This document shows positions 1 through 51,739 of a stretch of DNA of 51,739 bases, piece by piece. Every line of letters begins with the position of its first letter. The first letter of the stretch is position 1. The stretch is from Porticoccaceae bacterium (GTDB taxonomy: Bacteria; Pseudomonadota; Gammaproteobacteria; Pseudomonadales; Porticoccaceae): the NCBI GenBank assembly GCA_018654575.1, contig JABILI010000084.1, positions 1 through 51,739 of the forward strand, read 5' to 3'. The translations under genes and the position numbers were made by a program. The notes under the pieces were generated by a model. The model was not told the origin of the DNA and ran no database searches. It worked only from the letters and a program-made list of their open reading frames with translations.

Positions 1-1980
1 CTAGAAGATCTAAAGCCGGCTTTAAACCAGGCAATGGCTATAAATCTAACGGAAATAGAAAAGATTACTAATCAGTCAACTACCCCAAATTTCGACAATA
101 CGATAGTCGCTCTTGAGCGCACAGGTAAAGTCCTCGATAGGGTATTTACCTACTATGGGATCTGGTCGTCGAACTTATCGTCCCCTGAATTTCGTAAGAT
201 TGAGGAGGAAATGGCCCCCATAATGAGCGCCTTCTTTTCAAAGATTAACCAAAATCAGGCTCTGTTCAACCGCGTTAAGGCAGTGTATGAAAACCTCGGC
301 TCAAGCACTCTAAGAGCAGACCAACAACGCCTCGTTACACTTACTTATAATGGTTTCGCCCGCAATGGAGCGATGCTTTCTACAAAAGATAAAATTCGCT
401 ATACAGTGATTAATCAACGTCTTGCTGAGCTCTACACTCAATTTAGTAACAATATACTTGCAGATGAAGAAAACTATGTAGTCTTTGTTACTGAGTCCCA
501 GCTTAGCGGGCTACCAGCATCTCTAATAAGAGCGGCTGCAGCCGCTGCCGAAGAGCTAGGCAAGCCAAATATGTATGCAATCACCAATACACGATCATCA
601 ATGGCGCCGTTTTTGACCTTTTCCGACCAACGGTCACTGCGCCAAAAAGTCTGGAGTAATTACTATAGTCGGGGCGACAATGGCGACCAGTACGACAACA
701 ACAAAGTCATCGGAGAAATTTTAAGTTTACGGTATGAGCGAGTTGGACTTCTGGGCTATGACAACTATGCGCAGTGGCGATTAGAAGATAGGATGGCCAA
801 AAATCCTGAAAACGCCATGGCACTTTTAGAGGCTGTATGGCCCTCGGCAATCGCCCGTGTATCTGAAGAAGTCGCTGACATGCAGGCTATTGCTGATGCC
901 GAAAATGCTGGCATCAAAATCGAATCATGGGATTACCTGTACTATGCTGAGAAGGTGCGTAAAAAACGCTATGACCTAGATTCAGACGAAGTTAAACAGT
1001 ACCTCCAGTTAGATAAACTCAATCAGGCAATGTTTTTTGTCGCCGATGAACTATTTAATTTCAAGTTTACTGCCGTAGCTGAAAATAGTGTTCCGGTATT
1101 TCATCCAGATGTGAAAGTTTGGGAGGTAACCGACAAGACTAGCGGGGAACATATTGGGTTATGGTATCTGGATCCTTTTGCGCGCAAAGGAAAACGTTCT
1201 GGAGCATGGGCCACCTCGTACCGCAGTTACACAACCTTTGAGGGTAACAAGACGGTTCTCAGTTCAAACAACTCTAATTTTGTTAAGGCTCCGGCCGGTC
1301 AACCTGTTTTAATTTCTTGGGATGATGCTACCACCTTTTTCCACGAATTTGGCCATGCTCTCCACTCACTATCTTCTAACGTTGAGTATCCTAGTCAAAA
1401 TGGCGGCGTCCGTGACTACACCGAATTTCAATCTCAGTTACTAGAAAGATGGTTGATGACTGACGAAGTGATTAATAACTATCTTGTTCATCATCAAACC
1501 GGTGAGCCAATACCAAAAGACTTAGTGATAAAAATTAAAGCAGCCGCAACCTTTAATCAAGGATTTGCTACTACTGAATATTTAGCTAGCGCGATCATGG
1601 ATTTAAAGTTTCATACCACTGACCCCGCTGGCATAGACCCCGATATATTTGAACGTAGAACGCTGACTGCGTTAGACATGCCCAAGCAGCTAGTTATGCG
1701 CCATCGCAGTCCACATTTTGGCCACGTATTTTCAGGAGAAGGTTACTCCGCTGGCTATTATGGCTATATGTGGGCGGATGTACTAACCTCAGATGCCGCC
1801 GAAGCTTTTGCCGAGGCCCCCGGAGGCTTCTACGATCAAGACGTCGCAGAACGTCTAGTAAAGCACCTCTTTGCACCGAGAAATACTGTTGACCCAAGCC
1901 AAGCCTATCGTGCTTTTCGCGGCCGCGATGCAGACATTAAACCCCTAATGCGTGATCGAGGATTCCCAATTACTGATTAA
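1..1980 (+). CDS. M3-family oligopeptidase (Dcp/PrlC-like), 5' end outside window
   Basis: Zinc metallopeptidase that cleaves short peptides, of the M3 thimet-oligopeptidase/peptidyl-dipeptidase family. The frame is open to base 1, and the codons before the ATG at 34 (LEDLKPALNQA) match the usual N-terminal family region, so the true start lies upstream and the ATG at 34 is internal. Counting from that ATG, the zinc motif HEFGH is at residues 437-441 and the third ligand is probably Glu464 in DYTEF. The C-terminal GYYGYMWADV and the HLFAPRNTVDP-type ending are complete. Any signal peptide would be outside the window, so periplasmic versus cytosolic location cannot be read. Sequence style favours the dipeptidyl carboxypeptidase branch over PrlC, but this is not certain. 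Confidence 0.9.
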   Translation, partial: LEDLKPALNQAMAINLTEIEKITNQSTTPNFDNTIVALERTGKVLDRVFTYYGIWSSNLSSPEFRKIEEEMAPIMSAFFSKINQNQALFNRVKAVYENLGSSTLRADQQRLVTLTYNGFARNGAMLSTKDKIRYTVINQRLAELYTQFSNNILADEENYVVFVTESQLSGLPASLIRAAAAAAEELGKPNMYAITNTRSSMAPFLTFSDQRSLRQKVWSNYYSRGDNGDQYDNNKVIGEILSLRYERVGLLGYDNYAQWRLEDRMAKNPENAMALLEAVWPSAIARVSEEVADMQAIADAENAGIKIESWDYLYYAEKVRKKRYDLDSDEVKQYLQLDKLNQAMFFVADELFNFKFTAVAENSVPVFHPDVKVWEVTDKTSGEHIGLWYLDPFARKGKRSGAWATSYRSYTTFEGNKTVLSSNNSNFVKAPAGQPVLISWDDATTFFHEFGHALHSLSSNVEYPSQNGGVRDYTEFQSQLLERWLMTDEVINNYLVHHQTGEPIPKDLVIKIKAAATFNQGFATTEYLASAIMDLKFHTTDPAGIDPDIFERRTLTALDMPKQLVMRHRSPHFGHVFSGEGYSAGYYGYMWADVLTSDAAEAFAEAPGGFYDQDVAERLVKHLFAPRNTVDPSQAYRAFRGRDADIKPLMRDRGFPITD

Positions 1981-1996
1981 AGTTCGGTTAATTTTG

Positions 1997-2023
1997 TGGC
2001 GACGAGACCTAATCTCGCTGCCA
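1997..2023 (+). terminator. hairpin between the convergent M3 peptidase and hemY
   Basis: An 11-bp stem (TGGCGACGAGA with TCTCGCTGCCA, one mismatch and one wobble) with a 5-nt loop lies 16 bases after the peptidase stop. The following T content is poor, so this is a weak intrinsic-terminator candidate. It may serve either strand. Confidence 0.35.
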
Positions 2024-2037
2024 TAAATCTGATGACA

Positions 2038-3249
2038 TTAGGTCTTCTCTGCACCCAAACTAACGCGCAATCCCTGCTCATACATATCATGACTTTCGGT
2101 CTGATCACCCATTGCAGCAAAGACATCGCCCAATCTTAGGTAGGTGGTAGCATTTGGCTCTAACCTGAGGGCAACAGAAAAATAATCTCGCGCTTTTCCC
2201 CAAAATCGTAACTGACAACAAATAGTCCCCAAGGCAACTAACAAAACGGGATCTTCTGGGTGATCAGACAGCCATTTTTCGCCGGCCAGTAACTGTTTTT
2301 CAGGTGCAGAGGTCACTAGCTGTCCAAACCGCGCCACTAACTCAGGGTGCCACCGCTTATTAATTGTTTTGACCATAAGTAACTGCACCCTGTCTGTGTC
2401 ATTAACTTGCTGTAAAGCATCGAAATAACCACAGATGAGTTCCGCATCGTTACGCAATCGTTTGGGTATAAGTTCCCAAAGCTCACCTACTTGGTCCTTT
2501 TGCTCTTGGAGAGTAAATTCAGGATCCGGAATGAAATCAGATAATAAATTAGCGTATACATCCAGCTCTAAAGCCTTCATATTGGATGGATTTATGGCCT
2601 TATAATAATTTAAATCATGCAGGAGTTTTTGCAGAGACGACCAGTCACCCATTAAATAGTAGGTATCAGCGAGCAAACGGAGAATACCTCTATCCCCGGG
2701 TTTGCTTGCTGCAATAGGTTGTAATAACTGAACTGCTTTATGAAACTGTTCTTCCAAAATTAGCATTTCAGCCAGAGCCTTATCGGCAAGTAATTTAGCC
2801 TTAGGATGGCCCACCTTAAGTTGCTCTAGTAACATGCGAGCCTGATCAATCTGATTATTTTCTGCAGCTGCACGGGCTGCAAACAACAAGTTCACATCGG
2901 GCATCGAAGACCCGTCAGCGCCAGATAACAGCATCGTTGAGGCTTGCTTCCAGTCATGATCAGCGAATAGAATTAATCCCTGGGCTGTTTTACTTACATG
3001 CTGTTTACTACGCCTGAGCGCCCACCAACGTCGCAGACCTCCAATATCACCAAGCCATTTAAATAGCAACAACAACCAAACACCTAAAACCGTCAACGTT
3101 AAGTAGAGCAAAATACCAACCCAAACCGTCATTTCAACAGTAGTATTGTTGAAACTCAGCAAAATATAGCCGCTGTCGCTTTGCATCACCCAGATGCTCG
3201 CCGCACCAAGCAGCAACGCTATGACCAAGGTCACCAGTAACTTCCTCAC
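2038..3249 (-). CDS. hemY: HemY-like TPR membrane protein of the haem cluster
   Basis: 403 residues with HemY N-terminal architecture: two membrane segments at about 5-22 and 41-64, then a soluble alpha-helical TPR-rich region to the C-terminus (for example the repeat around LEPNATTYLRLGDVFAAMG). This is the proteobacterial HemY protein, not the Bacillus protoporphyrinogen oxidase of the same name; its molecular role is unsettled and is inferred to lie in late haem synthesis at the inner membrane. The start is GTG, sharing four bases with the hemX TGA stop, so translation is probably coupled. It is the last gene of hemC-hemD-hemX-hemY. Confidence 0.93.
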   Translation of the reverse strand: MRKLLVTLVIALLLGAASIWVMQSDSGYILLSFNNTTVEMTVWVGILLYLTLTVLGVWLLLLFKWLGDIGGLRRWWALRRSKQHVSKTAQGLILFADHDWKQASTMLLSGADGSSMPDVNLLFAARAAAENNQIDQARMLLEQLKVGHPKAKLLADKALAEMLILEEQFHKAVQLLQPIAASKPGDRGILRLLADTYYLMGDWSSLQKLLHDLNYYKAINPSNMKALELDVYANLLSDFIPDPEFTLQEQKDQVGELWELIPKRLRNDAELICGYFDALQQVNDTDRVQLLMVKTINKRWHPELVARFGQLVTSAPEKQLLAGEKWLSDHPEDPVLLVALGTICCQLRFWGKARDYFSVALRLEPNATTYLRLGDVFAAMGDQTESHDMYEQGLRVSLGAEKT

Positions 3250-4421
3250 GGCTGGCTACCCTCATCATTTAACACTGATTGCTCATCGGCACCATCTGAC
3301 AAGCGGGCTTGCCTCGTAATAATCAGACTCTCAAGAGCATTCACCGATCGATCAATGCTGGGCAACTGTTGCACAATATTGACCGCGCTGAGTCTCGAGA
3401 TGCGTTCCTGTAATTTTTTTGATCCGGCGTTAAGTTGGAAATACGTCGCCATCCATTGTTGCGCATTTTCCAGGCTATTGACGTATATCGCCGGTTCCTC
3501 TCGAAGCGCGGCATTAGCTGCCTGTTGCAGTAGCAAGCGCAGATTACTGCGCACTATAGATTCTTCAGACGTTGATAGTATTGACTGAATCGGAATATCT
3601 CTATCTGTTACCTTGACTAGACCACTGAAACCGTCAATAAAGCCATTAAACCGAGACGTCCACGTCGCATTTTTATCGGTTGATACCTCCTCTTTGTCAA
3701 GATCTGAAGTCTCCACTAAAATCACTAAGTTAAGTACATTAAGCCCACTAATCTGATTTGCTAGAGCATTAATTTCTAAAACAACGCCCTCTACATCAAC
3801 TACGCCAGCTAAACGAAGTGCCACCATATCCTCAGCCACAGCGGCACGCACTGATAATAAGTCTGACTGCCCTAAATTACTTAACAAGTCATCCACCTGA
3901 GTTAATAGGGCCAGCGGATTCTTGGTGCTACGTTCAGTTTGTAACCGTTGGTTAGCTAGACGAGTAAGATATGCAGCTTCGGCCAAATACCAGTCGCTCC
4001 GCGTGGTGGATCCCAACTCAGTCAGCCGTGCACCCTGACCATTAACTTGCAGCTGGAGATCACTCAGTTGCTTTGACAGCGTTTTAATATGGTTCGACTG
4101 AACATCTAAAAGAGAATCACTATCGGTGTAGTACTGGTGTGATTGTTGTACGTGATCATTGAAATCTATGCCCAGATTAGCATAGGCTTGCTGCTGCAAT
4201 TGCTGTTGCTGCCACTCACTCCATCCCAACCATCCCGAACCGGCCAGAATAGATAACAACACTATCACGCAGATCCATTTTAGTAACCGGAAATCTCCGG
4301 GGTTTTTAATGGGCGCAACAGCATTGGTTTTGGCCGTCTTCGCAGATTTATCGTTTGCCTTAATTTTAGATTTAGGCTCGGACTGACCACCTGTCTTAGG
4401 TTGCTTAGTTGTTTCTGTCAC
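3246..4421 (-). CDS. hemX: HemX membrane protein of the haem cluster
   Basis: 391 residues: a Lys/Thr/Ser-rich cytoplasmic N-terminus of about 45 residues, one membrane segment at about 46-66, then a Gln-rich coiled-coil-like region and a helical domain. This is the HemX family found between hemD and hemY. It is often named uroporphyrinogen-III C-methyltransferase, but no SAM-binding methyltransferase motifs are visible, so that name should not be applied. The start is GTG at 4421 behind an AAGGGG ribosome site. The 71-base gap to hemD holds a small TCAAGG/CCTTGA hairpin (4444-4459) without a T-run, so read-through from hemD is expected. Confidence 0.92.
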   Translation of the reverse strand: MTETTKQPKTGGQSEPKSKIKANDKSAKTAKTNAVAPIKNPGDFRLLKWICVIVLLSILAGSGWLGWSEWQQQQLQQQAYANLGIDFNDHVQQSHQYYTDSDSLLDVQSNHIKTLSKQLSDLQLQVNGQGARLTELGSTTRSDWYLAEAAYLTRLANQRLQTERSTKNPLALLTQVDDLLSNLGQSDLLSVRAAVAEDMVALRLAGVVDVEGVVLEINALANQISGLNVLNLVILVETSDLDKEEVSTDKNATWTSRFNGFIDGFSGLVKVTDRDIPIQSILSTSEESIVRSNLRLLLQQAANAALREEPAIYVNSLENAQQWMATYFQLNAGSKKLQERISRLSAVNIVQQLPSIDRSVNALESLIITRQARLSDGADEQSVLNDEGSQP

Positions 4422-4492
4422 CCTTTACCCCTTTCGAACTTAATCAAGGTCTGCCTTGAGATACACACTACTCTGAATTTAATAGACTTAGT

Positions 4493-5236
4493 TTAAAACA
4501 CTTTTTGCAAAGCAGCATACATTGATTCTGGCATTGCGCTATCCGCCACTATCACAGGACTGTAGCCCAGGCTCTTTGCTGTCTCCGCTACCCGGTTACT
4601 GGGCACGACAACGGGTAAATGGTTAATAGTTTTATCCCCTCTAATCTCATCAATTGGCCCTATAGCCTCGAGCAACTCTGCACTATGAGCGACCAAACAA
4701 TCGACTTCCGTAAGTTGCTGCCGAGTCACATCGACTTGCTTTTGATCGACAGCCCTTCGGTATAGATCACAATACTCTACTGTAGCACCTCGAGAAATCA
4801 AGCCCTGTTTGAGTGTTTCACGCCCCTGCCCGCCACGAAAAATAATCACGGACTTATTCTCTAAATCTTTAAGTTTAGGTAAAGTTAACAACCCCTCACT
4901 AGTGATCTGGTCTGTCGGACAATTTACGGTTTGAGTATAGTCGACAACCAACTGAGCGGTTTGCCCGCCAATAGCATAATATTCCATATCCAACGGCAGC
5001 ATTGGCCAATACTGATCCAACCATTTCATCCCTATCTCCGCGGCATTAACACTGACGAAAATAGCTATATCAAACTGGTCGAAAGCTAATATTTTTTGCT
5101 TAATCTGATGGCTGTCAAGAATCGGCTCTATCGTCATAATAGGAGTATGAATGACACTTGCTAAACTCTGTTCAAGCAGCAATAAGAAGTCATCCTGCCG
5201 CCGGAGAGGCCGAACCACTAGCACGCACTTATCCAT
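4493..5236 (-). CDS. hemD: uroporphyrinogen-III synthase
   Basis: Closes hydroxymethylbilane into uroporphyrinogen III with inversion of ring D. 247 residues from the ATG at 5236, which gives the usual family N-terminus (MDKCVLVVRP) and lies 7 bases after the hemC stop. The frame continues upstream into hemC; an ATG at 5254 with a GAGG close before it is a possible alternative, but it would add six residues unlike the family. The family is poorly conserved in sequence; identification rests on the N-terminal beta strand plus RP, length, a FRGGQGRETL segment near the middle and the position between hemC and hemX. Confidence 0.93.
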   Translation of the reverse strand: MDKCVLVVRPLRRQDDFLLLLEQSLASVIHTPIMTIEPILDSHQIKQKILAFDQFDIAIFVSVNAAEIGMKWLDQYWPMLPLDMEYYAIGGQTAQLVVDYTQTVNCPTDQITSEGLLTLPKLKDLENKSVIIFRGGQGRETLKQGLISRGATVEYCDLYRRAVDQKQVDVTRQQLTEVDCLVAHSAELLEAIGPIDEIRGDKTINHLPVVVPSNRVAETAKSLGYSPVIVADSAMPESMYAALQKVF

Positions 5237-5243
5237 CAAGCTG

Positions 5244-6176
5244 CTAGCTTTCATAAACCTCGGCCAGTATTTTCCCTGCTCCCTGAGACAGTAAATCTTC
5301 GGCAACTTGGATGCCAAGCTCTTCGGGATTATCTCTATGTCCTTGAGCCTGCGCTGTCAAAATATGGCTACCGCTAACACTGCCCACTAAACCTCTCAAA
5401 CTGAGGGTTGTGCAGTCCTGCTCAAGCTCAGCGAAGCAAGCTATGGGCACCTGACAACCTCCCTGTAGATGTCGGTTAGTGGCTCGTTCTGCCAATACGC
5501 AGGTGGCAGAATCGATATGGTTTAGCGGAGCCAATAACTTCTTGGTTTGTATGTCATCACTCCGGCACTCTATACCCACTGCACCTTGTCCTCCAGCAGG
5601 AAGAGAAATGCCAGAGGGTAGTTTTTGAGTAATTCGGTAACCCATACTAAGACGGATCAGACCAGCGCTAGCCAAGATAATTGCGTCATACTCGCCAGCG
5701 TCTAACTTAGCCAACCTTGTATTAACATTGCCGCGCAGTTCCCTAACTTGGAGATGAGGAAATGCAGCACGAACCTGACATTGGCGTCGCAGGCTAGAGG
5801 TGCCGATAACACTACGATTGGGCATCAGCGCCAAACTATCGAAGCTTTTAGACACAAAGGCATCAGAAGGGTCCTCTCGCTTGCAGATGATCTCCAACCC
5901 TAGCCCGTGAGGAAACTCCATGGGTACGTCTTTCATTGAGTGCACGGCGATATCAGCAACACCGTCTAGCATCGCAGTCTCCAGCTCCTTAACGAAAAGG
6001 CCTTTCCCTCCGACCTTCGCCAATGGCATATCAAGCAACTTGTCTCCGCGCGTAGTCATTGGCACCAACTCAACCTTAAGGCTCGGATGATGTCTGAGTA
6101 ATTCACTCTTGACAAACTCAGCCTGCCACAGGGCCAATGGGCTTTTTCGCGTTGCTATTCGAAGGATACCTGTCAC
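5244..6176 (-). CDS. hemC: hydroxymethylbilane synthase (porphobilinogen deaminase)
   Basis: Polymerises four porphobilinogen molecules into hydroxymethylbilane in the cytosol. 310 residues from a GTG start. Key residues are present: catalytic Asp83 in HSMKDVP and Cys241 in GGCQVP, which carries the dipyrromethane cofactor; [13 protein letters not shown] marks the N-terminus. It is the first gene of the haem cluster and is transcribed away from argH; a good promoter lies 30 bases upstream. Confidence 0.97.
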
Positions 6177-6207
6177 TTAAACGGCCTACATAAGTCGAGT
6201 AATTCCC

Positions 6208-6236
6208 ATTATCGACGATTTATCCGCTTTTGTCAG
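6208..6236 (-). promoter_or_regulatory. sigma-70-type promoter for hemC
   Basis: Read on the minus strand, CTGACA and GATAAT are separated by exactly 17 bases, each matching five of six consensus positions. The predicted start of transcription is about 25 bases before the hemC GTG. Confidence 0.65.
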
Positions 6237-6278
6237 AGATCCACAGAAATTAGATTTCGGTACAGATAACCTCAAGTT

Positions 6279-6309
6279 TTAACTTATTAGTCCAATGTTT
6301 GGCTATAAT
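6279..6309 (+). promoter_or_regulatory. promoter for argH
   Basis: A perfect TATAAT at 6304-6309 lies about 30 bases before the argH start. The -35 element is poor (TTAACT, 19-base spacer). No clear ArgR box was recognised around it. Confidence 0.5.
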
Positions 6310-6339
6310 TGTGCTCTTACAGTTTATAACTAGGCAATA

Positions 6340-7773
6340 ATGGTCATGAGTAAATCAAAAAAGGGTTTGCCAAATAAGTCTGACAGCACAAAAACTAACC
6401 AGGCATGGGGTGGTCGTTTTAATGAGCCTGTGGATGATTTCGTCGCACGCTTTACTGCATCGGTTAATTTCGATCAGCGTCTTTATCAACATGACATTCA
6501 GGGTTCAATTGCTCATGCGTCTATGCTATCCAAGATTGGCGTGCTAAGCGCCACCGAGGCAAATGAGATAGTCGTTGGACTGCAAGCTATAGCCAGCGAT
6601 ATTGAAAGTGGTCACTTTGACTGGTCGATCGCTCTTGAAGATGTGCACATGAATATTGAGTCAGCATTGACCGCGCGAATCGGCAGCGTTGGCAAGAAAC
6701 TCCACACTGGACGATCTAGAAATGATCAGGTAGCCACTGATATACGCCTTTGGTTAAGAGATGAAATTGACGTAATTAGTGTTCTTTTAAGTGCGCTGCA
6801 AAAGGGCATGATTGAGCTTGCCTCAGCTGAAAGTGGCACCATTATGCCAGGATTCACTCACTTGCAGACCGCTCAACCTGTCACCTTTGGCCATCACCTA
6901 TTAGCCTGGAACGAAATGCTGGAGCGCGATTTTGGGCGTCTTCAGGATTGCCGGAAAAGACTCAATCAGTGCCCGCTGGGTGCCGCTGCGCTAGCAGGCA
7001 CCAGCTACCCCATTGACAGGGAATATACTGCAGCACAGCTAGCTTTTGATAAGGCCTCTGAAAACTCACTCGACTCCGTTAGTGACCGCGACTTTGCCAT
7101 CGAATTCTGTGCTTTCGCCAGCATACTGCTAACCCATATGTCGCGCATGTCAGAAGAGCTTATTCTCTGGACCTCAGCGCAGTTTCAATTTATTGAACTG
7201 CCCGATCGTTTTTGTACCGGTTCATCCATTATGCCGCAGAAGAAAAACCCCGATGTCCCTGAATTGGTGCGCGGCAAAACTGGTAGAGTGAACGGACATC
7301 TAATAGCACTGCTAACGCTCATGAAGTCACAGCCTTTAGCCTACAATAAAGATAATCAGGAAGATAAAGAACCTTTGTTCGATACCGTGGACACTGTTCG
7401 GGACTGCCTACGCGCATTTTCTGACATGGTGCCCGCCATTCAAGCCAATAAAATAGCCATGTATGAAGCCGCAAAACGCGGATTTTCCACCGCGACTGAT
7501 CTGGCTGATTATCTCGTAGGTAAAGGTGTTGCCTTTCGTGATGCTCACGAAATCGTCGGTAAGTCTGTCGCCTATGGTATTGCCGAGAATAAAGATTTAT
7601 CGGATATGACGGTTGGCGAGTTAAGCGTCTTCTCAAAACTCATTAAAGACGATGTTTTCTCGGTGCTCACTCTGGAGGGATCTGTTGCCGCGCGCAATCA
7701 TATTGGAGGCACAGCCCCACAGCAGGTAAAAGCTGCGGCCCAGCGAGCACTCAAAAAAATAGCGAACCGCTAG
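6340..7773 (+). CDS. argH: argininosuccinate lyase
   Basis: Splits argininosuccinate into arginine and fumarate, the last step of arginine synthesis; cytosolic homotetramer of the fumarase/aspartase superfamily. 477 residues from the ATG at 6340; a second ATG at 6346 would remove two residues. The signature [12 protein letters not shown] is at 294-305 (mobile catalytic-Ser loop), and the HTGRSRNDQ motif is present in the N-terminal third. The Lys/Ser-rich first 20 residues are a little longer than usual. Its stop codon abuts the cyaY stop with no intervening base. Confidence 0.97.
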
Positions 7774-8106
7774 TTAGAAATTAAACTGGATGGATTCAGA
7801 TGATTGCGCCTGACAAGCTTCGGTGAGCATGGTGGAAAGCAGCTCACCACTGACAGTGTTGCTCCACCTTGTTTTGCCATCATCTTCTTCTAACTTGAAG
7901 TGGAATCCGCCAGACTTGGCCGCAAGCCATATTTCAGCCATCGAAGGTTGTCTAGATAAGATAATCTGAGATCCATTCAGATCGCAGGTTAGAGTGAGCA
8001 TGCCGCCGGTATTTTCATAATCAATATCAACACCACTATCGTCGATAGTCTCTTCAACTCCAAACATTAGTTCATCAACGATTTGATTAAATTCTGCTTC
8101 GTTCAT
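7774..8106 (-). CDS. cyaY: bacterial frataxin CyaY
   Basis: Small iron-binding protein that modulates IscS-dependent iron-sulfur cluster assembly. 110 residues from the ATG at 8106; the frame extends three codons further to a TTG, but the ATG gives the family start (MNEAEFNQIVDEL). Visible features: an acidic first helix (EETIDDSGVDID) supplying the iron-binding surface, and the beta-sheet segments ending in IWLAAKSGGFHF, which match the frataxin fold. Orientation against lptM-lysA is the usual divergent arrangement of cyaY. Confidence 0.95.
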   Translation of the reverse strand: MNEAEFNQIVDELMFGVEETIDDSGVDIDYENTGGMLTLTCDLNGSQIILSRQPSMAEIWLAAKSGGFHFKLEEDDGKTRWSNTVSGELLSTMLTEACQAQSSESIQFNF

Positions 8107-8127
8107 TACGCTCAATCCAGGCTGGTT

Positions 8128-8190
8128 TTGTTCTAAAAGTTAGATCACCAGTATAATTGTTTGGGTGTAATCCGCCAGTGCCGTTATACT
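8128..8190 (+). promoter_or_regulatory. divergent promoter region, cyaY / lptM-lysA
   Basis: Two plus-strand sigma-70-type promoters can be read: TTGTTC-18-TATAAT (8128-8157) and TTGGGT-18-TATACT (8161-8190). The second ends 24 bases before lptM. A minus-strand TATACT (8150-8155) could serve cyaY but has no good -35. The AGTATAA/TTATACT inverted repeat formed by these boxes spans 8150-8190. Confidence 0.5.
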
Positions 8191-8214
8191 TAAACGCTTT
8201 AACGAGGGCTTTTA

Positions 8215-8355
8215 ATGAACTACACGCGCACGGCATATCTATTTTTTACGCTAATGCTGGTAGGCCTTGGTGGATGTGGAAACACCGGTGACTTGTATCT
8301 TCCTGAAGATTCATCGGAAACATACACAACTGATGTCCCACAAACAGAATCCTGA
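8215..8355 (+). CDS. lptM: LptM (YifL) small lipoprotein
   Basis: A 46-residue lipoprotein. It has a short signal peptide, a lipobox ending LGGC with the acylated Cys at 21, then GNTGDLYLPED, which matches the conserved family pattern GCGxxGPLYLP. In E. coli this protein binds LptD and helps mature the LPS-export translocon at the outer membrane. The start ATG at 8215 has a strong GAGGG ribosome site six bases before it. It ends 6 bases before lysA, so the two are co-transcribed, matching the lptM-lysA-dapF order known in other gammaproteobacteria. Easily missed because of its size. Confidence 0.88.
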   Translation: MNYTRTAYLFFTLMLVGLGGCGNTGDLYLPEDSSETYTTDVPQTES

Positions 8356-8361
8356 GACACT

Positions 8362-9618
8362 ATGCACACTACTATTAACCGCAATAATGGCGATCTTTTC
8401 ATGGAAGATATCGCTCTCAATGACATTGCCGATCAGTTCGGTACGCCTTGTTATGTGTATAGCAAAAGAGCGATTGAGCTCAATTATGATGCCTACGTTG
8501 CAGCAATGGGCGATTACCCTCATTTAGTTTGCTACGCAGTAAAATCGAACTCAAATATTGCCGTATTGCAAACCCTGGCCGCCTTAGGTGCTGGTTTCGA
8601 TATAGTTTCAATCGGTGAGCTAGAGCGCGTATTGATGGCTGGTGGGGATCCAAACAAAGTCGTATTTTCTGGCCTTGCGAAAACCGCTGACGAAATGAGT
8701 CGAGCTTTGGAAGTTGGCATTCACTGTTTTAACATTGAGTCGGAGTCGGAGTTGGTGCTACTTAATGCCACAGCCGCAAGTCTATCGGTTAATGCGCCTG
8801 TTTCGATTCGGGTTAATCCAGACGTGGACGCCAAAACACACCCCTACATCTCAACTGGGTTAAAAGAAGATAAATTTGGTATCGATATAAATCAAGCCTT
8901 GGGCGTCTATGAACGTGCCGCTCAGATGGACAACATCAACCTAATCGGCGTCGACTGCCATATAGGCTCTCAACTAACTGAAGTGAAGCCATTTCTCGAT
9001 GCCATGGCACGACTATTAATTCTTGTTGATCAGCTGAGTGAACGAGACATACCTCTCGCGCACATAGATATTGGCGGTGGTCTTGGTGTGCGTTATCAGG
9101 ATGAACAGACCCTATCAGTGGGTGACTACATGGCTGAATTGCTTCCACTTTTGGCGCAACGGGGTGAAACACTCATCTTGGAACCGGGCCGCTCAATAAC
9201 GGCAAATGCAGGGGTACTCCTTACCCATGTGCAATACCTTAAGTCCAATGACCACAAAAATTTCGCTATTGTTAATGCCGCGATGAACGACATGTTGCGC
9301 CCATCTTTATATCAAGCCTGGATGGATATCCAACCAATTTCAACTCATCCTGACCGTGAAGAAAGGATCTATGATGTGGTAGGTCCCGTCTGTGAAAGCG
9401 GTGATTTCTTAGGTAAAGATCGCATATTATCGATTAGTGAAGGTGACTGCCTTTGTCTTTTTTCTGCCGGATCCTACGGTTTTGTGATGAGTTCTAACTA
9501 CAATAGTCGTCCTCGAGTAGCAGAAATCATGGTTGCCGGTGAACAGGTTCATCTTATTCGTCAGCGAGAAACACTGAGAGACTTGGTTAGAGGCGAGCAA
9601 CTTTTGCCGGTCAATTGA
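8362..9618 (+). CDS. lysA: diaminopimelate decarboxylase
   Basis: PLP enzyme converting meso-diaminopimelate to lysine and CO2. 418 residues, fold III (alanine-racemase-like barrel plus beta domain). The PLP lysine is Lys61 in YAVKSNS; the HIGSQ motif, the GGGLGVRY glycine loop and the C-terminal VCESGDFL and YNSRPR motifs are all present. The N-terminus (MHTTINRNNGDLF) matches Pseudomonas-type LysA, supporting the ATG at 8362. It follows lptM directly and precedes dapF, so the last two enzymes of lysine synthesis are coupled. Confidence 0.97.
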   Translation: MHTTINRNNGDLFMEDIALNDIADQFGTPCYVYSKRAIELNYDAYVAAMGDYPHLVCYAVKSNSNIAVLQTLAALGAGFDIVSIGELERVLMAGGDPNKVVFSGLAKTADEMSRALEVGIHCFNIESESELVLLNATAASLSVNAPVSIRVNPDVDAKTHPYISTGLKEDKFGIDINQALGVYERAAQMDNINLIGVDCHIGSQLTEVKPFLDAMARLLILVDQLSERDIPLAHIDIGGGLGVRYQDEQTLSVGDYMAELLPLLAQRGETLILEPGRSITANAGVLLTHVQYLKSNDHKNFAIVNAAMNDMLRPSLYQAWMDIQPISTHPDREERIYDVVGPVCESGDFLGKDRILSISEGDCLCLFSAGSYGFVMSSNYNSRPRVAEIMVAGEQVHLIRQRETLRDLVRGEQLLPVN

Positions 9619-9644
9619 TCGTCAATTTATTGAAAGAGAACACT

Positions 9645-10475
9645 ATGCTCATGAAATTCACTAAGATGCACGGCCTCGGAAATGACTTCGTTGTTATTGA
9701 CGCTGTCACCCAAAATGTGCATGTCACAGCCGCCATGGCCAAACGCCTTTCAGATAGGCATTTAGGTATCGGTTGTGATCAAGTGCTTGTTGTCGAGCCG
9801 CCTTCAGATAAAACGCTAGACTTCGACTACAAAATATTTAATAGCGACGGTGGAGAAGTTGGACAGTGTGGCAATGGTGCGCGATGTTTGGCGCGCTTTA
9901 TTAGGGACCGCCGTTTGTCAGGCAAAGAAACGGTGCAAGTCAAAACGATGAATCGCGTTATCTCCCTGACCATCAACAAAGATAAATTAGTTTCAGTTGA
10001 TATGGGTATACCGGGTTTAGAGCCAAGTGATGTACCCTTCGTTGAGAGCACACGATCGAGCGTTTATGCCATTAATATTAATAACGAACAATTCGACATT
10101 GCCGCTATTTCCATGGGTAACCCTCATGCAGTTCTTTTTGTAGACAATCTCGATAGGGCACCAGTTAATGTGATTGGCCAAGAACTGCAAAGTCATGACA
10201 AGTTTCCAAAGCAAGTTAATGTAGGGTTCGCCCAAATCATAAATCGTCAACATTTAAAGCTTCGTGTATATGAACGTGGTGTTGGTGAGACGCGAGCCTG
10301 CGGCACAGGAGCCTGCGCAGCCGCTGTCGCTGCAATTCAACAAGGATTAATGGATTCTGCGGTACGCGTTGAGTTAACCGGTGGCGATCTTCATATAAAC
10401 TGGCCAGGAGAGGGCCAGCCCCTTATCATGACAGGGTCAGCGGTCACTAGCTATCAAGGACGCATTAAAATATGA
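9645..10475 (+). CDS. dapF: diaminopimelate epimerase
   Basis: Cofactor-independent racemase converting LL- to meso-diaminopimelate for lysine and peptidoglycan. 276 residues from the ATG at 9645 (MLMKFTKMHGLGNDF), chosen over an in-frame TTG overlapping the lysA stop because it matches the family start and has an AGAGA-type ribosome site; an ATG at 9651 is also possible. The two catalytic cysteines are Cys75 (QCGNGARC) and Cys219 (RACGTGACA). The DUF484 gene follows with an ATGA overlap. Confidence 0.97.
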   Translation: MLMKFTKMHGLGNDFVVIDAVTQNVHVTAAMAKRLSDRHLGIGCDQVLVVEPPSDKTLDFDYKIFNSDGGEVGQCGNGARCLARFIRDRRLSGKETVQVKTMNRVISLTINKDKLVSVDMGIPGLEPSDVPFVESTRSSVYAININNEQFDIAAISMGNPHAVLFVDNLDRAPVNVIGQELQSHDKFPKQVNVGFAQIINRQHLKLRVYERGVGETRACGTGACAAAVAAIQQGLMDSAVRVELTGGDLHINWPGEGQPLIMTGSAVTSYQGRIKI

Positions 10476-11173
10476 GTACCGAAAAACCAACCGACATAAG
10501 TGTTAAGCAGGTACGCGGTTACCTTCGAGATCACCCCACTTTCTTTGATGAAAATCCAGACATTCTTGAGACGATGATCGTGCCACATAACACTGAGGGT
10601 GCAGTTTCTCTCATTGAGCGACAGTTAGCTGTATTACGCAGTCGCAACAGCGAAATGAAAGAGCAACTCGACAGCCTGTATAGCGCCGCTCAAGAAAATG
10701 AGATTATGTTTGAAAAGACCAATCACCTAATATCTGGCCTGCTCGAAGCCAATAATCTTGGTGCATTAATAGAGTCTTTATACGAGAGTCTAGCTACAGA
10801 CTATGGTGTTGAAGCTTATAGCTTGACTCTTTTTGGCGATGAAATGAATCTACCTAAGAGTATGGCTCAAATCTCAAGTCCGGATAAAGCCAATAAGGCT
10901 ATTGCTTCGATATTGTTGTCATCTAGGGCGGTATGTGGCCAATTGGGAGCCTCTGAAATGAGCTTTCTATTCGGTGATCATCAAGATGTCTTAGGCTCTG
11001 CGGCCACAGTCGTTTTGGGCCAAGATAGTAAATTAGGTGTTTTAGCCCTTGGTAACAGTGATCCGCATTTTTACCAAACCGGCATGGGTACGATATTCCT
11101 AGATTATCTTGCCGAGGTGCTCAGCCGCTTGCTCCCGCAGTATTTGAAATCGCGGAACAAACGAAAGAAATAA
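10472..11173 (+). CDS. DUF484 (YigA-like) GAF-fold protein
   Basis: 233 residues of the DUF484 family: an N-terminal helical segment (VRGYLRDHPTFFDENPDILE) typical of the family, a coiled-coil-like middle (LIERQLAVLRSRNSEMKEQL), and a GAF-like C-terminal domain. Biochemical role unknown. It starts within dapF (ATGA), so it is translationally coupled. In many gammaproteobacteria the next genes are xerC and a HAD hydrolase; here xerC is absent and the convergent rnr gene abuts directly. Confidence 0.88.
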   Translation: MSTEKPTDISVKQVRGYLRDHPTFFDENPDILETMIVPHNTEGAVSLIERQLAVLRSRNSEMKEQLDSLYSAAQENEIMFEKTNHLISGLLEANNLGALIESLYESLATDYGVEAYSLTLFGDEMNLPKSMAQISSPDKANKAIASILLSSRAVCGQLGASEMSFLFGDHQDVLGSAATVVLGQDSKLGVLALGNSDPHFYQTGMGTIFLDYLAEVLSRLLPQYLKSRNKRKK

Positions 11174-13669
11174 TCAGCTTTTTTTAGGCTCTTTATTTTT
11201 AACCGTTTTTCCCGCATGGGTAGCTTCAGATGACCCTGCTCTGGTTTTTTTAGCACCGAACTTACGTCTCTTAGATGAAGCGGGACTTCCCCTATCATTA
11301 GATGACTTACCTTGTGCCGACTTACTCCGCCCTTTTTGCTTCTTTTTATGCTCAGCCTCCAGTTGATTGGCCTTTGCAAAGACTTTGAGCTTTTTCGTGT
11401 TTTTGCTTTTTCCTGAAAGTTGGGAATCCTCACTTGCAGCATCGTCTAATTCAAAATCAATCTTTCTCTCTTCTAGATTCACCCGAACCAACCGAACACT
11501 GAGTTTTTGTCCTAGGCGGAATATCCGCCCTGTTCTCTCACCAACCATCCGATGATGCGCCGCTTCATGATGGTAATAATCCTTGGGTAATCCTGTCACA
11601 TGGATTAGCCCCTCGACATAGAGATCATCTAACATTACGAACAAACCAAACCCGGTTACAGCACTGACAACCCCTGTGTAGTGTTCGCCTACTCGCTCCA
11701 TTAGATATTCGCACTTCAGCCAATTAACTACATCTCTAGTAGCTTCATCGGCACGACGTTCAGTAACCGATAAATGCTCTCCCACTTGATCTAACCGCTC
11801 TGTGGCGTAAGGGTATATAGTCGCTTGATCAAGAGGCTTAGCACCCTCGGCACGATGAACATTAGGTCGTTTTTTTGGGCTACGGATTAAATAACGAATA
11901 GCACGATGTACTAATAAATCAGCATAGCGCCGAATCGGCGAGGTAAAGTGAGTATAGGCCTCAAACGCTAAACCAAAGTGACCTAAATTATCCGGCTGAT
12001 ACACCGCCTGACTCATTGACCGCAACAATACCGACTGAATAACCGGTGCATCATCACGACCTTTTGCCGAGCGAAGTACACGTTGATAATCTTCAGGTTG
12101 CGGATCCTCTCCGCCCCCCAAACCAATACCCAACTCAGCTAAGAAGTCTCGCACTGACTTCAGGCGATCTTCGCTGGGTCCTTCATGCACTCTGTAAAGG
12201 GCGGGGATATCGACTTTTTCAAGAAATTTTGCCGAACACACATTGGCGCAAAGCATACATTCTTCGATTAGACGATGAGCCGCAGTCCGATCGACTGGGA
12301 TAATCTGACTAATTTTTCGTTGACCATCAAACAAAATTCGAGTTTCTTGTGAATCAAAATCTATTGCGCCGCGCTTCGCTCTGCGTTTGTGTAGAATTTG
12401 ATACAAGTCATGCAAGGCATCTACCTGGGGGGTGATGGCTGCAAATTGTTTCCTAATGCCAGAATCTTTGCTATTGCCTTGTTCGGCAATAAGCTGTGCA
12501 ACCTGGGTATAGGTCATCCGCGCATGCGAATGCATTACAGCTTCAAAAAACTGATATCCAGTAATATCACCTTGGGCATTAATTTGCATCTCACACACCA
12601 TGCACAAGCGATCTTCCGCTGGATTGAGCGAACATAAGCCATTGGATAACTTCTCTGGCAGCATCGGCACGACATGATTTGGAAAATACACTGAATTACC
12701 GCGTTCAGACGCCTCAAGATCAAGCGCCGAGCCAACACTCACGTAATGAGAAACATCAGCAATAGCAACGATTAATCGCCAGCCGCCTCGAGACTGCGGC
12801 TCACAAAATACAGCATCATCAAAATCCCGAGCATCTTCCCCGTCAATTGTTATTAGTGGCGTAGTTCTTAAATCGACCCTAGCGTTGATATCTGTGACAT
12901 GTTTAGGAATTGTGGCTGTTTGGGCAGTGACTTCATCATTCCACTTATACGGTATACCGTAATTACGGATTGACATCTCCACCTCAAGGCCAGGATCAAG
13001 ATGCTCACCGAGAACCTCATTAATCGACCCTACAGGGAGGTTTTTACGAGATGGCGGCTCGATAATATCCACAACAACAATCTGGCCGGGTTTAGCACTA
13101 TTAAGCTTATCCGGTGGAACCATTATGTCTTGGCTCACTCGTGGATTATCAGCGCGTACGAAATGAATACCGCTTTCACTAAAATAACGGCCCACTAGCT
13201 GCAGAGTATTTCTCTCTACCACATCGACTAAACTGCCATCAGGTCGTCCACGTCGATCCCAGCCGGCGATTCGCACAAGTACGATATCGCCATCAAATAC
13301 GCGGCGCATCTGTGTGCTAGAAAGATAAATATCTTCGCCATCGCCTTGAGCTGGCTTAACGAAACCATATCCCTCTGGATGTCCAATAACTCTGCCTTTT
13401 ACTAAATTAAGCTTATCTAAGGTTCCGTAACCATCACAGCGGTTTCTGGCCACTTGACCGTCGCGCTCCATCGCTCTCAAACGCCGACGCATTGCCTCAA
13501 TTTGCTCTTCATCTTCAAGACGTAGAGCCACACAAATTTCTTTGTGGGTGAGAGGACCAACACTTTCGCTTAAGTAATCAATTATAAATTCTCTACTCGG
13601 AATAGGCTTTTCATATTTATCAGCCTCTCTCATCGCAAAGGGATCAGGATTATTCGGTTTTTTACGCAT
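11174..13669 (-). CDS. rnr: ribonuclease R
   Basis: Processive 3'-5' exoribonuclease that degrades structured RNA and helps in rRNA and tmRNA-linked quality control. 831 residues: an N-terminal winged-helix region (about 20-85), cold-shock OB domains (about 85-250), RNB catalytic domain with the metal-binding aspartates D276, D282, D284 and D285 in DGEDARDFDDAV, and an S1 domain (about 665-745). The C-terminal 80 residues are Lys/Ser-rich and low complexity, as in E. coli RNase R. The usual neighbour rlmB is not downstream. Its stop abuts the DUF484 stop; a 215-base leader separates it from the rplS terminator. Confidence 0.96.
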   Translation of the reverse strand: MRKKPNNPDPFAMREADKYEKPIPSREFIIDYLSESVGPLTHKEICVALRLEDEEQIEAMRRRLRAMERDGQVARNRCDGYGTLDKLNLVKGRVIGHPEGYGFVKPAQGDGEDIYLSSTQMRRVFDGDIVLVRIAGWDRRGRPDGSLVDVVERNTLQLVGRYFSESGIHFVRADNPRVSQDIMVPPDKLNSAKPGQIVVVDIIEPPSRKNLPVGSINEVLGEHLDPGLEVEMSIRNYGIPYKWNDEVTAQTATIPKHVTDINARVDLRTTPLITIDGEDARDFDDAVFCEPQSRGGWRLIVAIADVSHYVSVGSALDLEASERGNSVYFPNHVVPMLPEKLSNGLCSLNPAEDRLCMVCEMQINAQGDITGYQFFEAVMHSHARMTYTQVAQLIAEQGNSKDSGIRKQFAAITPQVDALHDLYQILHKRRAKRGAIDFDSQETRILFDGQRKISQIIPVDRTAAHRLIEECMLCANVCSAKFLEKVDIPALYRVHEGPSEDRLKSVRDFLAELGIGLGGGEDPQPEDYQRVLRSAKGRDDAPVIQSVLLRSMSQAVYQPDNLGHFGLAFEAYTHFTSPIRRYADLLVHRAIRYLIRSPKKRPNVHRAEGAKPLDQATIYPYATERLDQVGEHLSVTERRADEATRDVVNWLKCEYLMERVGEHYTGVVSAVTGFGLFVMLDDLYVEGLIHVTGLPKDYYHHEAAHHRMVGERTGRIFRLGQKLSVRLVRVNLEERKIDFELDDAASEDSQLSGKSKNTKKLKVFAKANQLEAEHKKKQKGRSKSAQGKSSNDRGSPASSKRRKFGAKKTRAGSSEATHAGKTVKNKEPKKS

Positions 13670-13885
13670 ATTTTTTTATCGAAAGTAGGGTTAAAGTGAA
13701 CGGTAGGAAGTTACGTTGACCTGATCGCACTCCATCTTTCTTAAGTCTATGCTTTAACAGCCCTTGAGTAAAAGGAATTGTGCTCGGCATATTCGCAATA
13801 CTCCTAATAGTAAGGGCAATCAGGCATAGAGTTCTTTGGACAATAAGCATAGAGCCGATTTACATTTTCCTTGAATATTCGCACA

Positions 13886-13913
13886 CAAAAAAGGCGACCC
13901 TATCAGTCGCCTT
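13886..13913 (-). terminator. intrinsic terminator of the rpsP-rimM-trmD-rplS operon
   Basis: On the minus strand an 8-bp stem (AAGGCGAC with GTCGCCTT) with a 7-nt loop runs into a six-T tract, 23 bases after the rplS stop. It separates the ribosomal operon from rnr. Confidence 0.85.
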
Positions 13914-13936
13914 TCTCGTTGGAAAATGATCAGGAA

Positions 13937-14293
13937 TTAACCTAATTTTTCCTTAATACGTGCTGATCGACCTGAACGCTCACGCAAATAGTATAGCTTG
14001 GCTCTACGAACCGCTCCTCGGCGTTTAACTTCAATACTGTCGACCAATGGGCTATAGGTCTGAAAAGTACGCTCCACACCAATGCCGTTAGAGATTTTAC
14101 GCACAGTGAAGGCTGAATTAAGCTGACGATTACGCTTTGCCAGAACCACACCCTCAAATGCCTGAAGACGTTCGCGCGTGCCCTCTTTTACCTTTACCTG
14201 AACAACCACGGTGTCACCAGGGCTAAAGTCAGGGATTTCTTTACCCATCTGCTCTTTTTCAATCGCAGCGATAATAGATGTTTTATTAGTCAT
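13937..14293 (-). CDS. rplS: ribosomal protein L19
   Basis: Large-subunit protein at the 30S-50S interface. 118 residues from the ATG at 14293, which has a GAGGAG ribosome site; a longer reading to 14332 would add 13 non-homologous residues. [16 protein letters not shown] and the C-terminal [15 protein letters not shown] region are diagnostic. Last gene of the rpsP operon, followed by a clear terminator. Confidence 0.97.
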
Positions 14294-14365
14294 TTCTTGC
14301 TCCTCAATTTTCATTGGTTGGTGGTAAACCACCTGATTTAGAGCTCTGTACAGAGAGGATGGACA

Positions 14366-15118
14366 TTATCCTTTGCCATCATCTGCCAGCGCAGCACTCA
14401 CTTCCTTGAGTAATGCCTGTTGCTCTTTAGTAAGCTCCAGGCAATCCAGTAATTCGGGTCTTCTTTGTTGAGTCCGCAATAAAGATTGCTGCAGCCTCCA
14501 ACGTCTAATTCTTTTATGGTCACCTGAGAGTAAAACCTCTGGGACCCTTTCTCCCTCATAAAACTCAGGGCGGGTAAAATGTGGGCAATCCAACAACCCC
14601 TGGGCAAATGAATCTTGCTCTGCCGAATCCTCATGGCCGAGCGCTCCAGGAATTTTCCGGATCAGAGCGTCCAACAAAACCATTGCCGGTAGCTCTCCGC
14701 CACTGAGAACATAATCTCCAATAGACCATTCCTCATCAATCTCAAGCTCAACTAAACGCTCATCGATACCTTCATACCGACCGGCGATTAAAATCAGATT
14801 CTGCTTCTTAGCAAATTGGTTAATCGCCTGTTGGTCTAAAACCTTGCCTTGCGGTGATAAATAAATCACCGATACCTGCCCATCCATCCATTGTTTAGCT
14901 TCCGCTATAGCTCTTCGCAGAGGCTCAATCAGCATTATCATGCCTGGCCCGCCACCATAAGGACGATCATCTACAGTTTGATGCCGATCCTCAGTAAAAT
15001 CTCTCGGGTTAAAGCTAGCCACCTCTACTAAACCGTTTTTAACGGCACGGCCACTTATTCCATAAGCAGTAACCGCTTCAAACATTTCTGGAAACAGGGT
15101 AATGAATGCAATTTTCAT
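14366..15118 (-). CDS. trmD: tRNA (guanine37-N1)-methyltransferase
   Basis: SPOUT methyltransferase making m1G37 next to the anticodon, which prevents +1 frameshifting. 250 residues from the ATG at 15118 (a TTG lies one codon earlier). The trefoil-knot SAM site is seen as [12 protein letters not shown], and the N-terminus [11 protein letters not shown] plus [11 protein letters not shown] are diagnostic. Third gene of the rpsP operon, 28 bases after rimM. Confidence 0.97.
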
Positions 15119-15146
15119 CAATCTTACCTCTGTTACAGGTACAGAC

Positions 15147-15689
15147 TTAAAACTGCGGATCCCAGATCACATCGATCCTTTTAGCCTCTAAGTCCACGTC
15201 CCTCACAAACTGCTTGGTATAGGGAATGGCTCGTTCTTCGCGATCAATAGCTGCGCTATCCCCTTTCACCAGTAACACGTCGTTGGCGCCGGTCTCCATA
15301 AGAGACTTCACTACCCCAAGACTGTATTGCTGATTTTCAAAGTGACTGACAACGGATAGACCGACCAACTGGTGCCAATAAAACTCTGTGTTGTCCAAGC
15401 TAGGCAGAAGTTCTTTTTCTATTAAGATATCCTGATTGCACCATGCTTTAGCCAAATCACGGTCATCAACATCTTTCAAATGAACAACAATACCGTCAGC
15501 GTGACGCTTCCAATCGTCTACAATTAACTTTTGCACACCCTGATCGGTATTAACCCACCAAGGCTGATAATCTAATAAGCCTTCGACTTGGTCAGTATAT
15601 GAGAATATTTTTACCCACCCTCGAACACCAAATACTGATGTTATACGACCAACAACTAGCATTTCTGACGCTTGTTCGCTGCTAGCCAT
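15147..15689 (-). CDS. rimM: 16S rRNA processing protein RimM
   Basis: 30S maturation factor that binds S19 during head assembly. 180 residues from the ATG at 15689 with an AGGTG ribosome site; a GTG two codons earlier is too close to that site. The N-terminal RimM barrel ([21 protein letters not shown]) and the PRC-barrel C-terminal domain ([12 protein letters not shown] ... IPYTKQFV) are visible. Lies between rpsP and trmD as usual. Confidence 0.96.
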
Positions 15690-15706
15690 AGACACACCTG
15701 CACTTA

Positions 15707-15958
15707 TTAGGCTGCTTGTTTAGCGGCCTCTTTAAGAAGCGCTGATACGCGATCACTAACCTGAGCACCTTGACCCTGCCAGTAACTAGCGCGCTCCAGA
15801 TCAACGCGTAAACGCTCCTCTGCACCACGAGCAATTGGGTTAAAAAAGCCTATACGTTCAATGTAACGCGCATCACGAGCATTTCGTGAGTCGGCAACTG
15901 TAATATGATAGAAGGGGCGTTTTTTAGCGCCGCCACGAGCCAATCTAATTGTAACCAT
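15707..15958 (-). CDS. rpsP: ribosomal protein S16
   Basis: Small-subunit assembly protein, 83 residues, starting [19 protein letters not shown], with the conserved [16 protein letters not shown] segment. First gene of rpsP-rimM-trmD-rplS. The 192-base gap to ffh must contain its promoter, but no convincing -35/-10 pair stands out there. Confidence 0.98.
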
Positions 15959-16150
15959 TTACTAAAATCCTGTGTTCGAGCAGCACTATCGCCAATCTCG
16001 ATGCTTTTACTAGAAAATCCTTTAACTTAAGGAGTCTCTTGAAAGGCGCGGTATGTTACGTCAAAAGAGTTTAAAATGAAACTAATTTCAGGTAAAAATT
16101 TAGCTTTAGTTGTCTAGCCACTCAGGCCTAAAAACCCTCCTAGAGATCAA

Positions 16151-17539
16151 TTAAAATCTGGGAAAACCACCGGGTGGATTACCTTCTCCTGATCCCATCA
16201 TTCCGCTCATACCACGCATCATATTTTGCATGCCCTTACCTTTTATTTTCTTCATCATCTTACCCATCTGCTTATGCTGTTTGAGAAGTCGATTAAGATC
16301 TTGAATGCTAGTCCCCGAGCCCATGGTTATACGCCTCTTACGAGAGCCATTAAGTATATCCGGGTTACTCCGCTCTTTTGGCGTCATTGAGTTAATAATA
16401 CATTCCATGCGCTCAAACTGATTAGATGCATTGGCCTGCTGCGCCATTTGTGCCATATTTCCCATGCTCGGAAGTTTGTCCATCAACCCCGACATGCCTC
16501 CCATATTTTTCATTTGTTGCAATTGGTCACGCAAATCTTCCAAATCAAACCGCTTACCCTTAACCACTTTTTGGGCAAGTTTTTCAGCTTTTTCCTTATC
16601 AACTTTGCGCTCGACATCTTCTATTAATGAAAGTACATCACCCATACCTAGGATTCGAGAGGCAATCCGCTCTGGATGGAAAGGCTCTAAAGCATCTGTT
16701 TTCTCTCCGACCCCAAGAAACTTAATCGGCTTACCAGTAACATGCCTTACTGATAGCGCCGCACCACCCCGCGCATCACCATCAACTTTCGTTAAGATAA
16801 TACCAGTAAGCGGCAGTGCCTGATTAAATGCCTGTGCTATATTGACCGCATCCTGTCCGATCATGGCATCAATAACAAACAATGTTTCTACAGGCTTAGC
16901 AGCGCCATGGATTTCCTTTATCTCTGACATCATCTCGCCATCGATATGCAAGCGGCCTGCCGTATCAACTATTAATACATCAATAAATTGAGTTTTTGCC
17001 GCAGCAATAGCGGCCTTAACAATAGCCACGGGTTTCTGATCTGGCTGGCTTGGAAAGAACTCCGCACCGACCTCTGTCGCCAACATTTTAAGCTGCTCGA
17101 TTGCGGCCGGACGATAAATGTCAGCCGAAACCACCATAACCTTCTTTTTTTCTCGCTCTCGTAAATAGCGGGATAATTTAGCAACCGATGTTGTTTTACC
17201 CGCACCTTGCAATCCAGCCATTAGAATCACTGCAGGTGGTTGAGCGGCTAAATCAAGGGACTCATTACTCTCCCCCATGACATTTTCAAGTTCATTTTGC
17301 ACAATTTTTAGAAATTGCTGCCCAGGATTAAGACTACTATTAACTTCTTGCCCTAGAGCTCTACCTTTTACATGCCCCACAAAATCTTTAACTACCGGCA
17401 GAGCGACGTCCGCCTCAAGAAGAGCCATCCGCACTTCGCGCAATGTTTCTTGTATGTTTTTTTCACTAAGACTACCTTTACCCGATATTTTTTTAAGACT
17501 TTGGGCAAGACGATCACTCAAATTTTCAAACATAGCCAT
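16151..17539 (-). CDS. ffh: signal recognition particle protein Ffh
   Basis: GTPase that binds 4.5S RNA and signal sequences and delivers ribosomes to FtsY at the inner membrane. 462 residues: N domain (1-95), G domain with P-loop GLQGAGKTT at 109-117 and DTAGR, then a Met-rich M domain from about 300 with the GSRKRR-containing RNA-binding helix and a Met/Gly-rich tail. The ATG at 17539 has GGAAGG upstream; an ATG two codons in is an alternative. Divergent from ypjD, the conserved gammaproteobacterial arrangement. Confidence 0.97.
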   Translation of the reverse strand: MAMFENLSDRLAQSLKKISGKGSLSEKNIQETLREVRMALLEADVALPVVKDFVGHVKGRALGQEVNSSLNPGQQFLKIVQNELENVMGESNESLDLAAQPPAVILMAGLQGAGKTTSVAKLSRYLREREKKKVMVVSADIYRPAAIEQLKMLATEVGAEFFPSQPDQKPVAIVKAAIAAAKTQFIDVLIVDTAGRLHIDGEMMSEIKEIHGAAKPVETLFVIDAMIGQDAVNIAQAFNQALPLTGIILTKVDGDARGGAALSVRHVTGKPIKFLGVGEKTDALEPFHPERIASRILGMGDVLSLIEDVERKVDKEKAEKLAQKVVKGKRFDLEDLRDQLQQMKNMGGMSGLMDKLPSMGNMAQMAQQANASNQFERMECIINSMTPKERSNPDILNGSRKRRITMGSGTSIQDLNRLLKQHKQMGKMMKKIKGKGMQNMMRGMSGMMGSGEGNPPGGFPRF

Positions 17540-17573
17540 ACAAATTTTCCTTCCTGATTCTTCACAGGCATAT

Positions 17574-17582
17574 ATTATAGCA
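17574..17582 (-). promoter_or_regulatory. extended -10 promoter for ffh
   Basis: Minus-strand TGCTATAAT: a perfect -10 hexamer with the TGn extension, which offsets the lack of a recognisable -35. The expected 5' leader is about 28 bases. Confidence 0.5.
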
Positions 17583-17656
17583 ATATTTAGTCGCTACCCT
17601 TCACCCCGTAAGCGGAATATGCCACACTCTAGCTATATTTTTTGCGATCTCTAACC

Positions 17657-18451
17657 ATGCTTACGTCCATTAGTGGCTTTGCCGCAGTAGCCATTTATAT
17701 AGGAGGATTCATCTACCTCCTAAGGCAGTTGATCAAAGGCCCAAATTTTAATCCATCTCTGCTAAAAATAATGGCTACAGTAGCCATAACTTTGCATGGC
17801 ATCTGTGCTGCACGCCTACTATTTACAGACAATGGCCTAGATCTGAGTTTACTGAAAACTATTGCGCTCATCGCCTTCGTTATTAATGCAGTGGTTTTTG
17901 TGAGTGGTCAGAAAAAGCCACTTCATACTATGTATTTAGCACTATTCCCAATTTCTGCTATTAGCCTAATCGCTGCCCTGTCTACCCCAAGCACAAAGAC
18001 AGCAGCCTTTATGTCACCCTATATCCAGGGTCACATATTAATATCTATATTAGCTTATAGTCTGCTAGCAATCGCGGCACTACAAGCCTTGCTCACGGGC
18101 TATCAAAACTGGCAACTCAAGCATAAACACCAAAATTTACTGATGCGGACGTTTCCTCCATTACAAAGCATGGAAACATTCTTATTCGAACTTATTTGGA
18201 CAGGAGAGATTTTTCTAAGCCTTTCGCTAATCAGTGGTTTTTTATACTACGAAGATCTATTTGATCAAAAGCTAATCCATAAAGTCACCTTAAGCTTGAT
18301 AGCTTGGAGTGTATACGCCGCTCTATTATGGGGCCGTCACAATCGAGGCTGGCGTGGAAACAAAGCGATCCGCTGGAGTTTGGTTGGGTTTATTGCAATT
18401 TTAATGGGCTATATAGGCAGTAAAATTGCATTAGAATTCGTCCTCGTTTGA
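17657..18451 (+). CDS. ypjD: YpjD (CcsA-like) inner-membrane protein
   Basis: 264 residues and about eight hydrophobic segments; family of cytochrome c assembly-like (CcsA/HemX-type) membrane proteins. The C-terminal WGRHNRGWRG motif followed by a last membrane helix is characteristic. The ATG at 17657 is preferred over a TTG at 17642, although neither has a clear ribosome site. The gene pairs with the divergent ffh and the downstream CorB/CorC-like gene, as in E. coli. A role in magnesium homeostasis with the neighbour has been proposed for relatives; here it is inference from context. Confidence 0.88.
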   Translation: MLTSISGFAAVAIYIGGFIYLLRQLIKGPNFNPSLLKIMATVAITLHGICAARLLFTDNGLDLSLLKTIALIAFVINAVVFVSGQKKPLHTMYLALFPISAISLIAALSTPSTKTAAFMSPYIQGHILISILAYSLLAIAALQALLTGYQNWQLKHKHQNLLMRTFPPLQSMETFLFELIWTGEIFLSLSLISGFLYYEDLFDQKLIHKVTLSLIAWSVYAALLWGRHNRGWRGNKAIRWSLVGFIAILMGYIGSKIALEFVLV

Positions 18452-18541
18452 GGCCGATCACTAATCTAGACGAAAAGCCAGTTGCCAAAACTAAAAAAGT
18501 AATTCAACATAACTGTCCTTAATGTTAATGGATACTAATAC

Positions 18542-19819
18542 TTGGACGGCTCACACCCCCTAGCCTTGTGGTCAGCACTCATAGTTTTGCTACTTATATC
18601 GGCTTTTTTCTCCGGATCAGAAACCGGAATGATGTCTCTAAATCGTTATAGACTTAGACACCAACGAAAAAAAAGTGCCGGTGCCCGAAGAGCAGCAAAG
18701 TTGCTGGCAAAACCAGACAAGCTGATTGGCCTGATATTAATAGGCAACAACTCGGTGAACATCCTCGCTGCGATCATCGCCAACATGTTAGCTATTATTT
18801 ATGTTGGTAAAGAGGCAGCCCCATGGGTGGCCACAGCATCTTTAACCATCTTAGTGCTGGTCTTCTCCGAGGTCACTCCAAAAACAATTGCCGCCCAAAA
18901 CCCTGAATGGTTTGCGTTTAAAGCCAGTCATATCCTCAAACCTCTCCTACAGCTATTCTCTCCCCTTGTCTGGGTGGTGAATACGCTAACGAATGGCATG
19001 GTGTCACTTTTAGGCTTCGATCCAAAAAAGGACCGTGATGACGGACTGGACACAGAGGAACTCAAATCATTAGTCGACATCTCAGGCCATAAACTATCCG
19101 ATAGCCATCAAGGAATGTTAAAGGGAATCCTGGACCTTGAAAATACTACTGTCGAAGACATAATGATCCCACGTAACGAAGTCAAAGGTTTAGACCTAGA
19201 AGAGAATATAGATGATCTGATGAACGCTATACTTGATTCAGAGTACACGCGCCAACCAATCTATGAGGGGGATATTAATAATATAATTGGTATTTTCCAT
19301 GGCCGGAAAGCAAATCACCTTTTGCGCTCAAAAAACGTAACTCATAGCGCCATTAAACGCTTTGCCGAGGAAGCCTACTTTATTCCCGAGAGCACGACCC
19401 TAACCAAGCAATTACTTAACTTCAGACAAACCAAGAATCGATTTGCAATCGTGGTCGACGAATATGGCGAAATGCAAGGCCTGGTAACCCTCGAAGATAT
19501 TCTTGAGGAAATCGTTGGGGACTTCACCACGAATACCGCTGATGAGGTGGAAGAGGTCATTGCAAGAAGTGATGGGAGTTATGAAATAGATGGTGCCGCA
19601 ACTATTCGAGAGATCAACAAAGCCACCGGCTGGGCTCTTCCCTCTGATGGGCCAAAAACCCTGAACGGACTAGCGCTGGAGCAATTACGAAGTATTCCTG
19701 ATGGCAATGTTAGTTTTTTAGTCGGAGATTATCGGTTTGAGACCGAAAAAATCAATGGCACCATGGTCAAAAAGGTCTGTGTTACTCGCATGCGTATTAA
19801 AAAAGAGCCTGAGGACTAA
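18542..19819 (+). CDS. CNNM/CorB-type transporter-associated protein (DUF21-CBS-CorC_HlyC)
   Basis: 425 residues, YfjD/CorB-like. The DUF21 membrane domain (about 5-190) starts with FFSGSETGMMSLNRYRLRH; a CBS pair (about 205-325) includes EYGEMQGLVTLEDILEEIVGD; and a CorC_HlyC domain (about 340-420) closes the protein. Relatives act in magnesium efflux or resistance at the inner membrane. An in-frame TAA four bases upstream of the TTG at 18542 forces a non-ATG start, and the preceding ATGs are out of frame. The last codons overlap the convergent DUF1289 gene by four bases. Confidence 0.9.
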   Translation: MDGSHPLALWSALIVLLLISAFFSGSETGMMSLNRYRLRHQRKKSAGARRAAKLLAKPDKLIGLILIGNNSVNILAAIIANMLAIIYVGKEAAPWVATASLTILVLVFSEVTPKTIAAQNPEWFAFKASHILKPLLQLFSPLVWVVNTLTNGMVSLLGFDPKKDRDDGLDTEELKSLVDISGHKLSDSHQGMLKGILDLENTTVEDIMIPRNEVKGLDLEENIDDLMNAILDSEYTRQPIYEGDINNIIGIFHGRKANHLLRSKNVTHSAIKRFAEEAYFIPESTTLTKQLLNFRQTKNRFAIVVDEYGEMQGLVTLEDILEEIVGDFTTNTADEVEEVIARSDGSYEIDGAATIREINKATGWALPSDGPKTLNGLALEQLRSIPDGNVSFLVGDYRFETEKINGTMVKKVCVTRMRIKKEPED

Positions 19820-19998
19820 ACCGGTTTTGCTGTGCGGCCACGCTCATTGCACAACAGCAGGACATTCATCTTTTGCTCTCTACCTAGATAGCTCCAGCCA
19901 CGAATTTCTACGCTTGTTCTAAAGCAACCCTCACAAACATCATCTTCATTAAGGGTACAAATAGATGTGCACGGCGAGGCGACAAGGTCCTCTGTCAT
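19816..19998 (-). CDS. DUF1289 cysteine-rich small protein
   Basis: 60 residues with the DUF1289 pattern: SPCTSICTLNEDDVCEGCFRT (four cysteines, probably a metal site) followed by a GW-containing segment. Function unknown; the family is widespread in proteobacteria. The start overlaps the end of the gamma-carbonic-anhydrase gene by four bases, so it sits in one unit with it. The stop overlaps the convergent CorB-like gene, leaving no room for a terminator. Confidence 0.85.
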   Translation of the reverse strand: MTEDLVASPCTSICTLNEDDVCEGCFRTSVEIRGWSYLGREQKMNVLLLCNERGRTAKPV

Positions 19999-20522
19999 GA
20001 GCGCATAACCTTTACTAAATCGGTATGCATATGCTTAGCTTTTTGCACATATACCTGTGCTCCGGCAAGCATCATTGCACGCATGTTCTCTTCAGTTTGG
20101 CGAATGATCTTACCAGGCGACCCTACCACCATAGAGCCATCGGGAATAACCGCGCCTGATTTTACTAAGGCATTTGCCGCTATCAAACAGTCGCTACCTA
20201 CGACTGCACCATTAAGAATAACAGCCTGAATGCCAATTAATGTTCGATCCCCTATCTCACTGCAATGAATCATAGCTTGGTGCCCGATAGACACATCTTC
20301 TCCAATTCGTAATGGCTGACCTGGATCAGCATGCAATACAGCGCCATCTTGGATGTTACTGCGCTTACCCACCTCGATAGTATCGCAGTCGCCCCTGATG
20401 ACAGCATTAAACCAAACACTGGACTGTTCTTTTAGAATAACCTTGCCCATCACATCGGCACTTTCGGCAACAAATACTGATTCATGGACCTCTGGAGTGT
20501 CATCACCGATACGATAAATCAT
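19995..20522 (-). CDS. gamma-carbonic-anhydrase-like hexapeptide protein (YrdA/PaaY family)
   Basis: 175 residues forming a left-handed beta-helix of hexapeptide repeats (IGEDVSIGHQAMIHCSEIGDRTLIG region), ending in a C-terminal helix. Three histidines expected to bind the metal are present: His64, His81 and His86. Family members are trimeric; carbonic anhydrase activity varies and is often not shown, so only a family call is made. It begins in a TAATG overlap with the upstream Nudix gene, indicating coupled translation. Confidence 0.9.
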   Translation of the reverse strand: MIYRIGDDTPEVHESVFVAESADVMGKVILKEQSSVWFNAVIRGDCDTIEVGKRSNIQDGAVLHADPGQPLRIGEDVSIGHQAMIHCSEIGDRTLIGIQAVILNGAVVGSDCLIAANALVKSGAVIPDGSMVVGSPGKIIRQTEENMRAMMLAGAQVYVQKAKHMHTDLVKVMRS

Positions 20523-21163
20523 TATTTTTCTCTCTTTCGCAATTCATCTATTTTTTCAAACGTAGGATAATCTAGATCGATTCCTGCATCTAGGGTGTCA
20601 TTGAGCATATCGGTAATCACTTTCAAGGTGAAACCCCAAATCCTAAAGTTCTTATACTCTATAAATGGAACCCGGATCACTGGTCCGCTCTCAGAGTTAT
20701 TAATTTTCATATCGAAATGCTGGTACTGGGCAGTATCCACAAACAACTTTAAAGGCGCATCAAAAATAGCGGCAATTTCACCGGGTTCTGGGGTCAGAGT
20801 TAATTTACCCTTCGCAATCACTACATAAGGAGTTACGTGGACATCGCGGCGTTTGGGTGATGCCGTGGGCAGGGTCGCCACGGGTTCGACTGAGTTGCAA
20901 TCCAGCCCGATTTCTTCATAAGCCTCACGCAACGCGGTCTGTAACAGATCACTATCTGTTTTATCCCACATGCCCCCAGGGAACGCCACTTCCCCACTGT
21001 GGCTATTTAAGTGCAATGCTCTTTGGGTTAGGACTACTTGAGGATTATTAATATCACCATGCAGGATAACCAAAACAGCAGCTGTTGTTTTGGCTTTATT
21101 GGGTCTTGGCTCCAATCTTTTTAATGGAAATTTAACTAACTTGTTTGCAATAGAGGTGAGCAT
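20522..21163 (-). CDS. CoA pyrophosphatase-type Nudix hydrolase (NudL-like)
   Basis: 213 residues. It has the CoA-specific upstream motif (LTQRALHLNSHSGEVAFPGG, about 45-64) and the Nudix box REAYEEIGL at 79-87. Family members hydrolyse CoA and its derivatives to phosphopantetheine and 3',5'-ADP. It leads a three-gene unit with the beta-helix protein and DUF1289, and starts only 41 bases from the divergent second Nudix gene, so both promoters must overlap. Confidence 0.88.
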   Translation of the reverse strand: MLTSIANKLVKFPLKRLEPRPNKAKTTAAVLVILHGDINNPQVVLTQRALHLNSHSGEVAFPGGMWDKTDSDLLQTALREAYEEIGLDCNSVEPVATLPTASPKRRDVHVTPYVVIAKGKLTLTPEPGEIAAIFDAPLKLFVDTAQYQHFDMKINNSESGPVIRVPFIEYKNFRIWGFTLKVITDMLNDTLDAGIDLDYPTFEKIDELRKREK

Positions 21164-21204
21164 TTGGGCATTATACGCAGTCCACGCTGATTTCTGAGAG
21201 TTTA

Positions 21205-21762
21205 ATGAAATTTTGTTCCAGTTGCGGTAGCTCTGTTACCCAAAAAATACCTGAAGGCGACAATAGACCTCGCTATGTGTGTGAGTCTTGCGAGGAGATC
21301 CACTATCAAAATCCTCGCGTTATAGCCGGTATTTTACCCCTCTATAAAGATCAAATCCTGCTTTGCAAACGGTCTATTGAGCCTAGAGTGGGCTACTGGA
21401 CACTTCCTGCTGGGTATCTAGAGAATGGTGAGTCCACACTTGAAGGAGCCATGCGAGAGTGCTTCGAGGAGTCCTTAGCTAACGTCGTCAACCCTAAACT
21501 TTACGCTATTTTTGATATCCCACAAATTCATCAAGTTTATGTTTTTTATCGCGCGGAGCTGAAAAGCCCAATCTTTGGACCCACTTCCGAGTCCTCTGAG
21601 GTGGCATTATTTGATGCAGCTGACATTCCCTGGAATGAACTTGCATTCCCAATGGTCGAGGCCACTCTAGATCATTATTTAGAGGATCGTGAAACAGGCG
21701 AGTTCACTGTGATACGAGAGGATATCAGACGTCCTTGGAAGAGCCGTCATAATCCTAGTTAA
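21205..21762 (+). CDS. Nudix hydrolase with N-terminal zinc ribbon
   Basis: 185 residues. An N-terminal zinc ribbon (Cys4, Cys7, Cys26, Cys29) resembles that of NudC, followed by a Nudix box running from Gly70 to Glu89 (GYLENGE ... RECFEE). The final box glycine is replaced by Leu. The larger NADH-pyrophosphatase N-domain and NudC C-terminal SQPWPFP-type motif are absent, so this is not NudC itself; ADP-ribose, NADH or related dinucleotides are plausible substrates, but none can be assigned. Divergent from the CoA-type Nudix. Confidence 0.85.
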   Translation: MKFCSSCGSSVTQKIPEGDNRPRYVCESCEEIHYQNPRVIAGILPLYKDQILLCKRSIEPRVGYWTLPAGYLENGESTLEGAMRECFEESLANVVNPKLYAIFDIPQIHQVYVFYRAELKSPIFGPTSESSEVALFDAADIPWNELAFPMVEATLDHYLEDRETGEFTVIREDIRRPWKSRHNPS

Positions 21763-21809
21763 ACCTTAAGAGTGACGTAAACTATGATGGCCCGAAGCAA
21801 TAGCAAGTA

Positions 21810-22145
21810 TTAGTTTTGCGTACTTTCCTCACCCCCCACAGCCTCGTCAATAACTGGCTTCAACTCACCTTTTTCCTGCATATCCGTGACGATGTCACAA
21901 CCGCCGATCAATTCACCAGCAATCCACAGCTGCGGAAAGGTTGGCCAATTACCATAGAGCGGCAAATTAGTCCGTATCTCTGGATTAGATAGGATATCTA
22001 CATAAGCGAAACGATGACCACATGACATCAAGGCCTGCACTGTTCGCGCAGAAAATCCACACTGCGGCTGATTGGGAGAGCCTTTCATATAAAGAAGTAC
22101 TGAGTTATTTTCTACTTGATCACGGATGGTTTCCATTATGTCCAT
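21810..22145 (-). CDS. grxD: monothiol glutaredoxin GrxD (CGFS type)
   Basis: 111 residues. The monothiol active site is Cys29 in QCGFS, preceded by LLYMKGSP and followed by WPTFPQLW and GGCDIV, the glutathione-binding elements. These proteins bind a 2Fe-2S cluster with glutathione and hand it on, often with BolA partners. The start is ATG at 22145 (three codons before a second ATG). Divergent from argD. Confidence 0.96.
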   Translation of the reverse strand: MDIMETIRDQVENNSVLLYMKGSPNQPQCGFSARTVQALMSCGHRFAYVDILSNPEIRTNLPLYGNWPTFPQLWIAGELIGGCDIVTDMQEKGELKPVIDEAVGGEESTQN

Positions 22146-22230
22146 TTAGTCTTGCCTATATGAGTAATTACCTGTGGGTTTTCTATTTTAAACCTTTTCA
22201 ATCCTCGGTGACACTGTTGCAGCGATTTAT

Positions 22231-22258
22231 TTTACATCCAATGCTCTAAGTAAATAAT
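22231..22258 (+). promoter_or_regulatory. candidate promoter for the argD-argF leader
   Basis: TTTACA and AATAAT with a 16-base spacer. Transcription would start near 22265, about 155 bases before argD and about 100 bases upstream of an intrinsic terminator. The elements are moderate matches only. Confidence 0.35.
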
Positions 22259-22310
22259 GGTTAGCCCTACAACTCATTTAAGTAAAAAGGCCAATAGGAC
22301 TAGCTTGTGT

Positions 22311-22385
22311 GGCTGTTGCCAGCCTGAACAAAGCAAGCTATCATTTACTACCAAGAATAAAGGGGCAGCACAGCTGCCTTTTTTT
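22311..22385 (+). terminator. leader terminator (possible attenuator) ahead of argD
   Basis: GGCAGC (22364-22369) and GCTGCC (22373-22378) form a stem with an ACA loop, extendable by GU and AU pairs, followed by seven Ts (22379-22385). No plus-strand gene ends upstream. A first hairpin GGCTG-TTGC-CAGCC lies at 22311-22324. Bases 22312-22320 can instead pair with 22364-22374 (nine pairs, two-base bulge), which would break the terminator. The terminator is seen directly; the switching is inference. Confidence 0.6.
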
Positions 22386-22420
22386 ATTCCGATAATAAAG
22401 AAGAAAGGCTACAGTATTTT

Positions 22421-23599
22421 ATGGCAACACCCGCATTAATGAACACATACGGTACCAGAGCTGCGACCCTTGTTAAGGGTGAGGGCGCTTGGCTGTGGGA
22501 TGATAAAGGTAAAAAATACCTTGATGCCCTTTCTGGTATTGCTGTTTGTGGGCTCGGCCATTCACATCCATCGGTTGCCAAAGCGGTAGCGGAACAAGCC
22601 AGCGTGCTAACCCATTGTTCAAACTTTTTTGATATTCCAAATCAGGAAGAGTTAGCTGAAAATCTATGCGCCGTATCCGGTATGGCTAAGGTGTTTTTCG
22701 GCAACTCAGGGGCTGAGGTAAACGAGGCGGCTATCAAGATGGCTCGCCTCTTTGGCAACAAGAAAGGTCTAAAATTACCTACTATATTGGTGATGGATGA
22801 TGCTTTTCATGGCCGCACCCTGGCCACACTCAGCGCCTCCGGTAGCCGGCGGGTACAGGCTGGATTTGAGCCTTTGGTGAGTGGCTTTGCCCGAGCACCT
22901 TTTGATGATATCGAGAGTCTTAATAAAATTGCCGAAAACAATCCTAATATATGCGCCATTTTTGTCGAACCTATTCAAGGCGAGGCCGGAATACGCATTG
23001 CCTCAGACGGCTATCTAAGCAGATTACGGCAGTTTTGTGATGAAAAAGACTGGCTACTAATGCTGGATGAAGTCCAAACTGGCAATGGCAGAACCGGTAA
23101 ATATTTTTGCTATCAGCACAGCCATATTATCCCAGATATAGTCACCACTTCTAAGGGTTTAGGGAATGGTGTTCCCATAGGAGCCTGTCTCGCATCAGGA
23201 AAGGCGGCTGAACTTCTACAACCTGGTCATCATGGTTCCACTTTTGGTGGTAACCCCCTGGCCTGTGCGGCTGCGCTAGCCACCATTACTACGATCCAAA
23301 CTGAAGGATTTCTCGATCGGGTAACCGCTCTCGGAGAGCGTATTATGTCTGGTCTTCGCTATGAACTTGCCGATCTCGATCACGTTAAAGACATTCGCGG
23401 TCTTGGTTGCATGATTGGCATCGAACTAACCAAACCCTGTAAATCTTTGTTTAGCAAAGCTATGGGAAAAGGGATCATAATTAACGTGACCGCTGATTCT
23501 GTTGTGCGCCTGTTGCCACCCTTTATTATGACTGATGATGAGGCGGATCATGTGGTCGCTATTTTAGCCCCACTTATTAAAGCCTTTAAGAAGGACTAA
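22421..23599 (+). CDS. argD: acetylornithine aminotransferase
   Basis: Class III PLP aminotransferase making N-acetylornithine from the semialdehyde with glutamate. 392 residues; the PLP lysine is Lys245 in TTSKGLGNGVPIG, with FGNSGAEVNEAAIK and LDEVQTGNGRTG as cofactor-contact motifs. The family also handles succinyl-diaminopimelate, so a second role in lysine synthesis is possible. The ATG at 22421 has an AAAGG site upstream. argF follows 3 bases later, so the two form an operon behind the leader terminator. Confidence 0.95.
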   Translation: MATPALMNTYGTRAATLVKGEGAWLWDDKGKKYLDALSGIAVCGLGHSHPSVAKAVAEQASVLTHCSNFFDIPNQEELAENLCAVSGMAKVFFGNSGAEVNEAAIKMARLFGNKKGLKLPTILVMDDAFHGRTLATLSASGSRRVQAGFEPLVSGFARAPFDDIESLNKIAENNPNICAIFVEPIQGEAGIRIASDGYLSRLRQFCDEKDWLLMLDEVQTGNGRTGKYFCYQHSHIIPDIVTTSKGLGNGVPIGACLASGKAAELLQPGHHGSTFGGNPLACAAALATITTIQTEGFLDRVTALGERIMSGLRYELADLDHVKDIRGLGCMIGIELTKPCKSLFSKAMGKGIIINVTADSVVRLLPPFIMTDDEADHVVAILAPLIKAFKKD

Positions 23600-23602
23600 T
23601 TT

Positions 23603-24517
23603 ATGGCTATTAGACATTTTCTTACTCTACGCGATCTTAATGCTGCTGAGTTTAATCATATTATCAAGCTGGCTATTGAGATGAAAGCTGCACGCCGCGA
23701 GGGTCGGCAAGAGAAAATTTTTGATGGCAAAGTACTAGGTATGATTTTTGAAAAGTCATCGACTCGAACCCGAGTTTCATTTGAAGCTGGCATGGCCCAG
23801 TTAGGGGGCGATGCTTTATTTCTGTCGTCCAATGAATCGCAATTGGGACGTGGTGAGCCGATTGAAGATTCTGCCCGTGTGATATCACGAATGGTTGATA
23901 TAGTGATGATTAGAACTTTTGGTCACGACACCATCGAACGTTTTGCTCAATACTCAAAAGTACCTGTCATTAACGCTCTCACTGACCAATATCACCCTTG
24001 TCAGCTACTGGCGGACATTCAAACCTATACTGAACATCGCGGTTCAATAGAGGGCAAAACTGTAGCCTGGATTGGTGATGGCAACAATATGTGTCACTCG
24101 TGGATTAATGCCGCAATAGTGCTCGACTTTAAATTAAATATTGCCTGCCCAGAGGGCTACGAGCCCAGCACCAAGCTGGTCGCGGAGGCTGGCGACCGAG
24201 TATCTATCACCCGGCGCCCAGTAGAAGCCGCAAACGGAGCAGATCTGGTCACCACTGATGTTTATGCTTCAATGGGCCAGGAGTCTGAGTTGCAGCTTAG
24301 GCTGGAAAAGTTTGCCGGATTTCAGGTCAACCATGAACTGATGGCGCATGCTGCCGATAAGGCGATCTTTATGCATTGCCTGCCTGCGCATCGTGAGGAA
24401 GAGGTGTCTGGGGCGCTACTGGACGATGAAACTATTTCGGTAGTTTGGGATGAAGCCGAGAATCGCCTGCATGCGCAAAAAGCGCTGATGGTGTTTTTAC
24501 TCTCGGCTAATGCTTAA
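23603..24517 (+). CDS. argF: ornithine carbamoyltransferase
   Basis: Makes citrulline from ornithine and carbamoyl phosphate. 304 residues with all signature motifs: STRTR at 53-57 (carbamoyl-phosphate binding), HPCQ at 131-134, SMG at 223-225 (ornithine loop) and HCLP at 258-261. It consumes the product of carAB encoded on the opposite strand nearby. The AAGGA ribosome site is inside the argD end. Only 8 bases separate its stop from the greA stop. Confidence 0.97.
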
Positions 24518-24525
24518 CATTACGC

Positions 24526-25002
24526 TTATTTGTAAACCACATCGTCGATTTCATATTCGACATCACCACTGGGTGCTTTAACCACAACAACATCACCGAT
24601 TTCTTTGCCTATTAGCGCGCGTGCAATCGGAGACTGGTAGGAAATTTTTCCCTGTTTCACATCAGCTTCGTCATCACCCACCAGTCGATAACTTACTGTT
24701 TCATCAGTATTAATGTTAATGATAGTTACTAGCGCGCCAAAGATCACACGGTCACCCTGAGGCATCGTGGATATATCAATAACCTGTGAGTTTGATAGCT
24801 TACCTTCGATATCTTGAACACGGCCTTCAGCAAAACTCTGCTGTTCGCGCGCGGCATGATACTCGGCATTTTCTTTAAGATCACCATGCTCACGTGCGGT
24901 TGCGATAGCCTCAATAATGCCCGGGCGTACCACTTTAATAAGATGATCTAGCTCTTTTCGTAGGGCCGCTTCGCCCGCTACTGTCATGGCATTTTTTTGC
25001 AT
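24526..25002 (-). CDS. greA: transcription elongation factor GreA
   Basis: Rescues backtracked RNA polymerase by stimulating transcript cleavage. 158 residues: N-terminal coiled coil with the tip acidic residues ([20 protein letters not shown]) and a C-terminal FKBP-like domain ([19 protein letters not shown]). The start ATG overlaps the carB stop (TAATG), so greA is translationally coupled to carAB, the common gammaproteobacterial order. Confidence 0.97.
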
Positions 25003-28000
25003 TAGTTAATTTCCTTGTGCAGCGACTGTAAGCTACGCACTTTAATTTCACCTTCCATCCCTCGGGTAAATCCTAGCGCCTCACAAACAGCACTGCCACC
25101 GGCCATGGTGGTGGTGTAATAAACTCGATGCTGTTCGGCGCTGGAGCGAATTGTCGAGGAGTCAGAGATCGCCTGACGCCCTTCTGTAGTGTTAATAATA
25201 AGATCAATCTTATCACTTTTGATCATATCGACAATATGCGGACGCCCCTCTTTGACTTTATTAACTAGCTGCACTGGACATCCAGACCGCTCGATAATAT
25301 CTGCCGAGCCTTTGGTTGCAATTAACTTAAATCCAAGATTATGGAGCTTTTTAGCCAGCGCTGGTAGCTGTTCTTTATCGCGTTCACGAACACTTATCAA
25401 GGCCGTGCCCTTAGCTGGAATTTCATCGCTAGCGCCCAATTCTGCTTTGCCATAAGCCTCAGCAAAAGTTTCGCCAACACCCATCACTTCGCCGGTAGAC
25501 TTCATCTCTGGCCCAAGAATAGGATCGATGCCGGGGAATTTATTAAAGGGGAAAACCGCTTCTTTAACGCTGAAATAAGGAGGGATAATTTCTTTGGTGA
25601 AATTTTGCGATTCAAGAGTCTGGCCGACCATACAGCGAGCCGCTACTTTTGCTAATGACGCTCCGATACATTTGGATACAAATGGCACTGTGCGCGAGGC
25701 GCGAGGATTAACCTCGATTACATAGATCTTGTCGTCTTGTAGCGCCAGTTGAACATTCATCAGTCCTCGTACACCCAGTTCAACAGCCATCTTGCGACAC
25801 ACTTCACGCATATCATTCTGGACATCTTCGCTGAGGCTGTAAGGCGGCAGTGAACAGGCTGAATCACCGGAGTGAATGCCTGCCTGCTCAATATGCTGCA
25901 TAATCGCGCCGATAACGACTTGTTTGCCATCACTAACGGCATCCACATCCATCTCAATGGCATTGGGTAGGAAGAAGTCGAGCAGTACCGGGCTATCATC
26001 AGATACCTGCACTGCAGTCTTCATATAATGACGCAACTCGTCTTCTTTGTAGACGATTTCCATGGCGCGACCACCCAGTACATAAGAAGGGCGGACAACC
26101 AATGGATAACCAATTTCTTTCGCCAACTCAACAGCCTGGTCTGCGCTACGTGCAGTTGCGTTACGCGGCTGCAGAAGACCGAGTTTATCGATCATCTGCT
26201 GGAAGCGTTCTCGGTCTTCGGCACGGTCAATAGCGTCTGATTTGGTACCTACAATTGGTACCCCTGCAGCTTCGAGAGCTCGTGCCAGCTTAAGTGGTGT
26301 CTGACCACCAAACTGCACAATCACACCTTTGGGTTTCTCTACGCGTACAATTTCTAGTACGTCTTCCAACGTAACTGACTCAAAGAACAGCCGATCTGAG
26401 GTGTCGTAATCTGTGGATACAGTCTCTGGATTACAATTGACCATAATAGTTTCATAGCCATCTTCGCGCATGGCCAGAGCAGCATGTACACAACAATAAT
26501 CAAATTCAATACCCTGACCTATTCTATTGGGGCCGCCACCTAGAATCAGAATTTTATCTTTGTCACTAGGGCGTGCTTCGCACTCTTCTTCGTAGGTAGA
26601 GTACATATAAGCTGTGTCTGTTGCGAACTCAGCAGCGCAGGTGTCAACGCGTTTATACACTGGGTGTATATCAAAACCATAGCGCACTTCGCGCATTTGC
26701 GTTTCGCTGCAACCTAAAATATCAGCCAGCCGTCGGTCGGCAAAGCCTTTCCGCTTGAGACGGTAAAGGGACTCCTCGGTGAGATCGGCAAGTGCTGTAC
26801 CCTGCAAACTCATCTCATCTTTAATAATGTCTTCGATTTGTACCAAGAACCAACGATCAACCTTAGTGATCGCAAAAATCTCTTCTACACTCATACCCTG
26901 ACGGAAGCCGTCGGCGAGATACCAGATGCGATCTGGCCCCGCCACTGCAAGTTGATTTCTCAACACTGCAGAGGAATTTTCATCGTCTAGATCTAGCAAA
27001 GGATCAAATCCAGCAACACCCACTTCGAGACCACGTAATGCTTTTTGCATTGATTCTTGGAAGGTTCGACCAATCGCCATAACCTCACCCACAGATTTCA
27101 TCTGTGTGGTCAAATTCTTGTCTGCCTGATCAAATTTCTCAAAGGCAAAGCGTGGCATCTTAGTCACTACATAGTCGATGCTTGGCTCGAATGAAGCAGG
27201 CGTGGCACCACCCGTGATTTCATTTTGCAATTCGTCAAGGGTATAACCCACAGCCAGTTTCGCCGCTACTCGCGCAATTGGGAAGCCAGTGGCTTTTGAG
27301 GCCAGTGCTGATGAACGAGATACTCTCGGGTTCATTTCGATAACAATCAACCGACCATCATCTGGATTAACCGCGAACTGCACGTTGGAGCCCCCCGTCT
27401 CTACACCGATCTCACGCAATACCTTAATCGAGGCATTTCGCATGATTTGATACTCTTTGTCGGTCAGCGTCTGAGCGGGCGCAACGGTAATTGAGTCACC
27501 AGTGTGAATACCCATAGGATCTAGGTTTTCGATAGCGCAAACAATAATGCAATTGTCTTTGCGATCGCGAACTACTTCCATTTCGAACTCTTTCCAGCCA
27601 ATCAGCGACTCATCAATAAGGAGCTCATTAGTTGGAGACAGATCAAGACCACGGCGACAAATTGTTTCGAACTCTTCACGATTGTAGGCAATACCCCCGC
27701 CCGAACCACCCATAGTAAATGATGGCCGAATGATGCACGGGAAACCAAACCTATCTGCGACTTGAAATGCCTCTTCCAAGCTATGCGCTATACCGGAATT
27801 AGGAGTATCCAAATCAATCGCTTTCATAGCCTTGTCAAAGCGCTCACGATCTTCGGCTTTGTCGATTGCATTTGCGTTAGCGCCAATCATTTCTACGCCA
27901 AATTCATCCAGCACACCATGCTTAGCAAGATCTAAAGCACAGTTTAATGCTGTCTGACCGCCCATAGTAGGTAGTAAAGCGTCAGGCCGCTCCTGTTCAA

Positions 28001-28232
28001 TAATTCTAGCCACAGTTTTCCACTCAACAGGCTCGACATACGTAGCATCGGCCATTGAGGGGTCAGTCATAATAGTTGCGGGATTTGAGTTAACTAAAAT
28101 AACTCTAAACCCTTCTTCACGTAACGCTTTGCACGCTTGAGCTCCTGAGTAGTCAAACTCACAAGCCTGTCCAATAATAATAGGACCTGCGCCAAGTATG
28201 AGAATGCTTTTCATGTCTGTTCTTTTTGGCAT
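25002..28232 (-). CDS. carB: carbamoyl-phosphate synthase large subunit
   Basis: 1076 residues, the full length of the E. coli enzyme, with two homologous ATP-grasp halves (about 1-400 and 550-935), an oligomerisation domain between, and a C-terminal MGS-like allosteric domain (from about 940, [13 protein letters not shown]) where UMP and ornithine act in relatives. The start [22 protein letters not shown] and [11 protein letters not shown]-type loops are diagnostic. Makes carbamoyl phosphate for both arginine (argF) and pyrimidines. Starts 17 bases after carA. Confidence 0.98.
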
Positions 28233-28249
28233 GTTTTCTCCGAAAGCCT

Positions 28250-29392
28250 CTAGTGGTTAGCTTCCATTAATTCAATAAAGTGGTCGAACAGAACTGATGC
28301 TTCATGGGGTCCAGGGCTAGCTTCAGGGTGCCCCTGGAAGCTAAAGGCTGGTTTGTCAGTGCGATGTATGCCCTGCAGCGAACCATCAAATAACGAGCGA
28401 TGCGTGGCAATCAGGTTAGCGGGTAAACTAGTTTCATTAACGGCGAAACCGTGGTTTTGGCTGGTGATCATTACCATATTGTTTTTAAGGTCTTCAACCG
28501 GATGGTTGGCACCATGGTGGCCAAACTTCATCTTTACCGTTGTGCCGCCCGAGGCCAGCGCTAATAACTGGTGGCCCAGGCAGATGCCAAAGACTGGAAT
28601 ATTGGTTTCGAGGATTTCACCAATTGCCTGAATAGCATAATCGCAAGGCTCTGGATCACCAGGGCCATTAGACAGGAATATACCATCTGGATTCATCGCT
28701 AAAACATCCGACGCTGGGGTCTGTGCTGGCACAACAATCAGTTCACAGTCACGATCAACGAGCATACGAAGAATGTTGCGCTTAACACCATAATCATAAG
28801 CCACAACCTTAAACTTGGTGCTGCTAGGCTCTTTGCTTTTGTGGCCAACACCCAATCCCCAACTGTGTTCAGACCACTGATAGCTAGTCGCAGTAGTCAC
28901 CTCTTTAGCCAAATCCATACCTTTAAGGCCAGCAAACTCTTTAGCGGCAACGAGTGCCTGCTCGTCACTGACATTACCTGCCATAATGCAGCCGCTCTGA
29001 GCGCCAGTTTCACGCAGTATACGGGTCAATTTACGCGTATCAATGTCAGCAATACCTAGAATCCCTTTGTCCTTTAAATATTGGTCTAGGCTTTGTTCGC
29101 TGCGGAAATTTGATGCGAGTAGAGGAAGGTCACGAATGACCAAGCCTGCCGCCCAAATAGAATCGGATTCTTGGTCTTCTTGGTTAACACCTACATTACC
29201 AATATGAGGATAGGTCAGGGTTACAATCTGGCGAGCATAAGAGGGGTCAGTGAGGATTTCTTGGTAACCGGTAAGGGCGGTATTAAAAACAACTTCACCA
29301 ACTGAGAGGCCATCTGCACCAATAGCTATTCCTCTAAAAATTGTTCCGTCTGCAAGCGCAAGTACGGCTTCCCGGCGAGTCTGGGGATTCAC
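28250..29392 (-). CDS. carA: carbamoyl-phosphate synthase small subunit
   Basis: Glutamine amidotransferase subunit delivering ammonia to CarB. 380 residues; N-terminal CPSase domain (about 8-140) and class I GATase domain with the catalytic triad Cys271 (GICLGHQ), His355 and Glu357 (GHPEASPG). The start is GTG at 29392 with a consensus AGGAGG four bases before it. Preceded by about 195 bases of leader containing a structured RNA and an intrinsic terminator, suggesting regulation after initiation. Confidence 0.97.
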
Positions 29393-29483
29393 ACAACCTC
29401 CTAAATAGTAGATGTTTCGCTTATCTTAGCCAAAGCTATATAAACAAATCCGAAAGTGGTAGCAGAGTCATACCTAGGTTTGC

Positions 29484-29520
29484 AAAAAAGCGAGATGAAA
29501 CAATTTGTCTCATCTCGCTT
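29484..29520 (-). terminator. strong intrinsic terminator between dapB and carA
   Basis: On the minus strand, a perfect 11-bp stem (AAGCGAGATGA with TCATCTCGCTT, 11-nt loop) runs directly into a T tract; counting the pairing Ts, six occur in a row. It lies 157 bases after the dapB stop and 91 bases before the carA start. Because a good promoter lies between dapB and this terminator, it may work as a carA attenuator rather than simply as the dapB terminator. Confidence 0.85.
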
Positions 29521-29541
29521 AATTAAAATATTCTGCTGTAC

Positions 29542-29587
29542 GCTAACCTCTCAGAACGAGACCGCTTTTTAGTGCTGCGGTGTTAGC
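29542..29587 (-). ncRNA. candidate cis-regulatory three-way-junction RNA in the carA leader
   Basis: Read on the minus strand from the predicted transcription start: helix P1 GCTAAC (29587-29582) with GTTAGC (29547-29542); P2 ACCGC (29581-29577) with GCGGT (29565-29561), loop of 11; P3 CTC-GTTCT-GAG (29560-29550). P2 stacks directly on P1. An A-rich stretch of the P2 loop and 3' arm (AAAAAGCG, 29570-29563) is complementary to CGCTTTTT in the terminator (29492-29485). I do not recognise a named RNA family. Structure inferred by eye. Confidence 0.5.
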
Positions 29588-29592
29588 TAAAC

Positions 29593-29621
29593 AGTATAGG
29601 GAAAGGGACATATATTGTCTA
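29593..29621 (-). promoter_or_regulatory. sigma-70-type promoter for the carA leader
   Basis: Minus-strand TAGACA and TATACT separated by exactly 17 bases (each five of six consensus). The start of transcription would fall at about 29586-29587, the first base of the leader helix. It lies 57 bases after the dapB stop. Confidence 0.65.
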
Positions 29622-29677
29622 TTTATCTGTATGAAAAATTCACTCTTAAATTAAGTTAAATAGTCACATCGGTTTTT

Positions 29678-30481
29678 CTATTTAAGACCCAAGACGTCCT
29701 GCATATCAAAGAGTCCAGCTGACTGCTTATCTATCCATTTGGCTGCGCGAATTGCGCCAAGAGCAAATGCCATTCTGCTAGACGCCTTATGTGTAATCTC
29801 AACGCGCTCACCTTCAGAGCCGAACAGCACAGTATGATCACCAATGATGTCTCCAGCTCTAACAACTGAAAACCCAATGGCTTCGCTCCCTCTTTCACCC
29901 GTTAGACCTTGACGATCATAAACGGCAACCTCACCTAAATCTCGACCCAGTGCTCCAGCCACAGCCTCACCAAGCGATAATGCTGTACCAGATGGAGCAT
30001 CAACTTTGTGCCGATGATGGGCTTCACTAATCTCAATGTCGACGTTATTACCAAACACTGATGCCGCTAATTCAGCCAGCTTGAAACACAAATTTACACC
30101 GGTGGCGAAATTTGAAGCCATACAGATGCTCGTATGTTCACTAGCTTGTTGAACGACTTGGACTTGATCAGTAGTCAGGCCAGTAGTACCTACCACCATT
30201 TTTTTTCCGTGCTGCCGGCAAAACTCAGCATTCTCAACCGTGGCTACTGGGACACTGAAATCTATTAGAATATCAAACGAATCAGCAAGCTCGTCCAACG
30301 AACTAACCACCGCAATATTATTGCGCCCCAGGCCAGCAATTTCACCCGCGTCAGCACCAATGAGTGAGCTGCCGGAATGCTCAATAGCAACAGTTAACTG
30401 CATTTCATCGGTGCTAGCAATAGCCTCCATTAAGGCTTTACCCATTCTGCCGCCGGCACCTGTAATGGCGATATTCTTCAC
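29678..30481 (-). CDS. dapB: 4-hydroxy-tetrahydrodipicolinate reductase
   Basis: NAD(P)H-dependent reductase in lysine/diaminopimelate synthesis. 267 residues; Rossmann motif GAGGRMG at 8-14, and the catalytic His155 and Lys159 in [16 protein letters not shown]. The start is GTG at 30481 with GGGAG seven bases upstream. Follows dnaJ by 62 bases; an ATTAGAT/ATCTAAT hairpin in that gap (30512-30534) lacks a T-run, so co-transcription with dnaJ is likely, as in Pseudomonas. Confidence 0.97.
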
Positions 30482-30543
30482 AACAAAGCTCCCAATGAGA
30501 TCTTAAAGGACATTAGATGTTCACTAAATCTAATACTTTACCC

Positions 30544-31662
30544 TCATCTAGTTAGATTATCGAAAAAACTTTTCACCCCATCGAACCAGCTTGTACTGCG
30601 AGGCGAATGCTTACTATTTCCAGCTAGACTATCATTAAACGTTTTTAAGAGTTCACACTGTTCTGCGCTCAAATTGACTGGCGTTTCGACGACCACACGA
30701 CATAATAAATCACCCTGAGCCCCGCCCCTTACCGGCGCAACTCCCTTACCCCGCAAGCGAAATAACTTGCTACTTTGGGTTTCCACTGGAATTTTTAGTT
30801 TCACTTTCCCCGAAAGGGTTGGAACCTCAAGGTCACCCCCCAAAGCTGCCTGAGCAAAGCTAATTGGCACCTCACAATGTAAATGGCTGCCATCACGAAC
30901 AAAGATCGCATGCTCACGAACATGCATCTCAACATAAAGATCGCCTTCAGGTCCCCCTTGGGGTCCAGCTTCACCCTTCCCCGCAAGTCGAATACGATCA
31001 CCGGTATCAACGCCTGCAGGAATTTTAACAGATAGGGTCTTGCGCTCTTCCTTCACACCCTGTCCATGACAACTTCCACAGGGATCGGTAATCATCTTTC
31101 CACGGCCCCGGCATTTTGGGCAAGCCTGCTGAACCGAAAAGAATCCTTGGGACATACGAACCTGACCGGCACCACTGCACGTATCACAAGTAGTGGGAGA
31201 AGTGCCTTTTCTTGCTCCTGAACCACCGCAGGGATCACAGTGAGTCATCGTTGGAATGTCGATCTGAACAGTCTTGCCCTTAACTGCATCCTCTAGATCT
31301 AGCTGAAGGTCATAGCGCAGATCTGAACCACGAGCAGGTCCACCGCGACTACGTCCGCCACCGCCACCGAAAATATCGCCAAAGACATCGCCAAAGACAT
31401 CGCTAAACCCAGCAGCTCCGTGACCACCACCATTCTGGTCGACACCGGCGTGACCGAAACGGTCATAAGCGGATTTCTTCTCTGCGTCACCGAGAATTTC
31501 ATAGGCTTCCTGTGCCTCTTTGAATTTCTCATCTGAGTCTTTGTCATTAGAATTGCGATCGGGATGAAACTTCATCGCTATACGACGAAATGCCTTCTTT
31601 ACTTCCTGGTCAGTGGCACCCTTATCAACCCCTAGCACTTCGTAATAATCGCGTTTTGCCAT
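30544..31662 (-). CDS. dnaJ: chaperone DnaJ (Hsp40)
   Basis: DnaK co-chaperone. 372 residues in canonical type I order: J domain with HPD at 33-35, Gly/Phe-rich linker (about 75-110), four CxxCxGxG zinc-finger repeats (about 145-205), then the two substrate-binding C-terminal domains. It starts 151 bases after dnaK, with a terminator-like hairpin between them, so DnaJ is probably made at a lower level than DnaK. Confidence 0.98.
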
Positions 31663-31720
31663 AATTTAAACGTCTTCCCAACCTTAATAGTCAAGCCTTA
31701 TTGGTTGACCATAAAACCTT

Positions 31721-31774
31721 AAAAAAATAAGCGCGAAAGCCCTCTCGAAACTCTCTTCGAAATTCTTTTCGCGC
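31721..31774 (-). terminator. intrinsic terminator between dnaK and dnaJ
   Basis: Minus-strand GCGCGAAAAG pairs with CTTTCGCGC (one bulged A), enclosing a smaller CGAA/TTCG hairpin, then TTATTTTTTT. It lies 40 bases after the dnaK stop. Expected to stop part of the dnaK transcripts and so set the DnaK:DnaJ ratio. Confidence 0.75.
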
Positions 31775-31813
31775 CTAATCAGAACAGAGGGTAAAAATAC
31801 TTACCAACAGTAA

Positions 31814-33748
31814 TTACTTACTATCTTCTTTCACATCCTCTTCTTTCTCATCTTTAACTTCTTCAAATTCAGCATCCATAGCATCATCACCTGCCGGCTC
31901 GTCGCCAGATGACTGCTCGCCCGCTTCAGCCTGTTCTGCATACATCTTCTGGGCAAGACCTGCCGATGCCTCAGAAAGCACTTTCGCGGCCCCATCGATG
32001 GCATCTTTGTCGTCGCTCTGCACAGCTTCTTCAACCTGCTTAATACCGGCCTCGATTGCAGCTTTCTCTTCCTCAGAAGCTTTGTCACCAGCTTCCTCGA
32101 GAGTTTTCTTGGCTGCATGAGCTAAGCCATCTGCAGTATTACGAGCCTGAACTAAGGCTTCAAACTTCTGATCTTCGGCGGCATTAGCTTCGGCATCCTT
32201 AACCATTGCATCAATTTCTTCATCAGATAGACCTGAGGATGCTTTGATAATGATTGACTGCTCCTTGCCTGTAGCCTTATCTTTAGCGCCAACATGCAAG
32301 ATACCGTTGGCATCAATATCAAAGGTCACTTCAATCTGCGGCATGCCACGAGGAGACGGTGGGATATCTGCCAGGTCAAAACGACCCAGTGATTTATTGC
32401 CAGTCGCCTGCTTACGCTCACCCTGTACCACGTGGATGGTCACCGCGGTCTGGTTATCATCAGCGGTAGAGAAAATCTGAGATTTCTTAGTAGGAATCGT
32501 AGTGTTTTTCTCAATTACCGGCGTTGCTACACCACCCATAGTCTCAATACCTAAGCTCAGAGGCGTAACATCAAGCAACAACACGTCTGTTACATCACCA
32601 GCCAAAACCGCGCCCTGCAAGGCAGCGCCGACAGCAACAGCTTCATCTGGATTAACATCTTTACGCGGCTCTTTACCAAAGAATGCCGTCACTTTTTCCT
32701 GTACCTGCGGCATACGCGTCTGGCCGCCCACCAAGATAATCTCATTAATTTCAGAAGTCGACTTACCAGCATCTTTTAGAGCAACTTTTAGTGGCCCTAA
32801 TGAGCGCTCAACCAGATCTTCAACCAGCGATTCAAGCTTAGCGCGAGTCAGTTTCACAACAAGGTGCTTAGGGCCAGTAGAATCAGCCGTTATATAAGGT
32901 AAATTCACTTCCGTTTGCTGGCTCGAAGACAGCTCAATTTTTGCCTTCTCGGCAGACTCTTTTAGACGCTGCATTGCCAGTGGATCGCCATGCAGATCAA
33001 TGCCGCTATCTTGTTTGAATTCTGCTGATAAATACTCGATCAAACGCATATCGAAGTCTTCACCACCAAGGAATGTATCGCCATTAGTGGCTAATACTTC
33101 AAATTGCTTCTCACCATCGACATCTGCGATTTCAATAATCGAAATATCAAAGGTACCACCTCCGAGATCGTACACAGCTACAATACTGTCACCTGTACTC
33201 TTATCAATACCATAAGCGAGCGCTGCAGCCGTAGGCTCGTTGATAATGCGCTTTACGTCTAATCCCGCTATCCGCCCAGCATCTTTAGTTGCTTGACGCT
33301 GTGAATCATTAAAGTAGGCAGGAACGGTAATGACCGCCTCAGTTACCTTTTCACCCAAATAGTCTTCAGCCGTCTTTTTCATCTTCTTGAGAATCTCCGC
33401 AGAAATCTGCGGTGCGGCTTTACTATCACCCTTAATTTCGACCCATGCATCACCGTTATCGGCTTTTACAATTTTATAGGGCACCATTTTAATATCTTTT
33501 TTAACCACTTTATCTTCAAAGCGACGGCCAATAAGACGCTTGACCGCGTAAACCGTATTCTCTGGGTTGGTCACAGCCTGTCGTTTAGCTGACTGACCAA
33601 CTAATATTTCTCCATCATCAACATAGGCAACCACAGATGGCGTGGTGCGCGCCCCCTCCGCATTTTCAATTACCTTGGGTTTATCGCCTTCGAGCACCGC
33701 AACACATGAGTTGGTCGTTCCCAAATCAATTCCGATAATCTTTCCCAT
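31814..33748 (-). CDS. dnaK: chaperone DnaK (Hsp70)
   Basis: 644 residues from the ATG at 33748; a GTG directly before it is less likely given the GGAGAG ribosome site. ATPase domain starts [16 protein letters not shown], with YDLGGGTFD (phosphate loop) and the linker [12 protein letters not shown] around residue 390, then the substrate-binding domain, helical lid and acidic C-terminal tail ending in EFEEVKDE. Works with GrpE and DnaJ encoded on either side. A sigma-32-type promoter lies between grpE and dnaK. Confidence 0.99.
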
Positions 33749-33820
33749 CACTTCTCTCTCCGTTACTTGTCATAAAGCCTGTTTAAGGCGTTGTCTTTAA
33801 AAATTTGTTTCTTGGTCTTT

Positions 33821-33850
33821 ATGTGGGTGCATTTTTAGTAAATTCAAGGG
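33821..33850 (-). promoter_or_regulatory. heat-shock (sigma-32) promoter for dnaK
   Basis: Minus-strand CCCTTGAA and CCCACAT separated by 15 bases, close to the RpoH consensus (CTTGAA, 13-15 bases, CCCCAT). Located between grpE and dnaK, about 72 bases before the dnaK start, giving dnaK its own heat-inducible transcript. Confidence 0.7.
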
Positions 33851-33869
33851 CACCTAACCAATAATTCAA

Positions 33870-34457
33870 TTAACTCGCTTTGGATACCACGACCATGGCT
33901 GGTCGAACTAATCGACCGTTCAAGGTATAACCTTTTTGAAATACGTCCATCACCGTGTTGGGTTCCAGATCAGCATTAGACACCATACTCACTGCTTGGT
34001 GAAGATCCGCATCAAATGGCTGCCCGGCAGGGTCGATTGCTTCAATTTTAAAACGGGCAAGGACGTCAGAAAATGACTTTAACGTTAACTCTAGACCTTT
34101 AAAAACTAGCTGCTGAGACTCATCAGAAGTATCAATCGTACCCAGCGCACGTTCTAGGTTATCAACCACTGGCAATAGTTCAGCGGTGAATTTGTCCAAT
34201 GCAAATTTGTGTGCATTCTCCACATCACGCTCGGCTCTGCGTCGCATATTCTGCATCTCGGCTTGAATTCGTAATACCTGATCATTAGCATTGCTAACTT
34301 GCTCCTGCAGAGTCTCTGTCTCAGTCAGCTGATCATCACCCAGAAGCTCCTCAACAATCTCTGCGTCAATTTTTTCAGCTTGGGTCGCAGTATCCTCAGC
34401 AGAAGTCTCTGCAGAGTCGACCATATCTTCTGCGCCGCTATTTACTTCATCTTGCAT
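33870..34457 (-). CDS. grpE: nucleotide exchange factor GrpE
   Basis: Releases ADP from DnaK. 195 residues from the ATG at 34457, preceded by GAGGAA; the frame opens 15 codons earlier, but those residues do not belong to the family. Acidic low-complexity N-terminus, a long coiled coil (about 60-120: [17 protein letters not shown]) and the beta-domain containing [14 protein letters not shown]-like [17 protein letters not shown] near the C-terminus. First gene of grpE-dnaK-dnaJ-dapB. Confidence 0.97.
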
Positions 34458-34544
34458 ATTTTCTTCCTCAATTTCTGTGCCTCTTAATACACGAATGCTC
34501 AAGATTATTGATTAGATGGTTAGTTACCATTACCCTATGGCTAC

Positions 34545-34572
34545 ATATGGGGACAAACTTCCAAGTTTCAAG
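34545..34572 (-). promoter_or_regulatory. heat-shock (sigma-32) promoter for grpE
   Basis: Minus-strand CTTGAAA and CCCCATAT separated by 13 bases: an almost perfect RpoH-type promoter, about 88 bases before the grpE ATG. The clearest regulatory site in the window. Confidence 0.85.
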
Positions 34573-34632
34573 CGATAACCTATGATTAATCTGCTCTGAT
34601 GGGCCATCTGTTAACTGTTTGGTGATAAAACT

Positions 34633-36306
34633 TTGCTTCTTTCAATTAATATCAGTAATTACACCCTAGTGGAATCTCTTGAAATCGAATTTTCTAAGGG
34701 TACAACGGCTATTACTGGTGAAACCGGTGCTGGAAAATCATTGGTGCTTGACGCATTGGGTATGGCACTGGGAGATCGCGCAGATAGTGGCACCATTCGC
34801 CACGGCAAAAAACGTGCGGAAATCTCAGCAACCTTTGATATCAGCTCTATAAAGGATGCTCAACAGTGGATGGAATTGCAGGACTTTGAGATCCATGAAA
34901 GCTGTATTCTGCGTCGTATTTATACCTCAGAAGGCCGTTCAAAGGGTTATATCAATGGTCAGCCTTGTACCATGCAACAGCTCCAACAATTGGGCGATAT
35001 GGTCGCAGATATCCATAGTCAACATGAGCATCAGTCGCTATTGCGTAAAGAGACTCACCGCAAGCTAGTTGATGAGTATGCTTCTGCAGGAGATCTTGCC
35101 TCACAAGTCGGCAACCATTTTCGTGGATGGCATAAAGTAGAAAAAAATCTATCGGAATTAATGAATCGCTCTGATGAATTACTCGCACGTAAAGATTTAC
35201 TCAGTTTTCAGGTTAATGAACTACAACAGCTAGATCTCGACCCTATGACATTGAAAAAGCTAGAAACCGAGCAGCAAACTCTGGCAAATGCCGAACAGAT
35301 ACTGCAAGACAGCCATAGTCTATTGGCAATCTGCGACCAAACTGAAGGTTTTAACATACGTGATGGACTTAACAGAGCTATCTCTATTTTAACAGGGTTA
35401 AAACATAAGCCTGACGCATTAATGGGTGCTGAAGAATTACTACAGAACGGCCTTATACAAGTTGAAGAGGCCATCAGTGGGATAGAACATCATATTGATC
35501 GATTTGAAGCAAATCCCCAGAGGCTACAGTTGGTAGAAGATCAGCTATCCGTTATTTTCCAATTAGGCCGCAAACATAGAGTTAATCCTGACCAATTAGC
35601 AGAAACTCTCAAGACGCTAGAAGCCGAACTGAGTAGCCTAATGGGTGGCAGTGATAATATTGAAACATTGCAACAGCAACTCGCCGAATTAGCCGTAAAC
35701 TATGAACGAGCGGCTAACAAACTTAGTGCCGCGAGAACCAAAGCAGCAACAACAATGGCGGCAGAGATAAATGAGCAGTTGCATCGACTGTCTATGGAAG
35801 GCGCTGAGTTATTAATACAACTTACCCCAGTTAATCCTGAGGGATATCAGTTAAATGGCCTGGAAGAAATCGAGTTTCTACTAGCAACGAACCCAGGACA
35901 ACCGCATAAAATGCTTGCAAAAATAGCCTCCGGGGGAGAGCTATCTCGTGTTAGTCTGGCCATTCAGGTGGTTGCCGCTAGTCATTCGAAAATCCCCACC
36001 CTCGTATTTGATGAGGTGGATGTCGGTATTGGCGGAAGTACAGCAGATATTGTTGGTCAATTGCTCAAACAATTAGGTGACCGTGGCCAGGTTATCAGTG
36101 TCACTCACCAGCCCCAGGTGGCGGCGCACGCTCATCATCACTATCGAGCAAGTAAAGTCATTGAAGACAATAATGCAGAGTCTCTTATGTCTCCCCTTGA
36201 TCATCAACAGCGAGTGGCAGAGCTAGCACGCATGCTAGGAGGCGCTAAAGTCACTGATCAAACGGTCTCCCATGCTTCGGAATTACTGAGTTTAGCATCG
36301 ACCTAG
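34633..36306 (+). CDS. recN: DNA repair protein RecN
   Basis: SMC-like ATPase for double-strand-break repair. 557 residues: Walker A GETGAGKS at 29-36, a central coiled-coil region (about 150-370), then the ABC signature region (KIASGGELSRVSLAIQV) and Walker B LVFDEVDVGIGG. The start must be TTG at 34633, because it gives the family N-terminus (MLLSINISNYTLVESLEIEF) and no ATG fits. No good LexA box was found in the 130-base divergent gap to grpE, unlike E. coli recN, so SOS control is not visible here. Confidence 0.97.
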   Translation: MLLSINISNYTLVESLEIEFSKGTTAITGETGAGKSLVLDALGMALGDRADSGTIRHGKKRAEISATFDISSIKDAQQWMELQDFEIHESCILRRIYTSEGRSKGYINGQPCTMQQLQQLGDMVADIHSQHEHQSLLRKETHRKLVDEYASAGDLASQVGNHFRGWHKVEKNLSELMNRSDELLARKDLLSFQVNELQQLDLDPMTLKKLETEQQTLANAEQILQDSHSLLAICDQTEGFNIRDGLNRAISILTGLKHKPDALMGAEELLQNGLIQVEEAISGIEHHIDRFEANPQRLQLVEDQLSVIFQLGRKHRVNPDQLAETLKTLEAELSSLMGGSDNIETLQQQLAELAVNYERAANKLSAARTKAATTMAAEINEQLHRLSMEGAELLIQLTPVNPEGYQLNGLEEIEFLLATNPGQPHKMLAKIASGGELSRVSLAIQVVAASHSKIPTLVFDEVDVGIGGSTADIVGQLLKQLGDRGQVISVTHQPQVAAHAHHHYRASKVIEDNNAESLMSPLDHQQRVAELARMLGGAKVTDQTVSHASELLSLAST

Positions 36307-36340
36307 GTCTATTAAATTATCAAAATGGTGAATTTTAAGC

Positions 36341-36370
36341 AAAAAACCCCAGCTAGAGGCTGGGGTTCTT
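36341..36370. terminator. bidirectional terminator between recN and pnp
   Basis: AACCCCAGC (36345-36353) pairs perfectly with GCTGGGGTT (36359-36367), loop of five. Six As precede and T-rich sequence follows, so on the minus strand it ends in six Ts (serving pnp, whose stop is 17 bases away) and on the plus strand in TTCTTT (serving recN). Confidence 0.88.
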
Positions 36371-36383
36371 TAGTAACAAAAAC

Positions 36384-38531
36384 CTATGCGTCCGGCTTTT
36401 GCTCTGTCTCTGCAGTTTCAGCTGGCGCAGCTTCAGGCACAGTGCCCTCTTCAATCTGCGCTTCCTTGATGGACAGCTTAACTCGACCACGATTATCAAT
36501 CTCTGTGACCTTAACTCGAACGTCTTGGCCTTCGGTTAGATAATCAGTCACCTTAGCAACACGTTCCTGAGCGATCTGAGAAATATGTACAAGACCATCA
36601 GTACCCGGCATAAAGTTAACAAAGGCACCGAAGTCTACGATCCGAACAACTTTACCGTCATAGATAGTGCCTGGCTCTGGATCAGCAACAATGGCTTTAA
36701 TCGCATCCATTGCAGCATTGAGACTGTCAGTATCTTCTGAGTAGATCTTCACTGCGCCATCGTCATTAATGTCGATGGTGGAATTGTGGTCTTCACATAG
36801 GCCACGAATAGTCGCTCCACCCTTACCAATAACATCACGAATCTTATCTGAATCAATTTGCAGCATGCCCATACGTGGCGCAGTTTCTGCAACCTCATCA
36901 CGACCAGTACTAAGAACTTTATTCATCTCTCCAAGAATATAAAGGCGAGCGTCCTTGGCTTGATCAAGAGCAATTTCCATAATCTCTTCAGTGATACCTT
37001 CAATTTTGATATCCATCTGCAATGCCGTTATTCCAGCAGCTGTTCCGGCGACTTTAAAGTCCATATCACCAAGATGATCTTCATCACCCAAAATATCAGT
37101 CAGTACGGCGAACCCTTGGTCTTCTTTAACTAGACCCATAGCAATACCTGCAACAGGTGCTTTTAAAGGTACACCAGCATCCATTAATGCCAAACTTGAA
37201 CCGCACACAGATGCCATAGAGCTGGAGCCATTAGACTCAGTGATTTCTGATACTACACGAATGGCGTAAGGAAACTCTTCAGGGTTAGGCAATACCGCAT
37301 TAATACCACGACGAGCCAAACGACCATGACCTACTTCACGGCGACTAGTAAAACCGATACGTCCACACTCACCTACTGAGTATGGAGGAAAGTTATAGTG
37401 CAACATGAAAGGATCATCACGACGACCCTCAAGAGCATCAATCATCTGAGAATCACGTGTGGAGCCAAGTGTGGCAGCAACAATCGCCTGAGTCTCGCCA
37501 CGTGTAAACAGTGATGAACCATGAACGCGATCAAGGATACCAACCTCAACGTTAATCCCACGAACCGTTTTAGTATCTCGCCCATCAATGCGTGGCTCAC
37601 CACGAATAATTCGGCCACGAACAATGTTTTTCTCAAGCTTTTTAAACGCGTCTTTTAAATCTTCAGCTGAATGGCCATCATCTGATGCTAATTCAGCTGT
37701 AGCACGATCGCGAAGAGCATTCACGCTCACTACGCGAGCCTGTTTATCAACCACCTGATAAGCAGCGTCCAAATCAGCACCAACAGCAGCTGTCAATGCC
37801 GCCTTGAGGTCCACATTGTCTTCTTCTACTTGCCAATCCCAACGTGGCTTACCAGCTTCAGAAGCCAGTTCTTCGATGACACTAATCACCGTCTGCATTT
37901 CTTGATGAGCAAACAATACACCGCCCAACATTGTATCTTCAGAAAGCTCGCTAGCTTCAGACTCAACCATTAAAACTGCGTCTTTAGTGCCAGCTACAAT
38001 CATATCCAATGAAGAATCAGCGAGTTCGCTATAGGTTGGATTGAGCAGATAACCTTGCTCTTCCGTATATCCTACTCGAGCACCACCGATTGGGCCATTA
38101 AAAGGAATACCAGAAATAGAAAGTGCAGCTGAAGTGCCAATCATTGCCGCAATATCTGGATCGATGTTTTTCTCAGCAGACATTACAGTACAGACAACCT
38201 GTACTTCATTCTTAAAGCCGTTGGGAAAAAGAGGGCGTATAGGCCGATCAATAAGACGTGAGGTCAATGTCTCTTTCTCATTTGGACGGCCTTCGCGCTT
38301 AAAGAAACCACCAGGAATTTTTCCTGCAGCGTAAGCCTTTTCAACGTAGTGAACGCCAAGAGGGAAAAAATCCATACCCGCTTTAGCTTCTCTTGCACCA
38401 ACAACAGTACAAAGTACTGAGGTATTATCGATTGAACATAACACTGCACCAGTTGCCTGTCGGGCAATGCGGCCAGTCTCTAAAGTAACGGTATGATTAC
38501 CGTATTGAAACTTCTTAATTAAAGGATTCAT
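36384..38531 (-). CDS. pnp: polynucleotide phosphorylase
   Basis: Phosphorolytic 3'-5' exoribonuclease of the degradosome. 715 residues: two RNase PH domains, the second holding the active-site region [23 protein letters not shown], then a KH domain ([15 protein letters not shown], about 560-590) and an S1 domain ([19 protein letters not shown], about 625-690), with a short Ala/Glu-rich tail. Last gene of the nusA-infB operon. A long hairpin in its leader resembles the RNase III-cleaved autoregulatory site. Confidence 0.98.
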
Positions 38532-38587
38532 AATTTTACCTCTGTTTATTTACCTTATGGCGCCTTACTGAGGTTCTGATAGTGCGC

Positions 38588-38640
38588 TGCTCGGGTTACT
38601 TATAACGACCAGAAAATGGCAGTCATAAGTAACTCGATCA
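38588..38640 (-). promoter_or_regulatory. long hairpin in the rpsO-pnp gap (RNase III / PNPase autoregulation site)
   Basis: Bases 38592-38603 and 38625-38636 form a 12-bp stem with one GU pair, extended by an inner CCA/TGG stem and an outer CTG/CAG step. It lies about 60-110 bases upstream of the pnp start. In E. coli a hairpin in the same place is cut by RNase III and lets PNPase shut down its own mRNA; position and shape support the same role, which is inferred. Confidence 0.6.
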
Positions 38641-38727
38641 GCATAGACACAGACATCCTGTTCAGACGATTAAATTATGTGCTCATTAACAGTGCAGCCC
38701 AGATTGAAGGAGTCGCACCATGAACAC

Positions 38728-38997
38728 TTATCGTCGTAAACCTAGCTTCTTAATTAGCTGGCTATAGCGATCGATATTTTTACTCTTCAAATAATCGAGT
38801 AATTTACGACGCTGATTAACCATACGAATTAAACCACGCCGTGAATGGTGATCTTTCTTATGATCGCCAAAATGGCCCTGTAGCTTATTGATATTTACGG
38901 TTAGCAATGCAACCTGAACCTCAGGTGAACCTGTATCATTTTCACAGGTAGCATGTTCCGCTACGATTGCTGCTTTTTCTTCTGCACTTAGTGCCAT
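38728..38997 (-). CDS. rpsO: ribosomal protein S15
   Basis: 89 residues from the ATG at 38997, the exact E. coli length, with a GGAG ribosome site; the upstream in-frame codons to 39012 are not part of it. Diagnostic segments: [23 protein letters not shown] and [14 protein letters not shown]. Binds 16S rRNA in the central domain. Between truB and pnp, as usual. Confidence 0.98.
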
Positions 38998-39072
38998 GAT
39001 GATTTTCTCCAATATGCGAATTAAAAAATTCAGGCTTGCCCGCGCATATTTACAGACAGCCTAACTTGATAT

Positions 39073-39090
39073 CTGACGCTACTGCGTCAG
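39073..39090 (-). promoter_or_regulatory. perfect hairpin in the truB-rpsO gap
   Basis: CTGACGC and GCGTCAG form a 7-bp stem with a 4-base loop, 76 bases upstream of rpsO. There is no T-run, so it is not a terminator. It could be part of an S15 autoregulatory leader (known in E. coli as a pseudoknot at the start site), but no match to that structure is claimed. Confidence 0.3.
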
Positions 39091-39163
39091 TCTTAATATG
39101 GCAATAGATTATCTACTACCCAAATGCTTCAATTACTAACTTTAAGAGTCTTGCCGCAGAGCT

Positions 39164-40108
39164 CTAAGCTCCCTCAACAACCAAACGTTTTGGCGCTACC
39201 TTGCCATCATCCATCACTTCACCAACACCCAAAAAGTCTCCGCCTTCGCGAAAGACGCGCACTATATCCCCTTCTTGGCCATTACGAAAGGCCTGTGGCG
39301 ACATTACTGCCTGTCCTAACTGAAAATAGCTAGCCACAATTGGTGATAATTCAACCGCCATCCTATCTGCGACAGCAATATCCATCGGCTTTAGTAGGTG
39401 ATCTAGCCCACAAGGCTCTGTATTCTTCCTTAGTCTTTTCAACTCTTCAAGAGTTGCCGTCTGATCATCGGCAAAAGGTCCAGCAATATGTCGGTGTAGT
39501 GCGCTGACGTGCGCCCCACAGCCCAATAGCTCTCCAAGATCTTCCGCCAAACTTCGAACATAGGTCCCCTTGCTAACATGTACTTCCACATCAATTTGTG
39601 CCGTTTTTCCTGGCCGAAATGCGAGTATTTTATAGCTGAAAACATTTATTGCCCTAGCTTCTCTCTCGACCACAACACCCTGCCGAGCAAGTTTATAAAG
39701 CGGCTGCCCATTATGCTTTAACGCTGAATACATAGAGGGTATTTGCTGAATTTTCCCCCTGAACACCTCAACCCCTTTTTCGATTTTCTTAAGGGTGACC
39801 GACGAGGCATCCTGCTCTCTGCGAATCGCACCATCAGAGTCACCTGTCTCCGTACTGACGCCCAAGGTGAAAGTACTGAGGTAATGCTTGTCTGAATCTA
39901 ACAGAAACTGACTAAACTTCGTCGCCTCTCCCAAGCAAATAGGTAAAACACCCGTCGCCAAAGGATCAAGACTGCCAGTATGCCCAGCCTTATTCGCGTC
40001 AAATAAATTTTTTACTCGTTGCAGTGCTTGGTTTGAGGATAGTCCCAAAGGTTTATTCAGCAAAAATATACCATTGATCGAACGACCGCGATTACGCCGA
40101 CGAGACAA
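39164..40108 (-). CDS. truB: tRNA pseudouridine-55 synthase
   Basis: Makes pseudouridine 55 in the T-loop of tRNAs. 314 residues; the catalytic Asp48 is in GHTGSLDPLATGVLP, and the N-terminal NGIFLLNKPLGLSSNQAL and KGTYVRSLAEDLG motifs are clear. The C-terminal half carries a PUA-like domain. The start is TTG at 40108, five bases after the rbfA stop; no ATG fits for over 100 codons. Confidence 0.97.
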   Translation of the reverse strand: MSRRRNRGRSINGIFLLNKPLGLSSNQALQRVKNLFDANKAGHTGSLDPLATGVLPICLGEATKFSQFLLDSDKHYLSTFTLGVSTETGDSDGAIRREQDASSVTLKKIEKGVEVFRGKIQQIPSMYSALKHNGQPLYKLARQGVVVEREARAINVFSYKILAFRPGKTAQIDVEVHVSKGTYVRSLAEDLGELLGCGAHVSALHRHIAGPFADDQTATLEELKRLRKNTEPCGLDHLLKPMDIAVADRMAVELSPIVASYFQLGQAVMSPQAFRNGQEGDIVRVFREGGDFLGVGEVMDDGKVAPKRLVVEGA

Positions 40109-40113
40109 GATTA

Positions 40114-40494
40114 CTAACCCTTTTGCTCTGTATCAGGTTGCGTTGATATAGCATAATCAATCAATGCAGATAGATGCTGCCCGCGGCGACCACTTTCATC
40201 AAACACAAAATTAAGTTTGGGCGTGATGCGCAACTTTATGCTGCCAGCAAGCAATTTACGTAGATACCCTGACGCACCATTCAATGCCGCCATGGCCTCG
40301 TCTATTTCTTTTTGGGAATGATCACCTACAAAGGTGACGTGAATCTTGGCATACGCTAGATCTCGACTAACATCAACATCAGTGACGCTTACCATGCCTA
40401 CTCGTGGATCACGAACTTCATCGCGAATCAGTACCGCCAACTCTTGTTGGACGGCGTCTGAAACACGTTCTGCTCGGGTAAATTCTCTTGGCAT
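40114..40494 (-). CDS. rbfA: ribosome-binding factor A
   Basis: Small KH-fold protein that assists 30S maturation and cold adaptation. 126 residues, starting MPREFTRAERVSDAVQQELA and containing SVTDVDVSRDLAYAKIHVTF and the LRKLLAGSIKLRITPKLNF region typical of RbfA. Sits between infB (47 bases upstream) and truB. Confidence 0.97.
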   Translation of the reverse strand: MPREFTRAERVSDAVQQELAVLIRDEVRDPRVGMVSVTDVDVSRDLAYAKIHVTFVGDHSQKEIDEAMAALNGASGYLRKLLAGSIKLRITPKLNFVFDESGRRGQHLSALIDYAISTQPDTEQKG

Positions 40495-40541
40495 AGTAGT
40501 CTTTAATTACACCTAATTAAATGTCGTTTGCAAAGCTTCAC

Positions 40542-43136
40542 CTAAAGAGAGCGCTTCACTTGAGTAACGTCGTATACCTCAATGATATCGCCAACCTTAA
40601 CATCATTATAATCCTTGACTCCAACACCACATTCCATACCGTTACGGACTTCAGTAGCTTCATCTTTAAATCGACGCAAGGATTCCAATTCACCTTGATA
40701 GATAACCACGTCATCGCGCAGAACACGTATTGGTTTGCTTCTGAACACGGTACCTTCAATAACCATGCAACCAGCAATAGCGCCAAACTTAGGTGAGCGG
40801 AAAACATCGCGAACCTCAGCTATACCAACAATCTCTTCACGAGTCTCTGGTGCCAACATTCCTGAAAGGGCTAATTTCACCTCGTCTAGAAGATTATAAA
40901 TAATACTGTAATAACGCACCTCCACTTCTTCTTTTTCTGCCAGCCCTCTGGCAGTGCCACCAGCTCTTACGTTGAAGCCTAAAACGATGGCCCCCGTCGT
41001 AATCGCGAGATTAATATCCGATTCGGTAATACCACCTACACCCGACGCGACGATATCAACGGCAACTTCATCTGTGGCAAAATCGTTCAGCGCGCTATTA
41101 ATCGCTTCCAAAGATCCACGAACATCAGTTTTCACAATTAGATTTAACTTGCTTGCTTGATCAGCACCCATATCCGTAAACATATTTTCTAGTTTAGCGG
41201 CCTGCTGCCTAGACATACGGTCGTGGCGAGACTTAGTCACCCGCAAATCAGCAATTTCTTTTGCTTTACGCTCATCTTCAACGACAAAAAACTCATCTCC
41301 CGCATTAGGGGCCTCATCCAAACCTAATATCTCAACAGGTATCGACGGGCCAGCATCACGGATGGGCTTTTTCATTTCATCGGTCATCGCTCGAATCTTA
41401 CCAACGCTCTCACCAGCCAAGATAAAATCACCCTTACGCAAAGTGCCTTGCTGAACCAGCGCTGTTGCGACAACACCTTTACCTTTGTCCACCCGAGCTT
41501 CAACAATCACACCACGAGCTGGTACGTCGACAGGTGCTGTTAACTCCAGTAACTCCGATTGCAGAAGCACCGCTTCAAGTAATTCTTCGATGCCATCACC
41601 AGTCTCTGCAGAGACTTTAATAAACTGAGTATCACCGCCCCACTCTTCAGGGATAACATCTTTGGCTCCCAATTCACTAGTAACTCTCTCTGAATCAGCG
41701 CCTTCTTTATCCATTTTATTAATGGCAACCACTAGAGGTACTCCAGCAGCGCGCGCATGTTGAATGGCTTCTTCGGTTTGCGGCATGACACCGTCATCAG
41801 CGGCAACAACCAAAATAACCACATCAGTGGCCTGCGCGCCTCGAGCTCGCATTGCGGTAAAGGCTGCGTGACCTGGAGTATCTAAGAAAGTCACCATCCC
41901 TTTAGGTGTATTCACATGGTAGGCACCAATATGCTGCGTAATACCACCCGCTTCACTGGAAGCTACATGGGTTTTTTTAATACAGTCTAGTAATGATGTT
42001 TTACCATGATCAACATGGCCCATCACCGTAACGATAGGCGCTCTCGGCTCTCCATTAGTTTGACTTTCAACGACATTAAACTGTTTGGTTAATTCGTCTT
42101 CGACTGTGTCTTCAACGGCAGCAACGGGATGATGCCCCAGTTCCTCGACAACCAGAAAGGCCGTCTCCTGGTCAATCATCTGCTCCATATCAGCCATAAC
42201 ACCTAACTTCATTAACTCCTTAATAACTAATCTCGCCTTAACCGACATTTTCAGGGCAAGATCAGAGACCGTTAATTCCTCTGGAACTGCAACGTCCAGA
42301 ATCTTTTTGTCAACGGGTCTTTTAAATGTATGCTTGTTATCTATTTTTAAGACCGCTGTTGTTGTTCTAAGACGACTCCTTTTTTTCTTATCGTCGCCAA
42401 CGTCATCTAGCTGCAAACGACCTTTCTTTTTACCCGACTTACCGAGAGGTTTCTTTGCTTTTTTACCTAATTTATCTTCATCGTCATCTATCGGCTTACC
42501 ATGCCTGCGCGCTTTGTCTTGAATAGGCTCAGAGGCTGGCATAGAAATATGCTTAGTTGTTTTTCCAGCTTTTTTCGCCTCGTCACTTTCAAGAGCTGAA
42601 GCAGCTTCTGCAGCTTTGCGAGCATCCTCTTCTAGCTTTCCTTTAGCCTCTTGCTCAGCGGCAACTAGAGCTTCATTTTCAACTTTACGTCGGCTCGCAA
42701 TAGCAGAAAGACGTTGCTCTTCAATATCATCCGTTCCAGAGCCTCTCTTCACTGGCGGCTCTTCCACTAAAGCTCGCGCTGCTGCCTCAGCTTCTTCTCG
42801 CGCTTTGATTTCAAGCTCTATGTCAGCCTGAGCCTGCAATTCTTCATCGCTACGTTTAATATAGGTACGCTTCTTACGGACTTCGATATTGACCGTCTTG
42901 CGATTTGCGGATCTCAGGGTACTAACAGTTTTACGGCGCAAAGTGATCTTCTTGGGCTCACCTGTATTTTCACCGTGAAGTCCTTTTAAGTAAGCTAATA
43001 AGGTCTGCTTCTCTTCATCAGAGACATTAGCATCTGCAGAACTATGGTTAAGTCCCGCCTCTTTCATTTGCATAAGCAAACGATCAACAGATGCGCCCAC
43101 GATTTTTGCTAATTCAGTTACTGTAACTTCAGCCAT
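40542..43136 (-). CDS. infB: translation initiation factor IF-2
   Basis: GTPase that brings initiator tRNA to the 30S subunit. 864 residues: N-terminal IF2N domain (1-50), a second N-terminal module, a charged Lys/Glu/Ala-rich linker (about 110-280), the G domain with GHVDHGKT at 373-380 and DTPGHAAF, then domains II-IV ending in the fMet-tRNA-binding C-domain. The linker is the variable part of the family. Encoded in the same transcript as the initiator tRNA it binds. Confidence 0.98.
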
Positions 43137-43164
43137 CAGTTATCCTCTATTACCGCCGGATTAA

Positions 43165-44661
43165 TTACTCACCTTGCTCTTCAGCAAACCAAGGTGCACG
43201 TGCAGTCATAATTAATGTTGCGGCTTTTTCTTCGTCCATTTCTTCAACATCCATAAGCTCATCAACAGCTTGCTCAGCGAGATCTTCCATGGTGATAATG
43301 TTTTTTGCCGCTAGTTTATAGGCTAATGTTTTATCCATGCCTTCCATTTCCAACAAATCATCTGCTGGTTCGGAGTTCGACAACTCTTCTTCACTGGTCA
43401 GAGCCCTAGTCAGTAAAGCGTCTTTTGCCCTAGAGCGCAGTTCTTCGGCAAGATCTTCATCAAAACCTTCAATAGCACTCATCTCTTCGAGGGGCACATA
43501 GGCCACCTCTTCAATACTAGTAAAGCCTTCCTCGACCAGCACTACCGCAACGTCTTCATCAACATCCAGTGCCTTCATTAAGCTTTCAACAAAGTTTGAG
43601 GATTCAGCCTCTTGCTTCTCTAGCGCATCTTCAACAGTCATTACGTTAATTGTCCAACCAGTCAACTCAGAGGCAAGACGAACATTCTGACCGCCCTTAC
43701 CAATAGCTTGAGCTAAGTTGTCAGCTTGCACAGCAACATCCATAGAGTGCGTATCTTCATCAACAATCAATGACTCAACTTCTGCTGGCGCCATTGCATT
43801 GATGACTAACTGTGCAGGGTTATCATCCCACAAGATAATATCAACTCGTTCGTCATCTAAGTCATTTGAAACCGCCTGGACACGAGCTCCACGCATACCA
43901 ACGCAAGCGCCAACTGGATCAATCCGCGCATCCTTACTTTTAACCGCAATCTTAGCGCGCTGACCGGGATCTCGAGCCGCACCCTTGATTTCGATAATTC
44001 CTTCTGAAATTTCAGGCACTTCAATTTCAAATAACTTAACTAGCATTTCTGGTGTAGCGCGAGACACTAAAAGTTGCGGCCCACGAGTGTCTTCCCTAAT
44101 ACCTAGCAAAATGACTCGAGTACGGTCATTAATGCGGAATATCTCTCGTCCAACCAGCTCTTCACGAGGCAACATACCTTCAGCATTTTCACCAAAATCT
44201 ACCACAATGTGATCACGTGTTACTTTTTTAACAGTTCCGTTAAGTAGCTCGCCAACGCGATGTTTAAAGCGATTGACCACCAACTCACGTTCAGCATCTT
44301 TTACTCGCTGAACAATAACTTGCTTAGCTGTTTGTGCCGCTATGCGACCGAACACAATGTTCTCGACGCTTTCTTCGAATGTGTCACCCACTTTCAAGGT
44401 CGGATCTTTTTCAATCGCCTCTTCAGTAGTAAACTGAGTGCCGAGCTCAGCCATGACATCATCTGCAACAACGTCCCACCAACGGAAAGACTCGTAATCG
44501 CCTGTCTCTCGATCGATCACTACGCGCACGTTAGCGCCCTCTTCGTAGCGTTTTTTTGTTGCTGTTGCCAGTGCCTGCTCAATCGCTTCAAAAATTATCT
44601 CTTGGTCCACACCCTTTTCATTAGATACGGCCTCTGCAACCATTAAAATTTCTTTACTCAT
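43165..44661 (-). CDS. nusA: transcription termination/antitermination factor NusA
   Basis: 498 residues: N-terminal polymerase-binding domain (1-130), S1 domain (about 135-200, GTVKKVTRDHIVVDFG), KH1 and KH2 (about 225-345, with GACVGMRGARVQAVSNDL and QAIGKGGQNVRLAS), and two acidic repeats at about 360-415 and 435-490 (the gammaproteobacterial AR1/AR2 arrangement). Because the operon leader holds two intrinsic terminators, NusA may adjust its own expression, as known in E. coli. Confidence 0.98.
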   Translation of the reverse strand: MSKEILMVAEAVSNEKGVDQEIIFEAIEQALATATKKRYEEGANVRVVIDRETGDYESFRWWDVVADDVMAELGTQFTTEEAIEKDPTLKVGDTFEESVENIVFGRIAAQTAKQVIVQRVKDAERELVVNRFKHRVGELLNGTVKKVTRDHIVVDFGENAEGMLPREELVGREIFRINDRTRVILLGIREDTRGPQLLVSRATPEMLVKLFEIEVPEISEGIIEIKGAARDPGQRAKIAVKSKDARIDPVGACVGMRGARVQAVSNDLDDERVDIILWDDNPAQLVINAMAPAEVESLIVDEDTHSMDVAVQADNLAQAIGKGGQNVRLASELTGWTINVMTVEDALEKQEAESSNFVESLMKALDVDEDVAVVLVEEGFTSIEEVAYVPLEEMSAIEGFDEDLAEELRSRAKDALLTRALTSEEELSNSEPADDLLEMEGMDKTLAYKLAAKNIITMEDLAEQAVDELMDVEEMDEEKAATLIMTARAPWFAEEQGE

Positions 44662-44680
44662 TTAATAAACTCCACATGCC

Positions 44681-45139
44681 TCAAAATCGAGGAACCACGT
44701 TAGCCTTTTCTATCGCTTCAATCGGAAACAGAAATTCATGATCTGTCGCCACCATAATAATTTCATCGCCATCAACTACAGTTAAACGGCCCTTAAAGTT
44801 GCGCCGACCCTCGTAAGGGAATCGCAATTTAAGTGAAATTTCTTCACCAACATACTTTTGATAATGTCCGATCTCGTACAACGGACGGTCCATACCTGGC
44901 GAAGATACCTCTAGAATATACTCACCATTAATAACATCTTCAACATCAAGGATACTGCTACATTGACGGCTGACTCTTTCGCAATCTTCGATGCCGATTA
45001 AGTCATCTTGTCGATCAATGAAAATTCTCAATAATTTAGTCTTAGGCCCAGATTGCAACTCGACACCCCAAAGTTGGCAACCCAAAGCCTCAATCACCGG
45101 CTGCAGTAACTCTTTTATCTTAACGTCGGCCACAGCCAT
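44681..45139 (-). CDS. rimP: ribosome maturation factor RimP
   Basis: 30S assembly factor. 152 residues from the ATG at 45139, which has a strong AGGAGGG site; the frame opens 13 codons earlier but those codons come from the terminator palindrome and are not homologous. Diagnostic segments: GCQLWGVEL, LRIFIDRQ, CERVSRQCSSILDVED and EVSSPGMDRPL. First protein gene of the nusA operon. Confidence 0.97.
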   Translation of the reverse strand: MAVADVKIKELLQPVIEALGCQLWGVELQSGPKTKLLRIFIDRQDDLIGIEDCERVSRQCSSILDVEDVINGEYILEVSSPGMDRPLYEIGHYQKYVGEEISLKLRFPYEGRRNFKGRLTVVDGDEIIMVATDHEFLFPIEAIEKANVVPRF

Positions 45140-45157
45140 AGCACCCTCCTGACAAAC

Positions 45158-45180
45158 AAAAAATGGGCCATGGCCCATTT
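45158..45180 (-). terminator. palindromic terminator just upstream of rimP
   Basis: A perfect 20-base palindrome (AAATGGGCCA and its complement, 45161-45180) followed on the minus strand by six Ts (the first three inside the stem). It ends 18 bases before the rimP start, so it can act as a leader terminator for the operon. Confidence 0.65.
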
Positions 45181-45190
45181 ATCTTCTGCT

Positions 45191-45214
45191 AAAGAAAAGC
45201 CCCAATATGGGGCT
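45191..45214 (-). terminator. first terminator after tRNA-fMet
   Basis: Minus-strand AGCCCC and GGGGCT form a 6-bp stem with a short AT loop, followed by TTTTCTTT. It lies upstream of the palindromic terminator, giving two in tandem between the tRNA and rimP. Confidence 0.7.
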
Positions 45215-45362
45215 CCTCGATTTGCGCCAGACCTGACGCGAGTGTTCAGAGTAGAAATTGTCTTGCTAAACAAGCGAGACCCCTTTTTCTACTGACGTAA
45301 TGCAAGCATAGACAATAAATCGTGAAATGCACATTACTTGTGGTGTCAATTTAATAAAAAAT

Positions 45363-45439
<77 letters not shown>

Positions 45440-45487
45440 CCGACACCGTGGTTTAAACGACAAACCACCCTCCTTAAGAGGTCGAGC

Positions 45488-45516
45488 ATTATAGGTAGGC
45501 GCTGCGGTTAGGTCAA
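45488..45516 (-). promoter_or_regulatory. strong sigma-70 promoter for the tRNA-fMet/nusA operon
   Basis: Minus-strand TTGACC, 17-base spacer, perfect TATAAT, then a GC-rich discriminator (GCTCGACC), which in E. coli marks stringently controlled stable-RNA promoters. It lies about 45 bases before the tRNA; a GTGGTTT/AAACCAC hairpin is found between. Confidence 0.85.
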
Positions 45517-45586
45517 CAAACCATTATTAATAATAGTACTTTTTATTGCTCGCCAAATGAGGCTCTGACTACTCAAAGTGACCTCA

Positions 45587-46387
45587 CTAAGATTCTTTGA
45601 GGTGTTTAACGATTAAATCATAGGCTACTTGGATTTCTTGGGTCTTCTGTGTCGCTAGACTAATCATATCTTCAGGCATTCCTTGACCAATTAATTTATC
45701 TGGGTGATTCTGGCTGATTAGCTTTCGATAAGCCTTTTTGACCTCCCTCATCGAACTTTTATCTGAGACTCCGAGAGCCTGATAAGCATCCGCCAGCTGA
45801 TTTCGTGATGGTCGACTTTGGGCGCCTGCGCCAGACCCGGCTCCCCCAAACTGAGACTGAGCTTTGATCATCTGGATGAATTGATCAAATATTGCCGAAG
45901 AGAACCCTAAATGACTTGCTACTTTGCGCAGCACATCTTGCTCACCTGCGTGTAAATCACCGTCGGCCATAGCCAAAGATATCAAACAGTTCAGAAGTTG
46001 TTGTTTTAGATTATTGTTTCTGCCACAAACCTCCATAAATCGTTGCATGACATCGTCAACCGAAAAATTCGTACCAGATCCTGCCTTAAATAGGTCAATG
46101 GCCCGACGCCTAGCAACCGCGTCCAAATTCATTTTAGCCATTAGGCTTTCAGCCTGAGAGACCTCTATACTTGAAACGCGGCCGTCAGCCTTAGCAACAT
46201 TCCCTAATAAGCTGAATACCGTCTCAAAGAAAGCCGCACGAATACGAGCCTGATCCGCCGCAGAAACAGGACGAGAGAAACCGCCCACCCCACGATCAAA
46301 TTGATGGCCAACATAGAGTCCCAATGCTGCGCCAAAAGGTCCCGCCACCATAAAACCAAGACTACCGGCAATTAGTTTTCCTAACAT
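45587..46387 (-). CDS. djlA: DjlA-like co-chaperone (TerB and J domains)
   Basis: 266 residues: a short hydrophobic, Gly-rich N-terminal membrane segment (3-27), a TerB-like helical domain (about 55-180) and a C-terminal J domain with HPD at 228-230. This is the order of DjlA, an inner-membrane-anchored DnaK partner. The glycine-rich linker (GGAGSGAGAQ) separates the domains. It faces the nusA operon promoter region and is not part of that operon. Confidence 0.9.
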   Translation of the reverse strand: MLGKLIAGSLGFMVAGPFGAALGLYVGHQFDRGVGGFSRPVSAADQARIRAAFFETVFSLLGNVAKADGRVSSIEVSQAESLMAKMNLDAVARRRAIDLFKAGSGTNFSVDDVMQRFMEVCGRNNNLKQQLLNCLISLAMADGDLHAGEQDVLRKVASHLGFSSAIFDQFIQMIKAQSQFGGAGSGAGAQSRPSRNQLADAYQALGVSDKSSMREVKKAYRKLISQNHPDKLIGQGMPEDMISLATQKTQEIQVAYDLIVKHLKES

Positions 46388-46548
46388 TATCGAAATATCC
46401 TAAAAAGCGTTTTCGTCTGAAATACTATTGTAAATAGTTCTCGGTCAATTGCATTCAATATCAGTAGAAATTTCTAGGCTGGGTCGCTAGGTACGCTTTA
46501 CCTTATGAACTCGAATATTGCTAATACGGGTGTCTCGGAATAGTCTGC

Positions 46549-47928
46549 TTACTTAATCACTCGGCCAGGGTTTAAAATTCCCTTGGGATCCATCGCAGAC
46601 TTCAGCGTTTTCATGAGGGATATTTCACTGTCAGAGCGAGACTGCGATAAGTAATCCCTCTTCAATACACCTATCCCATGCTCTGCGGTTATAGCACCGT
46701 TATACTCACCAATCATGAGCATAATGTCATGATTGATTTTAAATTTGTCTTCTTCAAGACCGGTGTAGGCAACAGCATGCAAATTATTATCGCCAATATG
46801 CCCAAACAACAACAAGCCAATGTTAGGGTACTTAGCGACCAAGCGTTCCTTTAAGTCTTTCGTAAAAACGCCAATTTGGCTAATGGGAAGGCTTACATCC
46901 TGATTTGATACAGGACCTAAAACCTGAAAAAGCTCCCCTATACCATCACGTATTTGCCAAAAAATGGCTGCGTCTTGATGTGACTTTGCAATCACTGCGT
47001 CTGCAATTATCCCTAATTCTAGTTGCTTGAAAAGAGCAGACTCAAAACGCTCTGATCCCAATTCAACATCATTATCTTTATATTCCACCAATAGATAAAA
47101 GGGAAATGCACCCTCTAATGGATCAGTCAAATCAGCAATTGTTTCTAATACTTTGTTGTAATAATTGTCCCACATCAGCTCAAAACCGGTAAGTCCTGAT
47201 CCAAGACTTCGCTTTAGCTCAACAAGCAATTGGGTCGCAGATTCATAGCTATTAAGCCCGCAGAGTGCCGTATGGGAACTGCCTGCCTTGGGCTGTAACT
47301 GAAGAACCACCCGAGTGACTATCCCTAGGGTCCCTTCAGAACCGATAAATAAATGCTTGAGATCATATCCAGAGTTGTTCTTAATCATTTTGTTAGTAGC
47401 GTCAATCACCGTACCATCAGCCAAAACCGCTTCTAGGCCTAATACCAAAGACCTTGTCATGCCATAGCGAATAACTTCCGTCCCACCCGCATTAGTCGAA
47501 ACATTGCCACCTATCTGACAACTACCGCGAGCGCCAAGATCCAAAGGCAGTAATAAATTATGCTCATTAGCAGCATCTTGTAGAACCTGTAAAGGGGTCC
47601 CTGCAAGGGCTGTTAAGGTCATGGCAGTGGGGTCTATTTCTTCAACACCCTGCATTCTCTCGAGAGAAACGGCAAGCTCTCCATCTAAGGGTGTAGCACC
47701 CCCAGCCAAGCCCGTTAGTCCGCCTTGAACAACCACAGACTGATCATGCTTATGGCAGAGAGCCATAACTTGGGATAACTGTTCGGTAGTATTTGGCTTA
47801 ACCAATACAACTGGAGCGCAGGCGTCTGCTCCACTCCAGTCAGCATAGTATTTTTCACTAATGTCATCGCCTAAAAAAAGCGAAGATACACCCAGAAGGA
47901 CAGAAATTTCATCAATTAAGGTACGCAT
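46549..47928 (-). CDS. FAD-linked 2-hydroxyacid dehydrogenase (GlcD / D-2-hydroxyglutarate dehydrogenase type)
   Basis: 459 residues. An FAD-binding type 4 (PCMH) domain (about 35-215) with QGGLTGLAGGATP and GSCQIGGNVSTNAGG, and a FAD-oxidase C-terminal domain with FGHIGDNNLH, AEHGIGVLK and MDPKGILNPGRV. The family oxidises D-lactate, glycolate or D-2-hydroxyglutarate and passes electrons to quinone or ETF; the exact substrate cannot be read. It follows the TauD-like gene by 56 bases on the same strand, so the two may be co-transcribed. Confidence 0.88.
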   Translation of the reverse strand: MRTLIDEISVLLGVSSLFLGDDISEKYYADWSGADACAPVVLVKPNTTEQLSQVMALCHKHDQSVVVQGGLTGLAGGATPLDGELAVSLERMQGVEEIDPTAMTLTALAGTPLQVLQDAANEHNLLLPLDLGARGSCQIGGNVSTNAGGTEVIRYGMTRSLVLGLEAVLADGTVIDATNKMIKNNSGYDLKHLFIGSEGTLGIVTRVVLQLQPKAGSSHTALCGLNSYESATQLLVELKRSLGSGLTGFELMWDNYYNKVLETIADLTDPLEGAFPFYLLVEYKDNDVELGSERFESALFKQLELGIIADAVIAKSHQDAAIFWQIRDGIGELFQVLGPVSNQDVSLPISQIGVFTKDLKERLVAKYPNIGLLLFGHIGDNNLHAVAYTGLEEDKFKINHDIMLMIGEYNGAITAEHGIGVLKRDYLSQSRSDSEISLMKTLKSAMDPKGILNPGRVIK

Positions 47929-47984
47929 TTAAGTCTCGTCGCCAACTCATTAGAAAGCTGACACGGTCTATAGACGCCAGCTAA

Positions 47985-49055
47985 TTACCACTTATCATCA
48001 AAGGTTTGTAATCTATCAAAAGCATCACCAATAAGCACGCCTAATTCACGTTCCTCACCTTCTTTAACGTGAACTGCTGGACGACCATGAGCGAAACGAT
48101 AATTACAAATAAGCGCCACATCACCGACTTCCCACTCAATAGGGATGCCATAGTCGTCATACACGTCGAGGAATAGTTGCTTTTCATCGTAGGTCATTTC
48201 AGAGCCATCGCCAAAGGTCAGTTTCAACGGGCGATCACTTATCGGCAAATGTTGGACCAGAGGCCAGGTATCAAACCAAGCGCTATCGTCCGCCATGCTG
48301 CTATAGAGCAAATTTCTATCCAATTGAGGGAAATATTCAAAAGCTGAAACTGTATAACGCGTTTTCAACAATCCATTATCCCCCCACTCAGCGTCCAAAC
48401 CACGCTTACGCGCTTCCGCTATTGCCTCATCAGGGTCTTCCGTCATCATCGACTGCTGCCAATGGTTGTAAACACCCACTTCTGGAACGCCCACAAACCC
48501 TCTGCGGTCAGTCAAGTTACGGTGATAACAAATACCAAGATCTTTTAGTTTTTGCCCAAATGGAGTTGCCAATATCGCATTAGTGGCTTGAACACTGTCT
48601 GAAACAAAGGTATAGCCACCTTCGCTGGGCATTTTATGGCACAAAAAACCCAACATCGTCGTGCTAGATCCTATATATGCCATTTCGTGATGGTAATGCA
48701 ACCAGGCCTCAAGAGGCGCGCCCACTTCGTATACATTAGCCTCTAAACTTTTTCGCGGATTAGCCCCACCCTCATAGTCACGTTGGGTTTTAATCACCTG
48801 GGTAGCAATCAACCGCATTGACTGAAGCTTATCTAGGCCTGTATTGATGACATGGACAAGGCCAACATCGTTAAAAGTTTTCTGCATCCGCTCAGCCAAC
48901 TCTTTACTCGGCTCGAGTGGCGCGCCGTTCACGCGGAATTCATCACCGTCAATCGTGAATAATTTGGGCGGTAATGCAGGCGTTCCTGTCCACCATCTTG
49001 GCTCAGCCAAGTTTGGTAAAGGAGCGAAATCTGCGCTTAAAAGTGTATTGTTCAT
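47985..49055 (-). CDS. TauD/TfdA-family Fe(II)/2-oxoglutarate dioxygenase
   Basis: 356 residues of the TauD/TfdA fold. The iron ligands appear as HxE at His122-Glu124 (YHHEMAY) and distal His323 (FAHGRPAV), with Arg336 placed to bind 2-oxoglutarate. HxE instead of HxD is common in the branch that includes gamma-butyrobetaine-hydroxylase-like and SyrP-like proteins. Substrate unknown. No signal peptide. Transcribed from a good promoter at 49090-49118, apparently leading a two-gene unit with the FAD-linked dehydrogenase. No transporter or regulator gene accompanies it. Confidence 0.85.
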   Translation of the reverse strand: MNNTLLSADFAPLPNLAEPRWWTGTPALPPKLFTIDGDEFRVNGAPLEPSKELAERMQKTFNDVGLVHVINTGLDKLQSMRLIATQVIKTQRDYEGGANPRKSLEANVYEVGAPLEAWLHYHHEMAYIGSSTTMLGFLCHKMPSEGGYTFVSDSVQATNAILATPFGQKLKDLGICYHRNLTDRRGFVGVPEVGVYNHWQQSMMTEDPDEAIAEARKRGLDAEWGDNGLLKTRYTVSAFEYFPQLDRNLLYSSMADDSAWFDTWPLVQHLPISDRPLKLTFGDGSEMTYDEKQLFLDVYDDYGIPIEWEVGDVALICNYRFAHGRPAVHVKEGEERELGVLIGDAFDRLQTFDDKW

Positions 49056-49089
49056 GCGTTTAGATGTTTAGATGGCTAAATGGAGTGCT

Positions 49090-49118
49090 ATTCTAATACC
49101 AAAAATCGCTTTGGACAA
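49090..49118 (-). promoter_or_regulatory. sigma-70 promoter for the dioxygenase gene
   Basis: Minus-strand TTGTCC and TAGAAT separated by exactly 17 bases, with a predicted 28-base leader. An 11-base sequence inside it (TAATACCAAAA on the plus strand, 49094-49104) is repeated 49 bases upstream. Confidence 0.6.
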
Positions 49119-49153
49119 GTAAATAAACAGATAAAATACGTGTAATACCAAAA
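49094..49153 (+). repeat. 11-bp direct repeat flanking the dioxygenase promoter
   Basis: TAATACCAAAA occurs at 49094-49104 (overlapping spacer and -10) and again at 49143-49153 (upstream of -35). Same orientation, 49-base period. Could be operator half-sites; could also be chance in AT-rich sequence. Confidence 0.35.
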
Positions 49154-49320
49154 TATAGGCGCTTAATAAAGGAGGAAGTGAGACATCAGCATTGAGAAAT
49201 TACATATTCACGCTAATATATAGCCATTCAAGCCTATGTGTCTTTTGAAAAGGGTATTTTATATAGGCCGATAGGTCTCACAAGAACCTGCCAAAAATAT
49301 AATATGGAATTACTCTAATC

Positions 49321-49731
49321 ATGCGCCGCTTCTATTTAGACCCGATATTCCATCTCATGCTATTGTGCCCTGTTCCAGTATGGATTTTTTTATATTTCCA
49401 AACAGGCTTCTTGGACAGCATTGAAATCAAGGTTTTCTTAACATTAGTCTTGGTGTATCCAATACTAGAAGAAATTATCTTTAGGGGGTTCTTACAGCCG
49501 ATCTTGGCAAAACATTTAAATCATAGTTGGTCTGTGATTACATCCGCTAATCTCTTAACTAGCCTAGTATTTGCCTTAATGCACCTCATTATCCACCCTC
49601 CGATCTGGGCTGTGGCAATCTTTATACCTTCTCTCGCGTATGGCTATAGCCTAGAACGAGCAAAACATATTGGCGCACCAATTACTCTGCACTGCACCTA
49701 TAATGCCGGCTACTTTTTGTATTTCTGGTGA
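49321..49731 (+). CDS. small CPBP-family intramembrane protease
   Basis: 136 residues with the three CPBP/Abi motifs: EEIIFR at 50-55 (catalytic Glu pair and Arg), FALMH at 84-88 and HCTYN at 124-128, each in a membrane segment. About four hydrophobic helices, near the minimum size for the family. Such glutamic proteases process prenylated proteins, C-terminal sorting tails or bacteriocins. The compact size and the N-terminal DPIF are reminiscent of JDVT-CTERM-associated proteases, but no target gene is nearby, so that link is weak. A TATAAT at 49298-49303 may be its promoter; no ribosome site is obvious. Confidence 0.8.
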   Translation: MRRFYLDPIFHLMLLCPVPVWIFLYFQTGFLDSIEIKVFLTLVLVYPILEEIIFRGFLQPILAKHLNHSWSVITSANLLTSLVFALMHLIIHPPIWAVAIFIPSLAYGYSLERAKHIGAPITLHCTYNAGYFLYFW

Positions 49732-49987
49732 CAGCGAGCTCAAATCTTTCAGTAACCTAAGTTCATCCGCTTAACAATGGGTTTGAGTTTATTGCCTACC
49801 TTTATTAATGAGGCTTACTTTGGGGAGGCTACTTAAGAGCTGGACATTCAAACCAGTATTGAAGATGCACTATTCAGATCTGGGGAGGGGTAACAGCACT
49901 TAAACCTGCCGGATGCGACCCGAACTCCAAAGGTTGGTATCCTTTGAATATTGGAACACACATGAAATGTAAAACAATTAAATTCAG
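49732..49987. other. non-coding stretch between the CPBP gene and tRNA-Leu
   Basis: No convincing gene. Only ORFs below 20 codons are open. There is a short AAAGG/CCTTT hairpin at about 49928-49945 and a stretch at 49908-49930 that loosely resembles a tRNA 3' half on the minus strand; neither is strong. Confidence 0.4.
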
Positions 49988-50072
49988 TGGTGCGGATGGG
50001 GGGACTTGAACCCCCACGACCTAAGTCACCAGCCCCTCAAGCTGACGCGTCTACCAATTCCGCCACATCCGC
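49988..50072 (-). tRNA. tRNA-Leu(GAG)
   Basis: 85 bases with encoded CCA and the long variable arm of class II tRNAs. Anticodon GAG in loop TTGAGGG. The acceptor stem GCGGATG pairs fully with CATCCGC, and the T arm GGGGGTTCAAGTCCCCC is perfect. Downstream of secG on the same strand, the conserved secG-leuU arrangement. Confidence 0.97.
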
Positions 50073-50155
50073 ATTACTAAATTTAATCTTTCTATTTTTG
50101 TAAGTTATCTTGCTAATATAGAGGTTAATTAGCTAACTTAATTTATAGGCTCCAA

Positions 50156-50197
50156 AGCCCCTCAAGACAACGTATCTATCAATTATCTCACTTAGGC
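50156..50197 (-). pseudogene. decayed 5' half of a second tRNA-Leu
   Basis: These 42 bases align without gaps to 50031-50072, the 5' half of the intact tRNA-Leu. The 11 bases over the anticodon loop and 3' stem are identical (CTTGAGGGGCT on the minus strand), and 29 of 42 match overall, including AATTG and TAGA of the D arm. No T arm or acceptor 3' strand follows. It lies between secG and the intact tRNA. Homology is seen directly; that it is a dead duplicate is inference. Confidence 0.7.
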
Positions 50198-50216
50198 TTA
50201 ACTACAATTTATAGAT

Positions 50217-50567
50217 TTACTGAGGGATTTTAGAGTCATCAGAACCCTCTACATCCAAACGAGGAAGTTCAGTTTCTAGAGCGTCCAACACTGGGACTGA
50301 TTGCAACTCAGGTAGAAGTACATCGTCAATGACCACTTTGTTTTTTGCTATCAACGCCAAACTAACGCTAGTGACAAAAAACACGGTCGCCAAGATAGCC
50401 GTCATCTTACTGAAAAAATTCCAACTACCGCCACTGCCAAAAACGGTCTGAGAAGCACCCGAGCCAAATGATGCTCCTGCTTCTGCGCCCTTACCTTGTT
50501 GAATTAAAATCAGGCCTATGAGCGCCACTGCGATTAAGAAGTGAAAGAATAAAATATATTGTTCCAT
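50217..50567 (-). CDS. secG: protein translocase subunit SecG
   Basis: 116 residues with two membrane helices (about 3-22 and 52-74) joined by the conserved Gly/Ala/Ser-rich cytoplasmic loop (QQGKGAEAGASFGSGASQTVFG). Part of SecYEG. The C-terminal acidic tail after residue 78 is variable. Sits 16 bases after tpiA and before tRNA-Leu, the standard order. Confidence 0.96.
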   Translation of the reverse strand: MEQYILFFHFLIAVALIGLILIQQGKGAEAGASFGSGASQTVFGSGGSWNFFSKMTAILATVFFVTSVSLALIAKNKVVIDDVLLPELQSVPVLDALETELPRLDVEGSDDSKIPQ

Positions 50568-50583
50568 TAGATCTGCCGTACCC

Positions 50584-51324
50584 TTATGTCATTAACTGTG
50601 CAATTTTTAAAAATTCATCAGCCTCTAATGAGGCGCCACCTACCAACCCACCATCAATATCGGGTTCCGCAAACAACTCTGCTGCATTGCTTGCTTTTAC
50701 GCTACCACCATAGAGCAGTGAAGTACCTATGCCACCAGGGCCTAACAGCTCTCTAATCACTATATGGACTAGCTGAGCTTCTTCTGGACTAGCCACCTCA
50801 CCTGTACCTATTGCCCAAACAGGTTCATAGGCTATAACTCCACGGCAAAGATTTTCTATTCCTACTTTGTCTTTTACTGCATTAATCTGCTTGGCAATCA
50901 CATCTAAGGTTAAACCCTGCTGCCTTTGTTGCAGTGTCTCTCCAACGCAAAGAATGGGAACTAGATCCGATCTCTGCGCAGCTTTAAATTTGTCTGCCAC
51001 CGCACCATCAACTTCACCGAACAATGTCCGTCTTTCTGAATGACCGACGAGTGTGTAATCACAACCAGTCTCTTTCAGCATATCAGCGGAAACTTCGCCA
51101 GTGAATGCGCCCGGCCCATGCTCTGACACGTTCTGTGCGCCCAATGCTATTGCGCTTCCCGATAATTCTGAGGCAACCAACCCTAAGTGCAAAGTAGGCG
51201 GGAAAATAGCTAGCTGCACACCGGCACAACTGTGTTCATTTTTAACCAACTGCCGCGCTAAGGCCACCGCTTCCGCGGCAGTGCCATGCATCTTCCAATT
51301 GCCCGCTATGAGCGGTTTAGCCAT
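50584..51324 (-). CDS. tpiA: triosephosphate isomerase
   Basis: Interconverts dihydroxyacetone phosphate and glyceraldehyde 3-phosphate. 246 residues; Asn9 and Lys11 in AGNWKMHG, the electrophile His95 in VGHSERR, the catalytic base Glu167 in AYEPVWAIGTG, and the phosphate-binding YGGSVK and GGLVGGASL segments. Between glmM and secG as in many gammaproteobacteria. Confidence 0.98.
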   Translation of the reverse strand: MAKPLIAGNWKMHGTAAEAVALARQLVKNEHSCAGVQLAIFPPTLHLGLVASELSGSAIALGAQNVSEHGPGAFTGEVSADMLKETGCDYTLVGHSERRTLFGEVDGAVADKFKAAQRSDLVPILCVGETLQQRQQGLTLDVIAKQINAVKDKVGIENLCRGVIAYEPVWAIGTGEVASPEEAQLVHIVIRELLGPGGIGTSLLYGGSVKASNAAELFAEPDIDGGLVGGASLEADEFLKIAQLMT

Positions 51325-51424
51325 CTCGATACATCCTTTTTGAGGTGCCTTGCAAAAGGGCGCAAAGCCTACCCGACAAACGATTATTTTACAACTGAGA
51401 AAAAGTCTTTTCCTGCACTATATC

Positions 51425-51739
51425 TCAGCCGACTTGCTGCTCGACGATTTTTGCTATCGCTTCCACCTGCCGTCTAACCAAGTCTTGATCTTCTCCTTCT
51501 ACCATCACTCGAATCAAAGGCTCTGTACCCGATGACCGCAATAACACGCGCCCTCGATCGCCCAGCTCTTTCTCAGCCGCAGCCACTGCCGAATTAATAG
51601 CTTTGTTATCGTCAATAGCAACCTTCTCCCGCAGTCGCACATTAATCATAATCTGGGGGAATTTTTGCATTCCCGCTTTAAGATCTGAAAGAGGCTTGCC
51701 GCTCTCACACAGGGCAAGAATCACTTGAAGCGCGCTCAC
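51425..51739 (-). CDS. glmM: phosphoglucosamine mutase, C-terminal part (5' end outside window)
   Basis: The last 104 residues of GlmM, which converts glucosamine-6-phosphate to glucosamine-1-phosphate for peptidoglycan and LPS. Diagnostic: SALQVILAL, GMQKFPQIMINVR and the phosphate-binding RSSGTEPLIRVMVEGED near the C-terminus. The frame is open to the window edge; the first visible codon (GTG) is internal valine, not a start. Confidence 0.95.
   Translation of the reverse strand: MSALQVILALCESGKPLSDLKAGMQKFPQIMINVRLREKVAIDDNKAINSAVAAAEKELGDRGRVLLRSSGTEPLIRVMVEGEDQDLVRRQVEAIAKIVEQQVG

Follow-up and report, generated by a model that had tools for sequence, protein, structure and literature searches.

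Why should carAB, whose products begin the synthesis of RNA building blocks and arginine, be preceded by a promoter that leads, with no gene between, into a transcription terminator? We asked this of a 51,739-nucleotide stretch of DNA (the window) from a member of the marine SAR92/HTCC2207 genus. On the minus strand, the gap between dapB and carA holds, in order, a promoter, 6 bases, CTAAC, a three-way-junction RNA, an AU-rich spacer, a strong intrinsic terminator, and only then carA. About 90 bases separate the terminator from carA, which has a strong ribosome-binding site in the window, and any read-through from dapB would run into the same terminator as the carA leader. The features are listed below in order of transcription; the three genes were named from their open reading frames and from the order dapB-carA-carB.

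29678-30481, minus strand: dapB, the upstream gene.
29593-29621, minus strand: sigma-70-type promoter, with -35 TAGACA at 29621-29616, a 17-nt spacer and -10 TATACT at 29598-29593 (from sequence and genus comparison).
29542-29587, minus strand: three-way-junction RNA beginning at the predicted first base (from the RNAalifold consensus of 38 leaders, pair counts and a covariance model).
Junction stem P1, minus strand: CTAAC 29586-29582 with GTTAG 29547-29543 (RNAalifold consensus of 38 leaders).
Junction stem P2, minus strand: CCGC 29580-29577 with GCGG 29565-29562 (same consensus).
Junction stem P3, minus strand: TCTC 29561-29558 with GAGA 29552-29549, loop RUUCY (same consensus).
29552-29562, minus strand: antiterminator strand A, GUCUCGUU at 29562-29555 plus UG at 29553-29552 (10 pairs with strand B in 38/38 leaders).
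29507-29517, minus strand: antiterminator strand B, which is the terminator 5' arm, GAUGAGAC at 29514-29507 plus CG at 29517-29516 (from its pairing with strand A).
29484-29520, minus strand: intrinsic terminator, with a 14-pair stem (29520-29507/29501-29488, one G.U), a 5-nt loop and a T6 tract at 29489-29484 (from sequence and fold).
28250-29392, minus strand: carA.
25002-28232, minus strand: carB, the next gene downstream of carA.

The promoter is present as originally predicted (TAGACA-17-TATACT, 29621-29593, minus strand). A scan of 28900-30200 lists five promoter-like sites against 2.0 in shuffled sequences, and the match does not by itself prove a promoter. Across the genus, all 30 tabulated gaps with a junction share a -35 of TRGACA, the 17-nt spacing and 6 nt between the -10 and CTAAC. 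The upstream promoter, identified by consensus match only, scores 10 or 11 of 12 in 36/36 genus gaps (a set that includes a few identical ones), and in every one of these it lies upstream of an intrinsic terminator, with both elements inside the dapB-carA gap. Beyond the terminator, promoter-like sites of at least 9 of 12 occurred in two of the same 36 gaps, where shuffles predict 2.5. The consensus scan thus found no promoter above chance between terminator and carA in these gaps, and carA should therefore depend on read-through. Start-site switching, of the pyrC type, was also considered for carA; we dropped it because the surroundings of the predicted first base are not conserved.

The terminator had been described as a perfect 11-bp hairpin. 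It is there, and its stem is longer, at 14 pairs including the G.U. Our pattern scan of this region did not list the terminator. Over 38 distinct leaders, 97.6% of its alignment cells are paired, with one compensatory pair; this set was obtained by removing identical leaders and dropping L092 and L110, whose leader start was misread by the script. By eye, AGCAGA at 29537-29532 is complementary to TCTGCT at 29466-29461 (both minus strand) and could close a helix around the terminator in the window and a few relatives; the helix is absent from others.

The predicted three-way junction folds as described, from the predicted first base (29587-29542). Covariance model R1, built from 31 distinct junction sequences with the window's own among them, places it at 29541-29587 with 65.2 bits. 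Taken alone, the junction is not unusually stable, with a minimum free energy of -14.7 kcal/mol for a 61-nt stretch and a z of only -1.25; the 110-nt leader reaches -40.5 kcal/mol (z -5.6), owed largely to the terminator. The junction is, however, nearly invariant, whereas the sequence past the terminator is not. Neither P1 nor P3 varies in any of the 38 distinct leaders, and neither stem therefore offers covariation support. P2 shows one compensatory G-C to A-U exchange in six sequences, which probably form one clade, along with one C-G to U-G change. Compensatory changes, which the original prediction looked for in both P1 and P2, are thus weakly represented, by one pair in P2 and none in P1. 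Covariation support is thin because the junction sequence is so constant, and conservation is the stronger argument. For the whole structure, 98.7% of cells are paired, versus 30-57% when the partners are slid. In one leader alignment, L107, L108 and L119 entered as near-empty rows, and its conservation line is accordingly understated. An Rfam search of the window returned no family for the junction, and the earlier remark that it belongs to no described RNA class holds for that database.

We also reassessed the proposed switch, in which AAAAAGCG of the junction was to pair with CGCTTTTT of the terminator. Both words lie where they were said to lie, but the pairing is exact in only 11 of the 38 distinct leaders, and we rejected it as a conserved switch. 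Another pairing is present in 38/38: junction GUCUCRUU pairs with the terminator's 5' arm and, after one mismatch, YG pairs with CG, for 10 pairs in total. Three of the 10 vary among the leaders and every variant stays paired. The varying R and Y lie in the P3 loop, where the junction alone would not require a purine and a pyrimidine. The mean interaction energy of the two strands is -14.6 kcal/mol over 38 leaders, as compared to an average of -8.6 for column permutations, and permuted junction columns reach the observed energy in 2/500. A second control, in which junction columns were read backwards, gave a mean of -11.5 kcal/mol, which is nearer to the observed value than the permutations are. 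Single sequences set against dinucleotide shuffles gave modest results (P 0.003-0.113 for the six tested, 0.088 for the window), and in L014 the best duplex in this test was another pairing.

Energetically, the two upstream folds are often close. Before the terminator 3' arm is made, the junction and antiterminator folds of the nascent RNA lie within 3 kcal/mol of each other in 30/38 leaders; the switch reading is weakest in L014, L016, L107 and L108, where the junction is favoured over the antiterminator by 4 to 12 kcal/mol. Once the terminator is complete, the state that contains it has the lower energy in 38/38. Computed direct-path barriers between the folds are high, with a mean of 13.3 kcal/mol. 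Through shared strands, the antiterminator fold is exclusive of the folded junction and of the terminator.

The junction is closely tied to carA throughout the genus. Of 50 genus genomes, 41 matched R1 strongly, and 41/41 of these matches sit in the dapB-carA gap with carA directly next; the remaining nine genomes comprise seven with a rewritten leader and two without a detectable carA. Promoter, junction, terminator and carA keep the same order in 30/30 genus gaps with the junction. A regulon beyond carA was rejected on the finding of one strong match per genome in 40/41, the extra copy in G029 being a contig-end stretch adjoining dapB. An exact pattern from the junction's 3' half matched 40 stretches in a collection holding one genome per species (two stretches came from one assembly), with carA directly downstream in 38 and the other two cut by the locus or contig end. 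These matches were assigned to SAR92, HTCC2207, Porticoccaceae, or the wider Cellvibrionales, Pseudomonadales and Gammaproteobacteria. Viral contigs held no exact match to the pattern. Outside the genus, the covariance model found no match in nine genomes from four other genera of the family, and its strong matches across 390 genomes of the order were nine genus members only; weak relatives in the order may be missed because the filters there were stricter and 15 candidates were scored per genome. Four weak matches, two in other families (E 0.009 and 0.046) and two in the genus (E 0.058 and 0.098), fell on contigs without carA or its leader.

We also compared what stands in the place of the junction in other leaders. 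The seven rewritten genus leaders (L061, L062, L063, L065, L150, L151 and L164) come from small assemblies of about 1.2-1.7 Mb. They keep the promoter, the terminator and the word CCGAGAGGTT, and an A.C mismatch in their terminator leaves GAUGAGAC intact; no antiterminator beyond chance was found in any of the seven (P 0.34-0.65). All nine sister-genus genomes have a promoter and a terminator by eye, and eight of the nine leaders showed no antiterminator beyond chance. L159 (genus g26, same family) carries a long antiterminator whose sequence is unrelated (-20.4 kcal/mol, P 0.002), the only one among the 10 leaders in that scoring and possibly an independent solution.

Upstream of carA in 21 other families, each represented by one genome, we found 19 terminators with a similar (G/A)CG(A/G)G 5' arm (18 by script and L067 by eye). 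A promoter of at least 9 of 12 stands above the terminator in 15 of these families, and dapB was recognised just upstream in nine. An antiterminator beyond chance was absent from 17 of the 18 scored leaders of other families. L071 (P 0.003) was the only outlier among all 23 leaders scored (18 from other families, 4 from congeners and 1 from an extra carA). In that analysis the script chose a wrong terminator for L067, detected no terminator in L076 and L087, and picked up only weak promoters in L079, L081 and L086. The leader between promoter and terminator differs from lineage to lineage. The RNA itself is thus not common to other families, whereas the layout is common to most of those examined. 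Because promoter and terminator recur across lineages while the leader differs, the frame appears to be old and the RNA inside it to change. In one genus genome we also observed a second, divergent carA with its own promoter-terminator gap (L088, on G007 contig 17, 69% identity); this contig is probably foreign.

A comparable layout is known from Pseudomonas. According to the available portion of PMC4997734, the orthologous P. syringae leader (P32) has one start site and a mapped 3' end at the terminator, reporter expression rose when the leader stem-loop was disrupted or removed, and expression of the full-length fusion fell with uracil. Arginine raised expression, arginine with uracil had little effect, and qRT-PCR gave no difference with both (same portion of PMC4997734). 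On this account, the orthologous leader behaves like an attenuator. Pseudomonas and SAR92 share the place between dapB and carA, the single promoter, the short leader and the intrinsic terminator ahead of carA, but the RNA differs: in the genomes searched, the SAR92-type junction had strong matches only within its genus. For P. aeruginosa carAB, possible pyrimidine attenuation and a leader peptide are cited in the same portion (PMC4997734), whereas the window leader lacks such a peptide. We found no description of the SAR92 carA leader in the open-licence literature; this RNA appears to be undescribed, while the general layout is known from Pseudomonas. Where pyrimidine control in Pseudomonas stands at "possibly" attenuation in the part of PMC4997734 available, the SAR92 version supplies a candidate switch.

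Taken together, we consider it fairly likely that the leader is a transcription attenuator of the carAB operon. The original prediction had read the locus as an attenuator or riboswitch. Its layout stands, with promoter, leader and terminator kept together in the genus and in most other families; the specific exclusive pairing that it proposed does not. In our proposed mechanism, RNA polymerase would start from the promoter at 29621-29593, and the first ~45 nt would fold as the three-way junction. If the junction stays closed, the terminator would form and a short RNA of ~100 nt would be released, leaving carAB off. If the junction opens instead, the 3' half (GUCUCRUUCYG) would capture the terminator 5' arm CGAGAUGAGAC, no terminator would form and transcription would read through into carAB. 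We infer that such a switch operates in cells and, by analogy with Pseudomonas, that pyrimidine sufficiency may favour the closed junction and termination. The junction leader is functional-looking. The antiterminator does not account for the invariance of the 5' strand of P1 and of the junction bases, and this invariance suggests that something recognises the junction; the near-invariant junction would then be the sensor, with a ligand or a protein keeping it closed.

A more specific version of the attenuator can be offered tentatively. The ~45-nt junction might be a very compact riboswitch whose direct ligand is a pyrimidine nucleotide, carbamoyl phosphate, arginine or glutamine and which frees its 3' half as the antiterminator. 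It would be specific to SAR92 and one of several unrelated sensors housed in an order-wide promoter-terminator frame. The order seems to keep the promoter and terminator and to swap the RNA between them, and it would thus suit the study of how new RNA sensors originate.

The main alternative to recognition of the junction is a race that needs no ligand. The outcome would be set by how fast polymerase passes the AU-rich spacer and the U-rich arm of the terminator, with low UTP slowing it in favour of the antiterminator and high UTP favouring the terminator. Base composition is consistent with this, with a U content of 0.34 in the spacer and 0.36 in the terminator loop and 3' arm versus 0.22 in the junction, as is the closeness of the nascent folds in 30/38 leaders. 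In sister genera, too, the leaders differ between a promoter and a terminator that are kept, a pattern that a kinetic device would accommodate more readily than an aptamer. The computed barriers, however, probably make the exchange too slow unless they are overestimated, and the invariance of P1 and the junction bases is left unexplained. We regard the race as rather unlikely.

More doubtful still is a plain terminator that ends the dapB transcript and allows fixed partial read-through into carAB, the short RNA being no switch, or serving only as a 5' stabiliser or a trans-acting sRNA. The site does lie downstream of dapB on the same strand, and deletion of P32 in P. syringae gave no auxotrophy and little phenotype, as stated in the available portion of PMC4997734. 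That same portion also reports the higher expression after stem-loop removal, which speaks against a mere terminator (PMC4997734). Nor would a plain terminator account for a promoter kept between it and dapB in 36/36 genus gaps, or for a junction that is nearly invariant when the stretch past the terminator is not.

PyrR-dependent attenuators set a folded upstream element against an antiterminator and a terminator on a pyrimidine operon, the same logic as in the SAR92 leader. The conserved word CYGAGAGGUU is similar to ARUCCNGNGAGGYU, the PyrR-binding consensus, with 10 of 12 specified letters agreeing by manual count, and CYGAGAGGTT is kept in the rewritten leaders too. PyrR control of the carAB leader is nevertheless not supported, and we consider it very improbable. 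A search for PyrR (NF003549) found none in G000 at E <= 0.001, and 0/56 genomes exceeded the family cut-off; the best match among 35 genus genomes reached 2.8e-7, and seven other-family genomes at 1e-32 to 1e-37 were still under the cut-off. Rfam gave no PyrR-element match to the leader at E <= 10, and by eye most of the pairs that would flank the consensus loop are G.U pairs or mismatches.

Leader-peptide attenuation, of the kind reported for carAB of P. aeruginosa, is just as hard to credit. In 12/38 leaders the P2 loop contains an ATG that starts a frame of 14-28 codons, but by eye this ATG sits ~17 nt into the RNA and lacks a Shine-Dalgarno sequence. In 23/38 leaders, among them that of the window, the stretch from CTAAC to the terminator is free of ATG, GTG and TTG. 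With a start codon in 15/38 leaders and none in the window, a leader reading frame is not conserved. By eye, the frame from the P2-loop ATG runs through the junction with several arginine codons in L007, L011, L013-L017, L107, L121-L123 and L126.

Two previously described RNAs resemble the leader in part. The carA motif (SRC-12-1) is a betaproteobacterial riboswitch candidate with no known ligand in the available portion of PMC8632094; like the window element, it is a structured RNA ahead of carA with a promoter above. It is, however, an extended imperfect hairpin beside the ribosome-binding site, is thought to act on translation and occurs mostly in Polynucleobacter, whereas the window element, from a gammaproteobacterium, is a three-way junction that precedes a terminator and lies ~150 nt away from the start codon. 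The second, Rfam RF01676 (P31, a Pseudomonas sRNA), is modelled on the opposite strand of the same kind of terminator, and it matches inside a relative's dapB-carA gap (L079, 742-818, minus strand, 52.6 bits). In the window, RF01676 scores 27.2 bits against a gathering threshold of 40, on the plus strand, and its match spans the terminator and sequence past it but leaves out the junction. With this score below gathering and on the opposite strand, we rejected the window leader as a P31 member.

Elsewhere in the window, Rfam identified a ribosomal S15 leader (RF00114), a known autoregulatory RNA, at 38941-39063 on the minus strand (60.3 bits), and two tRNA genes at 45366-45439 and 49991-50072, both on the minus strand.
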